Source: an uncultured Latescibacterota bacterium
Lineage (GTDB): Bacteria > Latescibacterota > UBA2968
Direction of reading: 5' to 3'
Assembly (NCBI GenBank): GCA_958295785.1
Contig: OY282377.1
Coordinates: forward strand, 448,394 to 512,393
Length of the DNA: 64,000 nt
Every line of letters starts with the position of its first letter. Positions within the stretch are counted from its first letter, which is position 1. The position numbers were made by a program, and so were the translations under genes. The notes below the pieces were generated by a model. The model ran no database searches. It was not told where the DNA came from and worked only from the letters and a program-made list of their open reading frames with translations. Shown in pieces: positions 1 through 64,000 of the stretch.

Positions 1-855
1 TTGGCATTTGGGGGCAACAAGGTGCGCGAGTTTGAATATTCAGTCGCGCCTGCCGTGGAGGAAGGCTACGATGTGCTGTTGCACGGCGCGGCATCGCAGT
101 CGAATCAATCGCGGTTGACCGCAGCGGTTGCGGCCAAATTGGGCATGAAGGCGGTGATGGTCGGGCGCAAAGACGAGTATGCAACCCCCGTAAATGGCAA
201 TTTATTGCTCGCGCATCTGTTCGGCGCGACCGTGCATTTGATCGAGCGCGAAAAGGAAAAAGAAGCCATCCTTGCAAACTTAAAAGCAGAGGGGCACAGG
301 GTCTATAACACGAGCTCGGACGGTTATTACTACCGCAGCGTCTCGTATGTGGATGGGTTTTTGGAATTGTGGGAGCAGGTGCAGGCATTGGATGTACAAC
401 CCGATGCGATCTATGTCTGCGCGGGCGTGCATACGCATACCGGGCTCGTGGTTGGCGCGAAAGCATTGGGCGTTGATGTGCGGATTATCGGCATCAGCCC
501 AAGCCCACAGGACGATGCAAAAAAAAATGTGCAACTCGCGGACGTGGCAAATGAAGTGTGCAAAATTCTGGAGTTGGATTTGCATTTTACAGCGTGCGAT
601 TTTGAGAGCTACGGCGCGTACGCAGGCCCGGCGTACGGCGTGCTGACGCCCCAAGCGCGAGAAGCCGTCTTGCTCGCCGCACAAACCGAAGGGCTGTTGC
701 TCGATCCGGTTTATGCGGGCAAAACATTTGGCGCGCTGATCGATCACATCCGCACGGGGTGGTATGCCGAGGATCAAACCGCGATCTTCGTGCATACGGG
801 TGGCACGCCTGCATTGTTTGCTTATGGGGATGAATTGATGGCCGGTGACCCGTGA
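1..855 (+). CDS. D-cysteine desulfhydrase / ACC deaminase family PLP enzyme (5' partial)
   Basis: The reading frame is open from the first base of the window, so the N-terminus lies outside it; the first codon here is not claimed as a start. The visible part begins at the pyridoxal-phosphate lysine motif FGGNK, followed by GAASQSNQSR, which matches the substrate/phosphate-binding QSNH-type segment of 1-aminocyclopropane-1-carboxylate deaminase and D-cysteine desulfhydrase. The C-terminal VHTGGTPALFAYGDEL is also typical of this branch of fold-type II PLP enzymes. Members split D-cysteine to pyruvate, sulfide and ammonia or open the ACC ring; sequence alone does not separate the two. It converges on the aldolase gene, with about 180 bp of palindromic repeats between them. 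Confidence 0.88.
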   Translation: MAFGGNKVREFEYSVAPAVEEGYDVLLHGAASQSNQSRLTAAVAAKLGMKAVMVGRKDEYATPVNGNLLLAHLFGATVHLIEREKEKEAILANLKAEGHRVYNTSSDGYYYRSVSYVDGFLELWEQVQALDVQPDAIYVCAGVHTHTGLVVGAKALGVDVRIIGISPSPQDDAKKNVQLADVANEVCKILELDLHFTACDFESYGAYAGPAYGVLTPQAREAVLLAAQTEGLLLDPVYAGKTFGALIDHIRTGWYAEDQTAIFVHTGGTPALFAYGDELMAGDP

Positions 856-889
856 CCGCCTAGCCATCCCAAAATCGCGGCATGAGACT

Positions 890-922
890 GTAGGGGCGGT
901 GCCCCCGTGCTCGCCCGAAAAT
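890..922 (+). repeat. Palindromic GC repeat (PER family), copy 1
   Basis: One copy of a recurring element with core GTAGGGGCGGTGCCCCCGTG followed by CTCGCCCGAAAA. GGGGC-GGT-GCCCC can fold as a short hairpin. Confidence 0.75.
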
Positions 923-943
923 ACAAGATGCGAGGATAGAAAC

Positions 944-970
944 GTAGGGGCGGTGCCCCCGTGCCCGGAA
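944..970 (+). repeat. Palindromic GC repeat (PER family), copy 2
   Basis: Second copy, in tandem orientation with the first and about 54 bp downstream, with the tail shortened to GCCCGGAAAA. Together they occupy the gap between the converging first two genes. Confidence 0.72.
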
Positions 971-1034
971 AAAAATAGCCGCCGAGGCTTGGCCCTCAGC
1001 GGCTGTTCTTTTACCACTCGTCGCGTGACGCCGA

Positions 1035-1823
1035 TCACGCGCCTTCGACGGCTTTTCTCAGCGCGTCGCCATTGTTTCGCCACCAGGAATGCAGGATTGA
1101 AATATCGACCCCGATATTGAAATGCCGCACGCCCATATCGAGATATTCCTTTGCCTCGTCGGACGACATGATCTCTGCGCGGGGGGGAACGCCCATGCTC
1201 AGCGCGGTCTTGAAAACCTCATTCCGCGCATCCGACACGCCCGGATCATTGCGCTGCCCCGCCTTGCCAACGCTCATTGAATAATCCGAAGGCCCCCACT
1301 GCACCATATCCACGCCCGGAACCGAGAGAATCGCTTCCAAATTTTCCACCGCCTCCTTTTTTTCGATCATCAACACGACAACCGTTTCCCGCATGGCCTT
1401 TACGTAATCGGCGCCACCGCCATAGCCCATATACGTGTTGCGCCGCGTGTACACGCTGTAAAGACCGCCATCTTCGGGCGTATCTGGCAGGGTCACGCGC
1501 ACACAGGTTCTGGCGTCTTCTTCCGTGCGGCAATCGGTGAACAAAATGCTTCCAAACCCGGACCCAATCGCCCGTTGCGCCAAATAGTACTGATGGCTGC
1601 GGTCGATCTTAAACATCATGCCCATGTTGTACAACTCGGCCGCGCGGCACAGATTGTCGAGATCGTAGAGGTCAAACGTGCCGTATTCGCCGACGTATTC
1701 GACATAGTCGTAAAGCCCCGTATGCCCAATCGCTTCCACAATCGCCGGCCAACTCGAGTGAATGCGCGTGCCAATGGTCGGTTCGCCCGCATCCAATTTT
1801 TCTCGAATGATGTTGGGTTTCAC
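1035..1823 (-). CDS. HpcH/HpaI family class II aldolase
   Basis: A 262-residue protein of the 2,4-dihydroxyhept-2-ene-1,7-dioate aldolase family, TIM-barrel metal-dependent enzymes that make or cleave pyruvate-type aldols. The pattern VLMIEKKEAVENL supplies the usual metal-ligand glutamate and VDMVQWGPSDYSMSVG the aspartate after the GP(S/N)D turn. Translation starts at GTG (1823), 8 nt after a good AAAGGAG site. That GTG overlaps the TGA of the upstream aldo/keto reductase (GTGA), so the two are likely translationally coupled. The real substrate is unknown; coupling to a reductase suggests breakdown of a sugar acid or hydroxy-acid. Confidence 0.9.
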   Translation of the reverse strand: MKPNIIREKLDAGEPTIGTRIHSSWPAIVEAIGHTGLYDYVEYVGEYGTFDLYDLDNLCRAAELYNMGMMFKIDRSHQYYLAQRAIGSGFGSILFTDCRTEEDARTCVRVTLPDTPEDGGLYSVYTRRNTYMGYGGGADYVKAMRETVVVLMIEKKEAVENLEAILSVPGVDMVQWGPSDYSMSVGKAGQRNDPGVSDARNEVFKTALSMGVPPRAEIMSSDEAKEYLDMGVRHFNIGVDISILHSWWRNNGDALRKAVEGA

Positions 1824-2740
1824 AATGCACTCCTTTGGTTTGAGGGTGATGTTCCAAACAATGTCTGAAAAGCCCGCTTTGTGTTGTGCAACACGTCTTC
1901 GGGCAGTGTTTTGCCATCCGAAATTTTCACATTATCCGCCAGATGATCCGCGTTGGTCGATCCCACGATGGCCGTACACACCTCCGGATGAGACAGCGCG
2001 AAACGCAACGCAAATTCGATCAGGGGCATGTCGCCCGCCAATTCGCGCAACGGCATGCGCTGTGCGCGATCCCACGGACCGCCCATATAAGCACCGTCTG
2101 GACGCGCGGCCATGAGATACACCCCGTTGGCAATGGGCCGCTTGATGATCGTCCCGATATGTCGGTCGCGCAAAGTGGGCATCAAATTTTCCGCAGATTC
2201 CTGAAACAGCACATTGTAGGTGAACTCTTGCGTATCCAAATCCCACTTTTTCGCGGCCTCAGCCGCTGCGAGTCCATCTGCTGACACGCCGACAAATTTC
2301 GTCCACCCCTTGGACTTGGCTTCAAACAGCGCGTCAAACGCCGCGTTCCAATCGCTGTCTTCACTCGGCAATCCGTGAAATTGCACGATATCGATCACAT
2401 CCATCTTCAGCTTTGATCGGCTCGTATCAATGGTCCGCAAAATGCCTTTGGGCGAATAATCCTTCACGATCTCGCGCTTGCCGCCTTTGATCACTTGATA
2501 ATCGCCGCACTTGGTGGCGAGGATAAATTCGTCTTGGCGATGGGCGATAAATTTCCCGATCCGCGCTTCGCTGTCGCCATACATGGCAGCGGTATCTATA
2601 AATGTGATGCCCAAATCGAGCGCGCGGTTCAGCGCCGCTTCAACCTGCGCGTTGGGCAATGCTGGATTGCCAATTTGCGCTGCGCCAAATCCAATCTCCG
2701 ATACTTGCAAGCCCGTGTTTCCCAACATCCGAAATTTCAT
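1820..2740 (-). CDS. Aldo/keto reductase
   Basis: A 306-residue NAD(P)H-dependent aldo/keto reductase. The catalytic tetrad is visible: Asp in TFIDTAAMYG, Tyr in the same segment, Lys in LATKCGD and His in VQFHGLP. The C-terminal AIVGSTNADHLADNV matches the cofactor-binding GxxxxxHLxxN region. The frame stays open far upstream, but the family N-terminus MKFRMLGNTGLQVSEIGFG fixes the start at 2740. It shares a 4-base overlap with the HpcH aldolase that follows. The two genes probably form a short catabolic operon divergent from the DUF5069-like gene. Confidence 0.92.
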   Translation of the reverse strand: MKFRMLGNTGLQVSEIGFGAAQIGNPALPNAQVEAALNRALDLGITFIDTAAMYGDSEARIGKFIAHRQDEFILATKCGDYQVIKGGKREIVKDYSPKGILRTIDTSRSKLKMDVIDIVQFHGLPSEDSDWNAAFDALFEAKSKGWTKFVGVSADGLAAAEAAKKWDLDTQEFTYNVLFQESAENLMPTLRDRHIGTIIKRPIANGVYLMAARPDGAYMGGPWDRAQRMPLRELAGDMPLIEFALRFALSHPEVCTAIVGSTNADHLADNVKISDGKTLPEDVLHNTKRAFQTLFGTSPSNQRSAL

Positions 2741-2866
2741 GCCAGCCTCCGGTGCGCCCGTGTGTCTATTTGCGCGAGTCGCAAAAATGTCGTATATATA
2801 ATACGACCAAATGCCGTTGAAATCACCCAAAAAAACCAATGGGACAAAGCGCATAAGGAGCAGACC

Positions 2867-3778
2867 ATGATCCCTTTGATCAGCAGCCTCGCTTACGGTA
2901 CGCTCGGCGCGTGTCAACTGCCCCGCACATGGTGGAAAGTGCTCGCGCGCAAGGCAGGCGTTTTGGACGCCGAATATCCCGACTTCAGCGATGGGCTCGA
3001 CCGCCGAGTTTTCGAAGTGCTCGGTTTGGACCGCGAGACCACCTTGGCCTATTTGCGCGGCGAGATGCCGTCGTACCTGGATTTTGAAGCGTGGATCCTC
3101 GATCAAAAAGGCGATGCGTTTTGGCACTTTGAACAGCGAGACGCCATCGTGCGGTGGAATGCGTCTGTCCGCGCACGCCGCCACCGCGCGGCAAAAATTG
3201 AGGAAACATACACAGACGCGGGCCTGCCGCAAGATGCGGGCATCACCTCTGCGACCGTGCTCAACAGCCTTCAGGATTGGCAGTTGTTTTGCAAGCGCGA
3301 TCTTCCTGCACTCGACGGATCGGTCGTGCCGCTCGTCGCCACCATCGACTTTGGGCCCTTGGGCGTGCGGCAACTGCCCCGCACATGGTACAAAATCATC
3401 CTCAAGGGAAAGGGAATGCTGCATCCGGCCTACCCTCACATGACGGACAATGGCTTGGACCCGCGCGTGCTTCGGGCTTTGAACCTCGACATTGACGCCA
3501 CGATGAATTACATCTCCGAGGAGATGCCGTCCTATCTCGATTTTGAAGCCTGGGTGCGCGAACAGTGCGGCGGTCAAATCCCCGCGCAGGCCGTTGAGGA
3601 ATGGAATGACTATTTGTGCCATCGCATCCACAACGATGCCAAACGCGCAGAGATTCGCGCCACTTTGGGACGGGAATCGCAGAGTACCCACGGCAAACTC
3701 GTCAACGACCTGCGCTCTGCGGTCGTGCTCAACCACATCGAAGACTGGCACTTGGCGTATCAGAGCCTCGTCATGTGA
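2867..3778 (+). CDS. DUF5069-like protein with two tandem domains
   Basis: A 303-residue protein built of two copies of one domain of about 150 residues. Copy 1 shows AYGTLGACQLPRTWWK and EMPSYLDFEAWILDQ; copy 2 shows DFGPLGVRQLPRTWYK and EMPSYLDFEAWVREQ. Each ends with LNSLQDW or LNHIEDW. The domain resembles DUF5069, whose function is not established. The start is ATG at 2867, 6 nt after AAGGAG; the open frame upstream to 2495 is the antisense of the reductase. It leads into the PL22-like lyase gene 68 bp downstream, so they may be co-transcribed. Confidence 0.7.
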   Translation: MIPLISSLAYGTLGACQLPRTWWKVLARKAGVLDAEYPDFSDGLDRRVFEVLGLDRETTLAYLRGEMPSYLDFEAWILDQKGDAFWHFEQRDAIVRWNASVRARRHRAAKIEETYTDAGLPQDAGITSATVLNSLQDWQLFCKRDLPALDGSVVPLVATIDFGPLGVRQLPRTWYKIILKGKGMLHPAYPHMTDNGLDPRVLRALNLDIDATMNYISEEMPSYLDFEAWVREQCGGQIPAQAVEEWNDYLCHRIHNDAKRAEIRATLGRESQSTHGKLVNDLRSAVVLNHIEDWHLAYQSLVM

Positions 3779-3846
3779 CCCCTCCTCCGGCCCCTCCCCG
3801 CACAGGCGTAGCCTACAGGGGTAGGTCTCAAACAAGGAGAAAGACC

Positions 3847-4956
3847 ATGCCCATCAAACTCGCGGAATTGCCCAATGGCGTGGCACTGACCCAAGTGACC
3901 ACAGATGGCAAGGAAAAATCCAATATCTATTGCGAATTGCCCTATTGCTCGGCGGATTCGCGCGTCTTTGTCTATGAGCAGAAAAATCCAGATACCGCGC
4001 CCAATACCACCGAATACGTCGCCTGTGAATTTGGCACCTGGCAAACCCAGGTGATCGGTCGCGGATTGGGTGGGCCTGGCATGACGCACAAGGGCGTCTT
4101 CTTTTATCGGCGCGTTGTGCCCAACAAATGCCAAGAACTCGTGCGCGTGGATTTGGGAACGGGCCACCAGCGCGTGATCTGCGAATTTCCCGAAGCCCTT
4201 CAACCGCGCGGTTTGGGCACCCTATCGCCCGATGAACGCTATTACGCGTACGGCGTCACCATCAGCTATCATCCCAAAATGTTTGGCATTGAACTCGTGG
4301 ATCTCAAAAAAGGGACGCGGGAAATCGTCAACACGGACCCCGATATATGCAACCCGCACACGCAATTTGAACCCACAGAAGGCAAACAAATTATGGTTCA
4401 GCACAACCGGGGCTGCGAATTTAAGCCAGATGGCACGCGTGTCAAACTCGTCGGAGACGAAGGCGCCACCGAATATCTCGTCGATATTCCCGGCGGCGAG
4501 GTCACGCGCTTGCAGGTCGGCCCGCCCCATACGCCGGGCATTACCGGGCACGAGGCGTGGATCGCGGGCGCGAATGAAATCCTCCTATCTGTTCGCGCGG
4601 TTGATGAATACGCCCCGGAAAAGGGCAACCTCGTCAAAGTATCGGCGCGTGAACCCGCAGAACGAATCGGCACGCCGGGGTATCGCTTCAACCACGTTGG
4701 CACCTCGCCTTGTGGTCGCTATTTCTTTTGTGACGACTGGCAAGGGGCCAGCAAACTCGTCGTGGGCCATATCCAGACCGGCAAAACCGCAGTTGTATGC
4801 GAAGCGCATACATCGATGGGCACGCCCCAAAACACCCACGCGCATCCCTATCTCTCGCCCGACCTCAAATGGCTGGTCTTCAACTCCGACCGGTCGGGCT
4901 GCCCGCAAATCCACGTCGCCTCCGTGCCTGTGGATCTCACTGCGCGGTTGAATTAG
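3847..4956 (+). CDS. Oligogalacturonate lyase-like (PL22-type) seven-bladed beta-propeller protein
   Basis: A 369-residue protein with repeated beta-propeller strands (LSPDERYYAY, SPCGRYFFCDD, LSPDLKWLVFNSDRSG). The segment GTPQNTHAHPYLSPD has the Q-x-x-H-x-H spacing of the Mn ligands known in PL22 oligogalacturonate lyases, and FNHVGTSP could give the remaining histidine. NPHTQFEP and TGHEAW are also family-like. Such enzymes cleave digalacturonate in pectin breakdown. No signal peptide is visible, so it should be cytoplasmic. Start ATG follows AAGGAGA. The TAG stop lies inside a 42-bp sequence that is repeated at 5457-5498 on the far side of inserted repeats. Confidence 0.72.
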   Translation: MPIKLAELPNGVALTQVTTDGKEKSNIYCELPYCSADSRVFVYEQKNPDTAPNTTEYVACEFGTWQTQVIGRGLGGPGMTHKGVFFYRRVVPNKCQELVRVDLGTGHQRVICEFPEALQPRGLGTLSPDERYYAYGVTISYHPKMFGIELVDLKKGTREIVNTDPDICNPHTQFEPTEGKQIMVQHNRGCEFKPDGTRVKLVGDEGATEYLVDIPGGEVTRLQVGPPHTPGITGHEAWIAGANEILLSVRAVDEYAPEKGNLVKVSAREPAERIGTPGYRFNHVGTSPCGRYFFCDDWQGASKLVVGHIQTGKTAVVCEAHTSMGTPQNTHAHPYLSPDLKWLVFNSDRSGCPQIHVASVPVDLTARLN

Positions 4957-4993
4957 AGGACTGAGCGAAAACAAAATAGGCGAATGATCCTTG
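4952..4993 (+). repeat. 42-bp direct repeat, left copy
   Basis: Begins ATTAGAGGACTGAGCG and ends GATCCTTG. It matches 5457-5498 with one visible mismatch (G/A). It carries the lyase stop codon and one arm of the terminator that is complete only in the right-hand copy. Confidence 0.85.
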
Positions 4994-4995
4994 TG

Positions 4996-5336
4996 GGTTG
5001 CCTTTGATGCCTTCTGCGTCAAACGCTCAAATTATTCGCGTTTTCATACTTTTTTTCAACAGCAAAAAAAAGTAGGCAAAAAATGCCGCTCTCATGCGCC
5101 GAGAGGCTTGCACAGCGCAAAGCGCTTTTGTAACAGAACGACATGCGTTGGCCTGCGAAGAGAGTTGCAAGAGGGAGGTTGGTTGCGAGACGGCCTTGCG
5201 CGCTGTGCGCGATGGGTTTATCTGATGGTCTTTTGGGATGGCCTTGTTGCCATGGCTTCTTTGAATGATTGGGTAACGGCAAGGGGATCGCTTGCTGGCA
5301 ACATAGCGCATCACATGAGGCCAACTGAAAATCAAT
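4996..5336 (+). repeat. Mosaic repeat family 2 (about 495 bp when complete), copy 1, 5'-truncated
   Basis: Related to 7906-8311, 35803-36293, 39838-40332 and 59691-59975. This copy lacks about 160-190 bp at its left end and carries the module with GCCTTCTGCGTCAAACGC and the CATGCGCCGAGAGGCTTG variant, without the 33-nt GAGCGGGGTACAACTG insertion. Its right end ATCAATTTA is interrupted by a 112-bp mini-element; the terminus GTATTA resumes after it. The region between the flanking genes (4957-5516) otherwise holds no gene. Confidence 0.8.
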
Positions 5337-5339
5337 TTA

Positions 5340-5451
5340 GAGTACCTAACAAAAAGAGTTGACATGGATTTATGAGAGGCCGACTTTGAGGCGTTCCTGC
5401 GGGTGTTCACTCATCTGTTTCAGACACTTGCTTTCTTTATGTTAGGGCTTC
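5340..5451 (-). mobile_element. 112-bp IS5-like mini-element (MITE), copy a
   Basis: Ends GAGTACCTAACAAAAAG and (reverse complement) GAAGCCCTAACATAAAG, flanked by TTA on both sides (5337-5339, 5452-5454). The half next to the GAAGCCC end matches the transposase-leader end of the IS at 34084-34932. It lies inside the right end of mosaic repeat copy 1: deleting it and one TTA rebuilds ATCAATTTAGTATTA, close to ATCAATTTGGTATTA in the intact copy. Confidence 0.85.
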
Positions 5452-5456
5452 TTAGT

Positions 5457-5498
5457 ATTAGAGGACTGAACGAAAACAAAATAGGCGAATGATCCTTG
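5457..5498 (+). repeat. 42-bp direct repeat, right copy
   Basis: Right-hand copy of the sequence at 4952-4993. Here it continues into the second arm of the terminator hairpin, so this is probably the ancestral location of the junction. Confidence 0.85.
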
Positions 5499-5515
5499 CG
5501 ATCATTCGCCTATTC
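5478..5515. terminator. Bidirectional rho-independent terminator
   Basis: AATAGGCGAATGATC, loop CTTGC, GATCATTCGCCTATT: a perfect 15-bp stem, followed by CTTT on the plus strand and preceded by a run that reads as T-rich on the minus strand. It separates the converging lyase and DUF362 genes. Confidence 0.8.
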
Positions 5516-5516
5516 T

Positions 5517-6788
5517 TTATCCTCGATGCGCGGCTTTTCTGCGCGCACGGATAAACTCGGGGGCTTCGGCGATGCAAGTGCCCAAGATGCCGAGGGAATC
5601 GCAGAATGCGCGGAGGCCCGTTTTTTTCAGTTCGGACGCGGTATCGCCCACATGGGGAAAGCCCTGCGCGTCTGGGGTGAGGTGTTCCCAGTTGCGGAAG
5701 AGGCGGCCCCAGTCGCTGTTGAGCACATCCTGCATTTTGGTTTTGGCGAGAAACGGATACCAAAAACTGTCGTGGTAGAGCACCGAAGCCAGATAGGCCC
5801 ACGGCGCGAGGATGGTTTTGAGCGACCATTCAATGGGTTTTTTGAGGGGCCCCCAGTAGATCTTGTGCTGCATTTTAGAGGCAAAAGTCATTTTGTTGTA
5901 CGGGCCGACAAAGTGCCAATTTTCTTCTGCGGCTTCCACATCGCCGGCAATTTCGATTTGCGCGGGGTCCCCACATCCCAAACCGAGGTCGTGCGCGAGG
6001 CGGATGTATTTGATCGACAGCGGATCAAAGCCCATCATTTTGGCGGCGACCGCGTCAATCGCAACCTGATCCGCGCTGGCGAGGATGACGTTTTTGGTAT
6101 GCGGAATCATACAGCGCGGCCCCGGCCCATCGCCTGCAAACGTGCCATCCATCACGGCAAAGACGCCGCGGTGGATTTTTTGTTGAATCATGAGGAGATC
6201 GACCAAGGTCTCGTGAATCACGGGGTGCGTCCAGTGGCGCCGCTCGTTGAGCAGACCGCCAAAGGCATTTTTCATCGCGCCTGTGGTGGTGGTAAAAACG
6301 TGGGTTTTGACAGTGGGAAAATGGATGATATTTTCCCCGAGAAAGCGTTTGGGAATCTGAAAGCCCTTGGGATAGACCTCGTTCAGGCAGAGAAATTTTT
6401 CGGTCAGATCACCCACGGCATCGCGCACGTTGATCCATTCTTCGCCCTCGTAGAGATGGATATTTTTCAAACCGTGTGCTTCGACAACCGGGAGGTGTTT
6501 GTTTTCGCGCTCGCCCAAGTGCGCGTCAATGACCACGGTTCGGTTGTGGCAGCCGTGCATCAGGTTTTGATCGTAGCCATCCCGTTTCATCGCGCGGATA
6601 ACGCCGTCGAGTTGCCACGGCGTCGTGGAACTGCCGGGGAAAAAAAAGTGCCACGAGATGTTGATCTTGAGCGCGGTTTCCACGTCTTTGGCAATCACCT
6701 GTTGGTAATCCGCCAGATTGAGCAGGCGATGGTAGTCTTCAAAAACCGTACGCGGCGCGGTGCGAAGAACGGCGACTTTGCTTTGCAT
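5517..6788 (-). CDS. DUF362 domain protein
   Basis: A 423-residue protein. It shows the DUF362 core: an N-terminal KVAVLRTAP strand, a central IIHFPTVKTHVFTTTTGAMKN block in which TGAMKN precedes GGLLNERRHW, and a later MDGTFAGDGPGP segment followed by VILASADQVAIDAVA. DUF362 proteins are often annotated as possible iron-sulfur or metal proteins, but no CxxC ferredoxin motifs are seen here, so no activity is proposed. The start is ATG 6788, preceded by AGGAGA; the 19 upstream codons have no such site. The alpha/beta hydrolase gene lies upstream on the same strand, 84 bp away. Confidence 0.78.
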   Translation of the reverse strand: MQSKVAVLRTAPRTVFEDYHRLLNLADYQQVIAKDVETALKINISWHFFFPGSSTTPWQLDGVIRAMKRDGYDQNLMHGCHNRTVVIDAHLGERENKHLPVVEAHGLKNIHLYEGEEWINVRDAVGDLTEKFLCLNEVYPKGFQIPKRFLGENIIHFPTVKTHVFTTTTGAMKNAFGGLLNERRHWTHPVIHETLVDLLMIQQKIHRGVFAVMDGTFAGDGPGPRCMIPHTKNVILASADQVAIDAVAAKMMGFDPLSIKYIRLAHDLGLGCGDPAQIEIAGDVEAAEENWHFVGPYNKMTFASKMQHKIYWGPLKKPIEWSLKTILAPWAYLASVLYHDSFWYPFLAKTKMQDVLNSDWGRLFRNWEHLTPDAQGFPHVGDTASELKKTGLRAFCDSLGILGTCIAEAPEFIRARRKAAHRG

Positions 6789-6872
6789 GGGGTCTCCTGA
6801 CGAATAGGCGAATAGGCGAAACGGGGTAACTGCGTAGCGGTTCATCTGCGGAACGGGGAAGGGGTCGCCAAC

Positions 6873-7844
6873 TCAAAGATGTTTTTCAAACAAGCGATAC
6901 GCCTGCTCGCGCATGGCATCGGGAAAATCGTGTTCGCAATCGGGGTGGGCCACCATCAGATTTTCCGATGCGCCGTAAAGCGCGTACACGCGGGCCGCGG
7001 CACAGGCAACGGCATCCACGCTTTGCCATTTGAAATTGCTATCGCGCAAGGGCGCGGCAATAAAACACGGGCGAGGGGCCAAGGCCGCGATCAAGTCGTG
7101 AAAATCAAAGGGAATCTCCCGTAGCCGATGGGCGTACTCCCGCAACTTGGGCATATACCGATCCTGCGTCCAGCCGGTGAGATCGCCGTCTTTGTAATCC
7201 AAATAGGAATCCAGCCCGCAACTCGACACCACAACGCCGATGCGCGGCTCGAAAACAGCGGTGTAGATCGAATTGTGCCCGCCCAGCGAATGCCCTATCG
7301 CGCCCACGGGGCCGCGCTTGACATAAGGCAGGGTTTCCAACACATCTATCGCGCGCACATTGTCCCAAATCGCCTTCATCGTGCCGCTTTCGTATCCCAA
7401 ACCAAACACATCGGGCCAATAGTCTGCCAGCATGGGATAGGATGGCGCGAGGGTGACAAAACCGCGCTTTGCCAATTCACTGGCATAACTGCGATTCGGA
7501 CGGTCGCCCAATCCCACCACGGTTTTGTGCCCCAATACCGCATGCGTGGGGTGCAAACACAAGATGGCCGAGCACGCCTGCCCGTCCAAAGCGCGTTTTG
7601 GAACGAGCAAATACGCCCGCGCCCGGTCGCCGGGTTCGGCGGCATACGCGATCAACCGCCGCAGATATGCTCCGCAATCGACTTCCTCGACCACATCCAC
7701 AGCGAGCGGACACCGCTTCTCGTCGCCCGGCAAAGGGCCCATAATTTCTTGCGCGGCTTCGAGTACGCGCTCGCGCTTTTCCTTCCACGCCGCCACAGAC
7801 GCGAGGGGTATCGCACGACCGTTTTGATGGATGAGTTGATTCAT
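6873..7844 (-). CDS. Alpha/beta hydrolase (acetyl-xylan esterase / dienelactone hydrolase-like)
   Basis: A 323-residue alpha/beta-hydrolase. GHSLGGHNSIYTAVFEPR carries the nucleophile elbow G-x-S-x-G, APRPCFIAAPLRDSNF precedes the likely acid, and the C-terminal HPDCEHDFPD carries the catalytic histidine. There is no signal peptide, so it is likely cytoplasmic. The start is ATG 7844 with GAGGAG 6 nt before it; the much longer open frame upstream runs into a mosaic repeat and should be ignored. Substrate is unknown; ester hydrolysis of a short acyl or sugar ester is the family's common activity. Confidence 0.85.
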   Translation of the reverse strand: MNQLIHQNGRAIPLASVAAWKEKRERVLEAAQEIMGPLPGDEKRCPLAVDVVEEVDCGAYLRRLIAYAAEPGDRARAYLLVPKRALDGQACSAILCLHPTHAVLGHKTVVGLGDRPNRSYASELAKRGFVTLAPSYPMLADYWPDVFGLGYESGTMKAIWDNVRAIDVLETLPYVKRGPVGAIGHSLGGHNSIYTAVFEPRIGVVVSSCGLDSYLDYKDGDLTGWTQDRYMPKLREYAHRLREIPFDFHDLIAALAPRPCFIAAPLRDSNFKWQSVDAVACAAARVYALYGASENLMVAHPDCEHDFPDAMREQAYRLFEKHL

Positions 7845-7905
7845 GGTTGCTCCTCTCTTCGGGCGAACATGGGCTGAACTTGATTTGGTAACGCCATACT
7901 GACTC

Positions 7906-8311
7906 ATACCAATTTGATTTTTATTTCTCCGTATCCCGCATTCCATCAGGGATGAATGAGAAACAGACGTTCCGTAGAGATCATGTGTTGCTTGTCTCAA
8001 GCGTTTGGTTCTGCCTCCACGTTTGTTGCCTTTGATGCGTTGGCTACGCCTGTGCCTACGGCGTGCGGCGACTTCCTTTTTTTCAACAGCAAAAAAAAGT
8101 AAGCAAAAAATGCCGCTCTCAAACGCCGAGGGGTGCTCTGCACAGCGCAAATCGCTTTTGTAACAGGACGACAGGCGTTGGCCTGCCAAGTAGGTTGCAA
8201 AATGGATGTGCGTTGCGAGACGGCCTTGCGCGCTGTGCGCGATGGTTTTTTGTGATGGTTTTTTGATGGCATTTTGCCATGGCTTATTTGACGTACTGCG
8301 TAACGTCAGGT
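7906..8311 (+). repeat. Mosaic repeat family 2, copy 2, 3'-truncated
   Basis: Starts with the family end ATACCAATTTG and runs through AACAGACGTTCCGTAGAGATCATG. It carries the GCGTTGGCTACGCCTGTGCC module and the CAAACGCCGAGGGGTGCTC variant, without the 33-nt insertion. Homology fades after GCGTAACGTCAGG. With the palindromic repeat next to it this accounts for the 590-bp gap before the ABC importer; I see no gene in that gap. Confidence 0.78.
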
Positions 8312-8335
8312 CCTGTCTATCCTCGTATCTTGACT

Positions 8336-8367
8336 TTTCGGGCGAGCACGGGGGCATCGCCCCTACA
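8336..8367 (-). repeat. Palindromic GC repeat (PER family)
   Basis: Reverse-orientation copy: TTCGGGCGAGCACGGGGGCA then TCGCCCCTAC. Followed by low-complexity CATCCGTGTTTATCCGTG-type sequence. Confidence 0.72.
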
Positions 8368-8436
8368 CACACGGCTCGCCTGTTGTGGCTAAACTTCCGT
8401 CTCGCCTTTCATCCGCGATCCGCCTTTCATCCGTGT

Positions 8437-10053
8437 TTATCCGTGTTCATCGGTGGTTGCTTTTGCGATGTCGATGTCGAATGCGGCGGCGATGAGTTCG
8501 CGGGTGTAGGCGGTTTGTGGATTTGCGAAGATGGCCTCGGTCGGGCCGCGTTCTACGACGATGCCGTCTTTCATTACAATCAAGTCATTGGCAAGGGCGC
8601 GGACGACCCGCAAGTCGTGGCTGATGAACAAGTAAGCCAAATCGTGGTCTTTTTGCAAGCGGCGGAGCAAGGCGATGATCTGCGCTTGCACGGTCATGTC
8701 CAGCGCGCTCGTGGGTTCGTCCAGCACCACAAACCGGGGGCGCAGCACCATAGCGCGGGCGATGGCGATGCGCTGCCGTTGCCCGCCTGAAAACTCGTGT
8801 GGGAACCGATCCATCATATCGGGCGCAAGGCCCACCTCGTCCATAATTTGCGCGACGAGTTCAAGGCGTTTTTCCCCCATGTTGTGGACGCGCAAGCCCT
8901 CTGCGATGATGTGAAACACGGACAGGCGCGGACTCAAGGACCCAAACGGGTCTTGAAACACAATTTGCATTTCGCGGCGCAACGGGCGCAGGGCCTTGCT
9001 CGACAAGCCGCGCATGTCCCGCCCCTGAAACGCGATTGGGCCTTCGCTGCCCAACAAGCGCAACAGGGCCAGACCCAGGGTCGTTTTGCCGGAACCGGAT
9101 TCGCCCACGACGCCCGTGGTATGCCCGGCGCGAATGCGGACGGACAGGCCATTGACGGCTTTGATGTGCCCGATGGTGCGGCGCAATATCCCGCGCTGAA
9201 TGGGGAACCACACTTTCAGATCATCGGCTTTGACCACAACGGGCGCCGCGCCATTTCGCGTTGGGGCCGTGCCCTTTGGCTGTGCGTGTAAGAGCTTGCG
9301 CGTGTACTCGTGTTGCGGGTGTGCGAAGATGCGTGCGGTGTCGCCTTCCTCCACAATTTTGCCCTGCGTCATCACATAGACCCGATCCGCCACATGCCGC
9401 ACAATGGTCAAGTCGTGCGTGATCAGCAGAATCGCCATGCCGAGTTCGTCTTGCAATGCCCGCAGCAAGTTGAGGATGCGCGCCTGAATGGTCACGTCCA
9501 GCGCAGTTGTCGGCTCGTCTGCGATGAGCAGGTCCGGGGCATTGGCGAGGGCCATGGCGATCATTACGCGCTGCCGTTGCCCGCCCGAGAGTTGGTGAGG
9601 ATAGGATTTGAGGCGCGTCTCTGGATCGGGCATCTGCACTTTGTGCAGCAAATTGAGGGTGTGTTCCCGCGCTTGGTCCCGCGTCATTTTGCGGTGCAGC
9701 ATCAGGGTTTCGCGGATTTGTTTTTCGACTGTGTGCAGCGGGTTTAACGAGGTCATCGGCTCTTGGAAAATCATCCCGATGCGGTCGCCGCGCACTTCTT
9801 GCAAGCGCGCTTGAGAGGCGTTGAGCATGTCCTCGCCGTCGAATTGCACGATGCCGTGCGGGTGAAAAGCCTGCGGATAGGGCAGCAGTTGGAGGATGGA
9901 GAGTGCGGACACGGATTTGCCGGATCCGGATTCGCCCACCAGCGCGACAGTCTCGCCGTGTTCAATGCGAAACGACACGCCGCGCACGGCTTGAACTGCA
10001 TGGTCTTTGAGTTGAAAATGCACGCCCAAATTTTGCACTTCGAGCAAGCTCAT
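8437..10053 (-). CDS. yejF: Peptide/microcin C-type ABC importer, double ATPase YejF
   Basis: A 538-residue fusion of two ABC ATPase domains, the size and layout of E. coli YejF (529 aa). Each half has a Walker A (GESGSGKS), a signature (LSGGQRQR, then FSGGQRQR) and a Walker B (DEPTTALD, then DEPTSALD), with the oligopeptide-transporter C-terminal extension ([19 protein letters not shown]) after each. It powers import of oligopeptides through YejB/YejE. The ATG start (10053) overlaps the TGA of yejE by four bases (ATGA), which indicates coupled translation. It is the last gene of the yejA-B-E-F series. Confidence 0.93.
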
Positions 10054-11135
10054 GCATCCCCCGGTTGCGACATGGTTTTGCGGACATCAAACGCATCGCG
10101 CACGGCCTCGCCGATGAACACGAGCAGCGACAACATGATCGCCAGCACGAAAAACCCGGACAGGCCCAGCCACGGTGCCTGCAAATTGCGCTTGCCTTGA
10201 TTGAGCAATTCGCCCAGCGAGGGCGAAGGCGGCGGAAGGCCAAAGCCCAAAAAATCCAGCGAGGTCAACACTGTCACAGCCCCCACCAGCACAAAGGGCA
10301 AAAAGGTCAGGGTTGCCACCATGGCATTGGGCAAAACGTGCCGCCACATAATCGCCAAATCGCCCACGCCCAAAGCGCGGGCCGCGCGAACAAAATCAAA
10401 ATTGCGCGCCCGCAAAAACTCCGCCCGCACCACGCCTACCAGTCGCATCCACGAAAACAGCAACATAATCGTCAAAAGCGTCCAGAAAGTCGGCGCGATC
10501 ATGCTGGCGATAATAATGATGATGAACAGGGTGGGCAACCCGCTCCAAATTTCGATGAACCGCTGAAAGATGAGGTCGAGCCACCCGCCGAAATACCCCT
10601 GCACCGCGCCTGTTGCAATGCCCACCACCGAACTGAATGCGGTCAGCGCGAGCGCGAACAAGACCGACAAGCGAAAGCCGTAGATCAACCGCGCCACGAC
10701 ATCGCGCGCCTGATCGTCTGTGCCCAGCCAGTTTTGTGCCGAAGGCGGCGCGGGCGCGGGGTGCTCGAGGTCGTAATTGATCGTATCGTATCGAAAGGGC
10801 ACGGGCGGCCAGATCATCCACCCGTTTTTTTTGATCAAGGCTTTCACAAACGGATCGCGGTACTCGGCTTCGGTTTCAAAATCCCCGCCAAAGACGGTTT
10901 CCGGATAGGCCGATAAGACCGGAAAATAAAAGCCCCCCTTGTGGCGCACCAAAAGGGGCTTGTCATTGGCGATAAATTCCGCGGGCAAACTCAGGCCAAA
11001 CAGGGCGATAAAAAGCCACAGACTATAATAGCCGCGGCGATTCGCCCGAAAATTGTCCAACCGCCGGCGCGTGAGTCGGGAAATCCCAAAGCCCAAAAAC
11101 CGATCTTCGCTATGCGTTTCTGCTTTCAAAGTCAA
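10050..11135 (-). CDS. yejE: Peptide ABC importer permease YejE
   Basis: A 361-residue permease close in pattern to E. coli YejE (341 aa): NRRGYYSLWLFIALFGLSLPAEFIAND at the first membrane segment (positions about 32-58), the periplasmic QNWLGTDDQARDV motif of DppC-type permeases, and the EAA loop GVVRAEFLRARNFDFVRAAR. About six membrane segments are visible. The listed start is TTG 11135, overlapping the end of yejB by 26 bp; its GAGGAT ribosome site is very close, so a slightly later start is possible. Confidence 0.92.
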   Translation of the reverse strand: MTLKAETHSEDRFLGFGISRLTRRRLDNFRANRRGYYSLWLFIALFGLSLPAEFIANDKPLLVRHKGGFYFPVLSAYPETVFGGDFETEAEYRDPFVKALIKKNGWMIWPPVPFRYDTINYDLEHPAPAPPSAQNWLGTDDQARDVVARLIYGFRLSVLFALALTAFSSVVGIATGAVQGYFGGWLDLIFQRFIEIWSGLPTLFIIIIIASMIAPTFWTLLTIMLLFSWMRLVGVVRAEFLRARNFDFVRAARALGVGDLAIMWRHVLPNAMVATLTFLPFVLVGAVTVLTSLDFLGFGLPPPSPSLGELLNQGKRNLQAPWLGLSGFFVLAIMLSLLVFIGEAVRDAFDVRKTMSQPGDA

Positions 11136-12201
11136 TCCTCGGATCTACCAATGTGTAGGTCAAATCGCTCACCAACTGCATCACCAATCCCAACAAAGTG
11201 AAAAAGTAGAGGGTGGCGAACATCACGGGATAATCGCGGTTGACCGTGGCCTCATAGCCCAACAGGCCCAATCCATCCAGAGAAAAAATGATCTCGGTCA
11301 ACAAAGACCCCGTGAACAAGATGTTGACAAACGCGCTCGGGAAGCCCGCGATCACAATCAACATCGCATTGCGAAAAACGTGCCCGTACAACACGCGCTG
11401 TTCTGCCAAGCCCTTTGCCCGCGCGGTCATGACGTATTGCTTGTTGATCTCGTCCAAAAAGGAGTTTTTCGTCAACAGGGTCAGGCCGGCAAAGCCGCCG
11501 ATCACCATAGACGCGATGGGCAGGGCCAAGTGCCAAAAATAATCCGCGACCTTGTGAACCAAGCCGAACTGCGCCCATTCGGGAGAGGTGAGGCCGCGCA
11601 GGGGAAACCAGTCGAAATAACTGCCGCCGGCAAAGAGCACGATCAGCAAGATGGCGAACATAAACCCCGGCACCGCATTGCCCACCACGATCACGCCGGA
11701 GGTCCAGATGTCGAATTTGGACCCATCGCGCACGGCTTTGCGGATGCCCATGGGAATCGAAATCAGGTACACGAGCAAGGTCGTCCACAAGCCGAGTGAA
11801 ATCGACACGGGCATTTTGTCCAGAACCATATCCACGACGGTTTGATCGCGGTAAAAACTCTCGCCAAAATCAAAGCGCGAATAGCGCGTTATCATTTGCC
11901 AAAACCGCTCGTGGGGCGGTTTGTCAAAGCCGTACATTCGCTCCAATTCCGCGATTAAGTTGGGGTCAAGCCCTTGCGCGCCCCGGTACTTGCTCGTCTC
12001 GCCCGCGCGTTGCGACAAGGAGAGTTCGCCCCCATCGCCGCCCACGCGCGTGGTCGCATCCACGTCATGGCCTTGAATGCGCGCAAGGGCCTGCTCCACA
12101 GGCCCGCCGGGCGCGGCCTGAATGATCAAAAAATTGACCACCATCACGCCGAACAGGGTGGGAAAAAACAACAAAAAGCGTCTGAAAATATAGGAAAGCA
12201 T
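11110..12201 (-). CDS. yejB: Peptide ABC importer permease YejB
   Basis: A 363-residue DppB-type permease. It begins MLSYIFRRFLLFFPTLFGV, a typical first membrane segment, and has the conserved QAAPGGPVEQ, YGFDKPPHERF and EAA-like YVMTARAKGLAEQRV segments, ending LVDPRIDFE. The start is set at ATG 12201 by family comparison; the 24 codons upstream come from a simple GGAGAGTGATGAGT repeat. No clear ribosome-binding site is visible. A 222-bp repeat-filled gap separates it from yejA, unusual within this operon. Confidence 0.9.
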   Translation of the reverse strand: MLSYIFRRFLLFFPTLFGVMVVNFLIIQAAPGGPVEQALARIQGHDVDATTRVGGDGGELSLSQRAGETSKYRGAQGLDPNLIAELERMYGFDKPPHERFWQMITRYSRFDFGESFYRDQTVVDMVLDKMPVSISLGLWTTLLVYLISIPMGIRKAVRDGSKFDIWTSGVIVVGNAVPGFMFAILLIVLFAGGSYFDWFPLRGLTSPEWAQFGLVHKVADYFWHLALPIASMVIGGFAGLTLLTKNSFLDEINKQYVMTARAKGLAEQRVLYGHVFRNAMLIVIAGFPSAFVNILFTGSLLTEIIFSLDGLGLLGYEATVNRDYPVMFATLYFFTLLGLVMQLVSDLTYTLVDPRIDFESRNA

Positions 12202-12264
12202 GGAGAGTGGAGAGTGATGAGTGGAGAGTGATGAGGATGAATGGAGAGTGATGAGTGGAGAGTG
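12202..12264 (+). repeat. Imperfect tandem repeat, unit GGAGAGTGATGAGT
   Basis: About four to five units of GGAGAGTGATGAGT and close variants, beginning right at the yejB start codon. It pushes the natural leader of yejB away from the start. Confidence 0.8.
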
Positions 12265-12283
12265 CCCAGCCATCCGGACACTC

Positions 12284-12309
12284 GTAGGGGCGGTGCCCCC
12301 GTGCCCGCC
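12284..12309 (+). repeat. Palindromic GC repeat (PER family)
   Basis: CGTAGGGGCGGTGCCCCCGT with GCCCGCC tail, in the yejA-yejB gap. Confidence 0.72.
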
Positions 12310-12423
12310 TGCATAGACAGATCAGCGAAGAGACGGAACGGTGTACAACTGGCCGATTCTCTGACTAACTCACCGCTTCCGTCTTGCGTCTTACCGGCGG
12401 AGGTGTGTGCAGGGACTGGCCCC

Positions 12424-14256
12424 TCACTCTCCCTTCAGCACCTCCTCTTTCTCCGCATCTACCCACCACGTATCCGGAAAATACTGCCATGGTTGCGGCA
12501 TGTACTTGGGGGAAATATCGGGTTTGCCAAATTTGTTCCAATACACCACGCGGTATGCGCGGATGTGCCAGTGCGGGACTACGTAGTGACCCCAGAGGAG
12601 GATGCGATCCAGTGCGCGGGTGGTCGCCACAAGGGTTTGTCTGTCCGGGGCATTGATGAGTTGATCCACCAGCGCGTCTATGGCCGGGTTTTTGATGCCC
12701 GCGTAGTTGCGCGCGCCGGGTTCGTCGGCTGCGGCGGATGTCCAGTAGTTGCGCTGTTCGTTGCCGGGGCTGAGGGATTGCCCGCGGAGGATGACGATGA
12801 CGTCAAAATCGTATTCCCGAATGCGGTTTTGGTACTGCGAGGTATCGACAATTTGAATCGCGCCCGCGACGCCCAAGCGTTCCAAGTTTTGGATGTACGG
12901 GCCGATGATGCGCTCCCAGGACGGTGAGTTGTTGATCAAGAACTCGATTGACAGGGTTTCGCCAGACGCGGCGTGGGTGAGTTTTCCATCTGTCACTGTC
13001 CACCCGGCTTCTTTGAGCATGCGGGCGGCCACGCGCAAGTTTTGGCGGATGTTGCCCGACCCATCTGTTGCGGGTGGCGCGTATTCTGCGGTGAATACTT
13101 CCTTGGGGATTTGCCCGCGGAAGGTTTCCAATATTTCGCGTTCCCGGCTTTGGGGCAAGCCGGACGAGGCCAGTTCGGTGTTGGAGAAATAACTCGTGGA
13201 GCGCGTGTATTGACCGTAGAACAAATTGGCATTCGTCCATTCAAAATCGAACGCATGGGCCAAGGCGTGCCGCACTTTGGGATCCGCGAATTTGTTGCGC
13301 CGCGTGTTGAACCAGAACCCCTGCATCCCGGTGCCGTTCTCGTGCGGGATGAGTTCTTTGATCAATTTGCCCTGGGCCACTGCAGGGATGTCGTACGCCG
13401 TCGCCCAGGACTTGGAACTGTTTTGCAGCCGAAAATCAAATTCGCCGCCCTTTTGCGCTTCGGTTGCCACTGTGCTGTCTTTGTAATAATCGTAGTGGAT
13501 TGCGTCCGGGTTGTGACGCCCCTTGTTCACTGGCAGGTCCGCGCCCCAGTAATTTTCCACGCGGCGATACGTGATTGAGCGTCCGGCGTCGATGGCTTCG
13601 ATGCGATACGGCCCGCTGCCCAGTGGCGGGTCCAGCGTTGTTTCCTCAAAATTTTTGCCTTCCCAATGGTGTTTGGGCAATATGGACATCTGCCCGACGA
13701 TGAGGGGCAATTCGCGGTTGTCTGCGCCGCCGAAGGTGAACTTCACTTGTTGCGCGTTAATTTTTTCCACTTGTTTGACGTCCGCGTAGTAATTGCGATA
13801 GACCGGGCTGCCTTGGGTTTTGATGGTTTCAAACGTAAAAACCACGTCTTCCGGCACAATGGGCTTGCCGTCGTGCCAGCGCGCGCCCGAGCGCAGGGTG
13901 AAGATCGCCCATGAGCGATCCGGCGGGACTTCGACCGATTCCGCGAGCAACCCGTATTCGGAGAACGGCTCGTCCAGCGCGCGGGTTGTCAGGGAATCGT
14001 AGATCAAACGCAACCCATAAGCCGACACGCCCTTGAGAATGAATTGATTGAGGGAATCGTACGTGCCATTGGCACTCATTTTCACGCGACCGCCCTTGGG
14101 CGCGGCCGGATTGACGTAATCGAAATGCGCGAACTCAGGCCCGTATTTCAAATCGCCATACATCGAGATCGCGTGGCCCTTGTGATATGGCTGATCCGCC
14201 AATGGCCCCGCAACAACCGACAAACTCAACACAACCGCGAATAAAATGGATTTCAT
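12424..14256 (-). CDS. yejA: Peptide ABC importer substrate-binding protein YejA
   Basis: A 610-residue periplasmic solute-binding protein of SBP family 5, matching YejA. It starts with a signal peptide (MKSILFAVVLSLSVVAGPLA-D). YejA-like blocks follow: HAISMYGDLKYGPEFAHFDY, NPAAPKGGRVKMSANGT, LPKHHWEGKNFEE and the C-terminal PKYMPQPWQYFPDTWWVD. It binds peptides and delivers them to YejB/E. Start ATG 14256 has GGAGGAAAC before it. The upstream in-frame codons come from a mini-element whose edge is about 50 bp away, so the native promoter was probably displaced and the mini-element may now supply the upstream region. Confidence 0.92.
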   Translation of the reverse strand: MKSILFAVVLSLSVVAGPLADQPYHKGHAISMYGDLKYGPEFAHFDYVNPAAPKGGRVKMSANGTYDSLNQFILKGVSAYGLRLIYDSLTTRALDEPFSEYGLLAESVEVPPDRSWAIFTLRSGARWHDGKPIVPEDVVFTFETIKTQGSPVYRNYYADVKQVEKINAQQVKFTFGGADNRELPLIVGQMSILPKHHWEGKNFEETTLDPPLGSGPYRIEAIDAGRSITYRRVENYWGADLPVNKGRHNPDAIHYDYYKDSTVATEAQKGGEFDFRLQNSSKSWATAYDIPAVAQGKLIKELIPHENGTGMQGFWFNTRRNKFADPKVRHALAHAFDFEWTNANLFYGQYTRSTSYFSNTELASSGLPQSREREILETFRGQIPKEVFTAEYAPPATDGSGNIRQNLRVAARMLKEAGWTVTDGKLTHAASGETLSIEFLINNSPSWERIIGPYIQNLERLGVAGAIQIVDTSQYQNRIREYDFDVIVILRGQSLSPGNEQRNYWTSAAADEPGARNYAGIKNPAIDALVDQLINAPDRQTLVATTRALDRILLWGHYVVPHWHIRAYRVVYWNKFGKPDISPKYMPQPWQYFPDTWWVDAEKEEVLKGE

Positions 14257-14309
14257 GTTTCCTCCAATGGTGAAACTGTTAAAGGCAAAGGCCATCAATT
14301 TTTCCCTTA

Positions 14310-14421
14310 GAAGCCCTAACATAAAGAAATCAAGCGTCTGAAATAGATGAGTGAACACCCGCAGGAATGCCTCAAAGGCGGCCTCTCACAAATCCATGTC
14401 AACGCTTTTTGTTAGGGACTC
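14310..14421 (+). mobile_element. 112-bp IS5-like mini-element (MITE), copy b
   Basis: Ends GAAGCCCTAACATAAAG and (reverse complement) GAGTCCCTAACAAAAAG, with TTA on both sides (14307-14309, 14422-14424). It sits between yejA and a small membrane-protein gene whose C-terminal codons it supplies. Removing it would join that gene in frame to the yejA leader, an odd ancestral state, so a deletion between mini-elements is possible. Confidence 0.85.
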
Positions 14422-14650
14422 TTAGTTCATCAAAATATCCCCACAATATCTCGCGGCGTTTTAGATCGGTATTCGATCTCTGGACGATGTAATAGGTGAC
14501 GATACCCATGAAGAACAAATTTGTCAGAACGTTCAACAATTCCCCAAGGGTAATTTCCCTGAGCTTTGAATAATCCTGAATGCTTAGATATAGACCAAGA
14601 AGAATCCCCACTACAAGAGCGGGGATAATGTAAACTAGGCGTTTGATCAT
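14399..14650 (-). CDS. Small two-helix membrane protein, 3' end replaced by mini-element
   Basis: An 83-codon gene beginning MIKRLVYIIPALVVGILLGL (membrane segment 1, about residues 5-23), with LLNVLTNLFFMGIVTYYIVQ as segment 2 (about 39-58) and a polar tail RSNTDLKRREILWGYFDEL. The last residues RVPNKKR and the stop are encoded by mini-element copy b, so the native C-terminus is lost. It starts 4 bp after the stop of the DUF4325 gene, so it is the last gene of that operon. I do not recognise the family; partner membrane proteins of ATPase/STAS pairs are not well described. Confidence 0.6.
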   Translation of the reverse strand: MIKRLVYIIPALVVGILLGLYLSIQDYSKLREITLGELLNVLTNLFFMGIVTYYIVQRSNTDLKRREILWGYFDELRVPNKKR

Positions 14651-14654
14651 TTTG

Positions 14655-14981
14655 TTAGGCTGTGATGATTTCGCAACGGCTAATAAATTCATCAATTTTG
14701 GGTACCAGATAGTCAAATTCTGTCGTTTTGAATGCGATGTGATCCTTCACCTTTTTCGCACCTACCATTCTCGCCAAGCCCCCAAATGCCTCCTCAAGGA
14801 ACGAAGAAGGATACCCTTCCGCGCCATCCAAATCGATCAGGATTTCGCGATTATCCGCGTCATCTTCAAACAATGGCATGAGCATATCTTCTCTAAATTC
14901 TTCGCCAGAAAAAGGACCATCTGAGCGAAGCCTCGCCCCCGGTGTGTCTGAAAAATCGGTTGCAATTTTAATTGTTGTCAT
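14655..14981 (-). CDS. STAS-like DUF4325 protein
   Basis: A 108-residue protein matching DUF4325: MTTIKIATDFSDTPGARLRS, the block SGEEFREDMLMPLFED, then ILIDLDGAEGYPSSFLEEAFGGLAR, the conserved core in which a buried strand is followed by G-x-x-SSFLEE-FGGL. DUF4325 domains resemble STAS anti-sigma-antagonist folds and often follow a histidine-kinase-like ATPase gene, as was the case here. Start ATG 14981 follows GGAGG with good spacing, 17 nt after the stop of the interrupted ATPase. It appears intact. Confidence 0.8.
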   Translation of the reverse strand: MTTIKIATDFSDTPGARLRSDGPFSGEEFREDMLMPLFEDDADNREILIDLDGAEGYPSSFLEEAFGGLARMVGAKKVKDHIAFKTTEFDYLVPKIDEFISRCEIITA

Positions 14982-14998
14982 AGCTGGCCTCCAACTAT

Positions 14999-15105
14999 TT
15001 AGGATTTTTTGAAATCCCAACAAATTAAGGTGCCCCTGAAACGACGGTTAAGACTGTCTTTGTTATCTGTTTGACAATCGAAAAAGCCTTTGTTTGACAA
15101 CACTT
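14999..15105 (-). pseudogene. 3' fragment of a histidine-kinase-like ATPase gene, separated from its 5' part by a transposon
   Basis: On the minus strand this reads L-K-V-L-S-N-K-G-F-F and later RFRGTLICWDFKKS then TAA (14999-15001). Nothing else explains an open frame ending 17 nt before the DUF4325 start. It continues the frame of 16682-17072: joining HQKGQIHS to LKVLSNKGFF through a single TAA target site restores SLKV without a shift. The pattern resembles the C-terminus of ATP-binding partners of DUF4325 (recalled, not searched). Confidence 0.7.
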
Positions 15106-15108
15106 TTA

Positions 15109-15220
15109 GAATCCCTAAAAAAAAGAAATCAAGCATCTGAAACAGATGAGTGAACACCCGCAGGAACGCCTCAAAGTCGGCCTCTCACAAATCCATGGCA
15201 ACGCTTTTTGTTAGGGACTC
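15109..15220 (+). mobile_element. 112-bp mini-element (MITE), copy c
   Basis: Left end is slightly decayed (GAATCCCTAAAAAAAAG); right end GGGACTC. Its last base forms part of the TAG stop codon of the adjacent rpn gene. Confidence 0.82.
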
Positions 15221-16221
15221 TAAGCCTCTGCGTCCAACGCATGCTGAAAAGCATCGAGATTGTCCACTTGCACCGCCTCACGAAGCAACTGCTTGAGTTG
15301 TTGCAAATCGTCAATGGCCCGAATGCGACCGGCGAACTGACCGGGCGCGTCCGCATCAAAGCGAACCTCCAACACATCGAGAATATCTTCAATGGTGCTT
15401 TCTCTAATCCCTTGCTCCCTGCCGCGACGCATCCCCTGTTCAATGCCCTGTTCAATGCCCTGTTCAATGCCCTGTTCAATGCCCTGTTCAATGCCCTGTT
15501 CAATGCCCTGTTCAATGCCTCGGTCAATACCTTGTTGGGTAAGGTATTGGGCAAACGATGATTCACGCATAATCGCATCCATAAAACCCTCCTGAGAAAT
15601 AATACGCCTAACGGTGGACAATTCGTACGATATTCCACCTAAAATAGCCATACCCGCCATCATGTCAACCTTGGTTGAAGCATCCAAGGGCAAGGCTTCC
15701 GTCGCCTGAAGACATTGACGCAACCACGCATCCGCAGACACCCCAGACGGAGGTTTCATCAATGGCGCAAACGGAAGCAAGCCCGGATGACCACCCTCGA
15801 TAATCGCTTGACCATCGATCTCACTCAGACGAATCACCTTGTATTTCACCAGCACCTCATGGCCGGGCAGTTCTTGGATGTAGTATCCCTTATCGCGTCG
15901 TCCAGCACCGGGACGCAGGTAGATCACAAAGGAAAAGATCGGCAGGCCATAGCGTTCTATGGCGCGACCAATATAGCCGGCCATGCGATGCGACATCGGA
16001 GTGTCCGTGCTGTCCGCGGTTTGAAATTCGCAATGAATCAACGCATCCTCACCCTCAATACGCACGAGAATCAGGCTATCGGCGCGCCGGGATTCCACAG
16101 TGGGTTGCTCGGTCTCGAGCACCTCGAGCACCTCGATGTCAGCGCGTCCGAGTGTGAAGCGGATGAAATCGTCCGGGTAGGTTTGAATCAGGTGTTTGGA
16201 TATCGTATCGTATTCGGCCAT
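15220..16221 (-). CDS. Rpn-type PD-(D/E)XK nuclease with GIEQ repeats, copy A
   Basis: A 333-residue protein of the Rpn/PDDEXK_2 family (recombination-promoting nuclease, putative transposase in annotation). The likely active site is RRADSLILVRIEGEDALIHCEFQ (Asp 48, Glu 65, Gln 67), followed by YIGRAIERYGLPIFSFVIYL. Residues from about 244 form a coiled-coil of seven GIEQ tetrapeptides, encoded by 12-bp repeats, then MRRGREQGIRESTIEDILDV. In E. coli, Rpn proteins are toxic anti-phage DNases restrained by a small protein made from inside the same gene; Met at the end of the repeats could start such a product here (inference). Start ATG 16221 follows GAGGTGG. The stop codon uses the mini-element edge. 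Confidence 0.85.
   Translation of the reverse strand: MAEYDTISKHLIQTYPDDFIRFTLGRADIEVLEVLETEQPTVESRRADSLILVRIEGEDALIHCEFQTADSTDTPMSHRMAGYIGRAIERYGLPIFSFVIYLRPGAGRRDKGYYIQELPGHEVLVKYKVIRLSEIDGQAIIEGGHPGLLPFAPLMKPPSGVSADAWLRQCLQATEALPLDASTKVDMMAGMAILGGISYELSTVRRIISQEGFMDAIMRESSFAQYLTQQGIDRGIEQGIEQGIEQGIEQGIEQGIEQGIEQGMRRGREQGIRESTIEDILDVLEVRFDADAPGQFAGRIRAIDDLQQLKQLLREAVQVDNLDAFQHALDAEA
15424..15519 (+). repeat. 12-bp tandem repeat in rpn copy A
   Basis: Seven units of CTGTTCAATGCC (coding GIEQ on the minus strand) plus a degenerate unit. Copy B at 38578-38673 has one more unit. Confidence 0.88.
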
Positions 16222-16334
16222 AAACGCCACCTCGAAAAAATTGAGGAACAAAAAATGGGGAATAAAAATTACACAATCACGCCATTTTTGACAAGACTTT
16301 GTTTGACGCGGCTAAAAGATGAAAAAATAAAAAC

Positions 16335-16366
16335 GTAGGGGCGGTGCCCCCGTGCCCGCCCGAAAA
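16335..16366 (+). repeat. Palindromic GC repeat inside composite A
   Basis: CGTAGGGGCGGTGCCCCCGT with GCCCGCCCGAAAA tail, upstream of rpn copy A. The same copy is found at 39490 inside composite B. Confidence 0.75.
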
Positions 16367-16569
16367 GGCAAGACACAAGGCGAAAGGCAACCCTAGAGGG
16401 ACAAACATTGGCGGAGCGCAGATAGGGGCGGCGAATGGAGCAGACAGAAAGGACATAGCGGGGGCAGGGTGGTGGTGGGTAATCCGCGCAATCCCCTAAT
16501 CCGCGACAATCCGCAATCCAGACAGTGGCGTTGCAGAGCCTGTGCCAAAACGCCGTAAGCCAGTGCTAA

Positions 16570-16681
16570 GAAGCCCTACCATAAAGAAATCAAGCATCTG
16601 AAACAGAGGAGTGAACACCCGCAGGTACGCCTCAAAGGCGGCCTCTCACAAATCCATGGCAACGCTTTTTGTTAGGGACTC
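16570..16681 (+). mobile_element. 112-bp mini-element (MITE), copy d
   Basis: Ends GAAGCCCTACCATAAAG and GGGACTC, with inner flank TAA and outer flank TTA. The right edge supplies the codons RVPNKKR to the broken ATPase frame. Confidence 0.85.
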
Positions 16682-17072
16682 TTAGACTGTGTATTTGACC
16701 TTTTTGGTGTTGTTGAAAAATACTGGGAAGTCCATTTCCCCTATAGGGCTTTTGGGTGCGCGTTCTGAATTCGCCTCTCAATGTAGAAGCAATGAGTTCC
16801 GCGCGGCGTGAAAAGTTAGTCGCAGTATCGTATGCGTGCTGGAAGGTATTTTTCATTAACTCGATAAGTGAAAATTTCTTTGCGAGTGTCTGCGAGTCAA
16901 TGTTTTGAATGTCCGCCTGAATAACTTCCGCGTCATCTTTTTGGCGATTGGCCTCGAGCGTTGCACAGCAATGCTCGTCCAATTCGATCTCGGCGAGAAT
17001 GTGAAACCCCGCATCGCGGATGCCTATATCCATTCCGCCAGCACCGGAAAACAGGCTGATTGCTTTTTTCAA
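16682..17072 (-). pseudogene. Cytosine DNA methyltransferase N-terminus joined to ATPase C-terminus (5' part of broken gene)
   Basis: The frame begins with KKAISLFSGAGGMDIGIRD, the motif I of 5-methylcytosine methyltransferases, and continues to about EVIQADIQNID. It then switches, still in frame, to ELMKNTFQHAYDTATNFSRR and GEFRTRTQKPYRGNGLPSIF, which looks like the N-box and C-terminal region of a histidine-kinase-like ATPase. All catalytic methyltransferase motifs after motif I are missing, so an internal deletion seems to have fused two genes. The frame then runs into mini-element d. TTG 17072, 6 nt after AGGAGG, is the best start, although GTG 17087 overlaps the carbonic anhydrase stop. 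Confidence 0.68.
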
Positions 17073-17083
17073 AGTTGGCCTCC

Positions 17084-17824
17084 TCACTGCAACACAACCC
17101 GTGCGTTGGTCGCCTGAATCGGGCGGTTGTTGGGATGGTGTATGGTGCGGGCGAACTTTTCTATTTGTTCTTTTGACGCGGAAACCGGGTGTTTCATCAC
17201 CAGCCAGCGGACGCCCTCTGTGCAGGGGGGCGTCGTCAGCGAGCCGTTGAAACGGTAGTAATCGCGGGCAGCAGGCAGCAGGTCCGAAGCGTCAATGGGA
17301 GATGAAAAAGTGTGGTTGTCCCCCGCGTGTTGCGGCATTTTCGCCCATGCCTCGGCCAGCGCCGCGTTGGCCTTGCCCTGCGTGAACAAGACCGCGACGA
17401 CCGCGAGGTTTCCGGCTTTGTCCGCGTGTACGAGGTGCGCTTCCATTGGAAATGATTCGCCGTTGACGTGGTTCTCGCTCGGCGCGTGGAAGTGAAACTG
17501 CACGAGGTGGAATGTCTGCCCGTCAACGCCGATGGTGTTGCCCGCCTCGTAGGACACCTGAACGGTGTGGCCGTTGTTCGAGATTTCATCGCCGCCGGCG
17601 CGGTAGGCAAATTCGAGGGGTTCCAAGTCCGCCTCGATGAACTCGGTCAAATTGATCGGCGCTTGGTTCTTGCCCGAACACGCGCTGTATTGCGGGGAAA
17701 GTTCGGCCCAGTGTTTCGGGCCTTTGTCGCCGGAATAGCCCCAGTGCGGCAGGCCGCCCGAATGCGCGACTGCGAACAAGGCCGCTGTGCCGGCCGCGAG
17801 TATCGTTGCTTTCATGCTGTTCAT
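17084..17824 (-). CDS. Alpha-class carbonic anhydrase
   Basis: A 246-residue alpha-type carbonic anhydrase, which hydrates CO2 to bicarbonate. A signal peptide (MKATILAAGTAALFAVAHS) indicates periplasmic location. HWGYSGDKGPKHWAEL is the family N-terminal WxYxGxxGPxxW pattern. FHLVQFHFHAPSEN and MEAHLVH give the three zinc histidines, and LTTPPCTEGV the substrate-pocket TTPPCxE motif. The start ATG 17824 has GAGGAG 6 nt before it. Its end touches the methyltransferase fragment, with which it may be co-transcribed. Confidence 0.95.
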   Translation of the reverse strand: MNSMKATILAAGTAALFAVAHSGGLPHWGYSGDKGPKHWAELSPQYSACSGKNQAPINLTEFIEADLEPLEFAYRAGGDEISNNGHTVQVSYEAGNTIGVDGQTFHLVQFHFHAPSENHVNGESFPMEAHLVHADKAGNLAVVAVLFTQGKANAALAEAWAKMPQHAGDNHTFSSPIDASDLLPAARDYYRFNGSLTTPPCTEGVRWLVMKHPVSASKEQIEKFARTIHHPNNRPIQATNARVVLQ

Positions 17825-17875
17825 TACACACTCCTCGATGATGTTTTCCGCAAAGACAAATCCGTCCATTGCGCG

Positions 17876-20800
17876 TCAGTTTTCAGGCGAAACCTCGGGG
17901 GTCAACAACGCCTTCACCGCCGCCTCGGTGCGCGTTCCGCGCAGACCCAGCGCGCGGATGACCCCATCTTTGTCGATTAAAAATACAGACGGAATCCCCC
18001 ACACGCCATAAGATTTTCTGAGGGCCTGTTCCCCGTCTTTGTCAAACACTTGGATGTAGGGCAGTTTTTCCTTTTCCACGAAATTTTGCAATGTCTGCCG
18101 ATTCCGGTCAAAACTCACGCCCACGACTTCCAACCCCTGATCGCGGTACGTCTCGGCGATTTTCTCGATGGTGGGGAGTTCGTCAATACACGGGCCGCAC
18201 CACGTCGCCCAAAAGTCGATTAGGATGGCTTTTTTGCCCCGGTAATCCGCGAGGCGAAATGTCGAGCCGTCGAGGCGTTTGGCTTCAATATCGGGCGCCA
18301 GATCTCCCACACGCAAAGATGCGCGCTCCTCCATTGACAAATCCGCAAAATAACTCAATTCCCTCTGATCGGTCAGATCGAGCGTATCGGTCTTGGTATA
18401 GCGTTTCCCGCCTGAAGAACCGGCACCGGGTATTGGGGTTTTGAAAAAAGAAATGACGATGCGTGCATTGGGCAGGTCGCGCAAGTCAAAATAGCCGTCT
18501 TTGTCCGTCAGCGTGCCATAGTCAAAATAGCCGTCTTTGTCCGTCAGCGTGCCATTCGCCAAAGCATTTTGGGCAGCATCGGCGTTGAGGGAATCCAACT
18601 CACTGGCATGGACGAGCACATTTGCAACGGGCTGTCTATCGTGAGTCGCAACGCCGGTTATTCGCGCATTGCCCAAGGGTTCAAAATTCAGCGTCACATC
18701 GCGGTCTTCAATCGCCAGTCGCCGAGATTGAACAGAGCGATAGATCCTGAACTTGCGCCCATCCCTTTCCATTTCTTCGAGCGTGCCGAAGGAAATCTGA
18801 TATTCTCCCGGTTGCAGATCGTCCAAGCGATACGCGCCATCTGCATCTGTATGTGTACGGTGGGGACGCATAGACCCACTTGGGCGTTTGTGTGGCAAGG
18901 CCATGATTTGAAACTTTTCAGCAGACCCCTTGTGGAGCGACACCACGCCCGAAACCGAATACAAACGCAGACGCTTCACGCGGATGTTGACCGCGCTATC
19001 GGCAGGCACTGCGTTTTGACTGACGACGCCGATAGTCGGATGGTTCATCCAAACGAGGCCGCCCTTTTCATCCACGTCGTCCAACGCGAACAAACCCGCC
19101 TCGTCCGTGTACGCGTTGCGCTGAAAGGGCATAGATTTTTTTTCGGGATCAACTTCAGGCCCCAGGCCAACGCGCACCCAAGCAATGGGTTGGCCCGCCT
19201 CATCGACAACGCGACCGCGCAGCGTCGTCCCCTTGCTCAAGTGCAGATTATATTGGACGCCATTCGGCACCGTTTTCTGCCCCATCACATCCTGCATAAA
19301 ATCGCGGCGATCAAGATCGAGATGCGTCTGTGCATACCCTTTTGCGGCAACCTCAAAGGTGGTCGGCGATCCCGCAACCCGCCAGGCCTCATACCGCCCG
19401 CTGCCATCTGTCACCGCGACTTGGGGCGAGAGACGCTTGTCTTGTGAGGCGTTATCGGAAATCACCACCACCGCATTGGGAATCGGATTTTCGAATGGGT
19501 CGAGTACGCGGCCAGAGATGCGGCGCGATTTTTGCAACTGAAGGTCAATGCCTTTGATGCGTGCGCCGGGTTTGGCCTCAACGGGCACGGGGTCAGCGGC
19601 ATTTAGGGAAGCGATTCGCACGCGGTACGCCCCCGGCGTGACTTCAACGCGGTAGGTCCCCGCTTCATCTGTCGCGGTTCCCGCGTGTACCTCGCCATCG
19701 TCGTATTCGACCCATATTCCCATGCTCGGCGCGGTTTGCCCGATCACCCGGCCAGAAATAGAGGCCAAGCTGTCTGTGGGGGGGCGGTACAAGACCTCAT
19801 CTGAGCGAGAAAAACGCGCGTAAAAAGAGCCGTCCCCTTTTTCGACCATGCCGCAGATGCAGACGAAATCCCCGGGCAAGCCGTGCCTGCGCGTGAATCG
19901 CAACCACCTGCCGTCTCGGTACCGCACCAAGCCGCGGGATTCGACATCCTGTTGATCGTCCAGATGCGTGCCGAACCACAAGTCCCCGTTGGCTGTTTGA
20001 TTCACGTCTCGAAACGCAAAGATGGGCAACCCCTGATGGGCGTTGTAGTGCGTCCAAACCGGGACGTCGTCGCGCGTGGAGGTCCGGCCGTCAAAACTGG
20101 AAATCCCGCCCCTGTCCCGCGTGATGGTGCGCCCGATGATCGACCCATGCACGGCCCAGAGCGTGCCTTCTTTGTCGTAGAACAGGTCGTAGGTCTTGCG
20201 GCCCTCATGCACATTGGCATTTCGCACGCCCGCAACCGGGGCCCTATCGACGATATGCGAAGTCCATTTGCCATTTTTGTAATGGCTCAACCCGCGCAGC
20301 GTTGCAATCCACACGCCGCCATGGGGATCGGGTTCGATGTCGTACACCCGATTGTGGATCAACCCATCCGCCACCGTGTAGTTGTGCCATGTTTTGCCAT
20401 CAAAGCGCAACACGCCTTTGCCCCCTGCAACGCGGTCATTGCCTCCGCGCTCGGTGATGAGGTCATTCACTTTGCGAATCCAGATGCCGCCATCGCTATC
20501 TTCGGCAATGTGGGCGTTGATGCCGACCTCGTGGTCGCCCAAGCCGTTTATGCTGTCCCACAGGTGCCACGTCTTTCCGGTGAAATGGGCGACCACCGGG
20601 CGATTTTTGTACCTGCCGACAAACCACACCGAGCCGTCCCGCGCCTGCATAAAGTCGAACAGCGCGTCGAATGCCCCGCCCTCTGGCAAGGTGAATTTTT
20701 GCCATGAGTCGCCATCTTGCAAGTACAGCCCGGTTTTGCCGCGCCACCACAGGCGGCCATCGCGCATTTTCATCGGCAGTTCGCGCCGCGCGATGTCGCT

Positions 20801-21973
20801 GGTATCCGCAACAGCAACGCCGCCTTCAACCGCGATGGGGTCTTGCGGCGGTTGGGCCTTGCCCGCGGTCAAACTGCCAATCGCCATGGACCCGGCAACA
20901 AAGACCGCGGCCAGCGCCAGCGCGGACACGCGCCCCACGCGCGGCGTCACCTGCCCGCCCAAAGTGATGACGCGCTCTACCCGCGCCATCACCTGCGCCG
21001 TTCGCGCCATGTCCATCCCCAGGGCCATTGTGGGCCGGGGGCGCAACTGGGTTGCCACATTGAGAAGCGCGTTGGCATAAACGTCATAACGCCCGGTCGC
21101 GGTGACGGTCCAATCATCGCACACCTGCTCTTGCGCTTCGGACAGCAGGCGAGACGCGCGGTGAAACAGGGGATTGAACCAATAAAACACCATGCCCACC
21201 ATGGCCACAAGGCGGTACAAACAATCCCACCGCTTCACATGCACCAGTTCGTGAACCAAAATGGACTTCAACAATTCGGGCGATTTGGCTATCGGCGCGG
21301 GCAGCACCACCACGGGCTTCAGCGAGCCGATCTGCGTCGGACTTCCGGTCTGATCGCTTAGAGCCAGGACAACGGATCGCCGGATACCCAACTGCTTCTT
21401 CAAGACCTGAAAATCGCCCCAAAGCCGTTCGTCATCACAGGGCAACAGGGACTTGCGAAACTTGCGAACCCGCATCAGACAATGGATCAACCGCAGCGAC
21501 AGAACCAATGACCCGGCAGCATAGACCGCCGCGGCAACACACAAAATCCAGGCCGTCCAATCAACCGCTTTGCCCGAGGCATTGGGCGCGAAAACAACCT
21601 CGGCGGGAGACCGCAGTGCAAAGCCATCAGGCCGTTCAAAGACCTGAGACGCAGACACCTGTTGTTGCATCAATTCATCGGATTGCACGAGAGACGCCTC
21701 GGGCGCGACAACGGGTTGGACATCGGGCAGCGCGGCATCAGAACGCGGCGCAGGCGAATCCCATTGCAAAGACGGCATCGACAAAGACGCGACCGGAATG
21801 ACCAGCAACCCGACAAAGCACCAACTCAAAAGCAAACTGCGCTTTGCGGATTGCCGAGTGCCCAACAGCCACACCACAAACAAAACAAGGCCCAGAAACA
21901 CTGTGGTTTTAACAGTCGCATCGATCAAAAACGCGGCACCGGGTTGCAGTGCATTGACCAGTGTGTCGATCAT
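17876..21973 (-). CDS. BlaR1-type M56 sensor fused to propeller, regulatory-like and TlpA thioredoxin domains
   Basis: A 1365-residue multidomain membrane protein. Residues 1-360 are BlaR1/MecR1-like: membrane segments near 20-40, 48-66, 140-160 and 255-270, with the zinc-protease motif HELVH at 241-245. Another membrane segment is at about 350-372 (ALALAAVFVAGSMAIGSL). The periplasmic part has two-component-regulator-type propeller repeats (GVLRFDGKTWHNY, GLSHYKNGKW), then several carboxypeptidase regulatory-like beta domains (ISGRVLDPFENPIPNAVV, LRGRVVDEAGQPIAW). The C-terminus is a TlpA/AhpC-type thioredoxin with FWATWCGPC. No penicillin-binding sensor domain is present. It overlaps its repressor gene blaI by ATGA, so it should relieve BlaI repression on sensing an unknown periplasmic signal. 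Confidence 0.85.
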   Translation of the reverse strand: MIDTLVNALQPGAAFLIDATVKTTVFLGLVLFVVWLLGTRQSAKRSLLLSWCFVGLLVIPVASLSMPSLQWDSPAPRSDAALPDVQPVVAPEASLVQSDELMQQQVSASQVFERPDGFALRSPAEVVFAPNASGKAVDWTAWILCVAAAVYAAGSLVLSLRLIHCLMRVRKFRKSLLPCDDERLWGDFQVLKKQLGIRRSVVLALSDQTGSPTQIGSLKPVVVLPAPIAKSPELLKSILVHELVHVKRWDCLYRLVAMVGMVFYWFNPLFHRASRLLSEAQEQVCDDWTVTATGRYDVYANALLNVATQLRPRPTMALGMDMARTAQVMARVERVITLGGQVTPRVGRVSALALAAVFVAGSMAIGSLTAGKAQPPQDPIAVEGGVAVADTSDIARRELPMKMRDGRLWWRGKTGLYLQDGDSWQKFTLPEGGAFDALFDFMQARDGSVWFVGRYKNRPVVAHFTGKTWHLWDSINGLGDHEVGINAHIAEDSDGGIWIRKVNDLITERGGNDRVAGGKGVLRFDGKTWHNYTVADGLIHNRVYDIEPDPHGGVWIATLRGLSHYKNGKWTSHIVDRAPVAGVRNANVHEGRKTYDLFYDKEGTLWAVHGSIIGRTITRDRGGISSFDGRTSTRDDVPVWTHYNAHQGLPIFAFRDVNQTANGDLWFGTHLDDQQDVESRGLVRYRDGRWLRFTRRHGLPGDFVCICGMVEKGDGSFYARFSRSDEVLYRPPTDSLASISGRVIGQTAPSMGIWVEYDDGEVHAGTATDEAGTYRVEVTPGAYRVRIASLNAADPVPVEAKPGARIKGIDLQLQKSRRISGRVLDPFENPIPNAVVVISDNASQDKRLSPQVAVTDGSGRYEAWRVAGSPTTFEVAAKGYAQTHLDLDRRDFMQDVMGQKTVPNGVQYNLHLSKGTTLRGRVVDEAGQPIAWVRVGLGPEVDPEKKSMPFQRNAYTDEAGLFALDDVDEKGGLVWMNHPTIGVVSQNAVPADSAVNIRVKRLRLYSVSGVVSLHKGSAEKFQIMALPHKRPSGSMRPHRTHTDADGAYRLDDLQPGEYQISFGTLEEMERDGRKFRIYRSVQSRRLAIEDRDVTLNFEPLGNARITGVATHDRQPVANVLVHASELDSLNADAAQNALANGTLTDKDGYFDYGTLTDKDGYFDLRDLPNARIVISFFKTPIPGAGSSGGKRYTKTDTLDLTDQRELSYFADLSMEERASLRVGDLAPDIEAKRLDGSTFRLADYRGKKAILIDFWATWCGPCIDELPTIEKIAETYRDQGLEVVGVSFDRNRQTLQNFVEKEKLPYIQVFDKDGEQALRKSYGVWGIPSVFLIDKDGVIRALGLRGTRTEAAVKALLTPEVSPEN
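18485..18556 (-). repeat. 36-bp tandem duplication inside the BlaR1-like gene
   Basis: Two near-identical 36-bp units, each starting GTCAAAATAGCCGTCTTTG on the plus strand. It duplicates the peptide GTLTDKDGYFDY/L in frame, adding twelve residues to a regulatory-like domain. Confidence 0.9.
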
Positions 21974-22353
21974 GACAAACCTCCTTTGGGTTGTTTGAGT
22001 TTTTCGCGCAATCGCGCCACTTCGTCCAAATCGATATCTTCTTCTTCGACCAGTCGCGCCAGCAACATTTCGGTCGAACCGCCAAACAGCTTTTGAATAA
22101 TGTGCTTCATCGCCGACACCTGAATCTGCTGTTGTTCCACCGCGGGCCGATACACATTGGCCCGCCCCTGTTTGCTGCGCGTCACATAGCCCTTGTCTTC
22201 CATAATTTGCAAGAGCGTCCGAATTGTCGATCCCTCCAAGCGGTCGGGCAAGTCTGCCTGCATCCGTTCCACAGTCGCCTCGCCTCGATGCCAGAGCACC
22301 TGCATCAATTCTGCCTCTCGCGCTGTTAGGCCCTCCTGTCGCGTTCTCGCCAT
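21970..22353 (-). CDS. BlaI/MecI/CopY family repressor
   Basis: A 127-residue winged-helix repressor. LTAREAELMQVLWHRGEATV and STIRTLLQIMEDKGYVTR form the DNA-binding domain as in BlaI; the C-terminal helices (LFGGSTEMLLARLVEE) give the dimer interface. Family repressors are inactivated when the paired M56 protein acts. The start ATG 22353 has AAAGGAG about 10 nt before it. Upstream lie a TTGACA-17-TATTTT promoter and two copies of an inverted repeat, the expected autoregulation layout. Its stop overlaps the start of the BlaR1-like gene. Confidence 0.92.
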   Translation of the reverse strand: MARTRQEGLTAREAELMQVLWHRGEATVERMQADLPDRLEGSTIRTLLQIMEDKGYVTRSKQGRANVYRPAVEQQQIQVSAMKHIIQKLFGGSTEMLLARLVEEEDIDLDEVARLREKLKQPKGGLS

Positions 22354-22388
22354 CTCTTTCTCGCTCCTTTCCGTGACGATGATGTCGC

Positions 22389-22402
22389 GCTAAAAAATTA
22401 GC
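22389..22402. promoter_or_regulatory. Candidate BlaI operator 1
   Basis: GCTAAAAAATTAGC: 5-bp inverted repeats GCTAA/TTAGC with a 4-bp centre. It lies just downstream of the predicted minus-strand -10 box of blaI, over the expected transcription start. Confidence 0.62.
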
Positions 22403-22412
22403 ATATCACAAA

Positions 22413-22441
22413 AAAATAACGGATCGAAAACCCGCTGTCAA
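22413..22441 (-). promoter_or_regulatory. Predicted blaI promoter
   Basis: On the minus strand, TTGACA (22436-22441) and TATTTT (22413-22418) are separated by 17 bp. It lies between the two operator copies. Sigma-70-like use in this organism is assumed. Confidence 0.6.
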
Positions 22442-22450
22442 GCCCAAAGT

Positions 22451-22464
22451 GCTAAAAAATTAGC
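22451..22464. promoter_or_regulatory. Candidate BlaI operator 2
   Basis: A second exact GCTAAAAAATTAGC, 62 bp from the first. It lies upstream of both the blaI -35 box and the predicted polB promoter, so it could affect both divergent genes. Confidence 0.6.
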
Positions 22465-22480
22465 AATATGTACTAGCGCA

Positions 22481-22509
22481 TTGCAAAACGCACAGAAATT
22501 GGCTATATT
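22481..22509 (+). promoter_or_regulatory. Predicted promoter of the family B polymerase gene
   Basis: TTGCAA (22481-22486), 17 bp, TATATT (22504-22509), about 47 bp before the polymerase ATG. Confidence 0.42.
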
Positions 22510-22555
22510 TCAAGGGGTTACTTCCCCTCTTCCCGCAACCACTCGGAGGCATACC

Positions 22556-24682
22556 ATGGCGCACATCCCCGGCGTTCTCGCAGCCGAACTCGTCGGCGGC
22601 AACCAGATAGCCCTGTACACGCGCGGCGATAGCCACACCCAAGCCTTTTCCCCGTGGCTGCTCGTTGAAACCCCGGAAGATGCCCAACGGGCCGGGCTTG
22701 CGGGCGTTTCAAATTGCGTGCGGCTCAAAGGCGGCGGCGAGTTCCGCACGCGCCTGCACTTCCCCACCTGGTCGCATTTTCTCGAAGCGCGCGACTGCCT
22801 CGCCCAAGATGGCATTCCCCACTTTAACTTCAACAATCCCGTGCGGCAACATCTGGCGCTCTCGGGGCAAACCCTGTTTCGCGGCACGCGCTACGGAGAC
22901 CTCCACCGCTTGCAACTCGACATCGAAACCCTCACCCTCGATCCCACCTCGCCCGATGCGCGGATCATCCTCATCTCCCTGTCCGATTCCCAAGGCTTTG
23001 AACTCGCGTTGGGCGATATGCCCGAACCCGAGTTGCTCGAAAACCTCAACAAAGTGATCGGCGACCGCAACCCCGATACCATCGAAGGCCACAATATTTT
23101 TGAATTTGACCTGCCCTATCTCGCAGCGCGCGCCCAACGCCACGGCATTGCCCTCACATGGGGGCGCGACGGGTCCGCCTTGCGCGCCGGGCACGGGCAA
23201 CGCACCTTCAAAGTTGGCCCCCAAACCCCGGCCTTTCGCCCGGCATATATCCACGGGCGGCACATCATCGACACCTTGCAACAGGTGCAGCGTTACGATA
23301 GGGGCGGCAAATTGGAACGCTATGGCCTCAAGCAAGTTGTCCACGCGCTCGGCCTCGAGCGGGCCAATCGCACATTTATCGAGGGCAAAGACATTGCCCG
23401 CACATGGCGCGCCGACCCGCAACGCCTCATCGACTACGCGCTCGACGATGTGCGCGATGTCAAAGCACTCAGCGAGTTGGTCGTTCCCACTGAATTTTAT
23501 CAGACGCAGATCTTGCCCTACAATTTCCAAGACGCGGCCCTCAGCGGCCCCGGGGAAAAAATCAACGCCCTCATGGTGGGCGTGTATCTGCGGCGCAACT
23601 TGGCCGTTCCCCGACCGCGCCCGCGTCCGGCCGAGGGCTTTAGCGGCGGCTATACGCGCCTGGTGGCGGCCGGCATTTTTAAGCGCGTGGTCAAAGCCGA
23701 TGTCGAAAGCCTGTATCCGTCGATCATGTCGGCAAAGCAAATCCACCCTGTGACCGACACGGAAAACGCTTTTTTGCCCATGCTCGAGCATCTCACGCAG
23801 CGGCGCATTGAGGCCAAAACCCATTTTCACAGCGCGCAGGACGAAACCGAACGCGCCTATTGGAATGGCTTGCAGGGCAGTTACAAAATTCTCATCAATT
23901 CTTTTTACGGCTATCTCGCGTACGGGCGGGCGTGTTTTAACGACTATGAGGCCGCGCAAAAAATCACCGAAATCGGGCAGCAAATCGCCCGACAACTCGT
24001 GGCGCAGTTGCGCGAAGCCGGCGGCGAAATTATCGAAGTGGATACCGATGGCGCGTATTTTGTCGCGCCGCCCAATGTCAAAACAGCGGCGGAGGAAAAC
24101 CGACTCATCGAAAAAATCTCGGCCACATTGCCCAAGGGCATTCACCTGTCGCACGACGGTCGCTTCAAAGGCATGATCAGCCTCAAAGCGAAAAACTACA
24201 TCCTCTTGGATTACAGCGACAAGGTCTCGATAGTGGGCAGCAGCCTGCGAAGCCGACGCGATGAACGCATCTTTCGCCAGTTCATCGCGCAAATCGCGCC
24301 CTTGCTCGTCAATGGCGACGCAGAAGCCGCGTCTCGCGCCTACTTGTCCCTCGGGCGCAAGTTGCAAGACGGTGAAATTGATCCCGAAGACTTTTGCCGC
24401 TTTGAGCGCGTGACAAAAAAAACCTTTTCCAACCCCAGCCGTCGCCGCCTCGCTATGGCCGCTGTGGGCTGTCGCATTGGCGAAAAAATCGCGGTATATC
24501 AGCGGCGGGATGGCTCGCTTGCCCGCACGGAATTTTTTGCCCACGACGAAGACCGCGCCTATTTGCTGCGCCGATTGCACGACATGGCCGAGCGGTTTCG
24601 CGTGCTTTTCGACAACGGCGAATTTCGCCGCCTGTTCCCGTTGATCCAACCCGCGCCCCGCGATCAACTCAGCCTTTTTTAA
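22556..24682 (+). CDS. Family B DNA polymerase with 3'-5' exonuclease
   Basis: A 708-residue polymerase, similar in length to bacterial Pol II. Exonuclease motifs are intact: LQLDIETL (about 119-126), EGHNIFEFDLPYL (177-189) and YALDDVRDV. Polymerase motif A is KADVESLYPSIM, motif B is YKILINSFYGYL, motif C is EVDTDGAYF, and KAKNYILLDY matches the KxY region. All metal-binding acids are present, so it should be an active proofreading enzyme, probably for repair or translesion synthesis. Start ATG 22556, with CGGAGG upstream. It is divergent from blaI and shares a 200-bp regulatory region with it. Confidence 0.92.
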   Translation: MAHIPGVLAAELVGGNQIALYTRGDSHTQAFSPWLLVETPEDAQRAGLAGVSNCVRLKGGGEFRTRLHFPTWSHFLEARDCLAQDGIPHFNFNNPVRQHLALSGQTLFRGTRYGDLHRLQLDIETLTLDPTSPDARIILISLSDSQGFELALGDMPEPELLENLNKVIGDRNPDTIEGHNIFEFDLPYLAARAQRHGIALTWGRDGSALRAGHGQRTFKVGPQTPAFRPAYIHGRHIIDTLQQVQRYDRGGKLERYGLKQVVHALGLERANRTFIEGKDIARTWRADPQRLIDYALDDVRDVKALSELVVPTEFYQTQILPYNFQDAALSGPGEKINALMVGVYLRRNLAVPRPRPRPAEGFSGGYTRLVAAGIFKRVVKADVESLYPSIMSAKQIHPVTDTENAFLPMLEHLTQRRIEAKTHFHSAQDETERAYWNGLQGSYKILINSFYGYLAYGRACFNDYEAAQKITEIGQQIARQLVAQLREAGGEIIEVDTDGAYFVAPPNVKTAAEENRLIEKISATLPKGIHLSHDGRFKGMISLKAKNYILLDYSDKVSIVGSSLRSRRDERIFRQFIAQIAPLLVNGDAEAASRAYLSLGRKLQDGEIDPEDFCRFERVTKKTFSNPSRRRLAMAAVGCRIGEKIAVYQRRDGSLARTEFFAHDEDRAYLLRRLHDMAERFRVLFDNGEFRRLFPLIQPAPRDQLSLF

Positions 24683-24688
24683 AAAAAA

Positions 24689-24710
24689 GAGCAAGTCGCA
24701 AGACCTGCTC
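24689..24710. terminator. Hairpin terminator between polymerase and mini-element e
   Basis: GAGCAAGTC, loop GCAA, GACCTGCTC with one mismatch. On the minus strand it is followed by eight T residues, so it best terminates transcripts coming from the sulfatase side; it may work both ways. Confidence 0.6.
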
Positions 24711-24715
24711 TCTAA

Positions 24716-24827
24716 GAAGCCCTAACAAAAAGCGTTGCCATGGATTTGTGAGAGGCCGCCTTTGAGGCGTTCCTGCGGGTGTTCACTCCTCTGTTTCAGA
24801 CGCTTGCTTTCTTTATGTTAGGGCTTC
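24716..24827 (-). mobile_element. 112-bp mini-element (MITE), copy e
   Basis: Opposite orientation to copies b, c, d, f and g. Left end GAAGCCCTAACAAAAAGCG, right end (reverse complement) GAAGCCCTAACATAAAG. The flanks are TAA and TTA, which do not match, so the insertion may be old or rearranged. Confidence 0.82.
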
Positions 24828-24936
24828 TTAGTGACACTGTTGGCGTCGCCCGCTGTTAGGGTGGGCCTGCCCCTACGGTGACCGGTCTCGTGCGTTGGGA
24901 CAACTCGAGAGGTGGGGTTGGCGGCCTCCTCCCATC

Positions 24937-26397
24937 TTACTGTCGGGCGGCGTCTTTCCATTTTTGATAATTCGGCGACAGGGACAGCGCGCCATCCACC
25001 TGCGGCACGAGTTCGCCATTTTGCCCTCTCGGATCGCCCCGATTTTCATTCACGAGTGCCAACCGCCCGCGCCACAGGGCCACGCGGGCCGCATAGGCTG
25101 GGTCTTTGGACAACTCGCGGCATTCCAGCGGATCGTCATCCAAGTTGAAAAACTGTTCTTCCCCGGTGTGGTGAAACCAGATGTACTTTTCATGCCCGTC
25201 CGTGACGTATTGCATGCCGTGTTCTCGGGTATAACACGTCGTATGCTCGCCCTGCACAAACTCGCGCCATCTATCGGCCTGGCCGCGTGCAATGTCCAAC
25301 AGGGACTGTCCATCCACAGACGCGGGTATATCCACCCCGGCCGCGTGGAGCATGGTGGGCATGACGTCGCGCAACTCTATGGGATGGTCGTACTTCACCC
25401 CACGCGCCACGTCGCGCCAGGTATCGGGATATTTGACGACAAACGGAATGCGCGCCGACCCCTGATATGCGTAGGTCTTGCGCCAATGGTGGTGATCGCC
25501 CATCATATCGCCGTGATCAGAGGTGAAAATGATCATCGTATTGCGATAGGTGTGCGGATCGTGGCGGTGCAACTCGTAGAGCACGCGCCCGATTTGGTGA
25601 TCGATAAATGTGATATTGCCGTAGTATCCCGCACGCCCTCGGTGCGTTTCCGCGTCTGTGCGATGCGTGCGCGGTGCGTTGACATCCGCGATCTTGTAGT
25701 CAAATTCCGCGGCCCAGTCCCCCACTGCGGCTTTGGGAATATTTTCATTGTCGATGTACATATCCCAATACGCTTGGGGCGGGTCGTAAGGCGAATGCGG
25801 GCGCGCAAACGAGAGCCACATGAAAAACGGCTTGGTCGGGTCGCGTTGTTGCAAAAACTTGATCCCCTCGCTCGCGGTCCAATGCGTGGGGTGCAAATGC
25901 TCGGGCAAGTGACTCGACCGCGCCATCCACGAGTTCCAATCTATGCTGTGATCGCGATAGCCATACGCGCCCTGTTTGTGCTGCTCAAAAAAGAGGTGGT
26001 AATCGCTGATGAAATCGCCCATGCGCCGCCCGCTTTCATCCAACACCATGTGGTGGAACCCGTACAACCTGCGCTGCGGCGCGTGGTGCATCTTGCCCAC
26101 GGCTTGCGTGTGATAGCCCGCCTTGGCGAGTTCGCCGGGCAAGGTCGCCGGATATTCCAGCGCATCGCCCCCGGTCATGGTCAACCGCCCGTGATGCCAT
26201 TGATCCATGCCGGTCAAAATCCCCGCACGCGCAGGCGTACACGACGGCACCGATGTATAGGCATGGGGAAAATGCGCCCCCTGTTCGGCCAATTCGTCGA
26301 GATACGGCGTTTCCAGCACCGGATGCCCGTCGCATCCCAAACAATCCCCGCGCTGTTGATCCGTTGTGATCAACAACAAATTTGGACGCTCTGGCAT
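24937..26397 (-). CDS. Sulfatase (type I, formylglycine)
   Basis: A 486-residue sulfatase of the alkaline-phosphatase superfamily. NLLLITTDQQRGDCLGCDGH gives the first metal aspartates, SVPSCTPARAGILTG carries the C-x-P-x-R signature whose cysteine becomes formylglycine, and IIFTSDHGDMMGDH gives the second metal site. No signal peptide is seen. The gene for the modifying enzyme is not in the window. Start ATG with AAGGAG before it. The substrate is likely a sulfated polysaccharide fragment or sulfate ester. Confidence 0.93.
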   Translation of the reverse strand: MPERPNLLLITTDQQRGDCLGCDGHPVLETPYLDELAEQGAHFPHAYTSVPSCTPARAGILTGMDQWHHGRLTMTGGDALEYPATLPGELAKAGYHTQAVGKMHHAPQRRLYGFHHMVLDESGRRMGDFISDYHLFFEQHKQGAYGYRDHSIDWNSWMARSSHLPEHLHPTHWTASEGIKFLQQRDPTKPFFMWLSFARPHSPYDPPQAYWDMYIDNENIPKAAVGDWAAEFDYKIADVNAPRTHRTDAETHRGRAGYYGNITFIDHQIGRVLYELHRHDPHTYRNTMIIFTSDHGDMMGDHHHWRKTYAYQGSARIPFVVKYPDTWRDVARGVKYDHPIELRDVMPTMLHAAGVDIPASVDGQSLLDIARGQADRWREFVQGEHTTCYTREHGMQYVTDGHEKYIWFHHTGEEQFFNLDDDPLECRELSKDPAYAARVALWRGRLALVNENRGDPRGQNGELVPQVDGALSLSPNYQKWKDAARQ

Positions 26398-26682
26398 GTT
26401 CGTCTCCTTCAGTGGTCAGTGGTCAATCGTCAGTGGTCAGTCCGCCCCGCCCAACCCCATTGTCTGAATCGCGGATTGTCGCGGATTAAGGGATGACGCG
26501 GATTAAAAACCCACACGCTGTCCGCCCTCCCCTGTGCGTCTCCACCGCGCCGCCCATCGTCATTCCGGCGAAAGTCAGCACGCGCAAGCACGCTGAAGCG
26601 GTTTTATTCATTAGGGAAGCCGTGATCCCCCCTTCCTCGTAGGCACAGGCAAAGCCTATAATCGACGTGAAGCACGGCAGGC
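26398..26682. other. Gene-free gap with short repeats
   Basis: Contains CAGTGGTCAGTGGTCA repeats (about 26410-26441), GCGGATTGTCGCGGATTAAG-type repeats (26471-26505) and, at 26556-26590, a 33-bp sequence GTCATTCCGGCGAAAG... that recurs with four mismatches at 30687-30719, on the other side of the ankyrin gene. No gene is visible. Confidence 0.7.
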
Positions 26683-29600
26683 TTAATCCTCGTTACTGCG
26701 CCCACCATGCTGTTTTAACAACGCCAACATTTCAGGGGCACTATCCTCCCTCACCGCTATATCCAAGGGCGTGTGGCCATCGCTGTCCTTTGCATTGACC
26801 TTTGCCCCTTTATCCAGCAAGACCTTCGCCACAGCAACGGCATTGCTATCCGCCGCAACATGCAAGGGCGTGTGGCCATCGCTGTCCTTTGCATTGGCCT
26901 CTGCCCCATTATCCAGCAAGACCTTCGCCACAGCAACGGCATCCCTATCCGCCGCAACATGCAAGGGCGTTTGGCCATTGCTGTCCTTTGCATTGACCTC
27001 TGCCCCTTCTTCCAGCAAGACCTTCGCCACAGCAACGGCATCCCTATACGCCGCATCATGCAAGGGCGTTTGGCCATTGCTGTCCTTTGCATTGACCTCT
27101 GCCCCTTCTTCCAGCAAGACCTTCGCCACAGCAACGGCATTCCAATACGCCGCATCATGCAAGGGCGTTTCGCCATCGCTGGTCTTTGCATTGACCTCTG
27201 CTCCTTTATCCAGCAAGACCTTCGCCACAGCAACGGTATCCCCTAACGTCGCAGAATGCAAGGGCGTGTGGCCATCGCTGGTCTTTGCATTGACCTCTGC
27301 TCCTTTATCCAGCAAGACCTTCACCATAGCAACGGCATCCCCATACGCCGCAGAATGCAAGGGTCTTTTGCCTCCAAAGTTTATTGCATTGACCTCTGCC
27401 CCTGTATCCAGCAAGACCTTCGCCACAGCAACGGCATCCCCATACGCCGCAGAATGCAAGGGCGTGCTGCCATTGCTGGTCTTTGCATTGACCTCTGCTC
27501 CTGTATCCAGCAAGACCTTCGCCACATCAACGGCATTGCTATCCGCTGCATAATGCAAGGGCGTTTGGCCTTGGTCGTCCTTTGCATTGACCTCTGCCCC
27601 TTTTTCTATCAAGACCTTCGCCACATCAACGGCATTCTCACCCGCCGCATCATGCAAGGGCGTGTCGCCATCGCGGTCCTTTGCATTGACCTCTGCCCCT
27701 TCTTCCAGCAAGACCTTCGCCACAGCAACGGCATCCCCATACCCCGCATAATGCCAGGGCGTTGCATAATGCAAGGGCGTTCGGTCATCGCGGGTCTTTG
27801 CATTGACCTCTGCCCCTTTATCCAGCAAGACCTTCACCATATCAACGGCATTCCTATCCGCCGCATCATGCAAGGACGTGTCGCCATCGCTGTCCTTTGC
27901 ATTGACCTCTGCTCCTTTATCCAGCAAGACCTTCGCCACAGCAACGGCATTCCCATACGCCGCAGAATGCAAGGGCGTTTTGCCTTGGTCGTCCTTTGCA
28001 TTGACCTCTGCCCCTTCTTCCAGCAAGACCTTCGCCATATCAACGGCATCCCTATCCGCCGCATAATGCAAGGGCGTTTTGCCTTGGTCGTCCTTTGCAT
28101 TGACCTCTGCTCCTTTATCCAGCAAGACCTTCACCATAGCAACGTCATTCTCACCCGCCGCATAATGCAAGGGCGTTTCGCCATCGCGGTCCTTTGCATT
28201 GGCCTCTGCCCCTTCTTCCAGCAAGACCTTCGCCACAGCAACGGCATCCCCATACCCCGCATAATGCAAGGGCGTTGCATAATGCAAGGGCGTTCGGCCA
28301 TCGCTGGTCTTTGCATTGACCTCTGCTCCTTTATCCAGCAAGACCTTCGCCACAGCAACGGCATTCCCATACGCCGCATAATGCAAGGGCGTTTTGCCAG
28401 TGCTGTCCTTTGCATTGACCTCTGCCCCTTCTTCCAGCAAGACCTTCGCCATATCAACGGCATCCCTATCCGCCGCATAATGCAAGGGCGTTTTGCCTTG
28501 GTCGTCCTTTGCATTGACCTCTGCTCCTTTATCCAGCAAGACCTTCGCCACAGCAACGGCATCCCTATACGCCGCAGAATGCAAGGGCGTTTTGCCATTG
28601 CTGGTCTTTGCATTGACCTCTGCTCCTTTATCCAGCAAGACCTTCGCCACAGCAACGGCATCCCCATACCCCGCATAATGCAAGGGCGTGTCGCCCCCCC
28701 AATAGTCCTTTGCATTGACCTCTGCTCCTTTATCCAGCAAGACCTTCGCCACAGCAACGGCATCCCTATACGCCGCAGAATGCAAGGGCGTTCGGCCATA
28801 GCTGGCCTTTGCATTGACCTCTGCTCCTTTATCCAGCAAGACCTTCGCCACAGCAACGGCATCCCCATACGCCGCAGAATGCAAGGGCGTTTTGCCTTGG
28901 TCGTCCTTTGCATTGACCTCTGCCCCTTTATCCAGCAAGACCTTCGCCACAGCAACGGCATCCCCATACGCCGCAGAATGCAAGGACGTGTCGCCATCGC
29001 GGTCCTTTGCATTGACCTCTGCCCCTTCTTCCAGCAAGACCTTCGCCACAGCAACGGCATTCCTATCCGCCGCATAATGCAAAGGCGTTCGGTCTTGGTA
29101 GTCACTGCGCCTACCATGCTGTTTTAACAACGCCAACATTTCAGGGGCACTGTCCTCCTTCACCGCTATATCCAAGGGCGTTTCGCCTTCTAAGTCTATT
29201 GCATTGACCTTTGCCCCTTCTTCCAGCAAGACCTTCGCCACAGCAACGGCATTCCTATCCGCCGCAACATGCAAGGGCGTGTGGCCATCGCTGGTCTTTG
29301 CATTGACCTTTGCCCCTTCTTCCAGCAAGACCTTCACCATATCAACGGCATACTCACCCGCCGCAGAATGCAAGGGCGTTTCCGCCGCAACATGCAAGGG
29401 CGTGTGGCCATCGCTGGTCTTTGCATTGACCTCTGCCCCTTTTTCCAGCAAGACCTTCACCATATCAACGGCATACTCACCCGCCGCAGAATGCAAGGGC
29501 GTTTCCGCCGCAACATGCAAGGGCGTGTGGCCATCGCTGTCCTTTGCATTGACCTCTGCCCCTTTTTCCAGCAAGACCTCCGCCACAGCAACGGCATTCC

Positions 29601-30639
29601 TATCCGCTGCCTCATGCAAGGGCGTTCGGCCATGGCGGTCCTTTGCATTGACCTCTGCCCCTTTATCCAGCAAGACCTTCGCCATATCAACGGCATCCCT
29701 ATACGCTGCCTCATGCAAGGGCGTTCGGCCATCGCTGTCCTTTGCATTGACCTCTGCCCCTGTATCCATCAAGACCTTCGCCACAGCAACGGCATTCCTA
29801 CGCGCCGCATCATGCAAGGGCGTGTGGCCATCGCTGGTCTTTGCATTGACCTCTGCCCCTTTTTCCAGCAAGACCTTCACCATAGCAACGGTATCCCCTA
29901 ACGCCGCAACATGCAAGGGCGTTTCGCCATCGCGGTCCTTTGCATTGACCTCTGCCCCTGTATCCATCAAGACCTTCGCCACAGCAACGGCATCCCCTAA
30001 CGCCGCAGAATGCAAGGGCGTTCGGCCATTGCTGTCCTTTCCATTGACCTCTACCCCTTTATCCAGCAAGACCTTCACCATATCAACGGCATTCTCTAAC
30101 GCCGCAGAATGCAAGGGCGTTTCGCTATAGCTGTCCTTTACTGTGGGTGCCGCGGGGCCGGCTTCTAGTTCTCGAACGACCATCAGATCCGATTCTTCTG
30201 CGACGGGTGGAGACACAGGCGCATCATGCAAAGGCGTTTCGCTATAGCTGGTCTTTGCATTGACCTCTGCCCCTTTTTCCATCAAGACCTTCGCCACAGC
30301 AACGGCATCCCCTAACGCCGCAGAATGCAAGGGCGTTAGGCCAAAATTGTCCTTTGCATTGACCTCTGCCCCTTTTTCCAGCAAGACCTTCGCCACAGCA
30401 ACGGCATCCCCTAACGCCGCAGAATGCAAGGGCGTTTCGCCATCGCTGTCCTTTGCATTGACCTCTGCCCCTTCTTCCAGCAAGACCTTCACCTCATCAA
30501 CGGCATTTCTGCGCGCTGCCTCATGCAAGGGATAACCCAAGACAGAAGTATTGATTACAGCGATCTGGAACACCACCCCAATTTTGACCCACAATTCGAG
30601 TGTTTTGATTTCTTTCATATTTTTCAACCATTTAAACAT
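26683..30639 (-). CDS. Giant ankyrin-repeat protein
   Basis: A 1318-residue protein composed almost entirely of about 38 ankyrin repeats of 33 residues (consensus DGxTPLHxAAxxxAVAVAKVLL then ExGAEVNAK). The N-terminus (LWVKIGVVFQIAVINTSVLG, about residues 16-36) is a membrane anchor or signal sequence, suggesting a periplasmic or surface array. Two C-cap-like segments, APEMLALLKQHGRRSD internally (near 29100-29180) and APEMLALLKQHGGRSN at the end, suggest two arrays were fused. A non-ankyrin insert (VAEESDLMVVRELEAGPA) lies near residue 155. DNA repeats are 99 bp and highly alike, so unit number probably varies. Long antisense open frames here are by-products of the repeats. Confidence 0.9.
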   Translation of the reverse strand: MFKWLKNMKEIKTLELWVKIGVVFQIAVINTSVLGYPLHEAARRNAVDEVKVLLEEGAEVNAKDSDGETPLHSAALGDAVAVAKVLLEKGAEVNAKDNFGLTPLHSAALGDAVAVAKVLMEKGAEVNAKTSYSETPLHDAPVSPPVAEESDLMVVRELEAGPAAPTVKDSYSETPLHSAALENAVDMVKVLLDKGVEVNGKDSNGRTPLHSAALGDAVAVAKVLMDTGAEVNAKDRDGETPLHVAALGDTVAMVKVLLEKGAEVNAKTSDGHTPLHDAARRNAVAVAKVLMDTGAEVNAKDSDGRTPLHEAAYRDAVDMAKVLLDKGAEVNAKDRHGRTPLHEAADRNAVAVAEVLLEKGAEVNAKDSDGHTPLHVAAETPLHSAAGEYAVDMVKVLLEKGAEVNAKTSDGHTPLHVAAETPLHSAAGEYAVDMVKVLLEEGAKVNAKTSDGHTPLHVAADRNAVAVAKVLLEEGAKVNAIDLEGETPLDIAVKEDSAPEMLALLKQHGRRSDYQDRTPLHYAADRNAVAVAKVLLEEGAEVNAKDRDGDTSLHSAAYGDAVAVAKVLLDKGAEVNAKDDQGKTPLHSAAYGDAVAVAKVLLDKGAEVNAKASYGRTPLHSAAYRDAVAVAKVLLDKGAEVNAKDYWGGDTPLHYAGYGDAVAVAKVLLDKGAEVNAKTSNGKTPLHSAAYRDAVAVAKVLLDKGAEVNAKDDQGKTPLHYAADRDAVDMAKVLLEEGAEVNAKDSTGKTPLHYAAYGNAVAVAKVLLDKGAEVNAKTSDGRTPLHYATPLHYAGYGDAVAVAKVLLEEGAEANAKDRDGETPLHYAAGENDVAMVKVLLDKGAEVNAKDDQGKTPLHYAADRDAVDMAKVLLEEGAEVNAKDDQGKTPLHSAAYGNAVAVAKVLLDKGAEVNAKDSDGDTSLHDAADRNAVDMVKVLLDKGAEVNAKTRDDRTPLHYATPWHYAGYGDAVAVAKVLLEEGAEVNAKDRDGDTPLHDAAGENAVDVAKVLIEKGAEVNAKDDQGQTPLHYAADSNAVDVAKVLLDTGAEVNAKTSNGSTPLHSAAYGDAVAVAKVLLDTGAEVNAINFGGKRPLHSAAYGDAVAMVKVLLDKGAEVNAKTSDGHTPLHSATLGDTVAVAKVLLDKGAEVNAKTSDGETPLHDAAYWNAVAVAKVLLEEGAEVNAKDSNGQTPLHDAAYRDAVAVAKVLLEEGAEVNAKDSNGQTPLHVAADRDAVAVAKVLLDNGAEANAKDSDGHTPLHVAADSNAVAVAKVLLDKGAKVNAKDSDGHTPLDIAVREDSAPEMLALLKQHGGRSNED

Positions 30640-30949
30640 TTTGCCTCCCTTTTGAAAGCGGTCAGTGGTCAGCAGTTAGTGCCTTTGTCATTCTGACGAA
30701 AGCCGGCACGCGCAAGCACAACGTAAGTCATCCAGTGCCTTTCGCACGGCGAGGACAAAATGGCGACTGGCTTTCCCCGATCCGCAATTCTTGTATCTTT
30801 GGGCGAGCACAGGGGCATCGCCCCTACACGTTCGCCTTTTGTGGTCATAAACCCACAGGAGACGCTGGCGCCGTATCGGTTGAAATGCCCTACACGCTCG
30901 GCCTGCGTGCCCCTTCGTGGATCACATCTCGCGTCTTCCCTTTGCCCTC
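30640..30949. other. Gene-free gap with short repeats
   Basis: Holds GGTCAGTGGTCAG (30659-30672), the 33-bp repeat at 30687-30719 shared with the other side of the ankyrin gene, and a PER copy at 30799-30830. No gene is seen. Confidence 0.7.
30799..30830 (-). repeat. Palindromic GC repeat (PER family)
   Basis: TTGGGCGAGCACAGGGGCAT followed by CGCCCCTACAC. Confidence 0.7.
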
Positions 30950-32014
30950 TTAAGTCCCCCACACGGATTTCAGCAGTCGCACCCAGTTCCCGGACAAGAC
31001 CCGTTCTACATCGGCTTGGGCGTATCCGCGCCGTTCAAAGATGGGCAACAGGTTTTGCAAATCGGCGATGGTGTTGAGATCGCGCGGCGATTGTTCTTGC
31101 CCAAACCCGCCATCGAGATCGCTGCCAATGCCCGCGTGGTTGGCGTTGCCCGCGAGTTGGCAGACGTGGTCGATGTGATCGACCACGGTCTCGAGTGTGG
31201 CCTGCGTGGTCTGCTCGTAACATGGGATGTCGCGCCGCCACTGCGGATCGAGCATCCACGCATCAAACGCCGCGCCGATCACCCCACCGCGTGCGACAAT
31301 GGCGCGGATCATATCGTCCGTCAACTGCCGTTGCCCGGGCGTGAGCGCACGGCAATTGTGATGGCTTGCCGCCACCGGGCCGTCGTAATAATCGAGAATC
31401 TCCCAAAACGCCTGATCGGTCGTATGGGTCAAATCCACAATAATGCCCGCTGCTTTGAGCGCGTCGAGCAAGGGCTTGCCCCTGTCCAGCAAGCCGCCTT
31501 CGGTCCCGGTTCCATGGCAATAGGAACTCACGCCATAATGCGACAGACTCACCATTCGCAGGCCCAAATCGCGCCATTCGGAGACATTCTCGGGATCGAG
31601 AATCGGATCCGCGCTTTCCATGGTTAGCACCAGACCGATGGGCGTCTCTGCCGCGGGAGGTGCCGCGATGCAAGCGTCCAAATCCGCAACCGTGTGAATC
31701 TGCCGAATGACCCCGCGCCGTTCCATCGCCCGATAAAACGCGAGATGCCCCATCCCAACGCCATAACACTGGGTCTGATCCCACATGCCCGTGCGCGTCC
31801 AGCGGTCCTTGTGGTCAATGCGCGACATCACCGTGCCAAACACAATTCCCACATGGCCTTTGTGCAACTCGTAAAATGTGGTCGTACACGACCCAAAGCT
31901 GCGCGTGGTCGCGTCCGAATCGTGTACGCGCACGGTTGCCGCGGGTTGCGTGAGGTCGCGGTTGACCTGAATGGCGCAGAAGGCGAGGTCTAAATGGCTG
32001 TCGACGATGAACAT
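30950..32014 (-). CDS. Membrane dipeptidase-type peptidase M19
   Basis: A 354-residue M19 (renal dipeptidase-like) hydrolase. Zinc ligands and catalytic residues are all visible: SHLDLAF (HxD), LTMESADPI (bridging Glu), DLTHTTDQ (His), ASHHNCRAL (His) and GIGSDLDGGFG (Asp). No signal peptide is present, so it is cytoplasmic. It should cleave dipeptides, possibly those delivered by the yej importer (inference). Start ATG 32014 follows GAGGATATTCC. A damaged paralogue lies just upstream on the same strand, so they arose by tandem duplication. Confidence 0.93.
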   Translation of the reverse strand: MFIVDSHLDLAFCAIQVNRDLTQPAATVRVHDSDATTRSFGSCTTTFYELHKGHVGIVFGTVMSRIDHKDRWTRTGMWDQTQCYGVGMGHLAFYRAMERRGVIRQIHTVADLDACIAAPPAAETPIGLVLTMESADPILDPENVSEWRDLGLRMVSLSHYGVSSYCHGTGTEGGLLDRGKPLLDALKAAGIIVDLTHTTDQAFWEILDYYDGPVAASHHNCRALTPGQRQLTDDMIRAIVARGGVIGAAFDAWMLDPQWRRDIPCYEQTTQATLETVVDHIDHVCQLAGNANHAGIGSDLDGGFGQEQSPRDLNTIADLQNLLPIFERRGYAQADVERVLSGNWVRLLKSVWGT

Positions 32015-32050
32015 GGAATATCCTCACAAAAAAGCGCGAATAGACGAATC

Positions 32051-32091
32051 GCAGGGCGATGCCCCCGTGCTCGCCCGAAAATGTAGGGGCA
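32051..32091 (+). repeat. Palindromic GC repeat (PER family), double copy
   Basis: CGCAGGGCGATGCCCCCGTG then CTCGCCCGAAAATGTAGGGG, the start of a second unit. It lies between the two M19 genes. Confidence 0.65.
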
Positions 32092-32113
32092 ATGAACTGA
32101 TTCGCCGATTCGA

Positions 32114-33110
32114 TCACTGCCAAGCCGCGGTGAAAAACCGAATCAAATTTCCATGTGCAAACCCGGCTGTGTCGTCTTCCCCGTACCCGTGTTCGCGCAT
32201 GAGCGACAAAAAGCGTTGCAAATCGGCGATGGTGTGATAATCCGTAGGCGAAAGCTCCAGCCCAAATCCGCCGTCGAGGTCCGTGCCATAAGCCACATGC
32301 GCGGTGCTGCCCGTGAGTTCGCATAAGTGATCGATGTGTTCGAGCACGGCCCGCATCGGGCGGGTCGCCGCGGCATAGTGCGTGCGCGGGTCGCCCCAAT
32401 GCCACGCAGGAGACAACATCTGCTCGGCAAAGACCAGGCCGATCACGCCCCCGCGGTCCGCAATGGCGCGGATCATATCGTCCGACAAATGTCGCTGCCC
32501 CGGCACCAAGGCGCGGCAATTGCAATGGCTGGCATGCACAGGGCCTTTCCAATACGCCAAAATCTGCCAGAAGGTGAGATCCGCCGCATGGGTGAGATCC
32601 AGCGCGATATCGGTCTCGGCCAGGGCGTCCATCAGCGCGTACGCCGGGGGATACAACCCGCCCACCGTCCCCGGGCCGTGCCCGTACGTATTCGCGCCAA
32701 AATGCGTCAACGACATTGAGATCGGCGACAGACTTGATAAATCGAATTTCTCCGCGCTGTTCCAACGCGCGATAGTAGGCCAGATGAGATTGCCCCCGCG
32801 CGTAGGCCACGTCTTGCGTCCGCACCGCATTGTGCGTATTGTCCTGCGGATTTTGCACGCGGCACATAATGGTGGACAGCATGATGCCCACGCGCCCTTT
32901 TCGCATCTCGGGCAAACAAACCGTGGGCGTGAACCGCTTGGCCTGTGGCCCCCGCCGCTGTTCCAGCGAATCCGGATGATCGGACAATCCCCCCACCACG
33001 CTGTCTTCGCGCTCGCGCAATGTATAGATGGACTGCGTGAGGTCTCGCCGGTAAAACAGCGCGTTATACGCCATGTCGAGATGCCCGTCAATAATCATAA
33101 GTTCGCGCAT
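32114..33110 (-). pseudogene. Peptidase M19 paralogue, frameshifted and internally deleted
   Basis: The N-terminal part (IIDGHLDMAYNALFYRRDLT to IRFIKSVADLN, about 33110-32715) and the C-terminal part (FGANTYGHGPGTVGGLY to the end, from about 32715) are in different frames. Compared with the intact neighbour, about 40 residues are missing at the junction, including the segment with the metal-bridging glutamate (MESAD). The remaining metal residues (GHLD, DLTHAAD, ASHCNCRAL, YGTDLDGGFG) are kept. A single sequencing error could explain the shift but not the missing block, so it is probably a pseudogene. Confidence 0.8.
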
Positions 33111-33154
33111 ATCCAACACGCCTTCAACGGGTCCATACATTTCCGCGTAACGTA

Positions 33155-33352
33155 CTACGCAAATCGCTCAGGTGCAAGCAAAACATAAAACAAAGCCCTA
33201 CTCCCAATGTGAAAGTAGGGCTTTTGTGCTGCGGCAAAAAAAGGAACCCAACAGGCGATAGGCCAGCGCCAAAACGCCTGTTTCGAGATAGCAAGTGCAA
33301 GGGCCATACACACAGCTAAAATGCCAAAACCTAATCCAATATGTCCAGCCAT
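33155..33352 (-). CDS. Possible small membrane protein (doubtful)
   Basis: A 65-codon frame beginning MAGHIGLGFGILAVCMALAL with two hydrophobic stretches. Against it: no strong ribosome site, and its last third is encoded by a terminator hairpin (33187-33221). It follows the GLEQ-repeat membrane protein by 39 bp on the same strand. Confidence 0.28.
   Translation of the reverse strand: MAGHIGLGFGILAVCMALALAISKQAFWRWPIACWVPFFAAAQKPYFHIGSRALFYVLLAPERFA
33187..33221. terminator. Rho-independent terminator
   Basis: AAAGCCCTAC, loop of about 13 nt, GTAGGGCTTTT. On the minus strand the stem is followed by TGTTTTATGTTTTG. It ends the small membrane-protein operon before the M19 pseudogene. Confidence 0.65.
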
Positions 33353-33391
33353 TGAACGCGCTCAAAACGCGCACCATGTACGCGATATAGC

Positions 33392-33808
33392 CTATTTCTG
33401 ACTTGTCCCCGTTACGCCATTGAAAAGCATATCGCGTTTTTCCAGGGCGTCCTTGTCACCCGCAAACACTTGGTCAAAACGTTGACGCACTTGTTCGAGC
33501 CCCTGTTCGAGCCCTTGTTCAAGCCCCTGTTCAAGCCCTTGTTGACGCGCTTCTTCAATTTGAAGTTGTCTCGCTTGCTGAAACAAATGATAAAACAACA
33601 TAAATAGTTCTCCCCATATCGAAAAAATGAATGCCAACAACGCAATGAAACTCACCAAATCACTCATGCTTTGTAGGCTTGGCAACGGATTAAAACCAAA
33701 TTTCAAAACACTGATGACAACGGCAATGACAGCAAGCAGGTTGTAAAGAATGGCATACCAAACCCCACGCCTTGTTAAATCTGCAAAATCGCGGTTACTT
33801 TCCCACAT
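33392..33808 (-). CDS. Membrane protein with GLEQ-repeat coiled-coil tail
   Basis: A 138-residue protein. Two membrane segments (GVWYAILYNLLAVIAVVISV, about 15-34, and FIALLAFIFSIWGELFMLFY, about 58-77) are followed by an amphipathic tail with four GLEQ tetrapeptides and VRQRFDQVFAGDKDAL. The repeats resemble in design the GIEQ repeats of the Rpn nucleases in this window, although the proteins are otherwise unrelated. Start ATG 33808 follows GGGAGG. It is downstream of the 75-residue membrane protein, whose leader was disrupted by an IS element. The family is not recognised. Confidence 0.6.
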   Translation of the reverse strand: MWESNRDFADLTRRGVWYAILYNLLAVIAVVISVLKFGFNPLPSLQSMSDLVSFIALLAFIFSIWGELFMLFYHLFQQARQLQIEEARQQGLEQGLEQGLEQGLEQVRQRFDQVFAGDKDALEKRDMLFNGVTGTSQK

Positions 33809-33851
33809 TCGCCCTCCCGTTTGGCCTTTATCCACAAAAGATACGCAGAAT

Positions 33852-34079
33852 TTATTTTGTCAAATCTTCGATCTCATCTTGCACGCGCTTGCGCCATTCG
33901 CGCTCGGCCTCGGCTTCTCGTTTCTTTTTTGCCCGCCAGCGATACAGCTTGGGATCCTCTTTGACCCCTTCGATAAACGGTGTGTCTTTGTCTTTGCGCT
34001 TGCGCCGTTTCCAATATCGCATAAACGCCCAGCTTAGATAAATCACAGCACCAAAAAAAATCAACAATTGTGGGATCAT
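33852..34079 (-). CDS. Small single-helix membrane protein, leader disrupted by IS
   Basis: A 75-residue protein: MIPQLLIFFGAVIYLSWAFM is one membrane segment, followed by a highly charged tail (RYWKRRKRKDKD, KKKREAEAEREWRKRV). An IS5-like element is inserted with its target site starting 2 bp before the ATG, so no native ribosome site remains and the N-terminus may be trimmed. It likely formed an operon with the GLEQ protein. Function unknown. Confidence 0.5.
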   Translation of the reverse strand: MIPQLLIFFGAVIYLSWAFMRYWKRRKRKDKDTPFIEGVKEDPKLYRWRAKKKREAEAEREWRKRVQDEIEDLTK

Positions 34080-34083
34080 ATAA

Positions 34084-34932
34084 GAAGCCCTAACATAAAG
34101 AAATCAAGACTGCCGGAGCCAGGCCAGCGTCCGCTCAACGACCCACCGGTACACGCCCAACCCGCTGCCATGCTCTGTACCCCGCCGGGCGATCACCGGC
34201 GAGATGTGGCGCACACGCAGGGCCTTCCGGCATGCCTTCGAGTCATAGGCACGGTCTGCATACAGCCGTTGGGGTCTGCGGCGCGGACGACCGCGTTTGC
34301 CCCTGACCGCAGGCACGGCGTCCACCCATGGCAACCATTGCGTCACATCTGGCCGGTTCGCCCCGGGCACAATCGCGGCCAGAGGTAGCCCGTTGGCATC
34401 GGTGATCACATGATGCTTACGCCCGGGCTTGCGGCGGTCTGTGGGATTGGGGCCGGTTTTTTTTTGCCCCCCACCGCACGGAGGGAGGCACTGTCCACAC
34501 AGGCGCGAGACCCGTCCAGGCCGTCGGCCGCTCGCAGTTTGGACAACAGCAGATGATGAAGCCGCTCCCACACGCCGGCGTCATGCCATGCCTTCAGACG
34601 ACGCCAGCATGTCATCCCGGAACCCCACCCCATCTCTTGGGGCAAATGCTCCCACGGGATGCCGCTCTTCAGGACGAATAGAATGCCGGTCAACGCCTTG
34701 CGGTCATCAATGCGCTTACGTCCGGGAAAGCGGAACCGTCCAGGCTTGGGAACCGGCAAAAGGGGTTGGACCTTTTCCCAGAGTTCATCGCTCACGAGGG
34801 GTTTGGTCATCTGTTCCTCCTCGCCCGGTTGCAGATGCCGGGCATGGACATTGTAAGAGGCCGACTTTGAGGCGTTCCTGCGGGTGTTCACTCCTCTGTT
34901 TCAGACGCTTGATTTCTTTATGGTAGGGCTTC
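34084..34932 (-). mobile_element. IS5-family insertion sequence (849 bp), putative parent of the 112-bp mini-elements
   Basis: Terminal inverted repeats GAAGCCCTAACATAAAG and GAAGCCCTACCATAAAG (continuing AAATCAAG on both sides), flanked by TAA direct repeats (34081-34083, 34933-34935). It encodes a two-frame transposase. The roughly 95 bp next to its right end, including AACACCCGCAGGAACGCC, are shared with all seven mini-elements. Confidence 0.9.
34104..34810 (-). CDS. IS5-family DDE transposase, made by -1 frameshift
   Basis: Two overlapping frames encode one transposase. The first starts at ATG 34810 (after GGAGG) with MTKPLVSDELWEKVQPLLP and RKRIDDRKALTGILFVLKSG, typical of IS5 N-termini, and runs to the DDE aspartate in RACVDSASLRAVGGKKK. 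A run of nine A residues on the coding strand (34457-34465) lies in GGC AAA AAA AAA CCG. Slipping back one base continues as TGPNPTDRRKPGRKHHV, then LYADRAYDS (second Asp) and VVERTLAWL (Glu). Such slippage is how several IS5 subgroups express transposase. The frameshift may be programmed; a loss by point deletion cannot be excluded. Confidence 0.85.
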
Positions 34933-34955
34933 TAAGTTCCAAAACGATGCGCTCA

Positions 34956-35684
34956 TCATCGCCAGCGCGTCAACCGCGTCAAACTAGGCACCTCGACATC
35001 TCGCCCATTGCGGTCGCGCACGCGCACGCGCGCAATCGCCACATCGCTCGTATCTCCTATGCCTTCGACCAAATCTGCCACGCGCAATTCAAAAATGTAA
35101 TCCGCCGGTGCAATGGCCTGAAATTCGGGCGATGGGCCGTTGCGATTTTGCAACCCCACGCGCGGGCCGCCGATCTGCGCCCAAAAATACATCAGCGCGT
35201 CCCGATCGGGATCCGAACTGCCCGTGCCATCTAAGACCACGCGCAGCGTATCGTTAAAATCCAGCACCCGATCCGGCCCCACAACCGCAATGGGCGGGGC
35301 TTGCGTGACGGCAATACGCACGCCGGAAGTCACCAAAGTCTCGGATTGACCGTCCCCCAACTCCAAAAACAACTCATACACACCGGGTTCGAGCGGCGCT
35401 TGCCACACCACTGTCACCGAATCTTGAAACAGATCGATCAACGTATCCTGCCGACTGGCCGCAAATATGCCCCCGGTTGCAATCCAGCGAAAGTCCAACT
35501 CGTCATTATCTGGATCATCTGTCAAGATGGTAATATGCACTTCCTGCCCGCGCCCCACCGAAGGGTCGGCACCGCGGTCTGTCCGCAAATCCAGCAATTT
35601 GGGGCTTTGTTGCCGGTCGAGCAAGCTACAGCCACTGAGACAAGAAAGACAAACACAGGCGAAAACCAATGTTAATTTTTGCAT
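34956..35684 (-). CDS. Lipoprotein with Ig/PKD-like domains
   Basis: A 242-residue lipoprotein. The signal peptide MQKLTLVFACVCLSCLSGCS ends with the lipobox LSGC. After it come beta-sandwich segments with PKD/K319-like features: DPDNDELDFRWIATGG, VGPDRVLDFNDTLRVVLDGT and GSSDPDRDALMYFWAQ. It is presumably an outer-membrane or periplasmic binding protein; the partner is unknown. Export would need the Lol system, of which LolA and LolD are in this window. It stands alone between the IS and a mosaic repeat. Confidence 0.75.
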   Translation of the reverse strand: MQKLTLVFACVCLSCLSGCSLLDRQQSPKLLDLRTDRGADPSVGRGQEVHITILTDDPDNDELDFRWIATGGIFAASRQDTLIDLFQDSVTVVWQAPLEPGVYELFLELGDGQSETLVTSGVRIAVTQAPPIAVVGPDRVLDFNDTLRVVLDGTGSSDPDRDALMYFWAQIGGPRVGLQNRNGPSPEFQAIAPADYIFELRVADLVEGIGDTSDVAIARVRVRDRNGRDVEVPSLTRLTRWR

Positions 35685-35802
35685 GACAAAACCAAGGTCA
35701 AATTTTTATCCCAACACTGTTCCAACAATTTAATCAATGTGGATGTTCCACAAATTTGAGGCGTCAGCGGTCAGTGGTCAATGGTCAGGAAACCAAGGGG
35801 TA

Positions 35803-36293
35803 ATACCAATTTGCTTTCAAGTTGTCCGTATCCTGCCTGCCATCAGGGAGGAATGAGGAATGAGGAACAGACGTTCCGTAGAGATCATGGGTTGCTTGTC
35901 TAAAGCGTTTGGCCCTACAGCGTCGTTTGTTGCCTTCGATGCCTTCGGCGTCAAACGCTCAAATTATTCGCGTTTTCATACTTTTTTCAACAGCAAAAAA
36001 AGTAGGCGAGCGGGGTACAACTGCCCCAGCAGTTCAAAAATGCCGCTCTCATGCGCCGAGGGACTGGCACAGCGCAAATCGCTTTTGTAATAGGACGACA
36101 TGCGTTGGCCTGCAAAGTGGGTTGCAAAATAGAGGTTGGTTGCGAGACGGCCTTGCGCGCTGTGCGCGATGGCTTTGTCTGATGGTCTTTTGGGATGGCC
36201 TGGTTGCAATGGCTTCTTTGAATGACTGGGTAAGGTCAAGGGGATCGCTTGCTGGCAACATATCGCATCACATGAGGACAACAGAAAATCAAT
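35803..36293 (+). repeat. Mosaic repeat family 2, copy 3
   Basis: Begins ATACCAATTTGCTTTCAAG and ends AGAAAATCAAT, its last bases replaced. It carries the GCCTTCGGCGTCAAACGC module, the 33-nt insertion (GGCGAGCGGGGTACAACTG) and the CATGCGCCGAGGGACTGG variant, so it mixes features of the other copies. It fills the gap between the lipoprotein and the ABC-2 permease (35685-36367); no gene is seen. Confidence 0.82.
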
Positions 36294-36367
36294 GCTGATG
36301 GCTGATTTTCAAAGGACTGGCTCTGGGGCATGTCTCTACGACTGATGGCGCGGCGAAGCGTTTCCAC

Positions 36368-37129
36368 TCATTTCTTTTGCCACGCCTGCCACACTGCTGC
36401 GCCGATGGTCGCGCCTGCAAAGCCCACGCTTATCAGCCCGCAAAACCACAACTGGGCATTTGCGCCAGAGGTTGAAAAATACAGCGCGTGACGCAAACCC
36501 GCCATACCATAAGTCAACGGATTTACTGCCATCATCCAAGCCAGCCAGCGAGATGCGCCATCGGGAGGGAACACCGCGCCGGAGAGCACCCACATCGGCA
36601 ACAAGAACAAACTCATCACCGCGTGAAACCCAGCCGTTGATGTGCTGCGCCACGCAATTGCAAAGCCGAGTGCGGTCAGGGCAATGCCCAGCACAGCCAA
36701 AAAAACGAGGGTCAGACCCAAAGACGCGATGCTGATAGGAATGTCCAAAAACGCCAAAAACACCAGAAAGACCGCGCTTTCCAAAAACGCCAATGTGCCC
36801 CCGCCCAAGACCTTGCCCATCACCAAGCCGACGCGGGGCACGGGCGCGACCAGCACGGCCTGCATAAACCCCTCGCGCCGGTCTTCAATCACGGAAATGG
36901 TGGAAAAAATCGCCGTGAACAACAAAATCAGCAACAAGGTTCCGGGATAAATATATTCCAAATACCCCCCGGAAATCCCCGAGGGCGCGAAAGATTTTTC
37001 AAAGCCGGACCCCAAGATCAACCAGAACACCAACGGCTGCCCAATCGCGCCAAACAAGCGATTGCGATCTCGGGCAAAGCGCGTCAATTCCCGCCGCCAA
37101 AGCGACACCACGGGCAACCAAAACAACAC
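36368..37129 (-). CDS. ABC-2 type transporter permease
   Basis: A 253-residue permease with about six membrane segments (LLLILLFTAIFSTISVIED, VLGIALTALGFAIAW, MSLFLLPMWVLSGAVFP). LSGAVFPPDGASRWLAWMMAVNPLTYGM is the conserved ABC-2 region. It starts at GTG 37129, after the strong site GGGAGGAGG, overlapping the TAG stop of the ATPase gene by one base. It works with that ATPase as an exporter. Related pairs sit near heme and oxidase genes in other bacteria; here ctaB is 3.5 kb upstream. Confidence 0.88.
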   Translation of the reverse strand: MLFWLPVVSLWRRELTRFARDRNRLFGAIGQPLVFWLILGSGFEKSFAPSGISGGYLEYIYPGTLLLILLFTAIFSTISVIEDRREGFMQAVLVAPVPRVGLVMGKVLGGGTLAFLESAVFLVFLAFLDIPISIASLGLTLVFLAVLGIALTALGFAIAWRSTSTAGFHAVMSLFLLPMWVLSGAVFPPDGASRWLAWMMAVNPLTYGMAGLRHALYFSTSGANAQLWFCGLISVGFAGATIGAAVWQAWQKK

Positions 37130-38058
37130 TACGCCTCCTCCCGGTGAAATCCATGTCCCGTGCGCTGGACAAAAACATCCTCGAGCGTGGGCACGCTCAC
37201 GGTCATGGCGCGTACATCTTCGCGCAGACGGGGATACAACTCGGCCAATAGCTGCTGTCCATCATTGCATGCAATCCGCACCTGCCCATCGATCACTTGC
37301 ACGCCGCGGTCCACAGCCGCTTCAATTTGCAATCGCAATGCCTCGGGATCGCGCGCCTCAAGGGTAATCACCTCGCGGCCCACCTCGCGCTTCAAGGCTT
37401 CGGGCGTGCCCTCGGCAATTAGACGCCCGCGATCCAAAATGCCAATGCGGTCACACCGCTCGGCCTCTTCCATAAAATGGGTGGTCAGCGCCAGCGTCGT
37501 TCCCCATGCGCGGCGCAAAATATCCAAATCGTTCCAAAACCCGCGCCGCGCACCGGGGTCAAGCCCAGCGCATGGCTCGTCAAAAATCAACACTTCCGGG
37601 CGATGCAACAAACTCTTGCACAGTTCAACGCGCCGCTGCAAGCCGCCAGACAGCACTTCCACGCGATCCGTTGCGCGATCTGCAAGGGCCATCATGTCCA
37701 GTGCTTCTTCAATGCGTTGGGCGAGCGCGTGGCCTTTCAATCCGTAGAGATGGCCTTGATGGCGCAAATTTTCCAACACGGTCAAGCGCGCATCCAAGCT
37801 GGGTTGCTGAAAAACCACGCCAATGCGCGCGCGCACCTCACGGGCTTCGGCAACGGCGTTTTTGCCCAACACGCGGATGGTGCCCCGATCAGGCGTTAGC
37901 AAAGTACACAACATGCGAAACAGGGTCGTCTTGCCCCCGCCATTGGGGCCCAAAAGCCCGTACATTTCCCCGACCTTCACTTGTAACGCGATGCCGTCTA
38001 AGGCCACGCGCTCGCCAAACCGGTGGCTCACATTTTGAACATCTATTGCCGCATGCAC
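37129..38058 (-). CDS. ABC-2 exporter ATPase
   Basis: A 309-residue ATPase of the CcmA/DrrA type: Walker A GPNGGGKTT, Q-loop VFQQPSLD, signature LSGGLQRRVELC, Walker B VLIFDEPCAGLD and H-loop TTHFMEEAERCDR. The position usually occupied by Ala in GPNGAGKT is Gly. Start is uncertain; GTG 38058 gives the family N-terminus (HAAIDVQNVSHRFG). A perfect 10-bp hairpin lies about 30 nt upstream. It partners the permease that follows. Confidence 0.88.
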   Translation of the reverse strand: MHAAIDVQNVSHRFGERVALDGIALQVKVGEMYGLLGPNGGGKTTLFRMLCTLLTPDRGTIRVLGKNAVAEAREVRARIGVVFQQPSLDARLTVLENLRHQGHLYGLKGHALAQRIEEALDMMALADRATDRVEVLSGGLQRRVELCKSLLHRPEVLIFDEPCAGLDPGARRGFWNDLDILRRAWGTTLALTTHFMEEAERCDRIGILDRGRLIAEGTPEALKREVGREVITLEARDPEALRLQIEAAVDRGVQVIDGQVRIACNDGQQLLAELYPRLREDVRAMTVSVPTLEDVFVQRTGHGFHREEA

Positions 38059-38086
38059 ATCGACACCTGACCTTTGCCAAAAAGAA

Positions 38087-38110
38087 AGGTGATAGGTTTT
38101 CCTATCACCT
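38087..38110 (-). promoter_or_regulatory. Perfect hairpin in the leader of the ABC exporter
   Basis: AGGTGATAGG, loop of four bases, CCTATCACCT: a perfect 10-bp stem 29 nt upstream of the GTG start. It could be an attenuator, an operator or a terminator; TTTT occurs only in the loop. Confidence 0.45.
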
Positions 38111-38250
38111 CTTGACGCAAGATGCAAAAAGCAATTCGGCTATCAGTCCCCGCTCATCCGCCCAAAGCGATTTATGGACTTACCGCTTGTTTTTCCGACC
38201 ACAACGGGCGGGCACAGGGGCCGCGCCCTTATGTTTTATCTGTGTTCTTA

Positions 38251-38362
38251 GAAGCCCTAACAAAAAGAAATCAAGCGTCTGAAACAGAGGAGTGAACACC
38301 CGCAGGAACGCCTCAAAGGCGGCCTCTCACAAATCCATGTCAACGCTTTTTGTTAGGGACTC
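38251..38362 (+). mobile_element. 112-bp mini-element (MITE), copy f
   Basis: Left end GAAGCCCTAACAAAAAG, right end GGGACTC; left component of composite B. Its last base is part of the rpn stop codon. Confidence 0.85.
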
Positions 38363-39375
38363 TAAGCCTCTGCGTCCAACGCATGCTGAAAAGCATCGAG
38401 ATTGTCCACTTGCACCGCCTCACGAAGCAACTGCTTGAGTTGTTGCAAATCGTCAATGGCCCGAATGCGACCGGCGAACTGACCGGGCGCGTCCGCATCA
38501 AAGCGAACCTCCAACACATCGAGAATATCTTCAATGGTGCTTTCTCTAATCCCTTGCTCCCTGCCGCGACGCATCCCCTGTTCAATGCCCTGTTCAATGC
38601 CCTGTTCAATGCCCTGTTCAATGCCCTGTTCAATGCCCTGTTCAATGCCCTGTTCAATGCCCTGCTCGATCCCGCGGTCAATACCTTGTTGGGTAAGGTA
38701 TTGGGCAAACGATGATTCACGCATAATCGCATCCATAAAACCCTCCTGAGAAATAATACGCCTAACGGTGGACAATTCGTACGATATTCCACCTAAAATA
38801 GCCATACCCGCCATCATGTCAACCTTGGTTGAGGCGTCCAAGGGCAAGGCTTCCGTCGCATGAAGACATTGACGCAACCACGCCTCAGAAGACACACCAG
38901 ACGGAGGCTTCATCAGCGGCGCAAACGGAAGCAAGCCCGGATGACCACCCGCAATAATCGCTTGACCGTCGATCTCACTCAGACGAATCACCTGATATTC
39001 CACGATAACGCGGTGGCCGGGCAGTTCTTGGATGTAGTATCCCTTATCGCGCTGACCCGCACCGGGACGCAGGTAGATCACAAAGGAAAAGATCGGCAGA
39101 CCATAGCGTTCTATGGCGCGACCGATATAGCCGGCCATGCGATGCGACATCGGAGTGTCCGTGCTGTCCGCGGTTTGAAATTCGCAATGAATCAACGCAT
39201 CCTCACCCTCAATACGCACGCGAATCAGGCTATCGGCGCGCCGGGCTTCCACAGTGGGTTGCTCGGTCTCGAGCACCTCGAGCACCTCGATGTCAGCGCG
39301 TCCGAGTGTGAAGCGGATGAAATCGTCCGGGTAGGTTTGAATCAAGTGTTTGGATATCGTATCGTATTCGGCCAT
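38362..39375 (-). CDS. Rpn-type PD-(D/E)XK nuclease with GIEQ repeats, copy B
   Basis: A 337-residue near-copy of the protein at 15220-16221, with the same active-site segment (ARRADSLIRVRIEGEDAL then HCEFQ). Main differences: eight GIEQ units instead of seven, and a divergent stretch near residue 120 (GHRVIVEYQVIRL against GHEVLVKYKVIRL), with scattered substitutions such as SEAW for ADAW. The two copies are thus not an assembly duplicate and have diverged for some time while both frames stayed intact, which suggests selection. Start ATG 39375, with AAGGTGG upstream. Confidence 0.85.
   Translation of the reverse strand: MAEYDTISKHLIQTYPDDFIRFTLGRADIEVLEVLETEQPTVEARRADSLIRVRIEGEDALIHCEFQTADSTDTPMSHRMAGYIGRAIERYGLPIFSFVIYLRPGAGQRDKGYYIQELPGHRVIVEYQVIRLSEIDGQAIIAGGHPGLLPFAPLMKPPSGVSSEAWLRQCLHATEALPLDASTKVDMMAGMAILGGISYELSTVRRIISQEGFMDAIMRESSFAQYLTQQGIDRGIEQGIEQGIEQGIEQGIEQGIEQGIEQGIEQGMRRGREQGIRESTIEDILDVLEVRFDADAPGQFAGRIRAIDDLQQLKQLLREAVQVDNLDAFQHALDAEA
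38578..38685 (+). repeat. 12-bp tandem repeat in rpn copy B
   Basis: Eight CTGTTCAATGCC-type units, the last changed to CTGCTCGATCCC. One unit more than copy A. Confidence 0.85.
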
Positions 39376-39489
39376 AAACGCCACCTTGAAAAAATTGATG
39401 AACAAAAATGGTGAAGAAAAAAATTATACAATCACGTCATTTTTGACAAGACTTTGTTTGACGCGGCTAAAAGATGAAAAAATAAAAAC

Positions 39490-39521
39490 GTAGGGGCGGT
39501 GCCCCCGTGCCCGCCCGAAAA
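39490..39521 (+). repeat. Palindromic GC repeat inside composite B
   Basis: Same position and sequence as the copy at 16335-16366, so it travelled with the composite. Confidence 0.75.
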
Positions 39522-39723
39522 GGCAAGACACAAGGCGAAAGGCAACCACAGAGGGACAAATATTGGGAAGCGCAGATAGGGGCGGCGAATGGAGCAGACA
39601 GCGAGGACATAGCGGAGGCAGGGGGGTGGTGGGTAATCCGCGCAATCCCCTAATCCGCGACAATCCGCAATCCAGACAGTTGCGTTGCAGAGCCTGTGCC
39701 AAAACGCCGTAAGCCAGTGCTAA

Positions 39724-39835
39724 GAAGCCCTAACATAAAGAAATCAAGCATCTGAAACAGATGAGTGAACACCCGCAGGAACGCCTCAAAGTCGGCCTCT
39801 CACAAATCCCTGTCAACGCTTTTTGTTAGGGACTC
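39724..39835 (+). mobile_element. 112-bp mini-element (MITE), copy g
   Basis: Ends GAAGCCCTAACATAAAG and GGGACTC; right component of composite B, immediately before mosaic repeat copy 4. Confidence 0.85.
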
Positions 39836-39837
39836 TT

Positions 39838-40332
39838 ATACCAATTTGCTTTTAAGTTGCCCGTATCCCGCCTCCCATCAGGGAGGAATGAGGAACAGAC
39901 GTTCCGTAGAGATCATGCGTTGCTTTTCTCAAGCGTTTGGCCCTACAGCATCGTTTGTTGCCTTTGATGCGTTGGCTACGCCTGTGCCTACGGCGTGCGG
40001 CGACTTCCTTTTTTTCAACAGCAAAAAAAAGTAGGCGAGCGGGGTACAACTGCCCTAGCAGTTCAAAAATGCCGCTCTCAAACGCCGAGGGGTGCTCTGC
40101 ACAGCGCAAATCGCTTTTGTAATAGGACGACATGCGCCGGCCTGCGAAGGAAGTTGCAAGAGGGAGGTGGGTTGCGAGACGGCCTTGCGCGCTGTGCGTG
40201 ATGGGTTTATCTGATGGTCTTTTGGGATGGCCTAGTTGCAATGGCTTCTCTGAATGACTGCGTAAGGTCAAGGGGATCGCTTGCTGGCAACATATCGCAT
40301 CACATGAGGACAACAGAAAATCAATTTGGTAT
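39838..40332 (+). repeat. Mosaic repeat family 2, copy 4, complete
   Basis: Begins ATACCAATTTGCTTTTAAGTT and ends with the imperfect inverted copy AACAGAAAATCAATTTGGTAT. About 495 bp. It has the GCGTTGGCTACGCCTGTGCC module, the 33-nt insertion and the CAAACGCCGAGGGGTGCTC variant. A minus-strand frame of more than 100 codons (from ATGTCCTCATGTGATGCG) stays open in several copies, but nothing proves it is translated. Confidence 0.85.
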
Positions 40333-40400
40333 TATACATCATCTGCGAATGCCTATCGCCTGTTCGGGTGGATCTGCACGCTTAGAAATGCTGATCGCGA

Positions 40401-40643
40401 TCACCCGATCAGTTTGTCGAGGGTGGTAATCAAGCCGACGATGGCCACGGCAAATCCCCCCATCTTGATCGTCATGTGCTGTTCGAGCTCTCGAATCTGA
40501 GCGTGTAACTCCGCTATATCCGCCTTGGTTGCAACAGTATCGTCAAACGCATTGCCGACTGTCGTCACCACCGCCTCGGCCTGGGTCTCGTCAAACCCAA
40601 CTTCTGTAAGCAACTTCACCGCTTTATACGTATCCAATGCCAT
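40401..40643 (-). CDS. Small DUF1640-like coiled-coil membrane protein
   Basis: An 80-residue protein: ALDTYKAVKLLTEVGFDETQ, then VATKADIAELHAQIRELEQH as a coiled coil, and GGFAVAIVGLITTLDKL as a C-terminal membrane helix. The F-x-E-x-QAEA plus TKADIAEL pattern is typical of DUF1640/CCDC90-like proteins, whose bacterial role is unknown. ATG 40643 is chosen; ATG 40655 is also possible. Neither has a strong ribosome site. Confidence 0.65.
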   Translation of the reverse strand: MALDTYKAVKLLTEVGFDETQAEAVVTTVGNAFDDTVATKADIAELHAQIRELEQHMTIKMGGFAVAIVGLITTLDKLIG

Positions 40644-40766
40644 GAAAAACCCCATAGTTTTTGTTTTTTGGTCTTTTCGGGCGGCGGGAATCACGCCTGT
40701 CTATTCGGCCGGGTATGGGGCCGCGTCCCTGCGTTTCATCTTTTGCGTTTATCTGAGGATGCTTGC

Positions 40767-41657
40767 CTACACAATTTTATCCACCATCATCACGAGCCAC
40801 AACGCCGGCAGATAAACGAGCGTTGCGCGCATGAGGCGGCGGGCGTGCATATCGGTGCGATACCGCGCAAAGGTCAAACTGGCGTATAACAGGCCCAAGC
40901 CGAGGGCGATGGCAACCCCAAAATACGCCACGCCCGCCATGCCCAACAGCGCGGGCATCAGGCTGCACGACAACAAAACCAAAGTGTAGAGCACCACTTG
41001 ATGGGCGGTTCTGTGGCCTTGCGGATCTTCGACTGGCAACATGCGAAATCCACCCCGCGCGTAATCTTCTCGGTAAAGCCATGCAATGGACAAGAAATGG
41101 GGAAATTGCCACAAAAACAAAATGCCGAACAGCGCAAGTGCCTCGCCGCTCAAAACACCCGTCGCGGCTGTCCATCCACCGACTGGGGGCAACGCGCCTG
41201 CTATCGCGCCAACGGCGGTATTGTGCGCGGTCTTGGGCTTTAAGGGCGTGTAGAGGAGCAAGTATATCCCCACCGTTAATGCGCCCATTAGCGCGGTCAA
41301 ATCATTGACCAGCACCCCGAGATAGACAATGCCCATTCCACACAAAATAAGCCCGAACCAACAGGCCATCTCTGGCGCGATGCGCCCCGCAGGCAGGGGG
41401 CGGTCAGCCGTGCGCCCCATCAGCCCATCGCGCTCGCGCTCCATAAACTGGTTCAAAACGCCCGTGCCAGAAGCGGTCAAGAAAGTGGCGAACAGGACGT
41501 GGAATATAGAAATCGGATCAATCGCCTGTCCAATGCCCAGCACGTAGCCCACAAAAGTGCCCAACACGACCATCGAGCCGATCCGAAACTTGATCAAAAT
41601 CAAAACATCGCTCACGAGCGTTCTCGCAGGTACCAATTCGGCATTCACGATATACAA
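40767..41657 (-). CDS. ctaB: Protoheme IX farnesyltransferase (heme O synthase)
   Basis: A 296-residue UbiA-family membrane prenyltransferase that attaches a farnesyl group to protoheme to make heme O for terminal oxidases. The prenyl-diphosphate motif is visible in NQFMERERDGLMGRTADRPLP, with a second polar loop around YTPLKPKTAHNTAVGAIAGA and LYREDYARGGFRMLP. About eight or nine membrane segments. The oxidase subunits are not in the window. Start is TTG 41657 or GTG 41648, the latter better spaced from AGGA. Confidence 0.93.
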   Translation of the reverse strand: MYIVNAELVPARTLVSDVLILIKFRIGSMVVLGTFVGYVLGIGQAIDPISIFHVLFATFLTASGTGVLNQFMERERDGLMGRTADRPLPAGRIAPEMACWFGLILCGMGIVYLGVLVNDLTALMGALTVGIYLLLYTPLKPKTAHNTAVGAIAGALPPVGGWTAATGVLSGEALALFGILFLWQFPHFLSIAWLYREDYARGGFRMLPVEDPQGHRTAHQVVLYTLVLLSCSLMPALLGMAGVAYFGVAIALGLGLLYASLTFARYRTDMHARRLMRATLVYLPALWLVMMVDKIV

Positions 41658-41938
41658 TCCTGAAAAGGGCGCGACAAGACACGGGGTTTAGAAAACACAA
41701 CAATACCAGCTTTTACACCATGAGTCAAGCAGAAGAAACGGAAACTCGCGCCCACGCCTTCGCAGGAGATATGCGGTTTACCGCACCATTCTTGCATTGG
41801 ACAGGGCCTCAATCTCATGCGATAAAAAGCATGCATAGGCGCAGCCTACAGCGCAGCAAGTAATCCCGCCTATCGCTCCGTGGATTTGTCCGGCGAACCC
41901 GTGGATGGCCTGATCGACGCACGGCGCGCTCGCTTGGC

Positions 41939-42946
41939 TCAATCCCATGTGTAATCCGTCTCGCCCGCTTCACATGCAAAAGCCGATTCGATCATGGTCT
42001 TCAAATCGCCTTGCGGGGAATAGGCAATCAGGCGTTTGGCTTTGTCGATGGCGTGGTCATACATGTATCGGAGGGGAACTTTGACCGCGAGGGGATCGAC
42101 CCCTCTTTTTTCTGCGATCAAGCGCGCGCCTTCGGGAAATGGAAAGGGTTCGGGCGCGCCGGCATTGAACGATTCGCCCAGCGCAGAGGCTGACTTCAGG
42201 GCGCAAACAAGGCAATGGGCAATGTCGCGGGCGTCCTGCGGTTGATAGAGCCAGGGACGTCCGTCTTCGTCTGTGATGCTGCACGGTTGATTCGGGGACA
42301 CGGCTTGGGCTTCGATGTCGTGCCAGAGTTCTGTGCCATCGGGCATGTGGAGTTCGGTGCCGGGCCTGCTCTGGCTTTTTTTTAGCGTATTGACCACGCG
42401 GGCAACGCTGAATTGGTTGAGGATTTTGGTCTCGGACAAGACGTGGCTGGGGCGCACTATCGAATGGCGCAACCCGGTTTCCCGCGCGGCGCGTTCCGCC
42501 ATGATCTCGCCGAAATATTTGGACATGGAGTATTCGCTGTCGGGCCGTTTGGGGTGCCACTCATCGACCGGGTGATACGCGCACGGGATGTTTTCGCCGT
42601 TGTTGGGAAACACGCCCGACGAACTGGTATAAACGTAGCGTTCGAGGCGGTCCGCAAAAACCTCGCAGGCGCGGGTCACTTGCAGGTTGATCTGGTTGTT
42701 GAGTTCAAAATGCGGGCCGACGAGGTTGGCCGTGTGAATGACCGCGTCCACGCCTTTGACGGCATTTACAACATAGTCGAAATCGGTCAGATCGCCTTCG
42801 CGCAACTCGATGTCCAAGCCATCGAGGCGGCTGCGTGCGGGATCGCCTGCGAGAATGGTTCCGCGCACTTCATCGTTTTGATCGAGCAACTGCCGCACGA
42901 GCCGGCAACCGACCTGCCCGGCAGCACCTGTGACGAGAACTTTCAT
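41939..42946 (-). CDS. NAD(P)-dependent epimerase/dehydratase (extended SDR)
   Basis: A 335-residue extended short-chain dehydrogenase. MKVLVTGAAGQVGCRLVRQL has the TGxxGxxG nucleotide motif, YTSSSGVFP the catalytic serine region, and YSMSKYFGE the YxxxK pair. The VIHTANLVGPHFELNNQIN segment fits the epimerase or 3-beta-hydroxysteroid-like group. Start ATG after a perfect AAAGGAGG. It stands alone; substrate is unknown, probably a sugar or sugar nucleotide. Confidence 0.88.
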   Translation of the reverse strand: MKVLVTGAAGQVGCRLVRQLLDQNDEVRGTILAGDPARSRLDGLDIELREGDLTDFDYVVNAVKGVDAVIHTANLVGPHFELNNQINLQVTRACEVFADRLERYVYTSSSGVFPNNGENIPCAYHPVDEWHPKRPDSEYSMSKYFGEIMAERAARETGLRHSIVRPSHVLSETKILNQFSVARVVNTLKKSQSRPGTELHMPDGTELWHDIEAQAVSPNQPCSITDEDGRPWLYQPQDARDIAHCLVCALKSASALGESFNAGAPEPFPFPEGARLIAEKRGVDPLAVKVPLRYMYDHAIDKAKRLIAYSPQGDLKTMIESAFACEAGETDYTWD

Positions 42947-43059
42947 GAGACCTCCTTTAGATGTACGACGACCTACGACTGATGGGCCGCGGCTGCCCTC
43001 TCTCTTCTTCCCTTTTTACTTCTCGCTTGAAGAGGGCCGGGCGGCCACTAACCCCTGAC

Positions 43060-43090
43060 TTCGGGCGGGCACGGGGGCACCGCCCCTACA
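43060..43090 (-). repeat. Palindromic GC repeat (PER family)
   Basis: TCGGGCGGGCACGGGGGCAC followed by CGCCCCTACA, next to the duplicated sulfatase fragment. Confidence 0.72.
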
Positions 43091-43092
43091 AT

Positions 43093-43283
43093 GCGTTGGG
43101 CGAGATGGGGCACGGTGGCACGGCCGCAGAACGGCGAAATAACGGGCCAAACCGCGGATTTCGGGATCGGCTCGCCAATGAGGGCATGGTCGGGTTCTTG
43201 CAACGCAGGGGGCTGAAAACCGCGATGATCAGTCCCTTTGGACAGCAGCATGCCGCGTGGCATTGCGTTGGGCGAGATGGGGC
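43093..43283 (+). pseudogene. Duplicated fragment of the sulfatase gene between 19-bp direct repeats
   Basis: Positions 43111-43264 match about 44385-44540 of the downstream sulfatase with few substitutions (GGTGGCACGGCCGCAGAACG, then GGATCGGCTCGCCAATGAGG). It is bounded by two exact copies of GCGTTGGGCGAGATGGGGC (43093-43111 and 43265-43283). The second directly abuts the stop codon of the NYN gene. It encodes no start and no catalytic site. Confidence 0.85.
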
Positions 43284-43910
43284 TTAGGCCATTGGTCGTT
43301 GCGTTAGGTCCAGTTCCATCTCGTCGCGCGCTGGCGCGAATTCGTGACCTTCTCGAGACGGTTCCCTGAAAGTTATGGCCCAGTAATAATCGTCCAGCGG
43401 AACAAAGACGCCGTTCTCCTCTGCCCATTGGCGCATTCTTCGGTAACAAGAATGTTCCCATGACAAAACTTCTACTTTCCAACCTCGTCGGTGCATGCGC
43501 TCCAATGTGCTGTGAAACCCTCTGCCCTCGTAATAGCCAGCACCGTCACCGGTCAGCAGTGCCACAATGCCAGGGTCGCCGTTGTAATCCCAACCGTGCT
43601 CCAGCATACGCAACTGTAGCCAGCGGTCGGGGATTTCCCGTTCTCCCCGGTCTGGGGCACCTCGATCATATAGCTGGACTTCCACACCTTGATTCTCCAG
43701 CCGGTTCCACAATTGGCGCATTTCCGGCGGGACAGAGCCTGCGGCGACTGCTTTTTCCAGTGGACGGTCAGCATGTGCCAAGCGCAGCATATTGTCGAAA
43801 TTGATACGAACCAAATAGCGGGCACCAGAGGTGCCGTCTCGCTGTGCAGCAATGCGCTGCGCTTCGTTGAAAATATTGGAATTATCCCAATAGACGAATA
43901 CGCCGCTCAT
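43284..43910 (-). CDS. NYN-domain (LabA/DUF88-like) putative RNase
   Basis: A 208-residue protein with a NYN/PIN-like fold: GVFVYWDNSNIF holds the first acidic residue, and GDPGIVALLTGDGAGY the TGDGD-like acidic motif, followed by GWKVEVLSWEHS and CYRRMRQWAEENGVFVPLD. NYN proteins are metal-dependent RNases or RNA-processing factors. The start ATG 43910 (after GGGAG) fits the domain better than the upstream ATG. No partner gene is near; its 3' end touches an inserted sulfatase fragment. Confidence 0.8.
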   Translation of the reverse strand: MSGVFVYWDNSNIFNEAQRIAAQRDGTSGARYLVRINFDNMLRLAHADRPLEKAVAAGSVPPEMRQLWNRLENQGVEVQLYDRGAPDRGEREIPDRWLQLRMLEHGWDYNGDPGIVALLTGDGAGYYEGRGFHSTLERMHRRGWKVEVLSWEHSCYRRMRQWAEENGVFVPLDDYYWAITFREPSREGHEFAPARDEMELDLTQRPMA

Positions 43911-44177
43911 AATGATATCTCCCTCAAAACAGATGATCCACAAACGCATTTCCGATCATATCTTCGACGCCATTGGACGACCACAAGGGCCTTTGGGAGG
44001 CAAGACAACAGACGCCGAATGATCACAACGTTGGCAATACGATACCATATTTGAGCACAGCAGGCAAGCCTCTTTGCCGATATAACGCGAACCAAAGGAT
44101 AGAGAGACTTGCCAAAAAGCGCGTTTAGAGATAGATTGTCCCCTAAACCAAAACACATCTTCAGAAAGGATCGCATC

Positions 44178-45650
44178 ATGCGTATTTTGTACCTCGACCT
44201 CGACGCTTTGAATCCCACGCATCTGGGCTGTTATGGGTATCGCCGCAACACATCGCCGACCATAGATAAAATCGCGGCAGAAGGCATTCGTTTCAATCAG
44301 GTCTATACCACAGACGCGCCTTGCTTGCCGTCTCGCACGGCGTTTTACTCCGGGCAATTCGGCATTCATTCGGGCGTGGTGGGGCACGGTGGCACGGCCG
44401 CAGAACGGCGAAATAATGGGCCAAACCGCGGGTTTCGGGATCGGCTCGCCAATGAGGGCTTGGCCGGGTTCTTGCAGCGCAGGGGGCTGAAAACCGCGAT
44501 GATCAGCCCGTTTGGACAGCGGCATGCCGCGTGGCATTTTTACGCGGGCTTCAACGAAATTCACAACACGGGCAAAGGCGGCATGGAATCGGCTGAAGAC
44601 GTGACCCCAGTGGTCGAGAAGTGGTTGCGAGACCATGCCGCGGACGACAACTGGTTTTTGCACATCAATTACTGGGATGTCCACACGCCCTACCGCGCGC
44701 CCGCGCATTGCGGCGATCCCTTTGCCAATGACCCCCTGCCCGACTGGTTGACCCCCGAGTTGTTGGAAGAACACAAAAAGCTCGTCGGTCCCCACACGGC
44801 GCAGGATATTATGATGTGGCACGACCGGCCCAACCCGCGCTTCCCCCGGCACCCCGGGCGGTTGGACACGATGGATGATTTGCGGCGGATGATCGATGGC
44901 TACGATACGGCGATTCGGTATGTCGATGATCAGATTGCCCTGATTGTGGACCTGTTAGAAGCCGAGGGCGTGCTGGGCGACACCGCGATCATTATCAGCG
45001 CGGACCACGGCGAAAACATGGGCGAACTCGGCATTTACGGCGAGCACGGCACAGCGGATCAGGCCACCTGCCACATTCCGATGATTGTGAAATGGCCGGG
45101 CGGGCAGGCTGGAACAGTTGACGATGGCCTTCATTACAATATTGATTTGGCGCCCACATTGGCCGATCTGTTGGGCGGGCAAAAACAAGCGTTGTGGGAT
45201 GGCGAAAGCTATGCCCCTGCGATTACCGATGGCAGAGATGCCGGGCGCAGCGAGTTGATCCTAAGCCAGTGCGCGCATGTGTGTCAACGCGCGGTTCGCT
45301 TTGGCGATTGGATCTATATTCGCACCTATCACGACGGATATCGCCTCTACCCGCGCGAATTGCTTTTTAATTTGGCAGACGATCCGTGGGAAATGCGCGA
45401 TGTCGCATCCGAAAATCCAGAGGTGTGCCGCGAGGCGGTCTATCGGTTGATGAATTGGCACGATCACATGATGGAGACCATGCCGCGGCCTTATGACAAT
45501 GACCCGCTGTGGACGGTCATGCAAGAGGGCGGCCCCATGCACACATGGGGGGCTTTTGAAAATTATTGCGACCGCTTAGAAAAAACCGGGCGCGCAGAAG
45601 GTGCTGCGCTGTTGCGCGAAAAATTCGGGGATAAATATCGCCATCCGTAG
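44178..45650 (+). CDS. Sulfatase (type I, formylglycine), second copy
   Basis: A 490-residue sulfatase. MRILYLDLDALNPTHLGCYG carries the first metal aspartates, TDAPCLPSRTAFYSG the C-x-P-S-R modification motif, and IIISADHGENMGELGIYGEHG the second metal site. It is of a different subfamily from the sulfatase at 24937 (little alignment outside motifs). Start ATG after AGAAAGGA. Part of its 5' third is duplicated at 43111-43264. Cytoplasmic by sequence; the target sulfate ester is unknown. Confidence 0.92.
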   Translation: MRILYLDLDALNPTHLGCYGYRRNTSPTIDKIAAEGIRFNQVYTTDAPCLPSRTAFYSGQFGIHSGVVGHGGTAAERRNNGPNRGFRDRLANEGLAGFLQRRGLKTAMISPFGQRHAAWHFYAGFNEIHNTGKGGMESAEDVTPVVEKWLRDHAADDNWFLHINYWDVHTPYRAPAHCGDPFANDPLPDWLTPELLEEHKKLVGPHTAQDIMMWHDRPNPRFPRHPGRLDTMDDLRRMIDGYDTAIRYVDDQIALIVDLLEAEGVLGDTAIIISADHGENMGELGIYGEHGTADQATCHIPMIVKWPGGQAGTVDDGLHYNIDLAPTLADLLGGQKQALWDGESYAPAITDGRDAGRSELILSQCAHVCQRAVRFGDWIYIRTYHDGYRLYPRELLFNLADDPWEMRDVASENPEVCREAVYRLMNWHDHMMETMPRPYDNDPLWTVMQEGGPMHTWGAFENYCDRLEKTGRAEGAALLREKFGDKYRHP

Positions 45651-45688
45651 GCGAGATGGAAGTTTAGGCACAAAAGGCGAGCGGTGTG

Positions 45689-45720
45689 TGTAGGGGCGAT
45701 GCCCCCGTGCTCGCCCAAAG
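45689..45720 (+). repeat. Palindromic GC repeat (PER family)
   Basis: TGTAGGGGCGATGCCCCCGT then GCTCGCCCAAAG, between the sulfatase and the ABC-F gene. Confidence 0.72.
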
Positions 45721-45786
45721 ATACTTTTGTCTTTCCTTCTTATGTCTCGCGTCTCCCTTTTCGCCTTTTCTGACAACTGACTACTT

Positions 45787-47661
45787 ATGCCCCTGATTCA
45801 ACTCAAAGACATTTGGAAATCCTACGGCGCTTATGACGTGTTGCGGGGGGTCCGTTGGCAAATTGATCCGGGAGATCGCATCGGGCTTGTCGGCCCCAAT
45901 GGGTGTGGCAAAACCACGCTGTTTCGGCTCATCACCGAAGAAAGCCCGCCCGATGACGGGCAATTGCACCGGCAGCGCGGTCTCAACATCGGCTTTTTGG
46001 CGCAGGAACCCACCTTTGATCCAACGCACAGCGTTATGGGCGCGATGCTCAATGCGTTTGCCGATCTTTTGGCCCTGCAACATCGCCTACTGGCGTTGGA
46101 AAAGTCTATGGGCGCGGGCGAAATTTCCGATGCTGTGCTCAATGACTACGGCGATCTCCGAGACCAGTATGAGCATCTGGGCGGGTACGCAACCGAAGCG
46201 CGTGCCAAAGCCATTCTCTTTGGGCTGGGATTTCGCCAGACTGATCTAAAATTGCCAACCCGAGTGCTCAGCGGCGGGCAAAAGAACCGCTTGGTGCTTG
46301 CCCAATTGCTCGGTCGAGAACCCGATCTCTTGCTCCTCGACGAACCGACCAACCACCTCGATTTGCAAGCTATTGAATGGCTCGAGTCTTTTCTCGCGGA
46401 TTATGCCAAGGCATTTGTCGTTATTTCGCACGACCGCACCTTCCTCGACCGCACTGTGACCAAAATTGCGGACTTGGAACGCGGCAGGGTTGAACCGTAT
46501 TCGGGCACGTATTCCTTTTATGTCGCAAAAAAAGCACAGCGCCGCGCCCAGCAGCAAAAAGCCTATCGCGCACAACAAGCGCACATTGAACGAACCGAAG
46601 ACTATATTCGCCGAAACATCGCCGGGCAAAAAACCAAACAGGCGCAGAGCCGGCGCAAAGCACTTGAAAAACTCGACCGCATAGACAGGGTGACACAACA
46701 GCGCGACATCGACCTGTCATTTACCACCACCACGCGGGGAGGCGACCGGGTCTTGCAGGTTGAGAACCTCACGAAAAAATACGACAATCGCCCCCTGTTT
46801 TCCGATCTCAATTTCACATTGTGGCGGGGCGACCGCCTCGGCATTTTGGGCCCCAACGGAGCGGGCAAATCCGTGCTTTTGAAAATTCTGATCGGCGAAC
46901 TCGCGCCCGATGCAGGCCGCGCGATCATGGGCAAGGGGCTCGACATCGGTTATTACGCGCAAACCCGTCAGGACCTCGACCCCAAGTTGAGTGTTCTCGA
47001 AGAAATCTGGTCGCTCACGCCCCAGGTGCCAGAAGAGGAGATCAGAACTTTTTTGGGCGCCTTCCTGTTTTCGGGGGATGAGGTCGAGCGCCAGACGGGC
47101 GCGCTCAGCGGCGGGGAACAAAGTCGCGTTGCCCTGGCCAAACTCATGCGCGTGCCCCTCAATGTGCTCGTGCTCGACGAACCGACCAACCATCTGGACA
47201 TTGCATCGCGCAATGTGCTCGAAAGCGCGCTCGAGGCGTTTTCGGGCACGGTGATCGCGGTTTCGCACGATCGGTATTTTCTCAACCGCTTGGTCAATCG
47301 CCTGCTGGCGCTCGGCGATGGCAAGTGGCAATTGATAGATGGCAATTACGACGCCTATCAACGCGAGATGCAGGGGGCAGAAATGCCGACCGTGCAAGTT
47401 GCGCCCAAAACGCAAACCGACTATCAAAGCCGCAAGCGCGCCATGCGGCATCGGCAAAAACGAGAACGCCGCGCCATCCAATTGGAAGAAGCCATTGCCG
47501 CGTTGGAGGAACAGGTCGGTCAACTCGCCGAAGAAATGGCACGCGACGATCTGGCCACGGACTGGCATCGCCTAAGAGAACTGGCGACAGAAAAGGACGC
47601 TGTTCAAAAGAAAATAGATCGCTTGTTCGCGGAATGGGAAGTTTTGGAGCGGGAAAAATAA
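45787..47661 (+). CDS. ABC-F family ATPase (Uup/EttA type)
   Basis: A 624-residue protein with two ABC domains and no membrane segments. Walker A GPNGCGKTT and GPNGAGKSV, signatures LSGGQKNRL and LSGGEQSRV, Walker B LLLLDEPTNHLD and VLVLDEPTNHLD. The interdomain linker (AQRRAQQQKAYRAQQAHIERT) is the ABC-F P-site tRNA-interaction motif region. A C-terminal coiled coil (EEAIAALEEQVGQLAEEMA) is Uup-like. Such proteins act on ribosomes to rescue or protect translation. No clear ribosome site precedes ATG 45787. Confidence 0.92.
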   Translation: MPLIQLKDIWKSYGAYDVLRGVRWQIDPGDRIGLVGPNGCGKTTLFRLITEESPPDDGQLHRQRGLNIGFLAQEPTFDPTHSVMGAMLNAFADLLALQHRLLALEKSMGAGEISDAVLNDYGDLRDQYEHLGGYATEARAKAILFGLGFRQTDLKLPTRVLSGGQKNRLVLAQLLGREPDLLLLDEPTNHLDLQAIEWLESFLADYAKAFVVISHDRTFLDRTVTKIADLERGRVEPYSGTYSFYVAKKAQRRAQQQKAYRAQQAHIERTEDYIRRNIAGQKTKQAQSRRKALEKLDRIDRVTQQRDIDLSFTTTTRGGDRVLQVENLTKKYDNRPLFSDLNFTLWRGDRLGILGPNGAGKSVLLKILIGELAPDAGRAIMGKGLDIGYYAQTRQDLDPKLSVLEEIWSLTPQVPEEEIRTFLGAFLFSGDEVERQTGALSGGEQSRVALAKLMRVPLNVLVLDEPTNHLDIASRNVLESALEAFSGTVIAVSHDRYFLNRLVNRLLALGDGKWQLIDGNYDAYQREMQGAEMPTVQVAPKTQTDYQSRKRAMRHRQKRERRAIQLEEAIAALEEQVGQLAEEMARDDLATDWHRLRELATEKDAVQKKIDRLFAEWEVLEREK

Positions 47662-47665
47662 AAAA

Positions 47666-47694
47666 TTCTCCCTCCTCAAGGCGAGGAGGGAGAA
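47666..47694 (+). promoter_or_regulatory. Hairpin covering the ribosome site of the small ORF
   Basis: TTCTCCCTCCTC, loop AAGGC, GAGGAGGGAGAA: a perfect 12-bp stem. The 3' arm carries the GGAG-type ribosome site of the small ORF starting at 47700, so folding would block it. It could also be a minus-strand terminator (TTTTTTATTTTT follows on that strand) or end the ABC-F transcript. Confidence 0.5.
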
Positions 47695-47699
47695 GGGAT

Positions 47700-47891
47700 G
47701 TGACCCGTGAGTTTTCCAAGTTCTTCAAAATATTGCGTTCAACACCTGCGTACTCACGCGATTCGCCGCATAGGATAACAAATTTGAACGCAAGGAGAAA
47801 GGGATTGGCGCCGAGACCCGTGCATTATGCGGCTACATATATCGAGGTTTCGCGGTATCTTGGAGGACGGATGGACGAATCGACAAATTGA
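47700..47891 (+). CDS. Possible 63-residue basic protein leading the AAA/TOPRIM cassette
   Basis: From GTG 47700 the frame reads M-T-R-E-F-S-K-F-F-K-I-L-R and ends with HYAATYIEVSRYLGGRMDES-T-N, stopping 11 nt before the AAA ATPase ATG. The stop TGA overlaps the AGGAGG of that gene. A shorter start, TTG 47805 after AAGGAG, would give 28 residues. The composition looks protein-like (basic, with an amphipathic end), but no family is recognised. It may be a leader, an antitoxin-like regulator or a relic. Confidence 0.4.
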   Translation: MTREFSKFFKILRSTPAYSRDSPHRITNLNARRKGLAPRPVHYAATYIEVSRYLGGRMDESTN

Positions 47892-47902
47892 GGAGGCTTG
47901 TG

Positions 47903-49078
47903 ATGTTGCAGGAATTTCGAGTCGATAATTTTAAGTCTTTGATCAACATTGTATTTAAGCCGCAGGAAATCAATCTGCTACTCGGCAGGAACAATTCCGG
48001 GAAAACCAATTTTTGTCAGGCTTTGCAGTTTGTGGGGGCCAGTTCCCTTTTCCCGCTCAATGAGTGTGCCGAACGGGTTGCGGGTGGGCTGTTTGGGATG
48101 ACCAATTTCGCATTTGATAAATCCGCCATTGATTTTTATGTCCGAGCACAGGTGCCTTATGAAGGGGAAAATTTGGTCTTTGAATATGAACTGACCATTT
48201 CGCCGCCGAAGAACCCCATTGGCGAAGCCACTGTCAGGGTTGACGCTGAGCGTTTGATGGCTACGGGTGGCGGGTTTGACAAAACCATTTTGCTCGAAAA
48301 TATCTCTGGCCCGAGTCGGCTTTTGGATGAGAAAAATTTTATGGACAGAACGGCGAATTATGTTGAAATGACTGTGCCGAGAGATACGACGATGTTGCAA
48401 TGTCTCTACGATTTGGAAACCAATTCACGGGCCAATCACTTCAAAAGCTATCTGAACAACTGGATTTGTTACGACCTTTCGCCAACTGCAATGAGAGGGT
48501 CGGATTTTAAGCCCAATGAAGTTTTTCTCAATAGCAGTGGCGGCAATCTCGCCTCGGTGCTGTATCGGTTGAAGACCAGCGACGAGCGAAATTATCGCAA
48601 GTTGCTAAAGGTCATTCAAGAGATCGAACCCAAACTCGATTTGATCAATTTTCAAATTTTTTCGGGTAGCAGGGCCGTGTTTATGTGGTTTGAAGATTCT
48701 GATGGACATTCATTGAACGCTGAAAATGCCTCGAACGGAACCCTGCGCTTTTCAGCCCTCGCGTATATTTTTTTGATTCAACCGGCAATGGATTTGCGAC
48801 CATTGCTCATGATCGAAGAGCCGGAAAACGGCATCTATGTCGGTTTTCTAAAAACACTGCTCGAAATGGCGAGCCAGTCTCCTGCCCGTCCCCAGATCGT
48901 TTTTACCTCACACGCGCCTTATTTTGTCGATCTTTTCGACGAGCATTTGGACGGCATTTTTGTGCTCAATCAAGCTGAACATCACACGTCAATTAGGCAA
49001 CCCAATGTGGATGATATGAAGGTACGCCTTGAACATTTTCCATTGGGAGAGCAACATTTTCGGGAGATGTTGGGATGA
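47903..49078 (+). CDS. OLD-like AAA ATPase (AAA_21 type), probable defence ATPase
   Basis: A 391-residue SMC/OLD-like ATPase. LQEFRVDNFKSLINIVF is the family N-terminus and LLLGRNNSGKTNF (about 26-38) the Walker A. Near the C-terminus come LRPLLMIEEPENGIY (Walker B) and QIVFTSHAPYFVDLF (H-loop region). Unlike full OLD proteins it has no fused TOPRIM domain; the next gene seems to provide it. Start ATG 47903 with AGGAGG 6 nt upstream. The stop overlaps the next start (ATGA). ATPase/nuclease pairs of this kind include PARIS, Septu and Gabija defence systems. Confidence 0.85.
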   Translation: MLQEFRVDNFKSLINIVFKPQEINLLLGRNNSGKTNFCQALQFVGASSLFPLNECAERVAGGLFGMTNFAFDKSAIDFYVRAQVPYEGENLVFEYELTISPPKNPIGEATVRVDAERLMATGGGFDKTILLENISGPSRLLDEKNFMDRTANYVEMTVPRDTTMLQCLYDLETNSRANHFKSYLNNWICYDLSPTAMRGSDFKPNEVFLNSSGGNLASVLYRLKTSDERNYRKLLKVIQEIEPKLDLINFQIFSGSRAVFMWFEDSDGHSLNAENASNGTLRFSALAYIFLIQPAMDLRPLLMIEEPENGIYVGFLKTLLEMASQSPARPQIVFTSHAPYFVDLFDEHLDGIFVLNQAEHHTSIRQPNVDDMKVRLEHFPLGEQHFREMLG

Positions 49079-49659
49079 AGATCGGGTATTATGTGCAGGG
49101 CGATACAGATGAAGCCGTTGTCAAGGGGCTTGCACAACGCTGGTGCCCCGATGCAGAATTGGCAGAAGGACAATTCCGGGGTTCTTCAAGGGAATCTTTC
49201 AAGCGGGAGATTGCCAAATCACTTTGGGATTTGAAAGGTCAAGGGTGTGATATTTTGGTTGTACTAACAGATGCAGACGCAAATTCCCCGCGCGTTGTCA
49301 AAAGCCGCGGATCAGATAAAGTTCCCACAGACTGTAAGCATTTGACCCTGTTTGGCGTGGCAGATCGAAATATTGAATGCTGGCTGGCGATTGACCGAAA
49401 CGCGCTCGCTCGTGAACTCGCGTGTCCTGTGGCGGAGATTCCAAGCGATGACCCTTCTCATTTTGTCAAACGGCGTTTTGGGTTGACCAACCGAGATGAA
49501 AAACAGGAGGCAAAAGAGCGCGTTCGGGATTATGTCGCACGAGCATCATTGCGATCATGGATTGCAGGATCAAATTCGTTTCGAGATTTCTACAATGATG
49601 CCCGCCGTTTAGCCACTCAAACTGGGTGTTCGATTCCAAATGAATGGGATACCCAATAA
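49075..49659 (+). CDS. TOPRIM/DUF4276-like nuclease partner of the AAA ATPase
   Basis: A 194-residue protein. IGYYVQGDTDEAVVKGLAQR resembles the first TOPRIM glutamate segment (usually VEGxTE; here QGDTDE, Glu 13), VLTDADANS gives the D-x-D pair (Asp 66 and 68), and ADRNIECWLAIDRNAL matches the N-I-E-x-W-L segment of OLD-type TOPRIM domains. Such domains cleave nucleic acids with metal ions. It overlaps the ATPase gene by four bases, so the two should be made together. It is followed by a strong terminator shared with fabZ. It is not the DUF4435-type AriB of PARIS on sight, though remote relation is possible. Confidence 0.68.
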   Translation: MKIGYYVQGDTDEAVVKGLAQRWCPDAELAEGQFRGSSRESFKREIAKSLWDLKGQGCDILVVLTDADANSPRVVKSRGSDKVPTDCKHLTLFGVADRNIECWLAIDRNALARELACPVAEIPSDDPSHFVKRRFGLTNRDEKQEAKERVRDYVARASLRSWIAGSNSFRDFYNDARRLATQTGCSIPNEWDTQ

Positions 49660-49685
49660 AGACCGTCATCATCAAAAAAAAAATT

Positions 49686-49714
49686 GGGCCTGTTCTATAT
49701 CTCAGAACAGGCCC
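49686..49714. terminator. Strong bidirectional terminator
   Basis: GGGCCTGTTCT, loop ATATCTC, AGAACAGGCCC, an 11-bp perfect stem. On the minus strand it is followed by a long T run, ending the bamA-skp-fabZ transcript; from the plus side it ends the AAA/TOPRIM cassette. Confidence 0.85.
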
Positions 49715-49745
49715 TGCTTCATTTATGGAAAAATGACAAGTGTTT

Positions 49746-50183
49746 TTACAAATCTTCGCGCCGTGCGAACATCGCCATCAATTCGGCTTCTGCGGCGACT
49801 TTGCCATCGACTGTGGCTTTGCCGTGGCCCTTGCACACATTGCGGCGTCTTTGCCCGATTTCGACTTCGAGTAGCAACTGGTCGCCGGGCACCACCTGCT
49901 GTCTGAAACGCGCTTTGTCAATGCCCATAAACAAGGGGATCGAATCGCTCTCTCGTCCATCGCTCATCAAAATCGCAGCCGCTTGCGCGAGGGCCTCGAC
50001 AATGAGCACGCCCGGCATGAGCGGATTGCCGGGAAAATGGCCTTGGAAAAACGGCTCATTCGCCGACACATTTTTGTACGCGACCAACCGCTCGCCAGGG
50101 GTCAACTCGGTAACGCGATCCACCAGCAAAAAAGGATAGCGGTGCGGAAGAATTTTTTGGATGTCCACGGCGTTCAGAATCAC
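49746..50183 (-). CDS. fabZ: 3-hydroxyacyl-ACP dehydratase FabZ
   Basis: A 145-residue hot-dog-fold dehydratase of fatty-acid elongation. [20 protein letters not shown] is the family N-terminus; [20 protein letters not shown] has the catalytic His and Glu. The start is GTG 50183, 6 nt after a GGAG site; the 48 codons upstream do not resemble FabZ. It follows skp, but lpxD and lpxA, often found next to it, are absent. Confidence 0.93.
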
Positions 50184-50316
50184 GGTGTGCTCCAATGGAA
50201 AGCGGTCGGCGTTACGGGGAAAAGGCAAAAGAATGACGATGGGCTGTCTAACCGCTAACGGCTGACGCTTCCTTTGGGCCGGGCGGATGAGCGGGGACTG
50301 CCTACTGCCTACTGCC

Positions 50317-50868
50317 TCACTGACCACTCTCCTTCGCCTTGGCTTCGAGGTCTTTGGTCAGGGCTTCGATAACCCTATCGGTCAAATCGTGTGCCTCTTT
50401 CGCATAGGCCAGGGCCGTTGTATTGAGCACAAAATCAAAGCCCTCGTCTTCGGCCACCTGCTTGATGATCTCATTCACCGTTTGAATAATCGGCTCGGAC
50501 AATTCCGCGGTCTTGCGTGCGAGACTGCCTCTTTGGGGATCGCTGGCTTCTTGCACAAACCGTTGCATTTCCTGTTGTTTTTTTACAATGGCCTGTTGTT
50601 CTTCTTGTTTGCGTTTGTCACTCAACAACAGGGATTGGCGTTCGTAAGTTTCCTGCATCTTGGCCAATTCGTTTCGCATGGTGCTGATCTCGCGCCCGAG
50701 TTCGTCTTCGTAACGGCTAAATTCCCTCAACGCATCTTGATAGGGTTTGTACTGATCCAAAATTTTTTGCGAATCGATGTACCCCAGCTTGATCTCGGCA
50801 CCGGCAGAACTGCCCATGCCGACCAGTGCCAGAGACAGCGCGACCAAAAACATGCGACAGCGTGTCAT
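50317..50868 (-). CDS. Periplasmic chaperone Skp/OmpH
   Basis: A 183-residue OmpH-family protein. A signal peptide ([19 protein letters not shown]) is followed by [15 protein letters not shown] and a long charged coiled coil (about residues 45-120). The C-terminal [23 protein letters not shown] segment forms the trimer body. It holds unfolded outer-membrane proteins for BamA, whose gene is 52 bp upstream. Start ATG 50868 has GGAGGGAG before it. Confidence 0.92.
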
Positions 50869-50920
50869 CAAACTCCCTCCAAAAAAATCAGCCCACCTTT
50901 CACCGCGGCGGAACTGACGG

Positions 50921-53230
50921 CTAATGAAACTGCGGACCAAATTGGAAATGCGTCATCATCTGTACCTTTTGCCCGTCGACGTGTCGACGGTCAATGCCCC
51001 AGGCAAAGTCAAAGCCCATAATCCCCACCACGGGCGCGACAATCCGAATGCCAAACCCCACGGACCGGCGCAAGTCCGTTAGGCTGATCCGATTCAGATT
51101 GTCCCAGGCATTGCCCGCGTCGGCAAAAATCAACCCGTAAAACTGCTGCGGCACAATGGGAATGCTGACCTCGGCATTGAACAACAACTGCGCCACGCCG
51201 CCTAGGGGCGTGCCCCTGTCATCGACGGGGCCGATCGACCGGTCCGGATAACCGCGCATCAACGTGCCTTCAAAAATATCGACCCCCCCCGGCGTGTACC
51301 TTTCCTGAAAAGGAAGAGGCTCCGGGCCATAGCTGGCGGCAAACCCCAGTTGCGACTTCACGTTGAGGGCGAGGCGCCAGAAAAGCGGAAAGTAAAAACT
51401 CGTGACAAAATCGTGCTTGTGAAAGTCGCGGTTGCCACCCAAAAAGCCGCCGGCCAATGAGGGCGAATAGGAAATCACGCTGCCGGAGGTGGGAAAAATC
51501 GGCAAGTCGCGGCTGTCGCGCGTCCAATTCGCGCTGATGCTGCTGGTGATGTTGTCGGCGTAGTAGGGATTGCGCGCATCCGTGCTGTCGGCAAAATTGA
51601 GAAACGAGACCCGCCTCAAGCTATACCCCCCGGAAATGCGCGAATAATCGGGCCAGCGCAGCCTGCGCCCGAGGCGAAAGGCCCCGCCCTCTGAACGCTG
51701 ATCAAAATTCGCCGCGCCGTAATTCGTCAGGCGCAGGGTGCTTCTGGACAGGGATCCGGAAATGGTCGTGGGGGTGTTGCGAAACCACGGTTCGGTGAAC
51801 CCAATGCTAAAGGTTTGGCGCCGCCTGCCAAACTCCCACTGAAAGTCGAGTTGTTGCCCATTGCCCCTAAAATTGGGAATCTGCAACCCGATGGTGCCGA
51901 TCAGTTTGTCGCGCTCGCTGTATCCCGCGCCAATGGAGGCGGTGCCCGTGGATTTTTCCTCTATTGTGAACACGAGGTCGATTTCGGAGGTCTCTTCAAC
52001 GGCTTTTGGCTCGGGCAATACATTGGTGAAAAAGTTGAGTTGCATGGCCTCGCGCACGCTGCGTTCCAACAGGGCGCGGCTAAACGTATCGCCCGGGCGC
52101 ACGCGCAACTCGCGCCGAATCACGCGGTCTTTGGTCTTGGTATTGCCCGTGATCAAAATTTTGCGAATTTTCCACGGATCGTTTTCGACCACGTCAAAAT
52201 GCACGTCGATGACCCGGTCACCCACCGGCTTTTGTTGCGGAAAAATCTGCGCGCCAATATGCCCGATGTCCATATAGGCATTGTGCAACTGCTCTCGGGA
52301 TTTTTGCACGCGCTCCTCGTTGTACACCGCGCCCGAATCCACCACGATAAAGTGCAAAAACCCCGCGTCATTGATTTTCTCATTGCCCGCCCACGTCACC
52401 GCGCCAAAGCGGTAAATCGGCCCCTCTTCGATGGTGATGTCGAGAAACATATCTTTTTTGTTCGGGCCGTAGGACAGGCTATCGGATATGATCGCCGCGT
52501 CCCGGTACCCGTTTTGCCGATAAAAGGCCAACACCTTTTCACAATCGTCCGGATAGGTCTCTTCGTTGAATTTCCCCCCGCCGAACCACCAGCCGTCTTG
52601 TTTGGTCTCTTTCATCTGCTTGCGGAGTTGCTTCCCGGCCAGTGCCGCATTGCCGTGGAAGCGGATTTTTTTCAAATTGACCTTTTCGCCCTCGTCAATT
52701 TCAAAGATCAACGGCAACTGCCCATCTGCATCCACTTGCGTTTCTCTCACCCCGACTGAGGCGAGCAAATAGCCTTTTTTGCGATAGAGCGCGATCAGCT
52801 TGTTGACCGCTCGCTTTTGTTCCCACGCCTGAATCAATTGATTTTCGATCAGCCCCAACTCGCGCTTCAGGGTCTTGTCTTTTACCGCACTATTGCCCCT
52901 AAAAGCCACAGTGCCCAAGCGCGGTACGGCCTTTAGGTCGATAATGACAGCCGCGCCGCCCGGCACCTGTTCGATAAAAATCTTGATGTCGGAAAACAGA
53001 CCGAGTTTGTAAAGATTGCGAATCGCGCGCCCGGCTTCGCCGCCCGCCAGATTTTGCCCCTCGAACAAACCGCTTTGAGACGCGATCAACGACGTCTCGA
53101 CCCAATCGTTGCCCCGAATGCGGATCTCCCGAATGACAGGCCCTTCTTGCGCGTTCGCGGTTTGAATCAAGAGCGCGATCAGGAGCAAAAAACTGTGCGT
53201 ATAAAATCGTTTCACGTTGCGAATACCCAT
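50921..53230 (-). CDS. bamA: Outer-membrane assembly factor BamA
   Basis: A 769-residue Omp85 protein. A signal peptide (FYTHSFLLLIALLIQTANA) precedes POTRA domains (IREIRIRGNDWVETSLI, VAFRGNSAVKDKTLKREL, IRFHGNAALAGKQLRK, ILITGNTKTKDRVIRREL), followed by the 16-strand barrel. GTLMRGYPDRSIGP matches the VRGF-type L6 motif (here MRGY), and the C-terminal strand ends FQFGPQFH. It folds outer-membrane proteins. Start is ATG 53230 or GTG 53215; neither has a strong ribosome site. Confidence 0.93.
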   Translation of the reverse strand: MGIRNVKRFYTHSFLLLIALLIQTANAQEGPVIREIRIRGNDWVETSLIASQSGLFEGQNLAGGEAGRAIRNLYKLGLFSDIKIFIEQVPGGAAVIIDLKAVPRLGTVAFRGNSAVKDKTLKRELGLIENQLIQAWEQKRAVNKLIALYRKKGYLLASVGVRETQVDADGQLPLIFEIDEGEKVNLKKIRFHGNAALAGKQLRKQMKETKQDGWWFGGGKFNEETYPDDCEKVLAFYRQNGYRDAAIISDSLSYGPNKKDMFLDITIEEGPIYRFGAVTWAGNEKINDAGFLHFIVVDSGAVYNEERVQKSREQLHNAYMDIGHIGAQIFPQQKPVGDRVIDVHFDVVENDPWKIRKILITGNTKTKDRVIRRELRVRPGDTFSRALLERSVREAMQLNFFTNVLPEPKAVEETSEIDLVFTIEEKSTGTASIGAGYSERDKLIGTIGLQIPNFRGNGQQLDFQWEFGRRRQTFSIGFTEPWFRNTPTTISGSLSRSTLRLTNYGAANFDQRSEGGAFRLGRRLRWPDYSRISGGYSLRRVSFLNFADSTDARNPYYADNITSSISANWTRDSRDLPIFPTSGSVISYSPSLAGGFLGGNRDFHKHDFVTSFYFPLFWRLALNVKSQLGFAASYGPEPLPFQERYTPGGVDIFEGTLMRGYPDRSIGPVDDRGTPLGGVAQLLFNAEVSIPIVPQQFYGLIFADAGNAWDNLNRISLTDLRRSVGFGIRIVAPVVGIMGFDFAWGIDRRHVDGQKVQMMTHFQFGPQFH

Positions 53231-53353
53231 TAAAACAGATGTGTGTTCCAGTTTGTAAGCCTCAAACGCCCAAAAAAATAAAATGTTCCGAGCGTACACC
53301 AAACGACCCGGACGCCTGCCCGGGCCTGTTTGGTATCGACCGCAACTGCGCGA

Positions 53354-55930
53354 TCAAGCCTTGTCCCTGTCCACCACTTTCTTTCGGACGACAGGGTCTC
53401 TGCCCGCCACTTGTTCGCCGACAACCTCCCCGGGGTTCGCCTCGCCGAAGTTGGGGGCATTGCCTTTTTTGTCGATTCGCACCGCTGCCTTGGGCGCCGG
53501 GTTTTCTTTGGCGAGTGGGTCGCCTTCAAAGGCGAGGTCATTGCCTTTTTTGCTGATCCGCACCTTGCTGCCGTCTGTGAAATGGCCCAGAATGATCTCT
53601 TCGGCCAGCGGGTCTTCGACCATTTTTTGAATGGTGCGGCTCAAGTGCCGCGCGCCATACGTCGGATTGTACCCCTTCTCGGCGATCAAACTCTTGGCAC
53701 CCGGGGTGAGACGCACTTCGATATCGCGCTCTGCAACGCGCGTGCGAATTTTTTCGAGTTCGATATCCACGATCCGAATGATGTCTTTTCGGTCCAGCGC
53801 GTTGAAAATCACGGTTTCGTCCAACCGATTGATGAACTCGGGGTTAAAGGTCTTTTTGACCTCTTCGTCGATGCGCTCTTCCATTTTTTCGCGGATTGAC
53901 TTTTTGCTCGACTGACCAAATCCCAGGCCGCCCGCTTTTTCCAAATCCCGCGTGCCCAAGTTGGACGTCATAATCAAAATCGTATTCTTAAAATTCACTT
54001 TGCGCCCAAAACTATCTGTCAGACGGCCTTCGTCCAAGACCTGCAACAGGATATTGAACACATCGGGATGGGCTTTTTCAATTTCGTCGAGCAAGACCAC
54101 CGAATAGGGACGCCGTCGCACCTTCTCGGTCAGCTGCCCGCCTTCGTCATAGCCCACATATCCAGGGGGCGCGCCGACGAGCCGAGAGACCGCGAATTTT
54201 TCCATGTATTCCGACATATCCACGGTCACGAGGGCGTCTTCGTCGTCGAACAAGTAGTGCGCCAAGGCTTGTGCCAGATACGTTTTGCCAATGCCCGTGG
54301 GGCCCAGGAACAAAAACGTGCCGATGGGGCGGTTGGGATCTTTGAGGCCCGCGCGCGCGCGCCGAATGGAGCGGCACACGGTTTCGACCGCTTCTTTTTG
54401 CCCGATCACCCGCTTTTGCAACTCGGACGCCATGTTGATCAGCTTTTCGGTTTCGGCCTGTGCCAGCCGAAACAGGGGGATGCCGGTCATGCTCGAGATC
54501 ACTTCGGCGATGTCTTCTTCTGACACTTCGACCACGTCATCTGTCACCTGCATTTCCCACGCATGGCGTTTGGATTCGAGCTTGTCTTTGATCGCGCGCT
54601 CTTGATCGCGCAATTGGGCCGCCTCTTCAAATTGCTGATTTTCGGCTGCTCTGTCTTTTTTGCGCGTAATCTCGCCGATGGCAATTTCGAGTTCTTTGAT
54701 CTCGTCGGGCGGATTGAGGCGGGACAATCGCACCCTGGCCCCGGTTTCGTCGATCACGTCGATGGCTTTGTCCGGCAAGTGCCGGTCGCTGATGTACCGG
54801 TCCGCCATTCGCGCTGAGGCTTCAACGGCTTCGGGTGAATACGTCACATTGTGATGCGCTTCATAGCTGTCTTTGAGGCCCCTGAGAATCTCGACGGTCT
54901 CATCCACAGACGGGGCATCGACCAAAATCGTTTGGAAGCGCCGCTCGAGCGCGCCGTCCTTTTCGATGTATTTGCGGTATTCGTCCAAGGTGGTCGCGCC
55001 GATACACTGCAACTCGCCGCGCGAGAGCGAGGGCTTGAACATATTGGACGCATCGAGCGTGCCCTCTGCGCTGCCCGCGCCTACGATGGTGTGCAACTCG
55101 TCGATAAAAATGACCACGTTCTGGCTTTGCTGAAGTTCGTTCATCACGGCTTTGAGCCGCTCTTCAAATTGCCCGCGGTACTTTGTTCCGGCGACAATGC
55201 CGCCCATGTCCAGCGTGACCACGCGCTTGTCCAGCAAAATTTGCGGCACGCGCCGCTCCACGATGCGCTGCGCCAATCCCTCGATGATCTGCGTTTTTCC
55301 CACGCCGGGCTCGCCCACCAGCACCGGGTTGTTCTTCTTGCGTCTGGCGAGCACCTGCGACACCCGTTCGATTTCTCTATCCCGACCAATGGTGGGGTCC
55401 AATTTGCCCCGCCGAGCCAGATCGGTCAAATCGCGCCCGAAATGGTCGAGGAAAGGCGTTTTGCTCTTTCTCCTCTCGCGCCTGCCCGAAGTTCTTCCCT
55501 GCAAAACGGCAATCACCTCCTCCTTGGCGGTTTTGTGATCTACGCCGGACGCGAGCAAGATCTGCGCGGCAACGCCGTCTTTGTCCCGCAACAGCGCCAG
55601 CAGCAGATGGCTGGTGCCCACGTCTCGGCTCTTCATTTCTTTGGCTTCATTGGCTGCAATTTCGAGAATCTGCTTTGCGCGGGGGGTAAAAGGCACTTCC
55701 CCCATCGTCATTGCGCCGCCAGAAGAAGCCACGCAATCTTCGGTTTCTCGCTTGAGACTGTCGAGATTTAATTTCAGATTGATCAGCACCTGCACGGCCG
55801 CGTTTTTGCCCTCGCAGATGATGCCGAGCAGCAAGTGCTCGGTGCCGATGTAGTTGTGCCCCAGGCGTGCGGCTTCTTCGCGTGCGAGTTGCATCACCCG
55901 CTTTACCTGGTCCGAAAACATGCTGTTCAT
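53354..55930 (-). CDS. clpC: ClpC-type AAA+ unfoldase
   Basis: An 858-residue Hsp100. Two Clp N-repeats ([36 protein letters not shown]) come first, then AAA-1 with GEPGVGKTQ, a UVR-type middle segment ([14 protein letters not shown] to [15 protein letters not shown]) and AAA-2 with GPTGIGKTY and a C-terminal D2-small domain. The UVR segment and size point to ClpC rather than ClpA or ClpB. With ClpP (not here) it degrades proteins. The last 50 residues ([19 protein letters not shown] and on) are an extension. Start ATG 55930 after GAGGAG. Confidence 0.92.
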
Positions 55931-56034
55931 CAAATACTCCTCTCGTCGAACGGCTTGGAAAACTGTTTGAGTGTTCATGATAACGGGTTGTCGCAAAAAA
56001 CTCAACCCCGTTTCTTGGGCGATGCTCTGCGCGT

Positions 56035-56709
56035 TTAGGCAACGAGCCGACCGTCTTCCATTTCGACCACCCTATCGGCGCGGCCGGCCAAATGTCGGTC
56101 GTGCGTGACAATCACAAATGTCTGGCTTCGGGATCTGGCCAGGTCCCAAAGCAATGCGTGCAAATCTTCGCTGCGCGCCACATCGAGGTTGCCGGAAGGT
56201 TCATCGGCTAATACAACGGCGGGTTGCGTCACCAATGCGCGCGCAACCGCAACGCGCTGCGCTTCTCCGCCGGAGAGTTCGGCAGGCAAATGCGCGAGCC
56301 GCTCGGCTAGCCCGACCGCGTGGAGCAATTGTTGCGCTGGGAGGCGCGCTTCACTTGGGGAAAGGCCGGCGATCATTAGGGGCATCATCACATTTTCAAG
56401 GGCGGTAAAATCGCGCAATAAGTGGTGAAACTGAAAGACAAACCCGATCTGGCGGTTGCGAAATTTGGCGCGCTCGGCGTCTGAAAGGGCGAAAATATCG
56501 ACCCCGTCGATGGCGACTGTGCCGGACGAGGGATGGTCTAACCCGCCCATAATGTGCAACAACGTGCTTTTGCCAACCCCGGACGCGCCGACTACCGCCA
56601 CAATTTCGCCGCGAACAATGCCCAAGTCAACCCCTTTGAGCACCTCGATGTGGGCACCTCCTAGCACGTAGTGCTTGCAAACGCCCGTGGCGCGGAGCAA
56701 CTCATCCAT
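56035..56709 (-). CDS. lolD: Lipoprotein-releasing ABC ATPase LolD
   Basis: A 224-residue ATPase of the LolD/MacB group: Walker A GASGVGKST, signature LSGGEAQRVAVARA, Walker B VVLADEPSGNLD, plus FQFHHLLRDFTALENVM, a typical LolD stretch. It would energise transfer of lipoproteins to LolA. The permease (LolC/LolE), usually next to it, is missing here; lysS is directly upstream and overlaps by 8 bp. GTG 56718 is an alternative start. Confidence 0.87.
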   Translation of the reverse strand: MDELLRATGVCKHYVLGGAHIEVLKGVDLGIVRGEIVAVVGASGVGKSTLLHIMGGLDHPSSGTVAIDGVDIFALSDAERAKFRNRQIGFVFQFHHLLRDFTALENVMMPLMIAGLSPSEARLPAQQLLHAVGLAERLAHLPAELSGGEAQRVAVARALVTQPAVVLADEPSGNLDVARSEDLHALLWDLARSRSQTFVIVTHDRHLAGRADRVVEMEDGRLVA

Positions 56710-58222
56710 CGGCGTCACGGCTTTCTTGGGGGCGCATGTGGGGAAACAGAATGACGTCTCGAATGGATGGCGCGTTTGCCAACAACATCACCATCCGGTC
56801 GACGCCAATGCCCAACCCGCCGGTCGGCGGCATTCCGTGTTCCATGGCCCTCAGATAATCTTCATCGAGCACTTGGGCCTCTTCGTCGCCGCGGTCGCGC
56901 AGGGTTTTTTGATGGGCAAACCGCCGCCGCTGATCAAGTGGATCGTTGAGTTCGGAAAACGCATTGCCCATTTCCCAGCCATGGATAAAAATTTCAAACC
57001 GCTCGGTGAGGGTTGCTTCGCTGCGATGGCCCTTGGCGAGGGGCGACACGGCGCGGGGATAGTCAATAATCAAGGTCGGCTGAATCAATTTGGGTTCAAC
57101 ACATGCTTCAAACAGCGCGTTGATCAACACTCCGCGCTCTACACTCGGTTTAATATCAGAACCAAACCGCTTGCACGCGGCCTCCAACTCGGCATCTGAG
57201 GCCCGCGCGACGTCTATATCGCTGTATTTTTCGATGGCGTCAAGCATGGAGATGCGCGGCCACGGGGGCGTCAGATCGATTTTTTGCCCTTGGTATTCGA
57301 GCGTTGTCGCGCCATTCACCTTTTCGGCCACAAAGACATACAACTCCTCGGCTATTGTCATCATATCGGAATAATCCGCGTACGCCTGATACAGTTCGAG
57401 CATGGAAAATTCGGGATTGTGCGTGCGGTCAATGCCCTCGTTGCGAAAATTTTTGCCGATCTCATACACGCGCTCAAGCCCGCCCACGATCAGCCGCTTG
57501 AGATACAATTCATCGGAGATCCGCAAATACAGGGGCATGTCCAAAACACGGTGATGCGTGACAAAAGGACGCGCAGACGCGCCGCCGTACAGGGGTTGCA
57601 ACACCGGCGTTTCGACCTCCAAAAACCCGCGTGCATCCAAAAATTCGCGCATCGCAGAGACGGTGGCACTGCGCTTGCGAAACGCGGCTTGCACATCGGG
57701 ATTGAGCGCGAGGTCGAGATAGCGGCGGCGATAGCGCAGTTCTTTGTCGCTGAATTGATCGTGGATGACGCGCTCGCCACCGCGGATTTCTTCTTTCGGC
57801 ACTGGCAGCGGGCGAATGGCTTTGGACAACAGCGCGAGTTCTCGCACTTGCACGGTGATGTGCCCGGTGCGCGTTTTGAAGACCGGGCCGGCTACGCCGA
57901 TGAAATCCCCGATGTCGAGCAACTGCCACAGGGCAAACGCCTCATCGCCCGCGATGTCGAGCCGGACGTAAATTTGAAAGCGGCCCTTGGCATCCCGCAA
58001 ATCGGCAAAGGCCGCTTTTCCATGACCGCGCGTGACGATCAACCGCCCCGCCATCCGCACCTGTTCTTCTGACGCGCTCAGAGCATCAAAACGCGCTGCG
58101 ATGTCCGCAGAGTGGTGCGTGGTCTCAAAGCGATACGGGTAAGGCGCAATGCCCATGTCCCGAATATCGGCGAGTTTCTGCACGCGCTGTTCAATTAACG
58201 TTTGTCCCACGACCCGATTCAA
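56702..58222 (-). CDS. lysS: Lysyl-tRNA synthetase, class II
   Basis: A 506-residue enzyme, equal in size to E. coli LysRS. The N-terminal OB fold (VRMAGRLIVTRGHGKAAFAD) binds the anticodon. Class II motif 2 is NFRNEGIDRTHNPEFSMLEL, and motif 3 GLGIGVDRMVMLL. It charges tRNA-Lys. Start is TTG 58222 with GAGG 8 nt before it. It overlaps lolD and is 121 bp downstream of prfB; lysS next to prfB is a common order. Confidence 0.95.
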   Translation of the reverse strand: MNRVVGQTLIEQRVQKLADIRDMGIAPYPYRFETTHHSADIAARFDALSASEEQVRMAGRLIVTRGHGKAAFADLRDAKGRFQIYVRLDIAGDEAFALWQLLDIGDFIGVAGPVFKTRTGHITVQVRELALLSKAIRPLPVPKEEIRGGERVIHDQFSDKELRYRRRYLDLALNPDVQAAFRKRSATVSAMREFLDARGFLEVETPVLQPLYGGASARPFVTHHRVLDMPLYLRISDELYLKRLIVGGLERVYEIGKNFRNEGIDRTHNPEFSMLELYQAYADYSDMMTIAEELYVFVAEKVNGATTLEYQGQKIDLTPPWPRISMLDAIEKYSDIDVARASDAELEAACKRFGSDIKPSVERGVLINALFEACVEPKLIQPTLIIDYPRAVSPLAKGHRSEATLTERFEIFIHGWEMGNAFSELNDPLDQRRRFAHQKTLRDRGDEEAQVLDEDYLRAMEHGMPPTGGLGIGVDRMVMLLANAPSIRDVILFPHMRPQESRDADG

Positions 58223-58343
58223 GATCAGTACCTCAAGACGTCATGCTGTAACGGTCGTTAAACTATAACCAATATATATTTTTTCGTCAAGCGCGTTGCC
58301 GGTTGGCAAAACCCCTCACTGCGTTTAGGCGCGGTCAACGCCC

Positions 58344-59448
58344 CTACGACAGCAAATACGCGCGGATAAAGGGGTCGAGGTCCCCGTCCATCACGCCCGG
58401 AACATCGGAGGTCTCGACGCCTGTGCGCGCGTCTTTGACCATCTGGTAGGGTTGAAAAACGTAATTGCGGATCTGGCTGCCCCATTCGATGCGTTTCTTC
58501 GTGCTTTCGAGCGCGGCGCGCTTTTTGTCTTCCTCTTCGCGCAGGTGTTGATACAGCCGCGCCTTGAGAATTTTCAGGGCTGTATTGCGATTCTTGTACT
58601 GGGAACGCTCGTTCTGGCATTGCGCCACAATGCCCGTGGGGACGTGGGTAATCCGCACCGCCGAATCGGTCTTGTTGACGTGTTGCCCGCCCGCGCCGCC
58701 CGCGCGGTACGTATCCACCTTCAGATCATTGGGATTGATTTCCACCTCGATATCGCCCTCCGCATCGGGATAGACAAACACGGACGCAAACGACGTGTGC
58801 CGGCGGCTGTTGGAATCGTAAGGCGAAATCCGCACCAACCTGTGGACGCCGGATTCGGCTTTGAGATAGCCAAACGCATACTCGCCCTTCACCTCGATTG
58901 TCGCGCTCTTAATCCCCACAATCTCGCCGGGCAAGGTGTCCAAAACCCGCGTCTGAAACCCGCGCCGCTCGGCCCAGCGCGTGTACATCCGCATCAACAT
59001 CTGCGCCCAATCCGCGGCTTCCGTGCCCCCTGCGCCCGGGTGGATGGTCAAAATCGCGTCGTGGCGGTCCTCCCGATTGCCCAGCATATATTGCAATTCG
59101 AGCGCGTCCAATGCCCGACCCACTGCGGGCAACTCGGCGGCGACTTCGGACAGGGACTCGGCGTCGCCTTCTTCGCACGCGAGTTCAAACAGCACGTCCA
59201 AATCCCCGACTTGCCCGTCCAATTCCTCCCAGCGGTCAACCCAGTGCTTTTCGGCATTGCAGGCGTCTATGATCTGTTGTGCGGTTTCCCGGTCATTCCA
59301 AAAATTCGGCGTGCCCATCCGCTTTTCTAATTCGGCGATTTTTGCGCGGCGTTGCGCGAGGTCAAAGATGCCTCCCGAGTTTATCCACGCGCACGCGATA
59401 ATCGGATAGAATGCCTTGTAACTCGCGCTCCTGAATTTCTACGACCAT
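58344..59448 (-). CDS. prfB: Peptide chain release factor 2, with +1 programmed frameshift
   Basis: The first 26 codons (MVVEIQERELQGILSDYRVR then VDKLGRHL) run from ATG 59448 (after GAGGAG) to CTT TGA C, at 59361-59367. The main frame continues DLAQRRAKIAELEKRMGTPN. This is the classic RF2 autoregulatory +1 frameshift, with AGG upstream of the slippery CTT. The body has RAGGAGGQHVNK (GGQ motif) and the codon-recognition segment RISPYDSNSRRHTSF, where the usual SPF tripeptide is SPY. It ends translation at UGA and UAA. Confidence 0.95.
59361..59376 (-). promoter_or_regulatory. prfB frameshift site
   Basis: Minus-strand GGG AGG CAT CTT TGA C. CTT is the slip codon, TGA the in-frame stop read poorly when RF2 is scarce, and AGG the internal stimulator. 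Confidence 0.93.
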
Positions 59449-59463
59449 GCTGTGCTCCTCGTC

Positions 59464-59493
59464 TCTTTGGGCGGGCACGGGGGCACCGCCCCT
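59464..59493 (-). repeat. Palindromic GC repeat (PER family)
   Basis: TTTGGGCGGGCACGGGGGCA then CCGCCCCTGC, just upstream of prfB. Confidence 0.7.
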
Positions 59494-59616
59494 GCTGTCT
59501 ATATCGCGGATTGACGCGGATTAACCCCGCATTCCTCGCCCCGCTATGATCTACATCCCTGCGTTATTCGCGCTCTCCAAGCCGTGTTCATCTGCGTTCT
59601 TGTGCAGTTGTTTTTT

Positions 59617-59647
59617 TGGGGGGCGAGCACGGGGGCATCGCCCCTAC
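59617..59647 (-). repeat. Palindromic GC repeat (PER family)
   Basis: GGGGGGCGAGCACGGGGGCA then TCGCCCCTACA. Between it and the previous copy lie short CGCGGATTGACGCGGATTAA-type repeats. Confidence 0.7.
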
Positions 59648-59690
59648 ATACACTGCTCGCCTTTTGTGGCTAATCGCATCTCCCGTCTCC

Positions 59691-59975
59691 TGCCTTCAAT
59701 GCCTTCGGCGTCAAACGCTCAAATTATTCGCGTTTTCATACTTTTTTTTAACAGCAAAAAAAAGGAAGCAAAAAATGCCGCTCTCAAACGCCGAGAGGCT
59801 TGCACAGCGCAAAGCGCTTTTGTAACAGGAAGACATGCGCTGGCCTGCAAGGTGGGTTGCAAGATGGCTGTGGGTTGCGAGACGGCCTTGCGCGCTGTGC
59901 GTGATGGCCTTGTTGCAATGGCTTCTCTGAATGACTGCGGAACGTTAAGGGGATCGCTTGCGGGCAACTTCGCGT
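59691..59975 (+). repeat. Mosaic repeat family 2, copy 5, both ends missing
   Basis: Internal fragment with GCCTTCGGCGTCAAACGC and CAAACGCCGAGAGGCTTG, without the 33-nt insertion. With the two PER copies it fills the 568-bp gap between prfB and lolA; no gene is visible. Confidence 0.75.
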
Positions 59976-60016
59976 CGTGGCCTGTCCCTGCGGTTGATGG
60001 GAAAGGGGCGGCCTTC

Positions 60017-60694
60017 TCACCGCAAATCGATCAGTTCCACGCCGTTGGGCACATGGAATGTAAATTGATCGGCTTTGACCCTTTTGTTTACTTTCAAATC
60101 CGACAACACAAATGTCGTCACATCCTCGTGGATATTGCGATATTCCACTTGGCGCACCAGATAGAGGCGTTTGTCGATCCACATGCGAATGGTATGGATG
60201 TAAGTATCTTCTTTTTTTCTGGACAAATCGACCACATGACAGGTCTTGCGCTGTACTTTTTTTTCGCCCACATAAACGGGCGTATAACTCTCGTCGTATC
60301 CCCCGAGCAAAATGAGATCGAACAGCAACTTTTCGTAGCTGCGGTCATTTTCAATCGCGGAATAATCGCTCACCAGCACTTGGGCATTGGCGGGCGCGTA
60401 GTTCCACGCGGTCTTGCCATCGCTCACCACGACCTGCACATCCGAATCCATGCGAAACCGACCGGGCCGCTGAACCAGCAACGTGCCTTTCATCTCTTGA
60501 TGCTGTTCCATCAAACGCCAGTAGTGTTGCTTGACAAAGTGTGCGGAAAGCGTTTTGAGTTCCGCAAATTTTCTCTGCAACTTCTCCACCACCTCAGAAC
60601 CTCGCGCATCGGCCTGCACAGACCCCGCGCAAAACACAATCCCGATCATGGCGAGCACGGCACAAAAACACATCCGACGCCCTGCACGTTGCAC
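60017..60694 (-). CDS. lolA: Outer-membrane lipoprotein carrier protein LolA
   Basis: A 225-residue periplasmic protein. After a signal peptide (MCFCAVLAMIGIVFCAGSVQ), VVEKLQRKFAELKTLSAHFV begins the LolA fold, with GTLLVQRPGRFRMDS and VVSDGKTAWNYAPANAQVLV following; the C-terminal FTFHVPNGVELIDL is typical. It carries lipoproteins across the periplasm. Start is GTG 60694 with GGAGG 6 nt before, overlapping the region of the upstream stop. Confidence 0.9.
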   Translation of the reverse strand: MQRAGRRMCFCAVLAMIGIVFCAGSVQADARGSEVVEKLQRKFAELKTLSAHFVKQHYWRLMEQHQEMKGTLLVQRPGRFRMDSDVQVVVSDGKTAWNYAPANAQVLVSDYSAIENDRSYEKLLFDLILLGGYDESYTPVYVGEKKVQRKTCHVVDLSRKKEDTYIHTIRMWIDKRLYLVRQVEYRNIHEDVTTFVLSDLKVNKRVKADQFTFHVPNGVELIDLR

Positions 60695-60695
60695 T

Positions 60696-61226
60696 TCACA
60701 CCTCCGCTTCGCGTTCTTTCTTCGCCCGTGCCACTGTGCGCGATATGCCGGCCACCAGCAAGACGAGCAACACAGATAGACAAATATACGACCCAACCAT
60801 GCCCAAATAGGGCAGCAACAAGGAAGACGACAGCATAAAGCCCAGCCACCCGCCCAATTTCCATGCTGTTGAGGATTGATCCAAATACAGCACGCCTGTC
60901 GCGCCACAAAAGAGCACCATAGCTGAAAACAGCGCGACGCTGTACATCGCGAACGGCTTGGCGTCTGCCATCCGAAAACAATGACACCCCCACAGAAATA
61001 GCCATAGGATCGGCGCGTAAGCCCCATAGCCCACGCCAAAGAGCAGGTAATAGGATATGTGCGCGCCGATCCACCCGATCAGATTTTGCGCGAGTTCGAG
61101 CGGGCGAGTCGAATTGGGCGGATCCTCTGGCGAGTGCGACAACAAGCTCAACGCCATCAACAGCGCGAGCGCGATTGTGCATCCGCCCAAAATTTGAGAA
61201 AGCAATCTCGGTCGATTTTTTGACAT
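60696..61226 (-). CDS. FtsK 4TM domain without motor domain
   Basis: A 176-residue membrane protein matching only the N-terminal four-helix domain of FtsK: GCTIALALLMALSLLSHSPE DPPNST-type first loop, then NLIGWIGAHISYYLLFGVGY, MYSVALFSAMVLFCGATGVL and SYICLSVLLVLLVAGI. The RecA-type motor and gamma domains (over 500 residues) are missing; the TGA stop sits one base before the lolA start region. ftsK directly before lolA is a common order, so this looks like a shortened ftsK. Start ATG 61226 or TTG 61247. Confidence 0.75.
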   Translation of the reverse strand: MSKNRPRLLSQILGGCTIALALLMALSLLSHSPEDPPNSTRPLELAQNLIGWIGAHISYYLLFGVGYGAYAPILWLFLWGCHCFRMADAKPFAMYSVALFSAMVLFCGATGVLYLDQSSTAWKLGGWLGFMLSSSLLLPYLGMVGSYICLSVLLVLLVAGISRTVARAKKEREAEV

Positions 61227-61388
61227 ATCTGGCAATACCTGAGACAAACGTTATCTCGGCGGATCTGGAAGCTAGAGCAAGCTGTGAAACGCGAGGCAGG
61301 TGGTGCCTCTGTGCCCGAAAATGCAGGATGCTATCGGCATTCAGCGATTAGCCCCCGCGTATGGGCTGACCGCTTGGGTTTTGGAGCA

Positions 61389-61420
61389 TTTTCGGGCGGG
61401 CACGCGGGCACGCCCCTGCG
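61389..61420 (-). repeat. Palindromic GC repeat (PER family), degenerate
   Basis: TTTTCGGGCGGGCACGCGGG then CACGCCCCTGCG, in the gap after the lamin-tail pseudogene. Confidence 0.6.
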
Positions 61421-61463
61421 TTTCTATCCTCGCATCTTGCGTCTCCCCTCTCCCCTTTTACCG

Positions 61464-63038
61464 CTATCTATCGTTCAATCCCCGTGCGATGACCACGGGT
61501 TCTCGCGCGCGGAATAATTTGCCTTCGGGCGTGCCGGCTTCCAAGTAGAGAATATAAATACCGGGCTTTAGCAGGTGTCCATTATCTGCGCGACCATCCC
61601 AGTTGACAACGCGCTGGTTGCCGCCTTCAACGCTTTCGAGCAACGCGGCCACGCGCCTGCCCGTGCGGGGGGATGGCACCTCGTATTTAATGGCGACTTG
61701 CTCGACAAAGGGATTGGGTTCTGCTCATAGGGATACGCCCGCGACCTCGTCGTCAAGGGGTCGCGCCCAATGGGGCTTGGCTGGCGAGATAGTTGTCCCG
61801 ATCTCCGGCGATGGCGAGATCGATGCGCTCCATGCTCGCTTCGGTCTCTTGCGCCGAATAAAAAACGCTATCGACAAGGGTCGCGGTCGCATCGCGCAAA
61901 ATGAGGCCATCGCCCCCGTCGTTCAATCGGGGCCAGCGGGTCAGGGATAAAATGGGCACGTCGAGATCGGGATATTGCAGGGCAACGCGGCCCGCATCTT
62001 CGGCGACGAGGACATGGCCCAAACCCTCAATAGTCGCGCCCGCTTCAAACTGCCCCGTCGTCCGCACATCGGAAAGCGTCCACCCGGAGAGATGCACCGC
62101 GTCTGGCGAACGGTTGTACAACTCGACCCACTCTGCGCCTTGGGCCATCACCTCGCCAATGACGGCCTGACCGGGGGCCATTCCGCCCATCACGGTCCAT
62201 GTTGCCACGTTATTTGTCGTATCCTGATCGCCTGAGAATAGGAGCTCGGCATGAACAATGTTCTCGCCTGCGGGCGGTTTTGAAATGGGAATTGTGACCC
62301 GCGTCGAGTCGCCGGCAGGGAGCATATTTCCCACGAGAGCCTCGGCGCCATCGACCGCGATTTCAAACGGTGCCGCGGTTTCTCGACCGATATTTGTCAC
62401 GGTTAGGATCACCTCGGCCGATTCGCCCCAGGGGACGCGCACGGGCGATTGTGTGTTTCGCGTCAGCGTCAGATCCCGATCTTTGACGCTGATGCTGTTC
62501 ACTGCGCCCGGCGTGCCTCCGATCCATTTTGCATCTGTCCAGTTGTCGGGCGCGTCGCCTTTGGTGGCATCGATCTTTTCTTCTGAAACCCCGAGGGCAT
62601 TGCCGGGTTGATAGGTCGCAGCACCTACGGTATCGCCCGCGGCGGCGATCAGCAAAATGCGTTCGGGATGCACCTTGCTCAGGCCGCTGTGCCCCAGTGT
62701 CGCGCTGTCAACCGTCAATTTGAGGGCCGCATCGGGCAGGGCAGGGGATCGTAATGCGTTGAGCGCGTGCCATAGCCCTCATCCATCACCAGGGCATACG
62801 CGCCCGGGGCGAGCACCATCGCCTCGCCGACAAGCGCATTGGTCTCATCGTCGTCCCCGATGCGCCATCCCGTCAGATCGACCGCGCGATCACCCGCGTT
62901 GAACAATTCGATGTATTCGTCGAAAAACTCGCTTCCCTGTGGCGCGAACATGATCTCGTTGATCACCACCTGTGCATCTGCGGCACCGCCCAGCAAGGAT
63001 ATACACCAAACCAAAGCACATCTAAATTTTATGCTCAT
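61464..63038 (-). pseudogene. Secreted lamin-tail-domain protein, two frameshifts
   Basis: Three frames make one protein. 63038-62715: a signal peptide (SIKFRCALVWCISLLGGAAD) and a first lamin-tail domain (VVINEIMFAPQGSEFF). From about 62718 the frame changes; removing one copy of the duplicated CCCTG near 62742 restores HYDPLPDAALKLTVDSATLG. 62700-61753: a CARDB-like domain and a second lamin-tail domain (EVMAQGAEWVELYNRSPDAV). A second break near 61753-61725 precedes AEPNPFVEQVAIKYEVPSP, a FlgD-like C-terminal Ig domain typical of sorting regions in FCB bacteria. Sequencing error could explain both shifts. Confidence 0.75.
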
Positions 63039-64000
63039 ACCATTCCCAATCTTCGTCTAACGGCCCATTCAAACACCAGCAAACCCACCAGTACAACCAA
63101 CGGCCACTGTTGCCCCCACAACGCGATGCGGTGGTGCGTCACAACGGGCTCGGGTGTCAAAATGAGCGAGTCGAGGGCAGCCTTCAGGCCGCTCGGCCTC
63201 GCGTATTGCCCGCCGCTGCGCGTGGCGATATCCCCGAGCAATTCGGCGCGCATCCGCACGGTTTCGTATTCCAAGCTGTAGCGTCCCACGGTAAAATGGC
63301 CCGTTCCCGTTCCCAAATCGCCGTCATTGACCTGATATTCGTAATCGCCTTGGGGAAAACGCCCCAAATTGCCAGCGTAGCGTCCACCGCCCAAATCGCG
63401 CAACGCGACCTCGCGCACGCCCAAACTGTCGGGCACGCGCACTTGAACCCGCGCGCCTGAACGCGGTTGCAACAGGGCGTCAAAAACTTGCGCGTGTACA
63501 ACGACCGCCTCGCCGCTGCGATAGGCGGTCTTTTCGGTCATCAATTTCAGGCGGGACACATCGTCTCGCGTGACCAGCCAGCGCGTCATATTTTTCCAAA
63601 ATGCCCGCGCCGCGATATCGGTCTTGCCATCGCCCCACATCATCAGGCCGTGCCGCCAAAAGGTTTGGTAGGCCACCAGCGCGGCCTTGCCCGCTTCCAC
63701 GCGCCGAAGTGCCAGCATCGGCATGGGGTTGCCATCGGCGCGCTCGGTGGGGTGGTGCGCCAGCACGGTCGCGTTGGAAACCGCGGCGGCAACGCGATTG
63801 TAAGACAACAGCGGGGGCAGCGCATCCCATGCCTCGCGGTCGGCCAAGGGGTCGTCTGAAACGCGCAAAATGGGGTGGCGAGATTCGGGAAACGCGAGGG
63901 CAAACGCGCCGTCTTGAAAGGTGCTGGACGAGGCCAAAAATCGCACGGGCAAAACATCGGCCAATGCCGAGCGCGCGTACCCGCCCTCAAAAGCCGCATC
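63035..64000 (-). CDS. BatA/VWA-like large membrane protein, C-terminal part (5' partial)
   Basis: The frame is open to the window edge and continues beyond, starting here with DAAFEGGYARSALADVLPV, typical of glutamine-amidotransferase-like domains of large membrane proteins in aerotolerance-type (bat) clusters. Later, ARAFWKNMTRWLVTRDDVSR and beta-rich segments (VQVRVPDSLGVREVALRDLG) follow, and a C-terminal membrane helix (WPLVVLVGLLVFEWAVRRR). The last codons overlap the start of the lamin-tail gene by ATGA. The role is unknown; a membrane-anchored periplasmic protein is likely. Confidence 0.78.
   Translation of the reverse strand, partial: DAAFEGGYARSALADVLPVRFLASSSTFQDGAFALAFPESRHPILRVSDDPLADREAWDALPPLLSYNRVAAAVSNATVLAHHPTERADGNPMPMLALRRVEAGKAALVAYQTFWRHGLMMWGDGKTDIAARAFWKNMTRWLVTRDDVSRLKLMTEKTAYRSGEAVVVHAQVFDALLQPRSGARVQVRVPDSLGVREVALRDLGGGRYAGNLGRFPQGDYEYQVNDGDLGTGTGHFTVGRYSLEYETVRMRAELLGDIATRSGGQYARPSGLKAALDSLILTPEPVVTHHRIALWGQQWPLVVLVGLLVFEWAVRRRLGMV

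Follow-up and report, generated by a model that had tools for sequence, protein, structure and literature searches.

A two-gene candidate defence cassette of the HEC-01 type between housekeeping genes of a Latescibacterota bacterium

Two coupled genes, for an OLD/SMC-type ABC ATPase and a divergent DUF4276-like protein, were found between an ABC-F ATPase gene and fabZ in a 64,000-nt stretch of Latescibacterota DNA (the window), part of a single-contig genome of 5.66 Mb. Judged by profile matches, the nearest family of the pair is HEC-01 of PADLOC. The pair thus belongs to an already catalogued kind of candidate defence system, as a divergent branch. We consider it fairly probable that the two genes form a self-contained HEC-01-type candidate-defence cassette, in which the ATPase would restrain and then trigger a Toprim-like effector. 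A 63-codon frame and a 12-bp hairpin upstream, which the original prediction had counted as a third part, do not belong to the cassette. The features are as follows (window coordinates, with the evidence in brackets).

45787-47661, + strand: ABC-F ATPase gene, neighbour on one side of the pair
47666-47694, - strand: 12-bp hairpin outside the cassette, terminator candidate of the ABC-F/fabZ junction (fold, T-tract)
47700-47891, + strand: 63-codon open frame with GTG start, judged to be no gene (profile searches, sister genomes, codon usage)
47759-47865, + strand: recurring flank DNA under the 63-codon frame (also upstream of the sulfatase locus L005 and the S9 peptidase locus L006)
47890-47896, + strand: ribosome-binding site GAGGAGG of the ATPase gene (conserved in genomes G005, G006 and G008)
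47903-49078, + strand: OLD/SMC-type ABC ATPase, 391 aa, HEC-01A-like, putative sensor and restraint (PADLOC, Pfam, fold, dN/dS)
49075-49659, + strand: divergent DUF4276/HEC-01B-like, Toprim-like protein, 194 aa, putative effector (profiles, model, dN/dS)
49686-49714, no strand assigned: cassette-closing hairpin, candidate for a bidirectional terminator (accompanies the pair in L005, G006 and contig C49 of G005)
49746-50327, - strand: fabZ gene, neighbour on the other side, convergent to the pair

The ATPase and its coupled partner

The Walker A, Walker B and H-loop motifs that had been predicted for the ATPase were all found in the sequence (GRNNSGKT, MIEEPEN and TSH), together with an ABC-signature-like SNGTLRF. 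The predicted model (pLDDT 87) resembled the heads of Rad50/SMC, PtuA, OLD and GajA, so that the characters of an OLD-type ABC ATPase, namely Walker A/B, signature, H-loop and an SMC/Rad50/OLD head, were present. The start was corrected from TTG 47888 to ATG 47903, where all relatives align. In PADLOC, HEC-01A was at the top of all models (1.3e-40, residues 6-365), followed by AriA, PDC-M07A, AbiLi (5e-18) and mad3, and Pfam gave AAA_21 (3.1e-25) and AAA_15 (9e-12). The gene is under purifying selection (dN/dS 0.20, window against sister genomes). Its stop codon TGA (49076-49078) shares an ATGA with the start ATG of the second gene (49075), confirming the overlap read earlier.

The second gene is also under purifying selection (dN/dS 0.17-0.23 in the same comparison). 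Its product matched HEC-01B weakly (1.4e-8), as did 13 of the 16 family members at 0.001 or better; the HEC-01A and HEC-01B matches were judged by E-value and not by the cut-offs and system rules of PADLOC. The window protein had no match in Pfam, falling short of the curated cut-off of DUF4276 (PF14103), and two of 16 relatives matched PF14103 with an E-value of 0.01 or better (the best being 1.9e-4). When the family profile was compared with a profile of the DUF4276 proteins of the genus, a full-length match was obtained (97.1%, E 5.9e-11, 178 columns; 0.3% in the reversed control). These comparisons place the second protein as a divergent branch of HEC-01B/DUF4276.

The Toprim domains of OLD proteins matched the DUF4276 profile at 64% (E 6e-5) and the second-protein family directly at 1%; the assignment as Toprim-like is therefore chained through DUF4276, and the protein is putatively Toprim-like on that basis. 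The strand-helix order and DxD of the predicted model (pLDDT 92.5) fit Toprim, with Gln in place of the motif-I Glu. Fold searches gave no significant match to solved Toprim structures. In the viral fold search an RloB-like protein had the best TM among the top hits (0.45), which was not significant (E 0.04). When solved-structure sequences were searched with the profile of the second protein, all hits were unrelated chains, designed TIM barrels among them. A comparable partner of ATPases of this type, RloB, was reported to be related to OLD_TOPRIM (PMC10440598).

Comparison with known systems

HEC stands for Hma-embedded candidate, a name that a passage of PMC12988326 gives with a 2024 preprint. 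HEC-01 in PADLOC-DB 2.0 consists of an ATPase and a small downstream protein, and its models match both proteins of the window. One relative of the pair (L082) is truly Hma-embedded, between HmaA (1e-194) and HmaB (2e-62), fitting the name. The window pair differs in that the match of its second protein is weak (1e-8), with no Pfam match of its own, and in that most of its relatives stand alone. In the literature searched, HEC-01 was found only in passing, and no test of its anti-phage activity and no mention of DUF4276 were found. The pair adds a divergent, multi-phylum branch to this catalogued candidate defence family, for which that literature yielded no mechanism.

PARIS (AriA and AriB) likewise has an ATPase and a Toprim-type effector as separate genes in one operon, and the window ATPase matches AriA. 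However, the effector of PARIS belongs to another family, the window ATPase is nearer to HEC-01A than to AriA by E-value, and no AriB model of PADLOC matched the second protein, even with an E-value limit of 1. The link to PARIS drawn in the original prediction stands as one of function, while the nearest family is HEC-01. The OLD-ABC protein of PARIS recognises the DNA mimic Ocr and activates AriB, which cuts tRNA (PMC12839542, PMC12409363).

RloA/RloB, AbiLi/AbiLii and AAA:Toprim_OLD pairs are also two-gene ATPase/Toprim-like systems (PMC10440598), and AbiLi is among the matches of the window ATPase. The second protein, however, groups with DUF4276, and any kinship with RloB would be tentative. 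OLD nucleases, GajA of Gabija, PtuA of Septu and the effector of retron Eco8 have the ATPase head fold in common with the window ATPase. In OLD, GajA and Eco8 the nuclease is in the same chain, unlike in the window pair, and Septu has an HNH protein as the partner. Neither GajB nor PtuB nor a retron was found at the window cassette. The earlier reading of the two genes, as an OLD-like ATPase split from a Toprim-like partner and akin to phage-defence systems, was supported.

The 63-codon frame and the 12-bp hairpin

The original prediction placed a small gene, possibly a sensor or antitoxin, before the ATPase gene, with its own ribosome site hidden by a hairpin. A system of three such parts, with translation of the first gated by the hairpin, is extremely improbable. 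The frame does exist, its stop codon and the GAGGAGG of the ATPase gene overlap, and it sits behind a strong hairpin. However, it had no counterpart in either of the pair-bearing sister genomes (G005 and G006) or in 12 further relatives with upstream sequence. The two sister genomes instead have the 5ʹ part of a divergent sulfatase gene upstream of the ATPase gene, and the other relatives have unrelated frames or none there.

The DNA under the frame is a patchwork of flank sequence. Positions 47759-47826 recur at the sulfatase locus of the same genome (L005), and 47792-47865 recur upstream of an S9 peptidase gene (L006). Gaps interrupt the frame in these copies, two in L005 (8 and 1 nt) and one in L006 (1 nt). 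Against L006, DNA identity (84%) exceeded protein identity (53%), which is the opposite of a conserved protein. The codon-usage score of the frame was non-coding (-0.27, against +0.27 for the ATPase gene), a weak test, because the second real gene scored only -0.01. When the intergenic stretch was shuffled by dinucleotides, 4% of the resulting sequences had a frame as long as this one on the same strand. By these sequence comparisons, we judged that the frame hardly exceeds chance expectation and is not a gene. Lack of the frame in relatives is the very outcome that the original prediction had named as refuting, and the proposed role as sensor or antitoxin falls with it. In published pairs of a related type, it is the ATPase that acts as sensor or antitoxin (PMC10440598, PMC12839542).

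The hairpin is a perfect 12-bp inverted repeat (arms 47666-47677 and 47683-47694), as had been noted, and its folding z is -3.1 on the + strand and -4.9 on the - strand. The purine-rich "ribosome site" before the frame is its 3ʹ arm. No T-tract follows on the + strand, and TTTTTTATTT follows on the - strand; the hairpin was therefore read as terminating leftward transcription from the fabZ side toward the ABC-F gene, as its position also suggests. A terminator of the AAAAAACTCGGC...GCCGAGTTTTTT type was found at the ABC-F/fabZ junction in all ten other genomes of the genus. Given the T-tract, translational control by the hairpin was dropped in favor of the - strand terminator.

Genome-wide, counts derived from searches placed the 12-bp hairpin at one site of the 5.66 Mb, the 3ʹ hairpin at two and AAGGAGAAAGGGATTG at three. 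Because the patterns occur at only these few places, the hairpins and flank were ruled out as a genome-wide repeat family. A known structured RNA was also rejected, the only Rfam match being at chance level (E 0.6).

Relocation of the cassette within the genus

The cassette had been predicted to be an insert among housekeeping genes. This was borne out: in ten of ten other genomes of the genus the ABC-F/fabZ junction is pair-free, with only roughly 100 bp between the two genes. Beyond them lie what we take, from the translations by eye, to be Skp/OmpH-, BamA- and ClpC-like genes. Only three of the 11 genus genomes carry the pair. In the two others, G005 and G006, the pair has 73-76% protein identity with that of the window; these two nearest pair-bearing relatives are recorded publicly as Candidatus Latescibacterota. 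The DNA that they have in common with the window extends from 47890, at the ribosome-binding site of the ATPase gene, to 49715 only.

In both G005 and G006 the pair adjoins a sulfatase gene. An S9 peptidase gene then follows in G006, and at a contig end of G005 the 3ʹ end of the pair lies beside the same peptidase gene. At the sulfatase locus of the window genome there is only debris, in which a 5ʹ piece runs straight into the final codons of the second gene with its hairpin, and in G008 an N-terminal stub of the ATPase lies beside the same sulfatase gene. Because of this debris, the stub in G008 and the pair-free junction in ten sister genomes, the intact copy in the window has probably moved to its present place between ABC-F and fabZ. 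Neither a transposase gene nor an integrase gene was seen next to the cassette. Judging from the relocation and the debris, the cassette moves between housekeeping genes without such a gene adjacent to it.

At its probable old site, the cassette has left debris or truncated ends beside a sulfatase gene (4818-4967 of L005 and 5971-6081 of L061). At 4672-4861 of L060, a cassette end lies at a contig end beside the S9 peptidase gene.

The active site of the second protein

The position of the Toprim motif-I Glu (codon 8, window 49096-49098) is Gln in the window protein and eight relatives, that is, in nine of 16 members, and the Glu/Gln switch requires at least three changes on the family tree. 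The second DxD position (codon 68, window 49276-49278) is Asp in eight of the nine Gln members and Asn in six of the seven Glu members (Fisher p 0.009, with kinship not corrected for). The pattern is not strict, because L086 and a seventeenth member, L129, combine Glu with Asp. Asp66, Arg98, Asn99 and Glu101 are invariant in 16 of 16 members.

We assume that codon 8 is equivalent to E26 of AriB. The E26A substitution abolishes the activity of AriB (PMC12409363). It is possible, though on the unlikely side, that this effector subfamily has a rebuilt active site, with an altered metal site or a non-canonical, perhaps non-nuclease reaction. With its natural variants, the family lends itself to testing whether such effectors need the Toprim glutamate.

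Distribution of relatives

A genome scan found 15 loci with the pair, two of them in the sister genomes. They belong to Latescibacterota, Planctomycetota, Gammaproteobacteria, Chloroflexota, Sumerlaeota, WOR-3 and Ignavibacteriota (seven named phyla) and to two unplaced bacteria. The ATPase gene is directly upstream of the second gene in all 15; the overlap is 4 nt in 14 of them and, in L087, a single base common to the stop and start codons. Most relatives are among housekeeping genes and not in defence islands. Cassettes lie between nuoE and nuoF (L078, 4286-7906) and between guaB and guaA (L080, 3603-8121), codirectional with both genes in each case, after purH (L086) and before valS (L084). 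Among 392 sampled Planctomycetota genomes the pair was present in two, one being the genome on which the search was centred. No relatives were found in the phage, plasmid and viral collections at the sensitivity used.

Proposed mechanism and alternative explanations

We propose that the ATPase dimerises like an OLD/SMC head and keeps its translationally coupled partner, the Toprim-like DUF4276 protein, in an inactive state. On sensing an infection cue, it would release or activate this protein, which may then cleave DNA or an RNA, for instance tRNA, so that phage growth would stop. The cassette would probably work like PARIS or AbiL. Dimerisation, the defence role, restraint with triggering and the nuclease activity are taken by analogy from related systems; what the sequences themselves show is the two genes, how they are coupled and conserved, the family they belong to, the folds predicted for them and the relocation in the genus. 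The proposal is supported by the HEC-01 matches, the Hma-embedded relative, the constant pairing with an ATPase, the DUF4276 match, the ATPase fold like that of PtuA, OLD, GajA and Rad50, purifying selection, and patchiness with relocation. Points against it are the housekeeping surroundings of most relatives, the lack of a significant fold match to solved Toprim structures, the direct match of 1% to OLD Toprim, and Gln in place of Glu.

The pair could instead be a toxin-antitoxin or selfish module, in which a toxic partner is kept in check by the ATPase and the genes persist by post-segregational killing or mobility, any defence being incidental. The overlap of the two genes, their patchy occurrence, the relocation and the debris would fit, and AAA ATPases neutralised Toprim_OLD toxins, one of them of the RloB type, in growth assays, behaving as toxin-antitoxin pairs (PMC10440598). 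We regard this as unlikely, given the relative embedded in an Hma defence system, the lack of relatives in the plasmid and phage collections searched and the gene order with the ATPase first. The two readings are also not exclusive, as the same study suggests that its own pairs are abortive-infection systems (PMC10440598). A housekeeping pair for DNA or RNA repair, with a Rad50/RecF-like ATPase and a Toprim-like partner, would agree with the Rad50/SMC-head fold and with the many relatives among housekeeping genes. It is very unlikely, however, because a core function would not be as patchy as three of 11 genus genomes and two of 392 Planctomycetota genomes, and the pair has relocated and decayed elsewhere.

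ATPase-DUF4276 pairs in the genus

Besides the window pair, which is invisible to Pfam, the genome of the window has 12 DUF4276 matches, 11 of which are directly behind an ATPase match. Across the genus, an ATPase gene directly precedes 45 of 46 DUF4276 genes. The eleven further pairs in the window genome (G000) are the maximum in the genus, the other genomes having 1 to 8. Examples on its contig C1 are at 327408-328720, 633227-634950, 1612814-1614149, 1810114-1811435 and 4757397-4761452. Elsewhere in the window, 43284-43949 on the - strand encodes a 221-aa protein with no Pfam match at 1e-10, the start of which resembles, by eye, an NYN-type nuclease domain.
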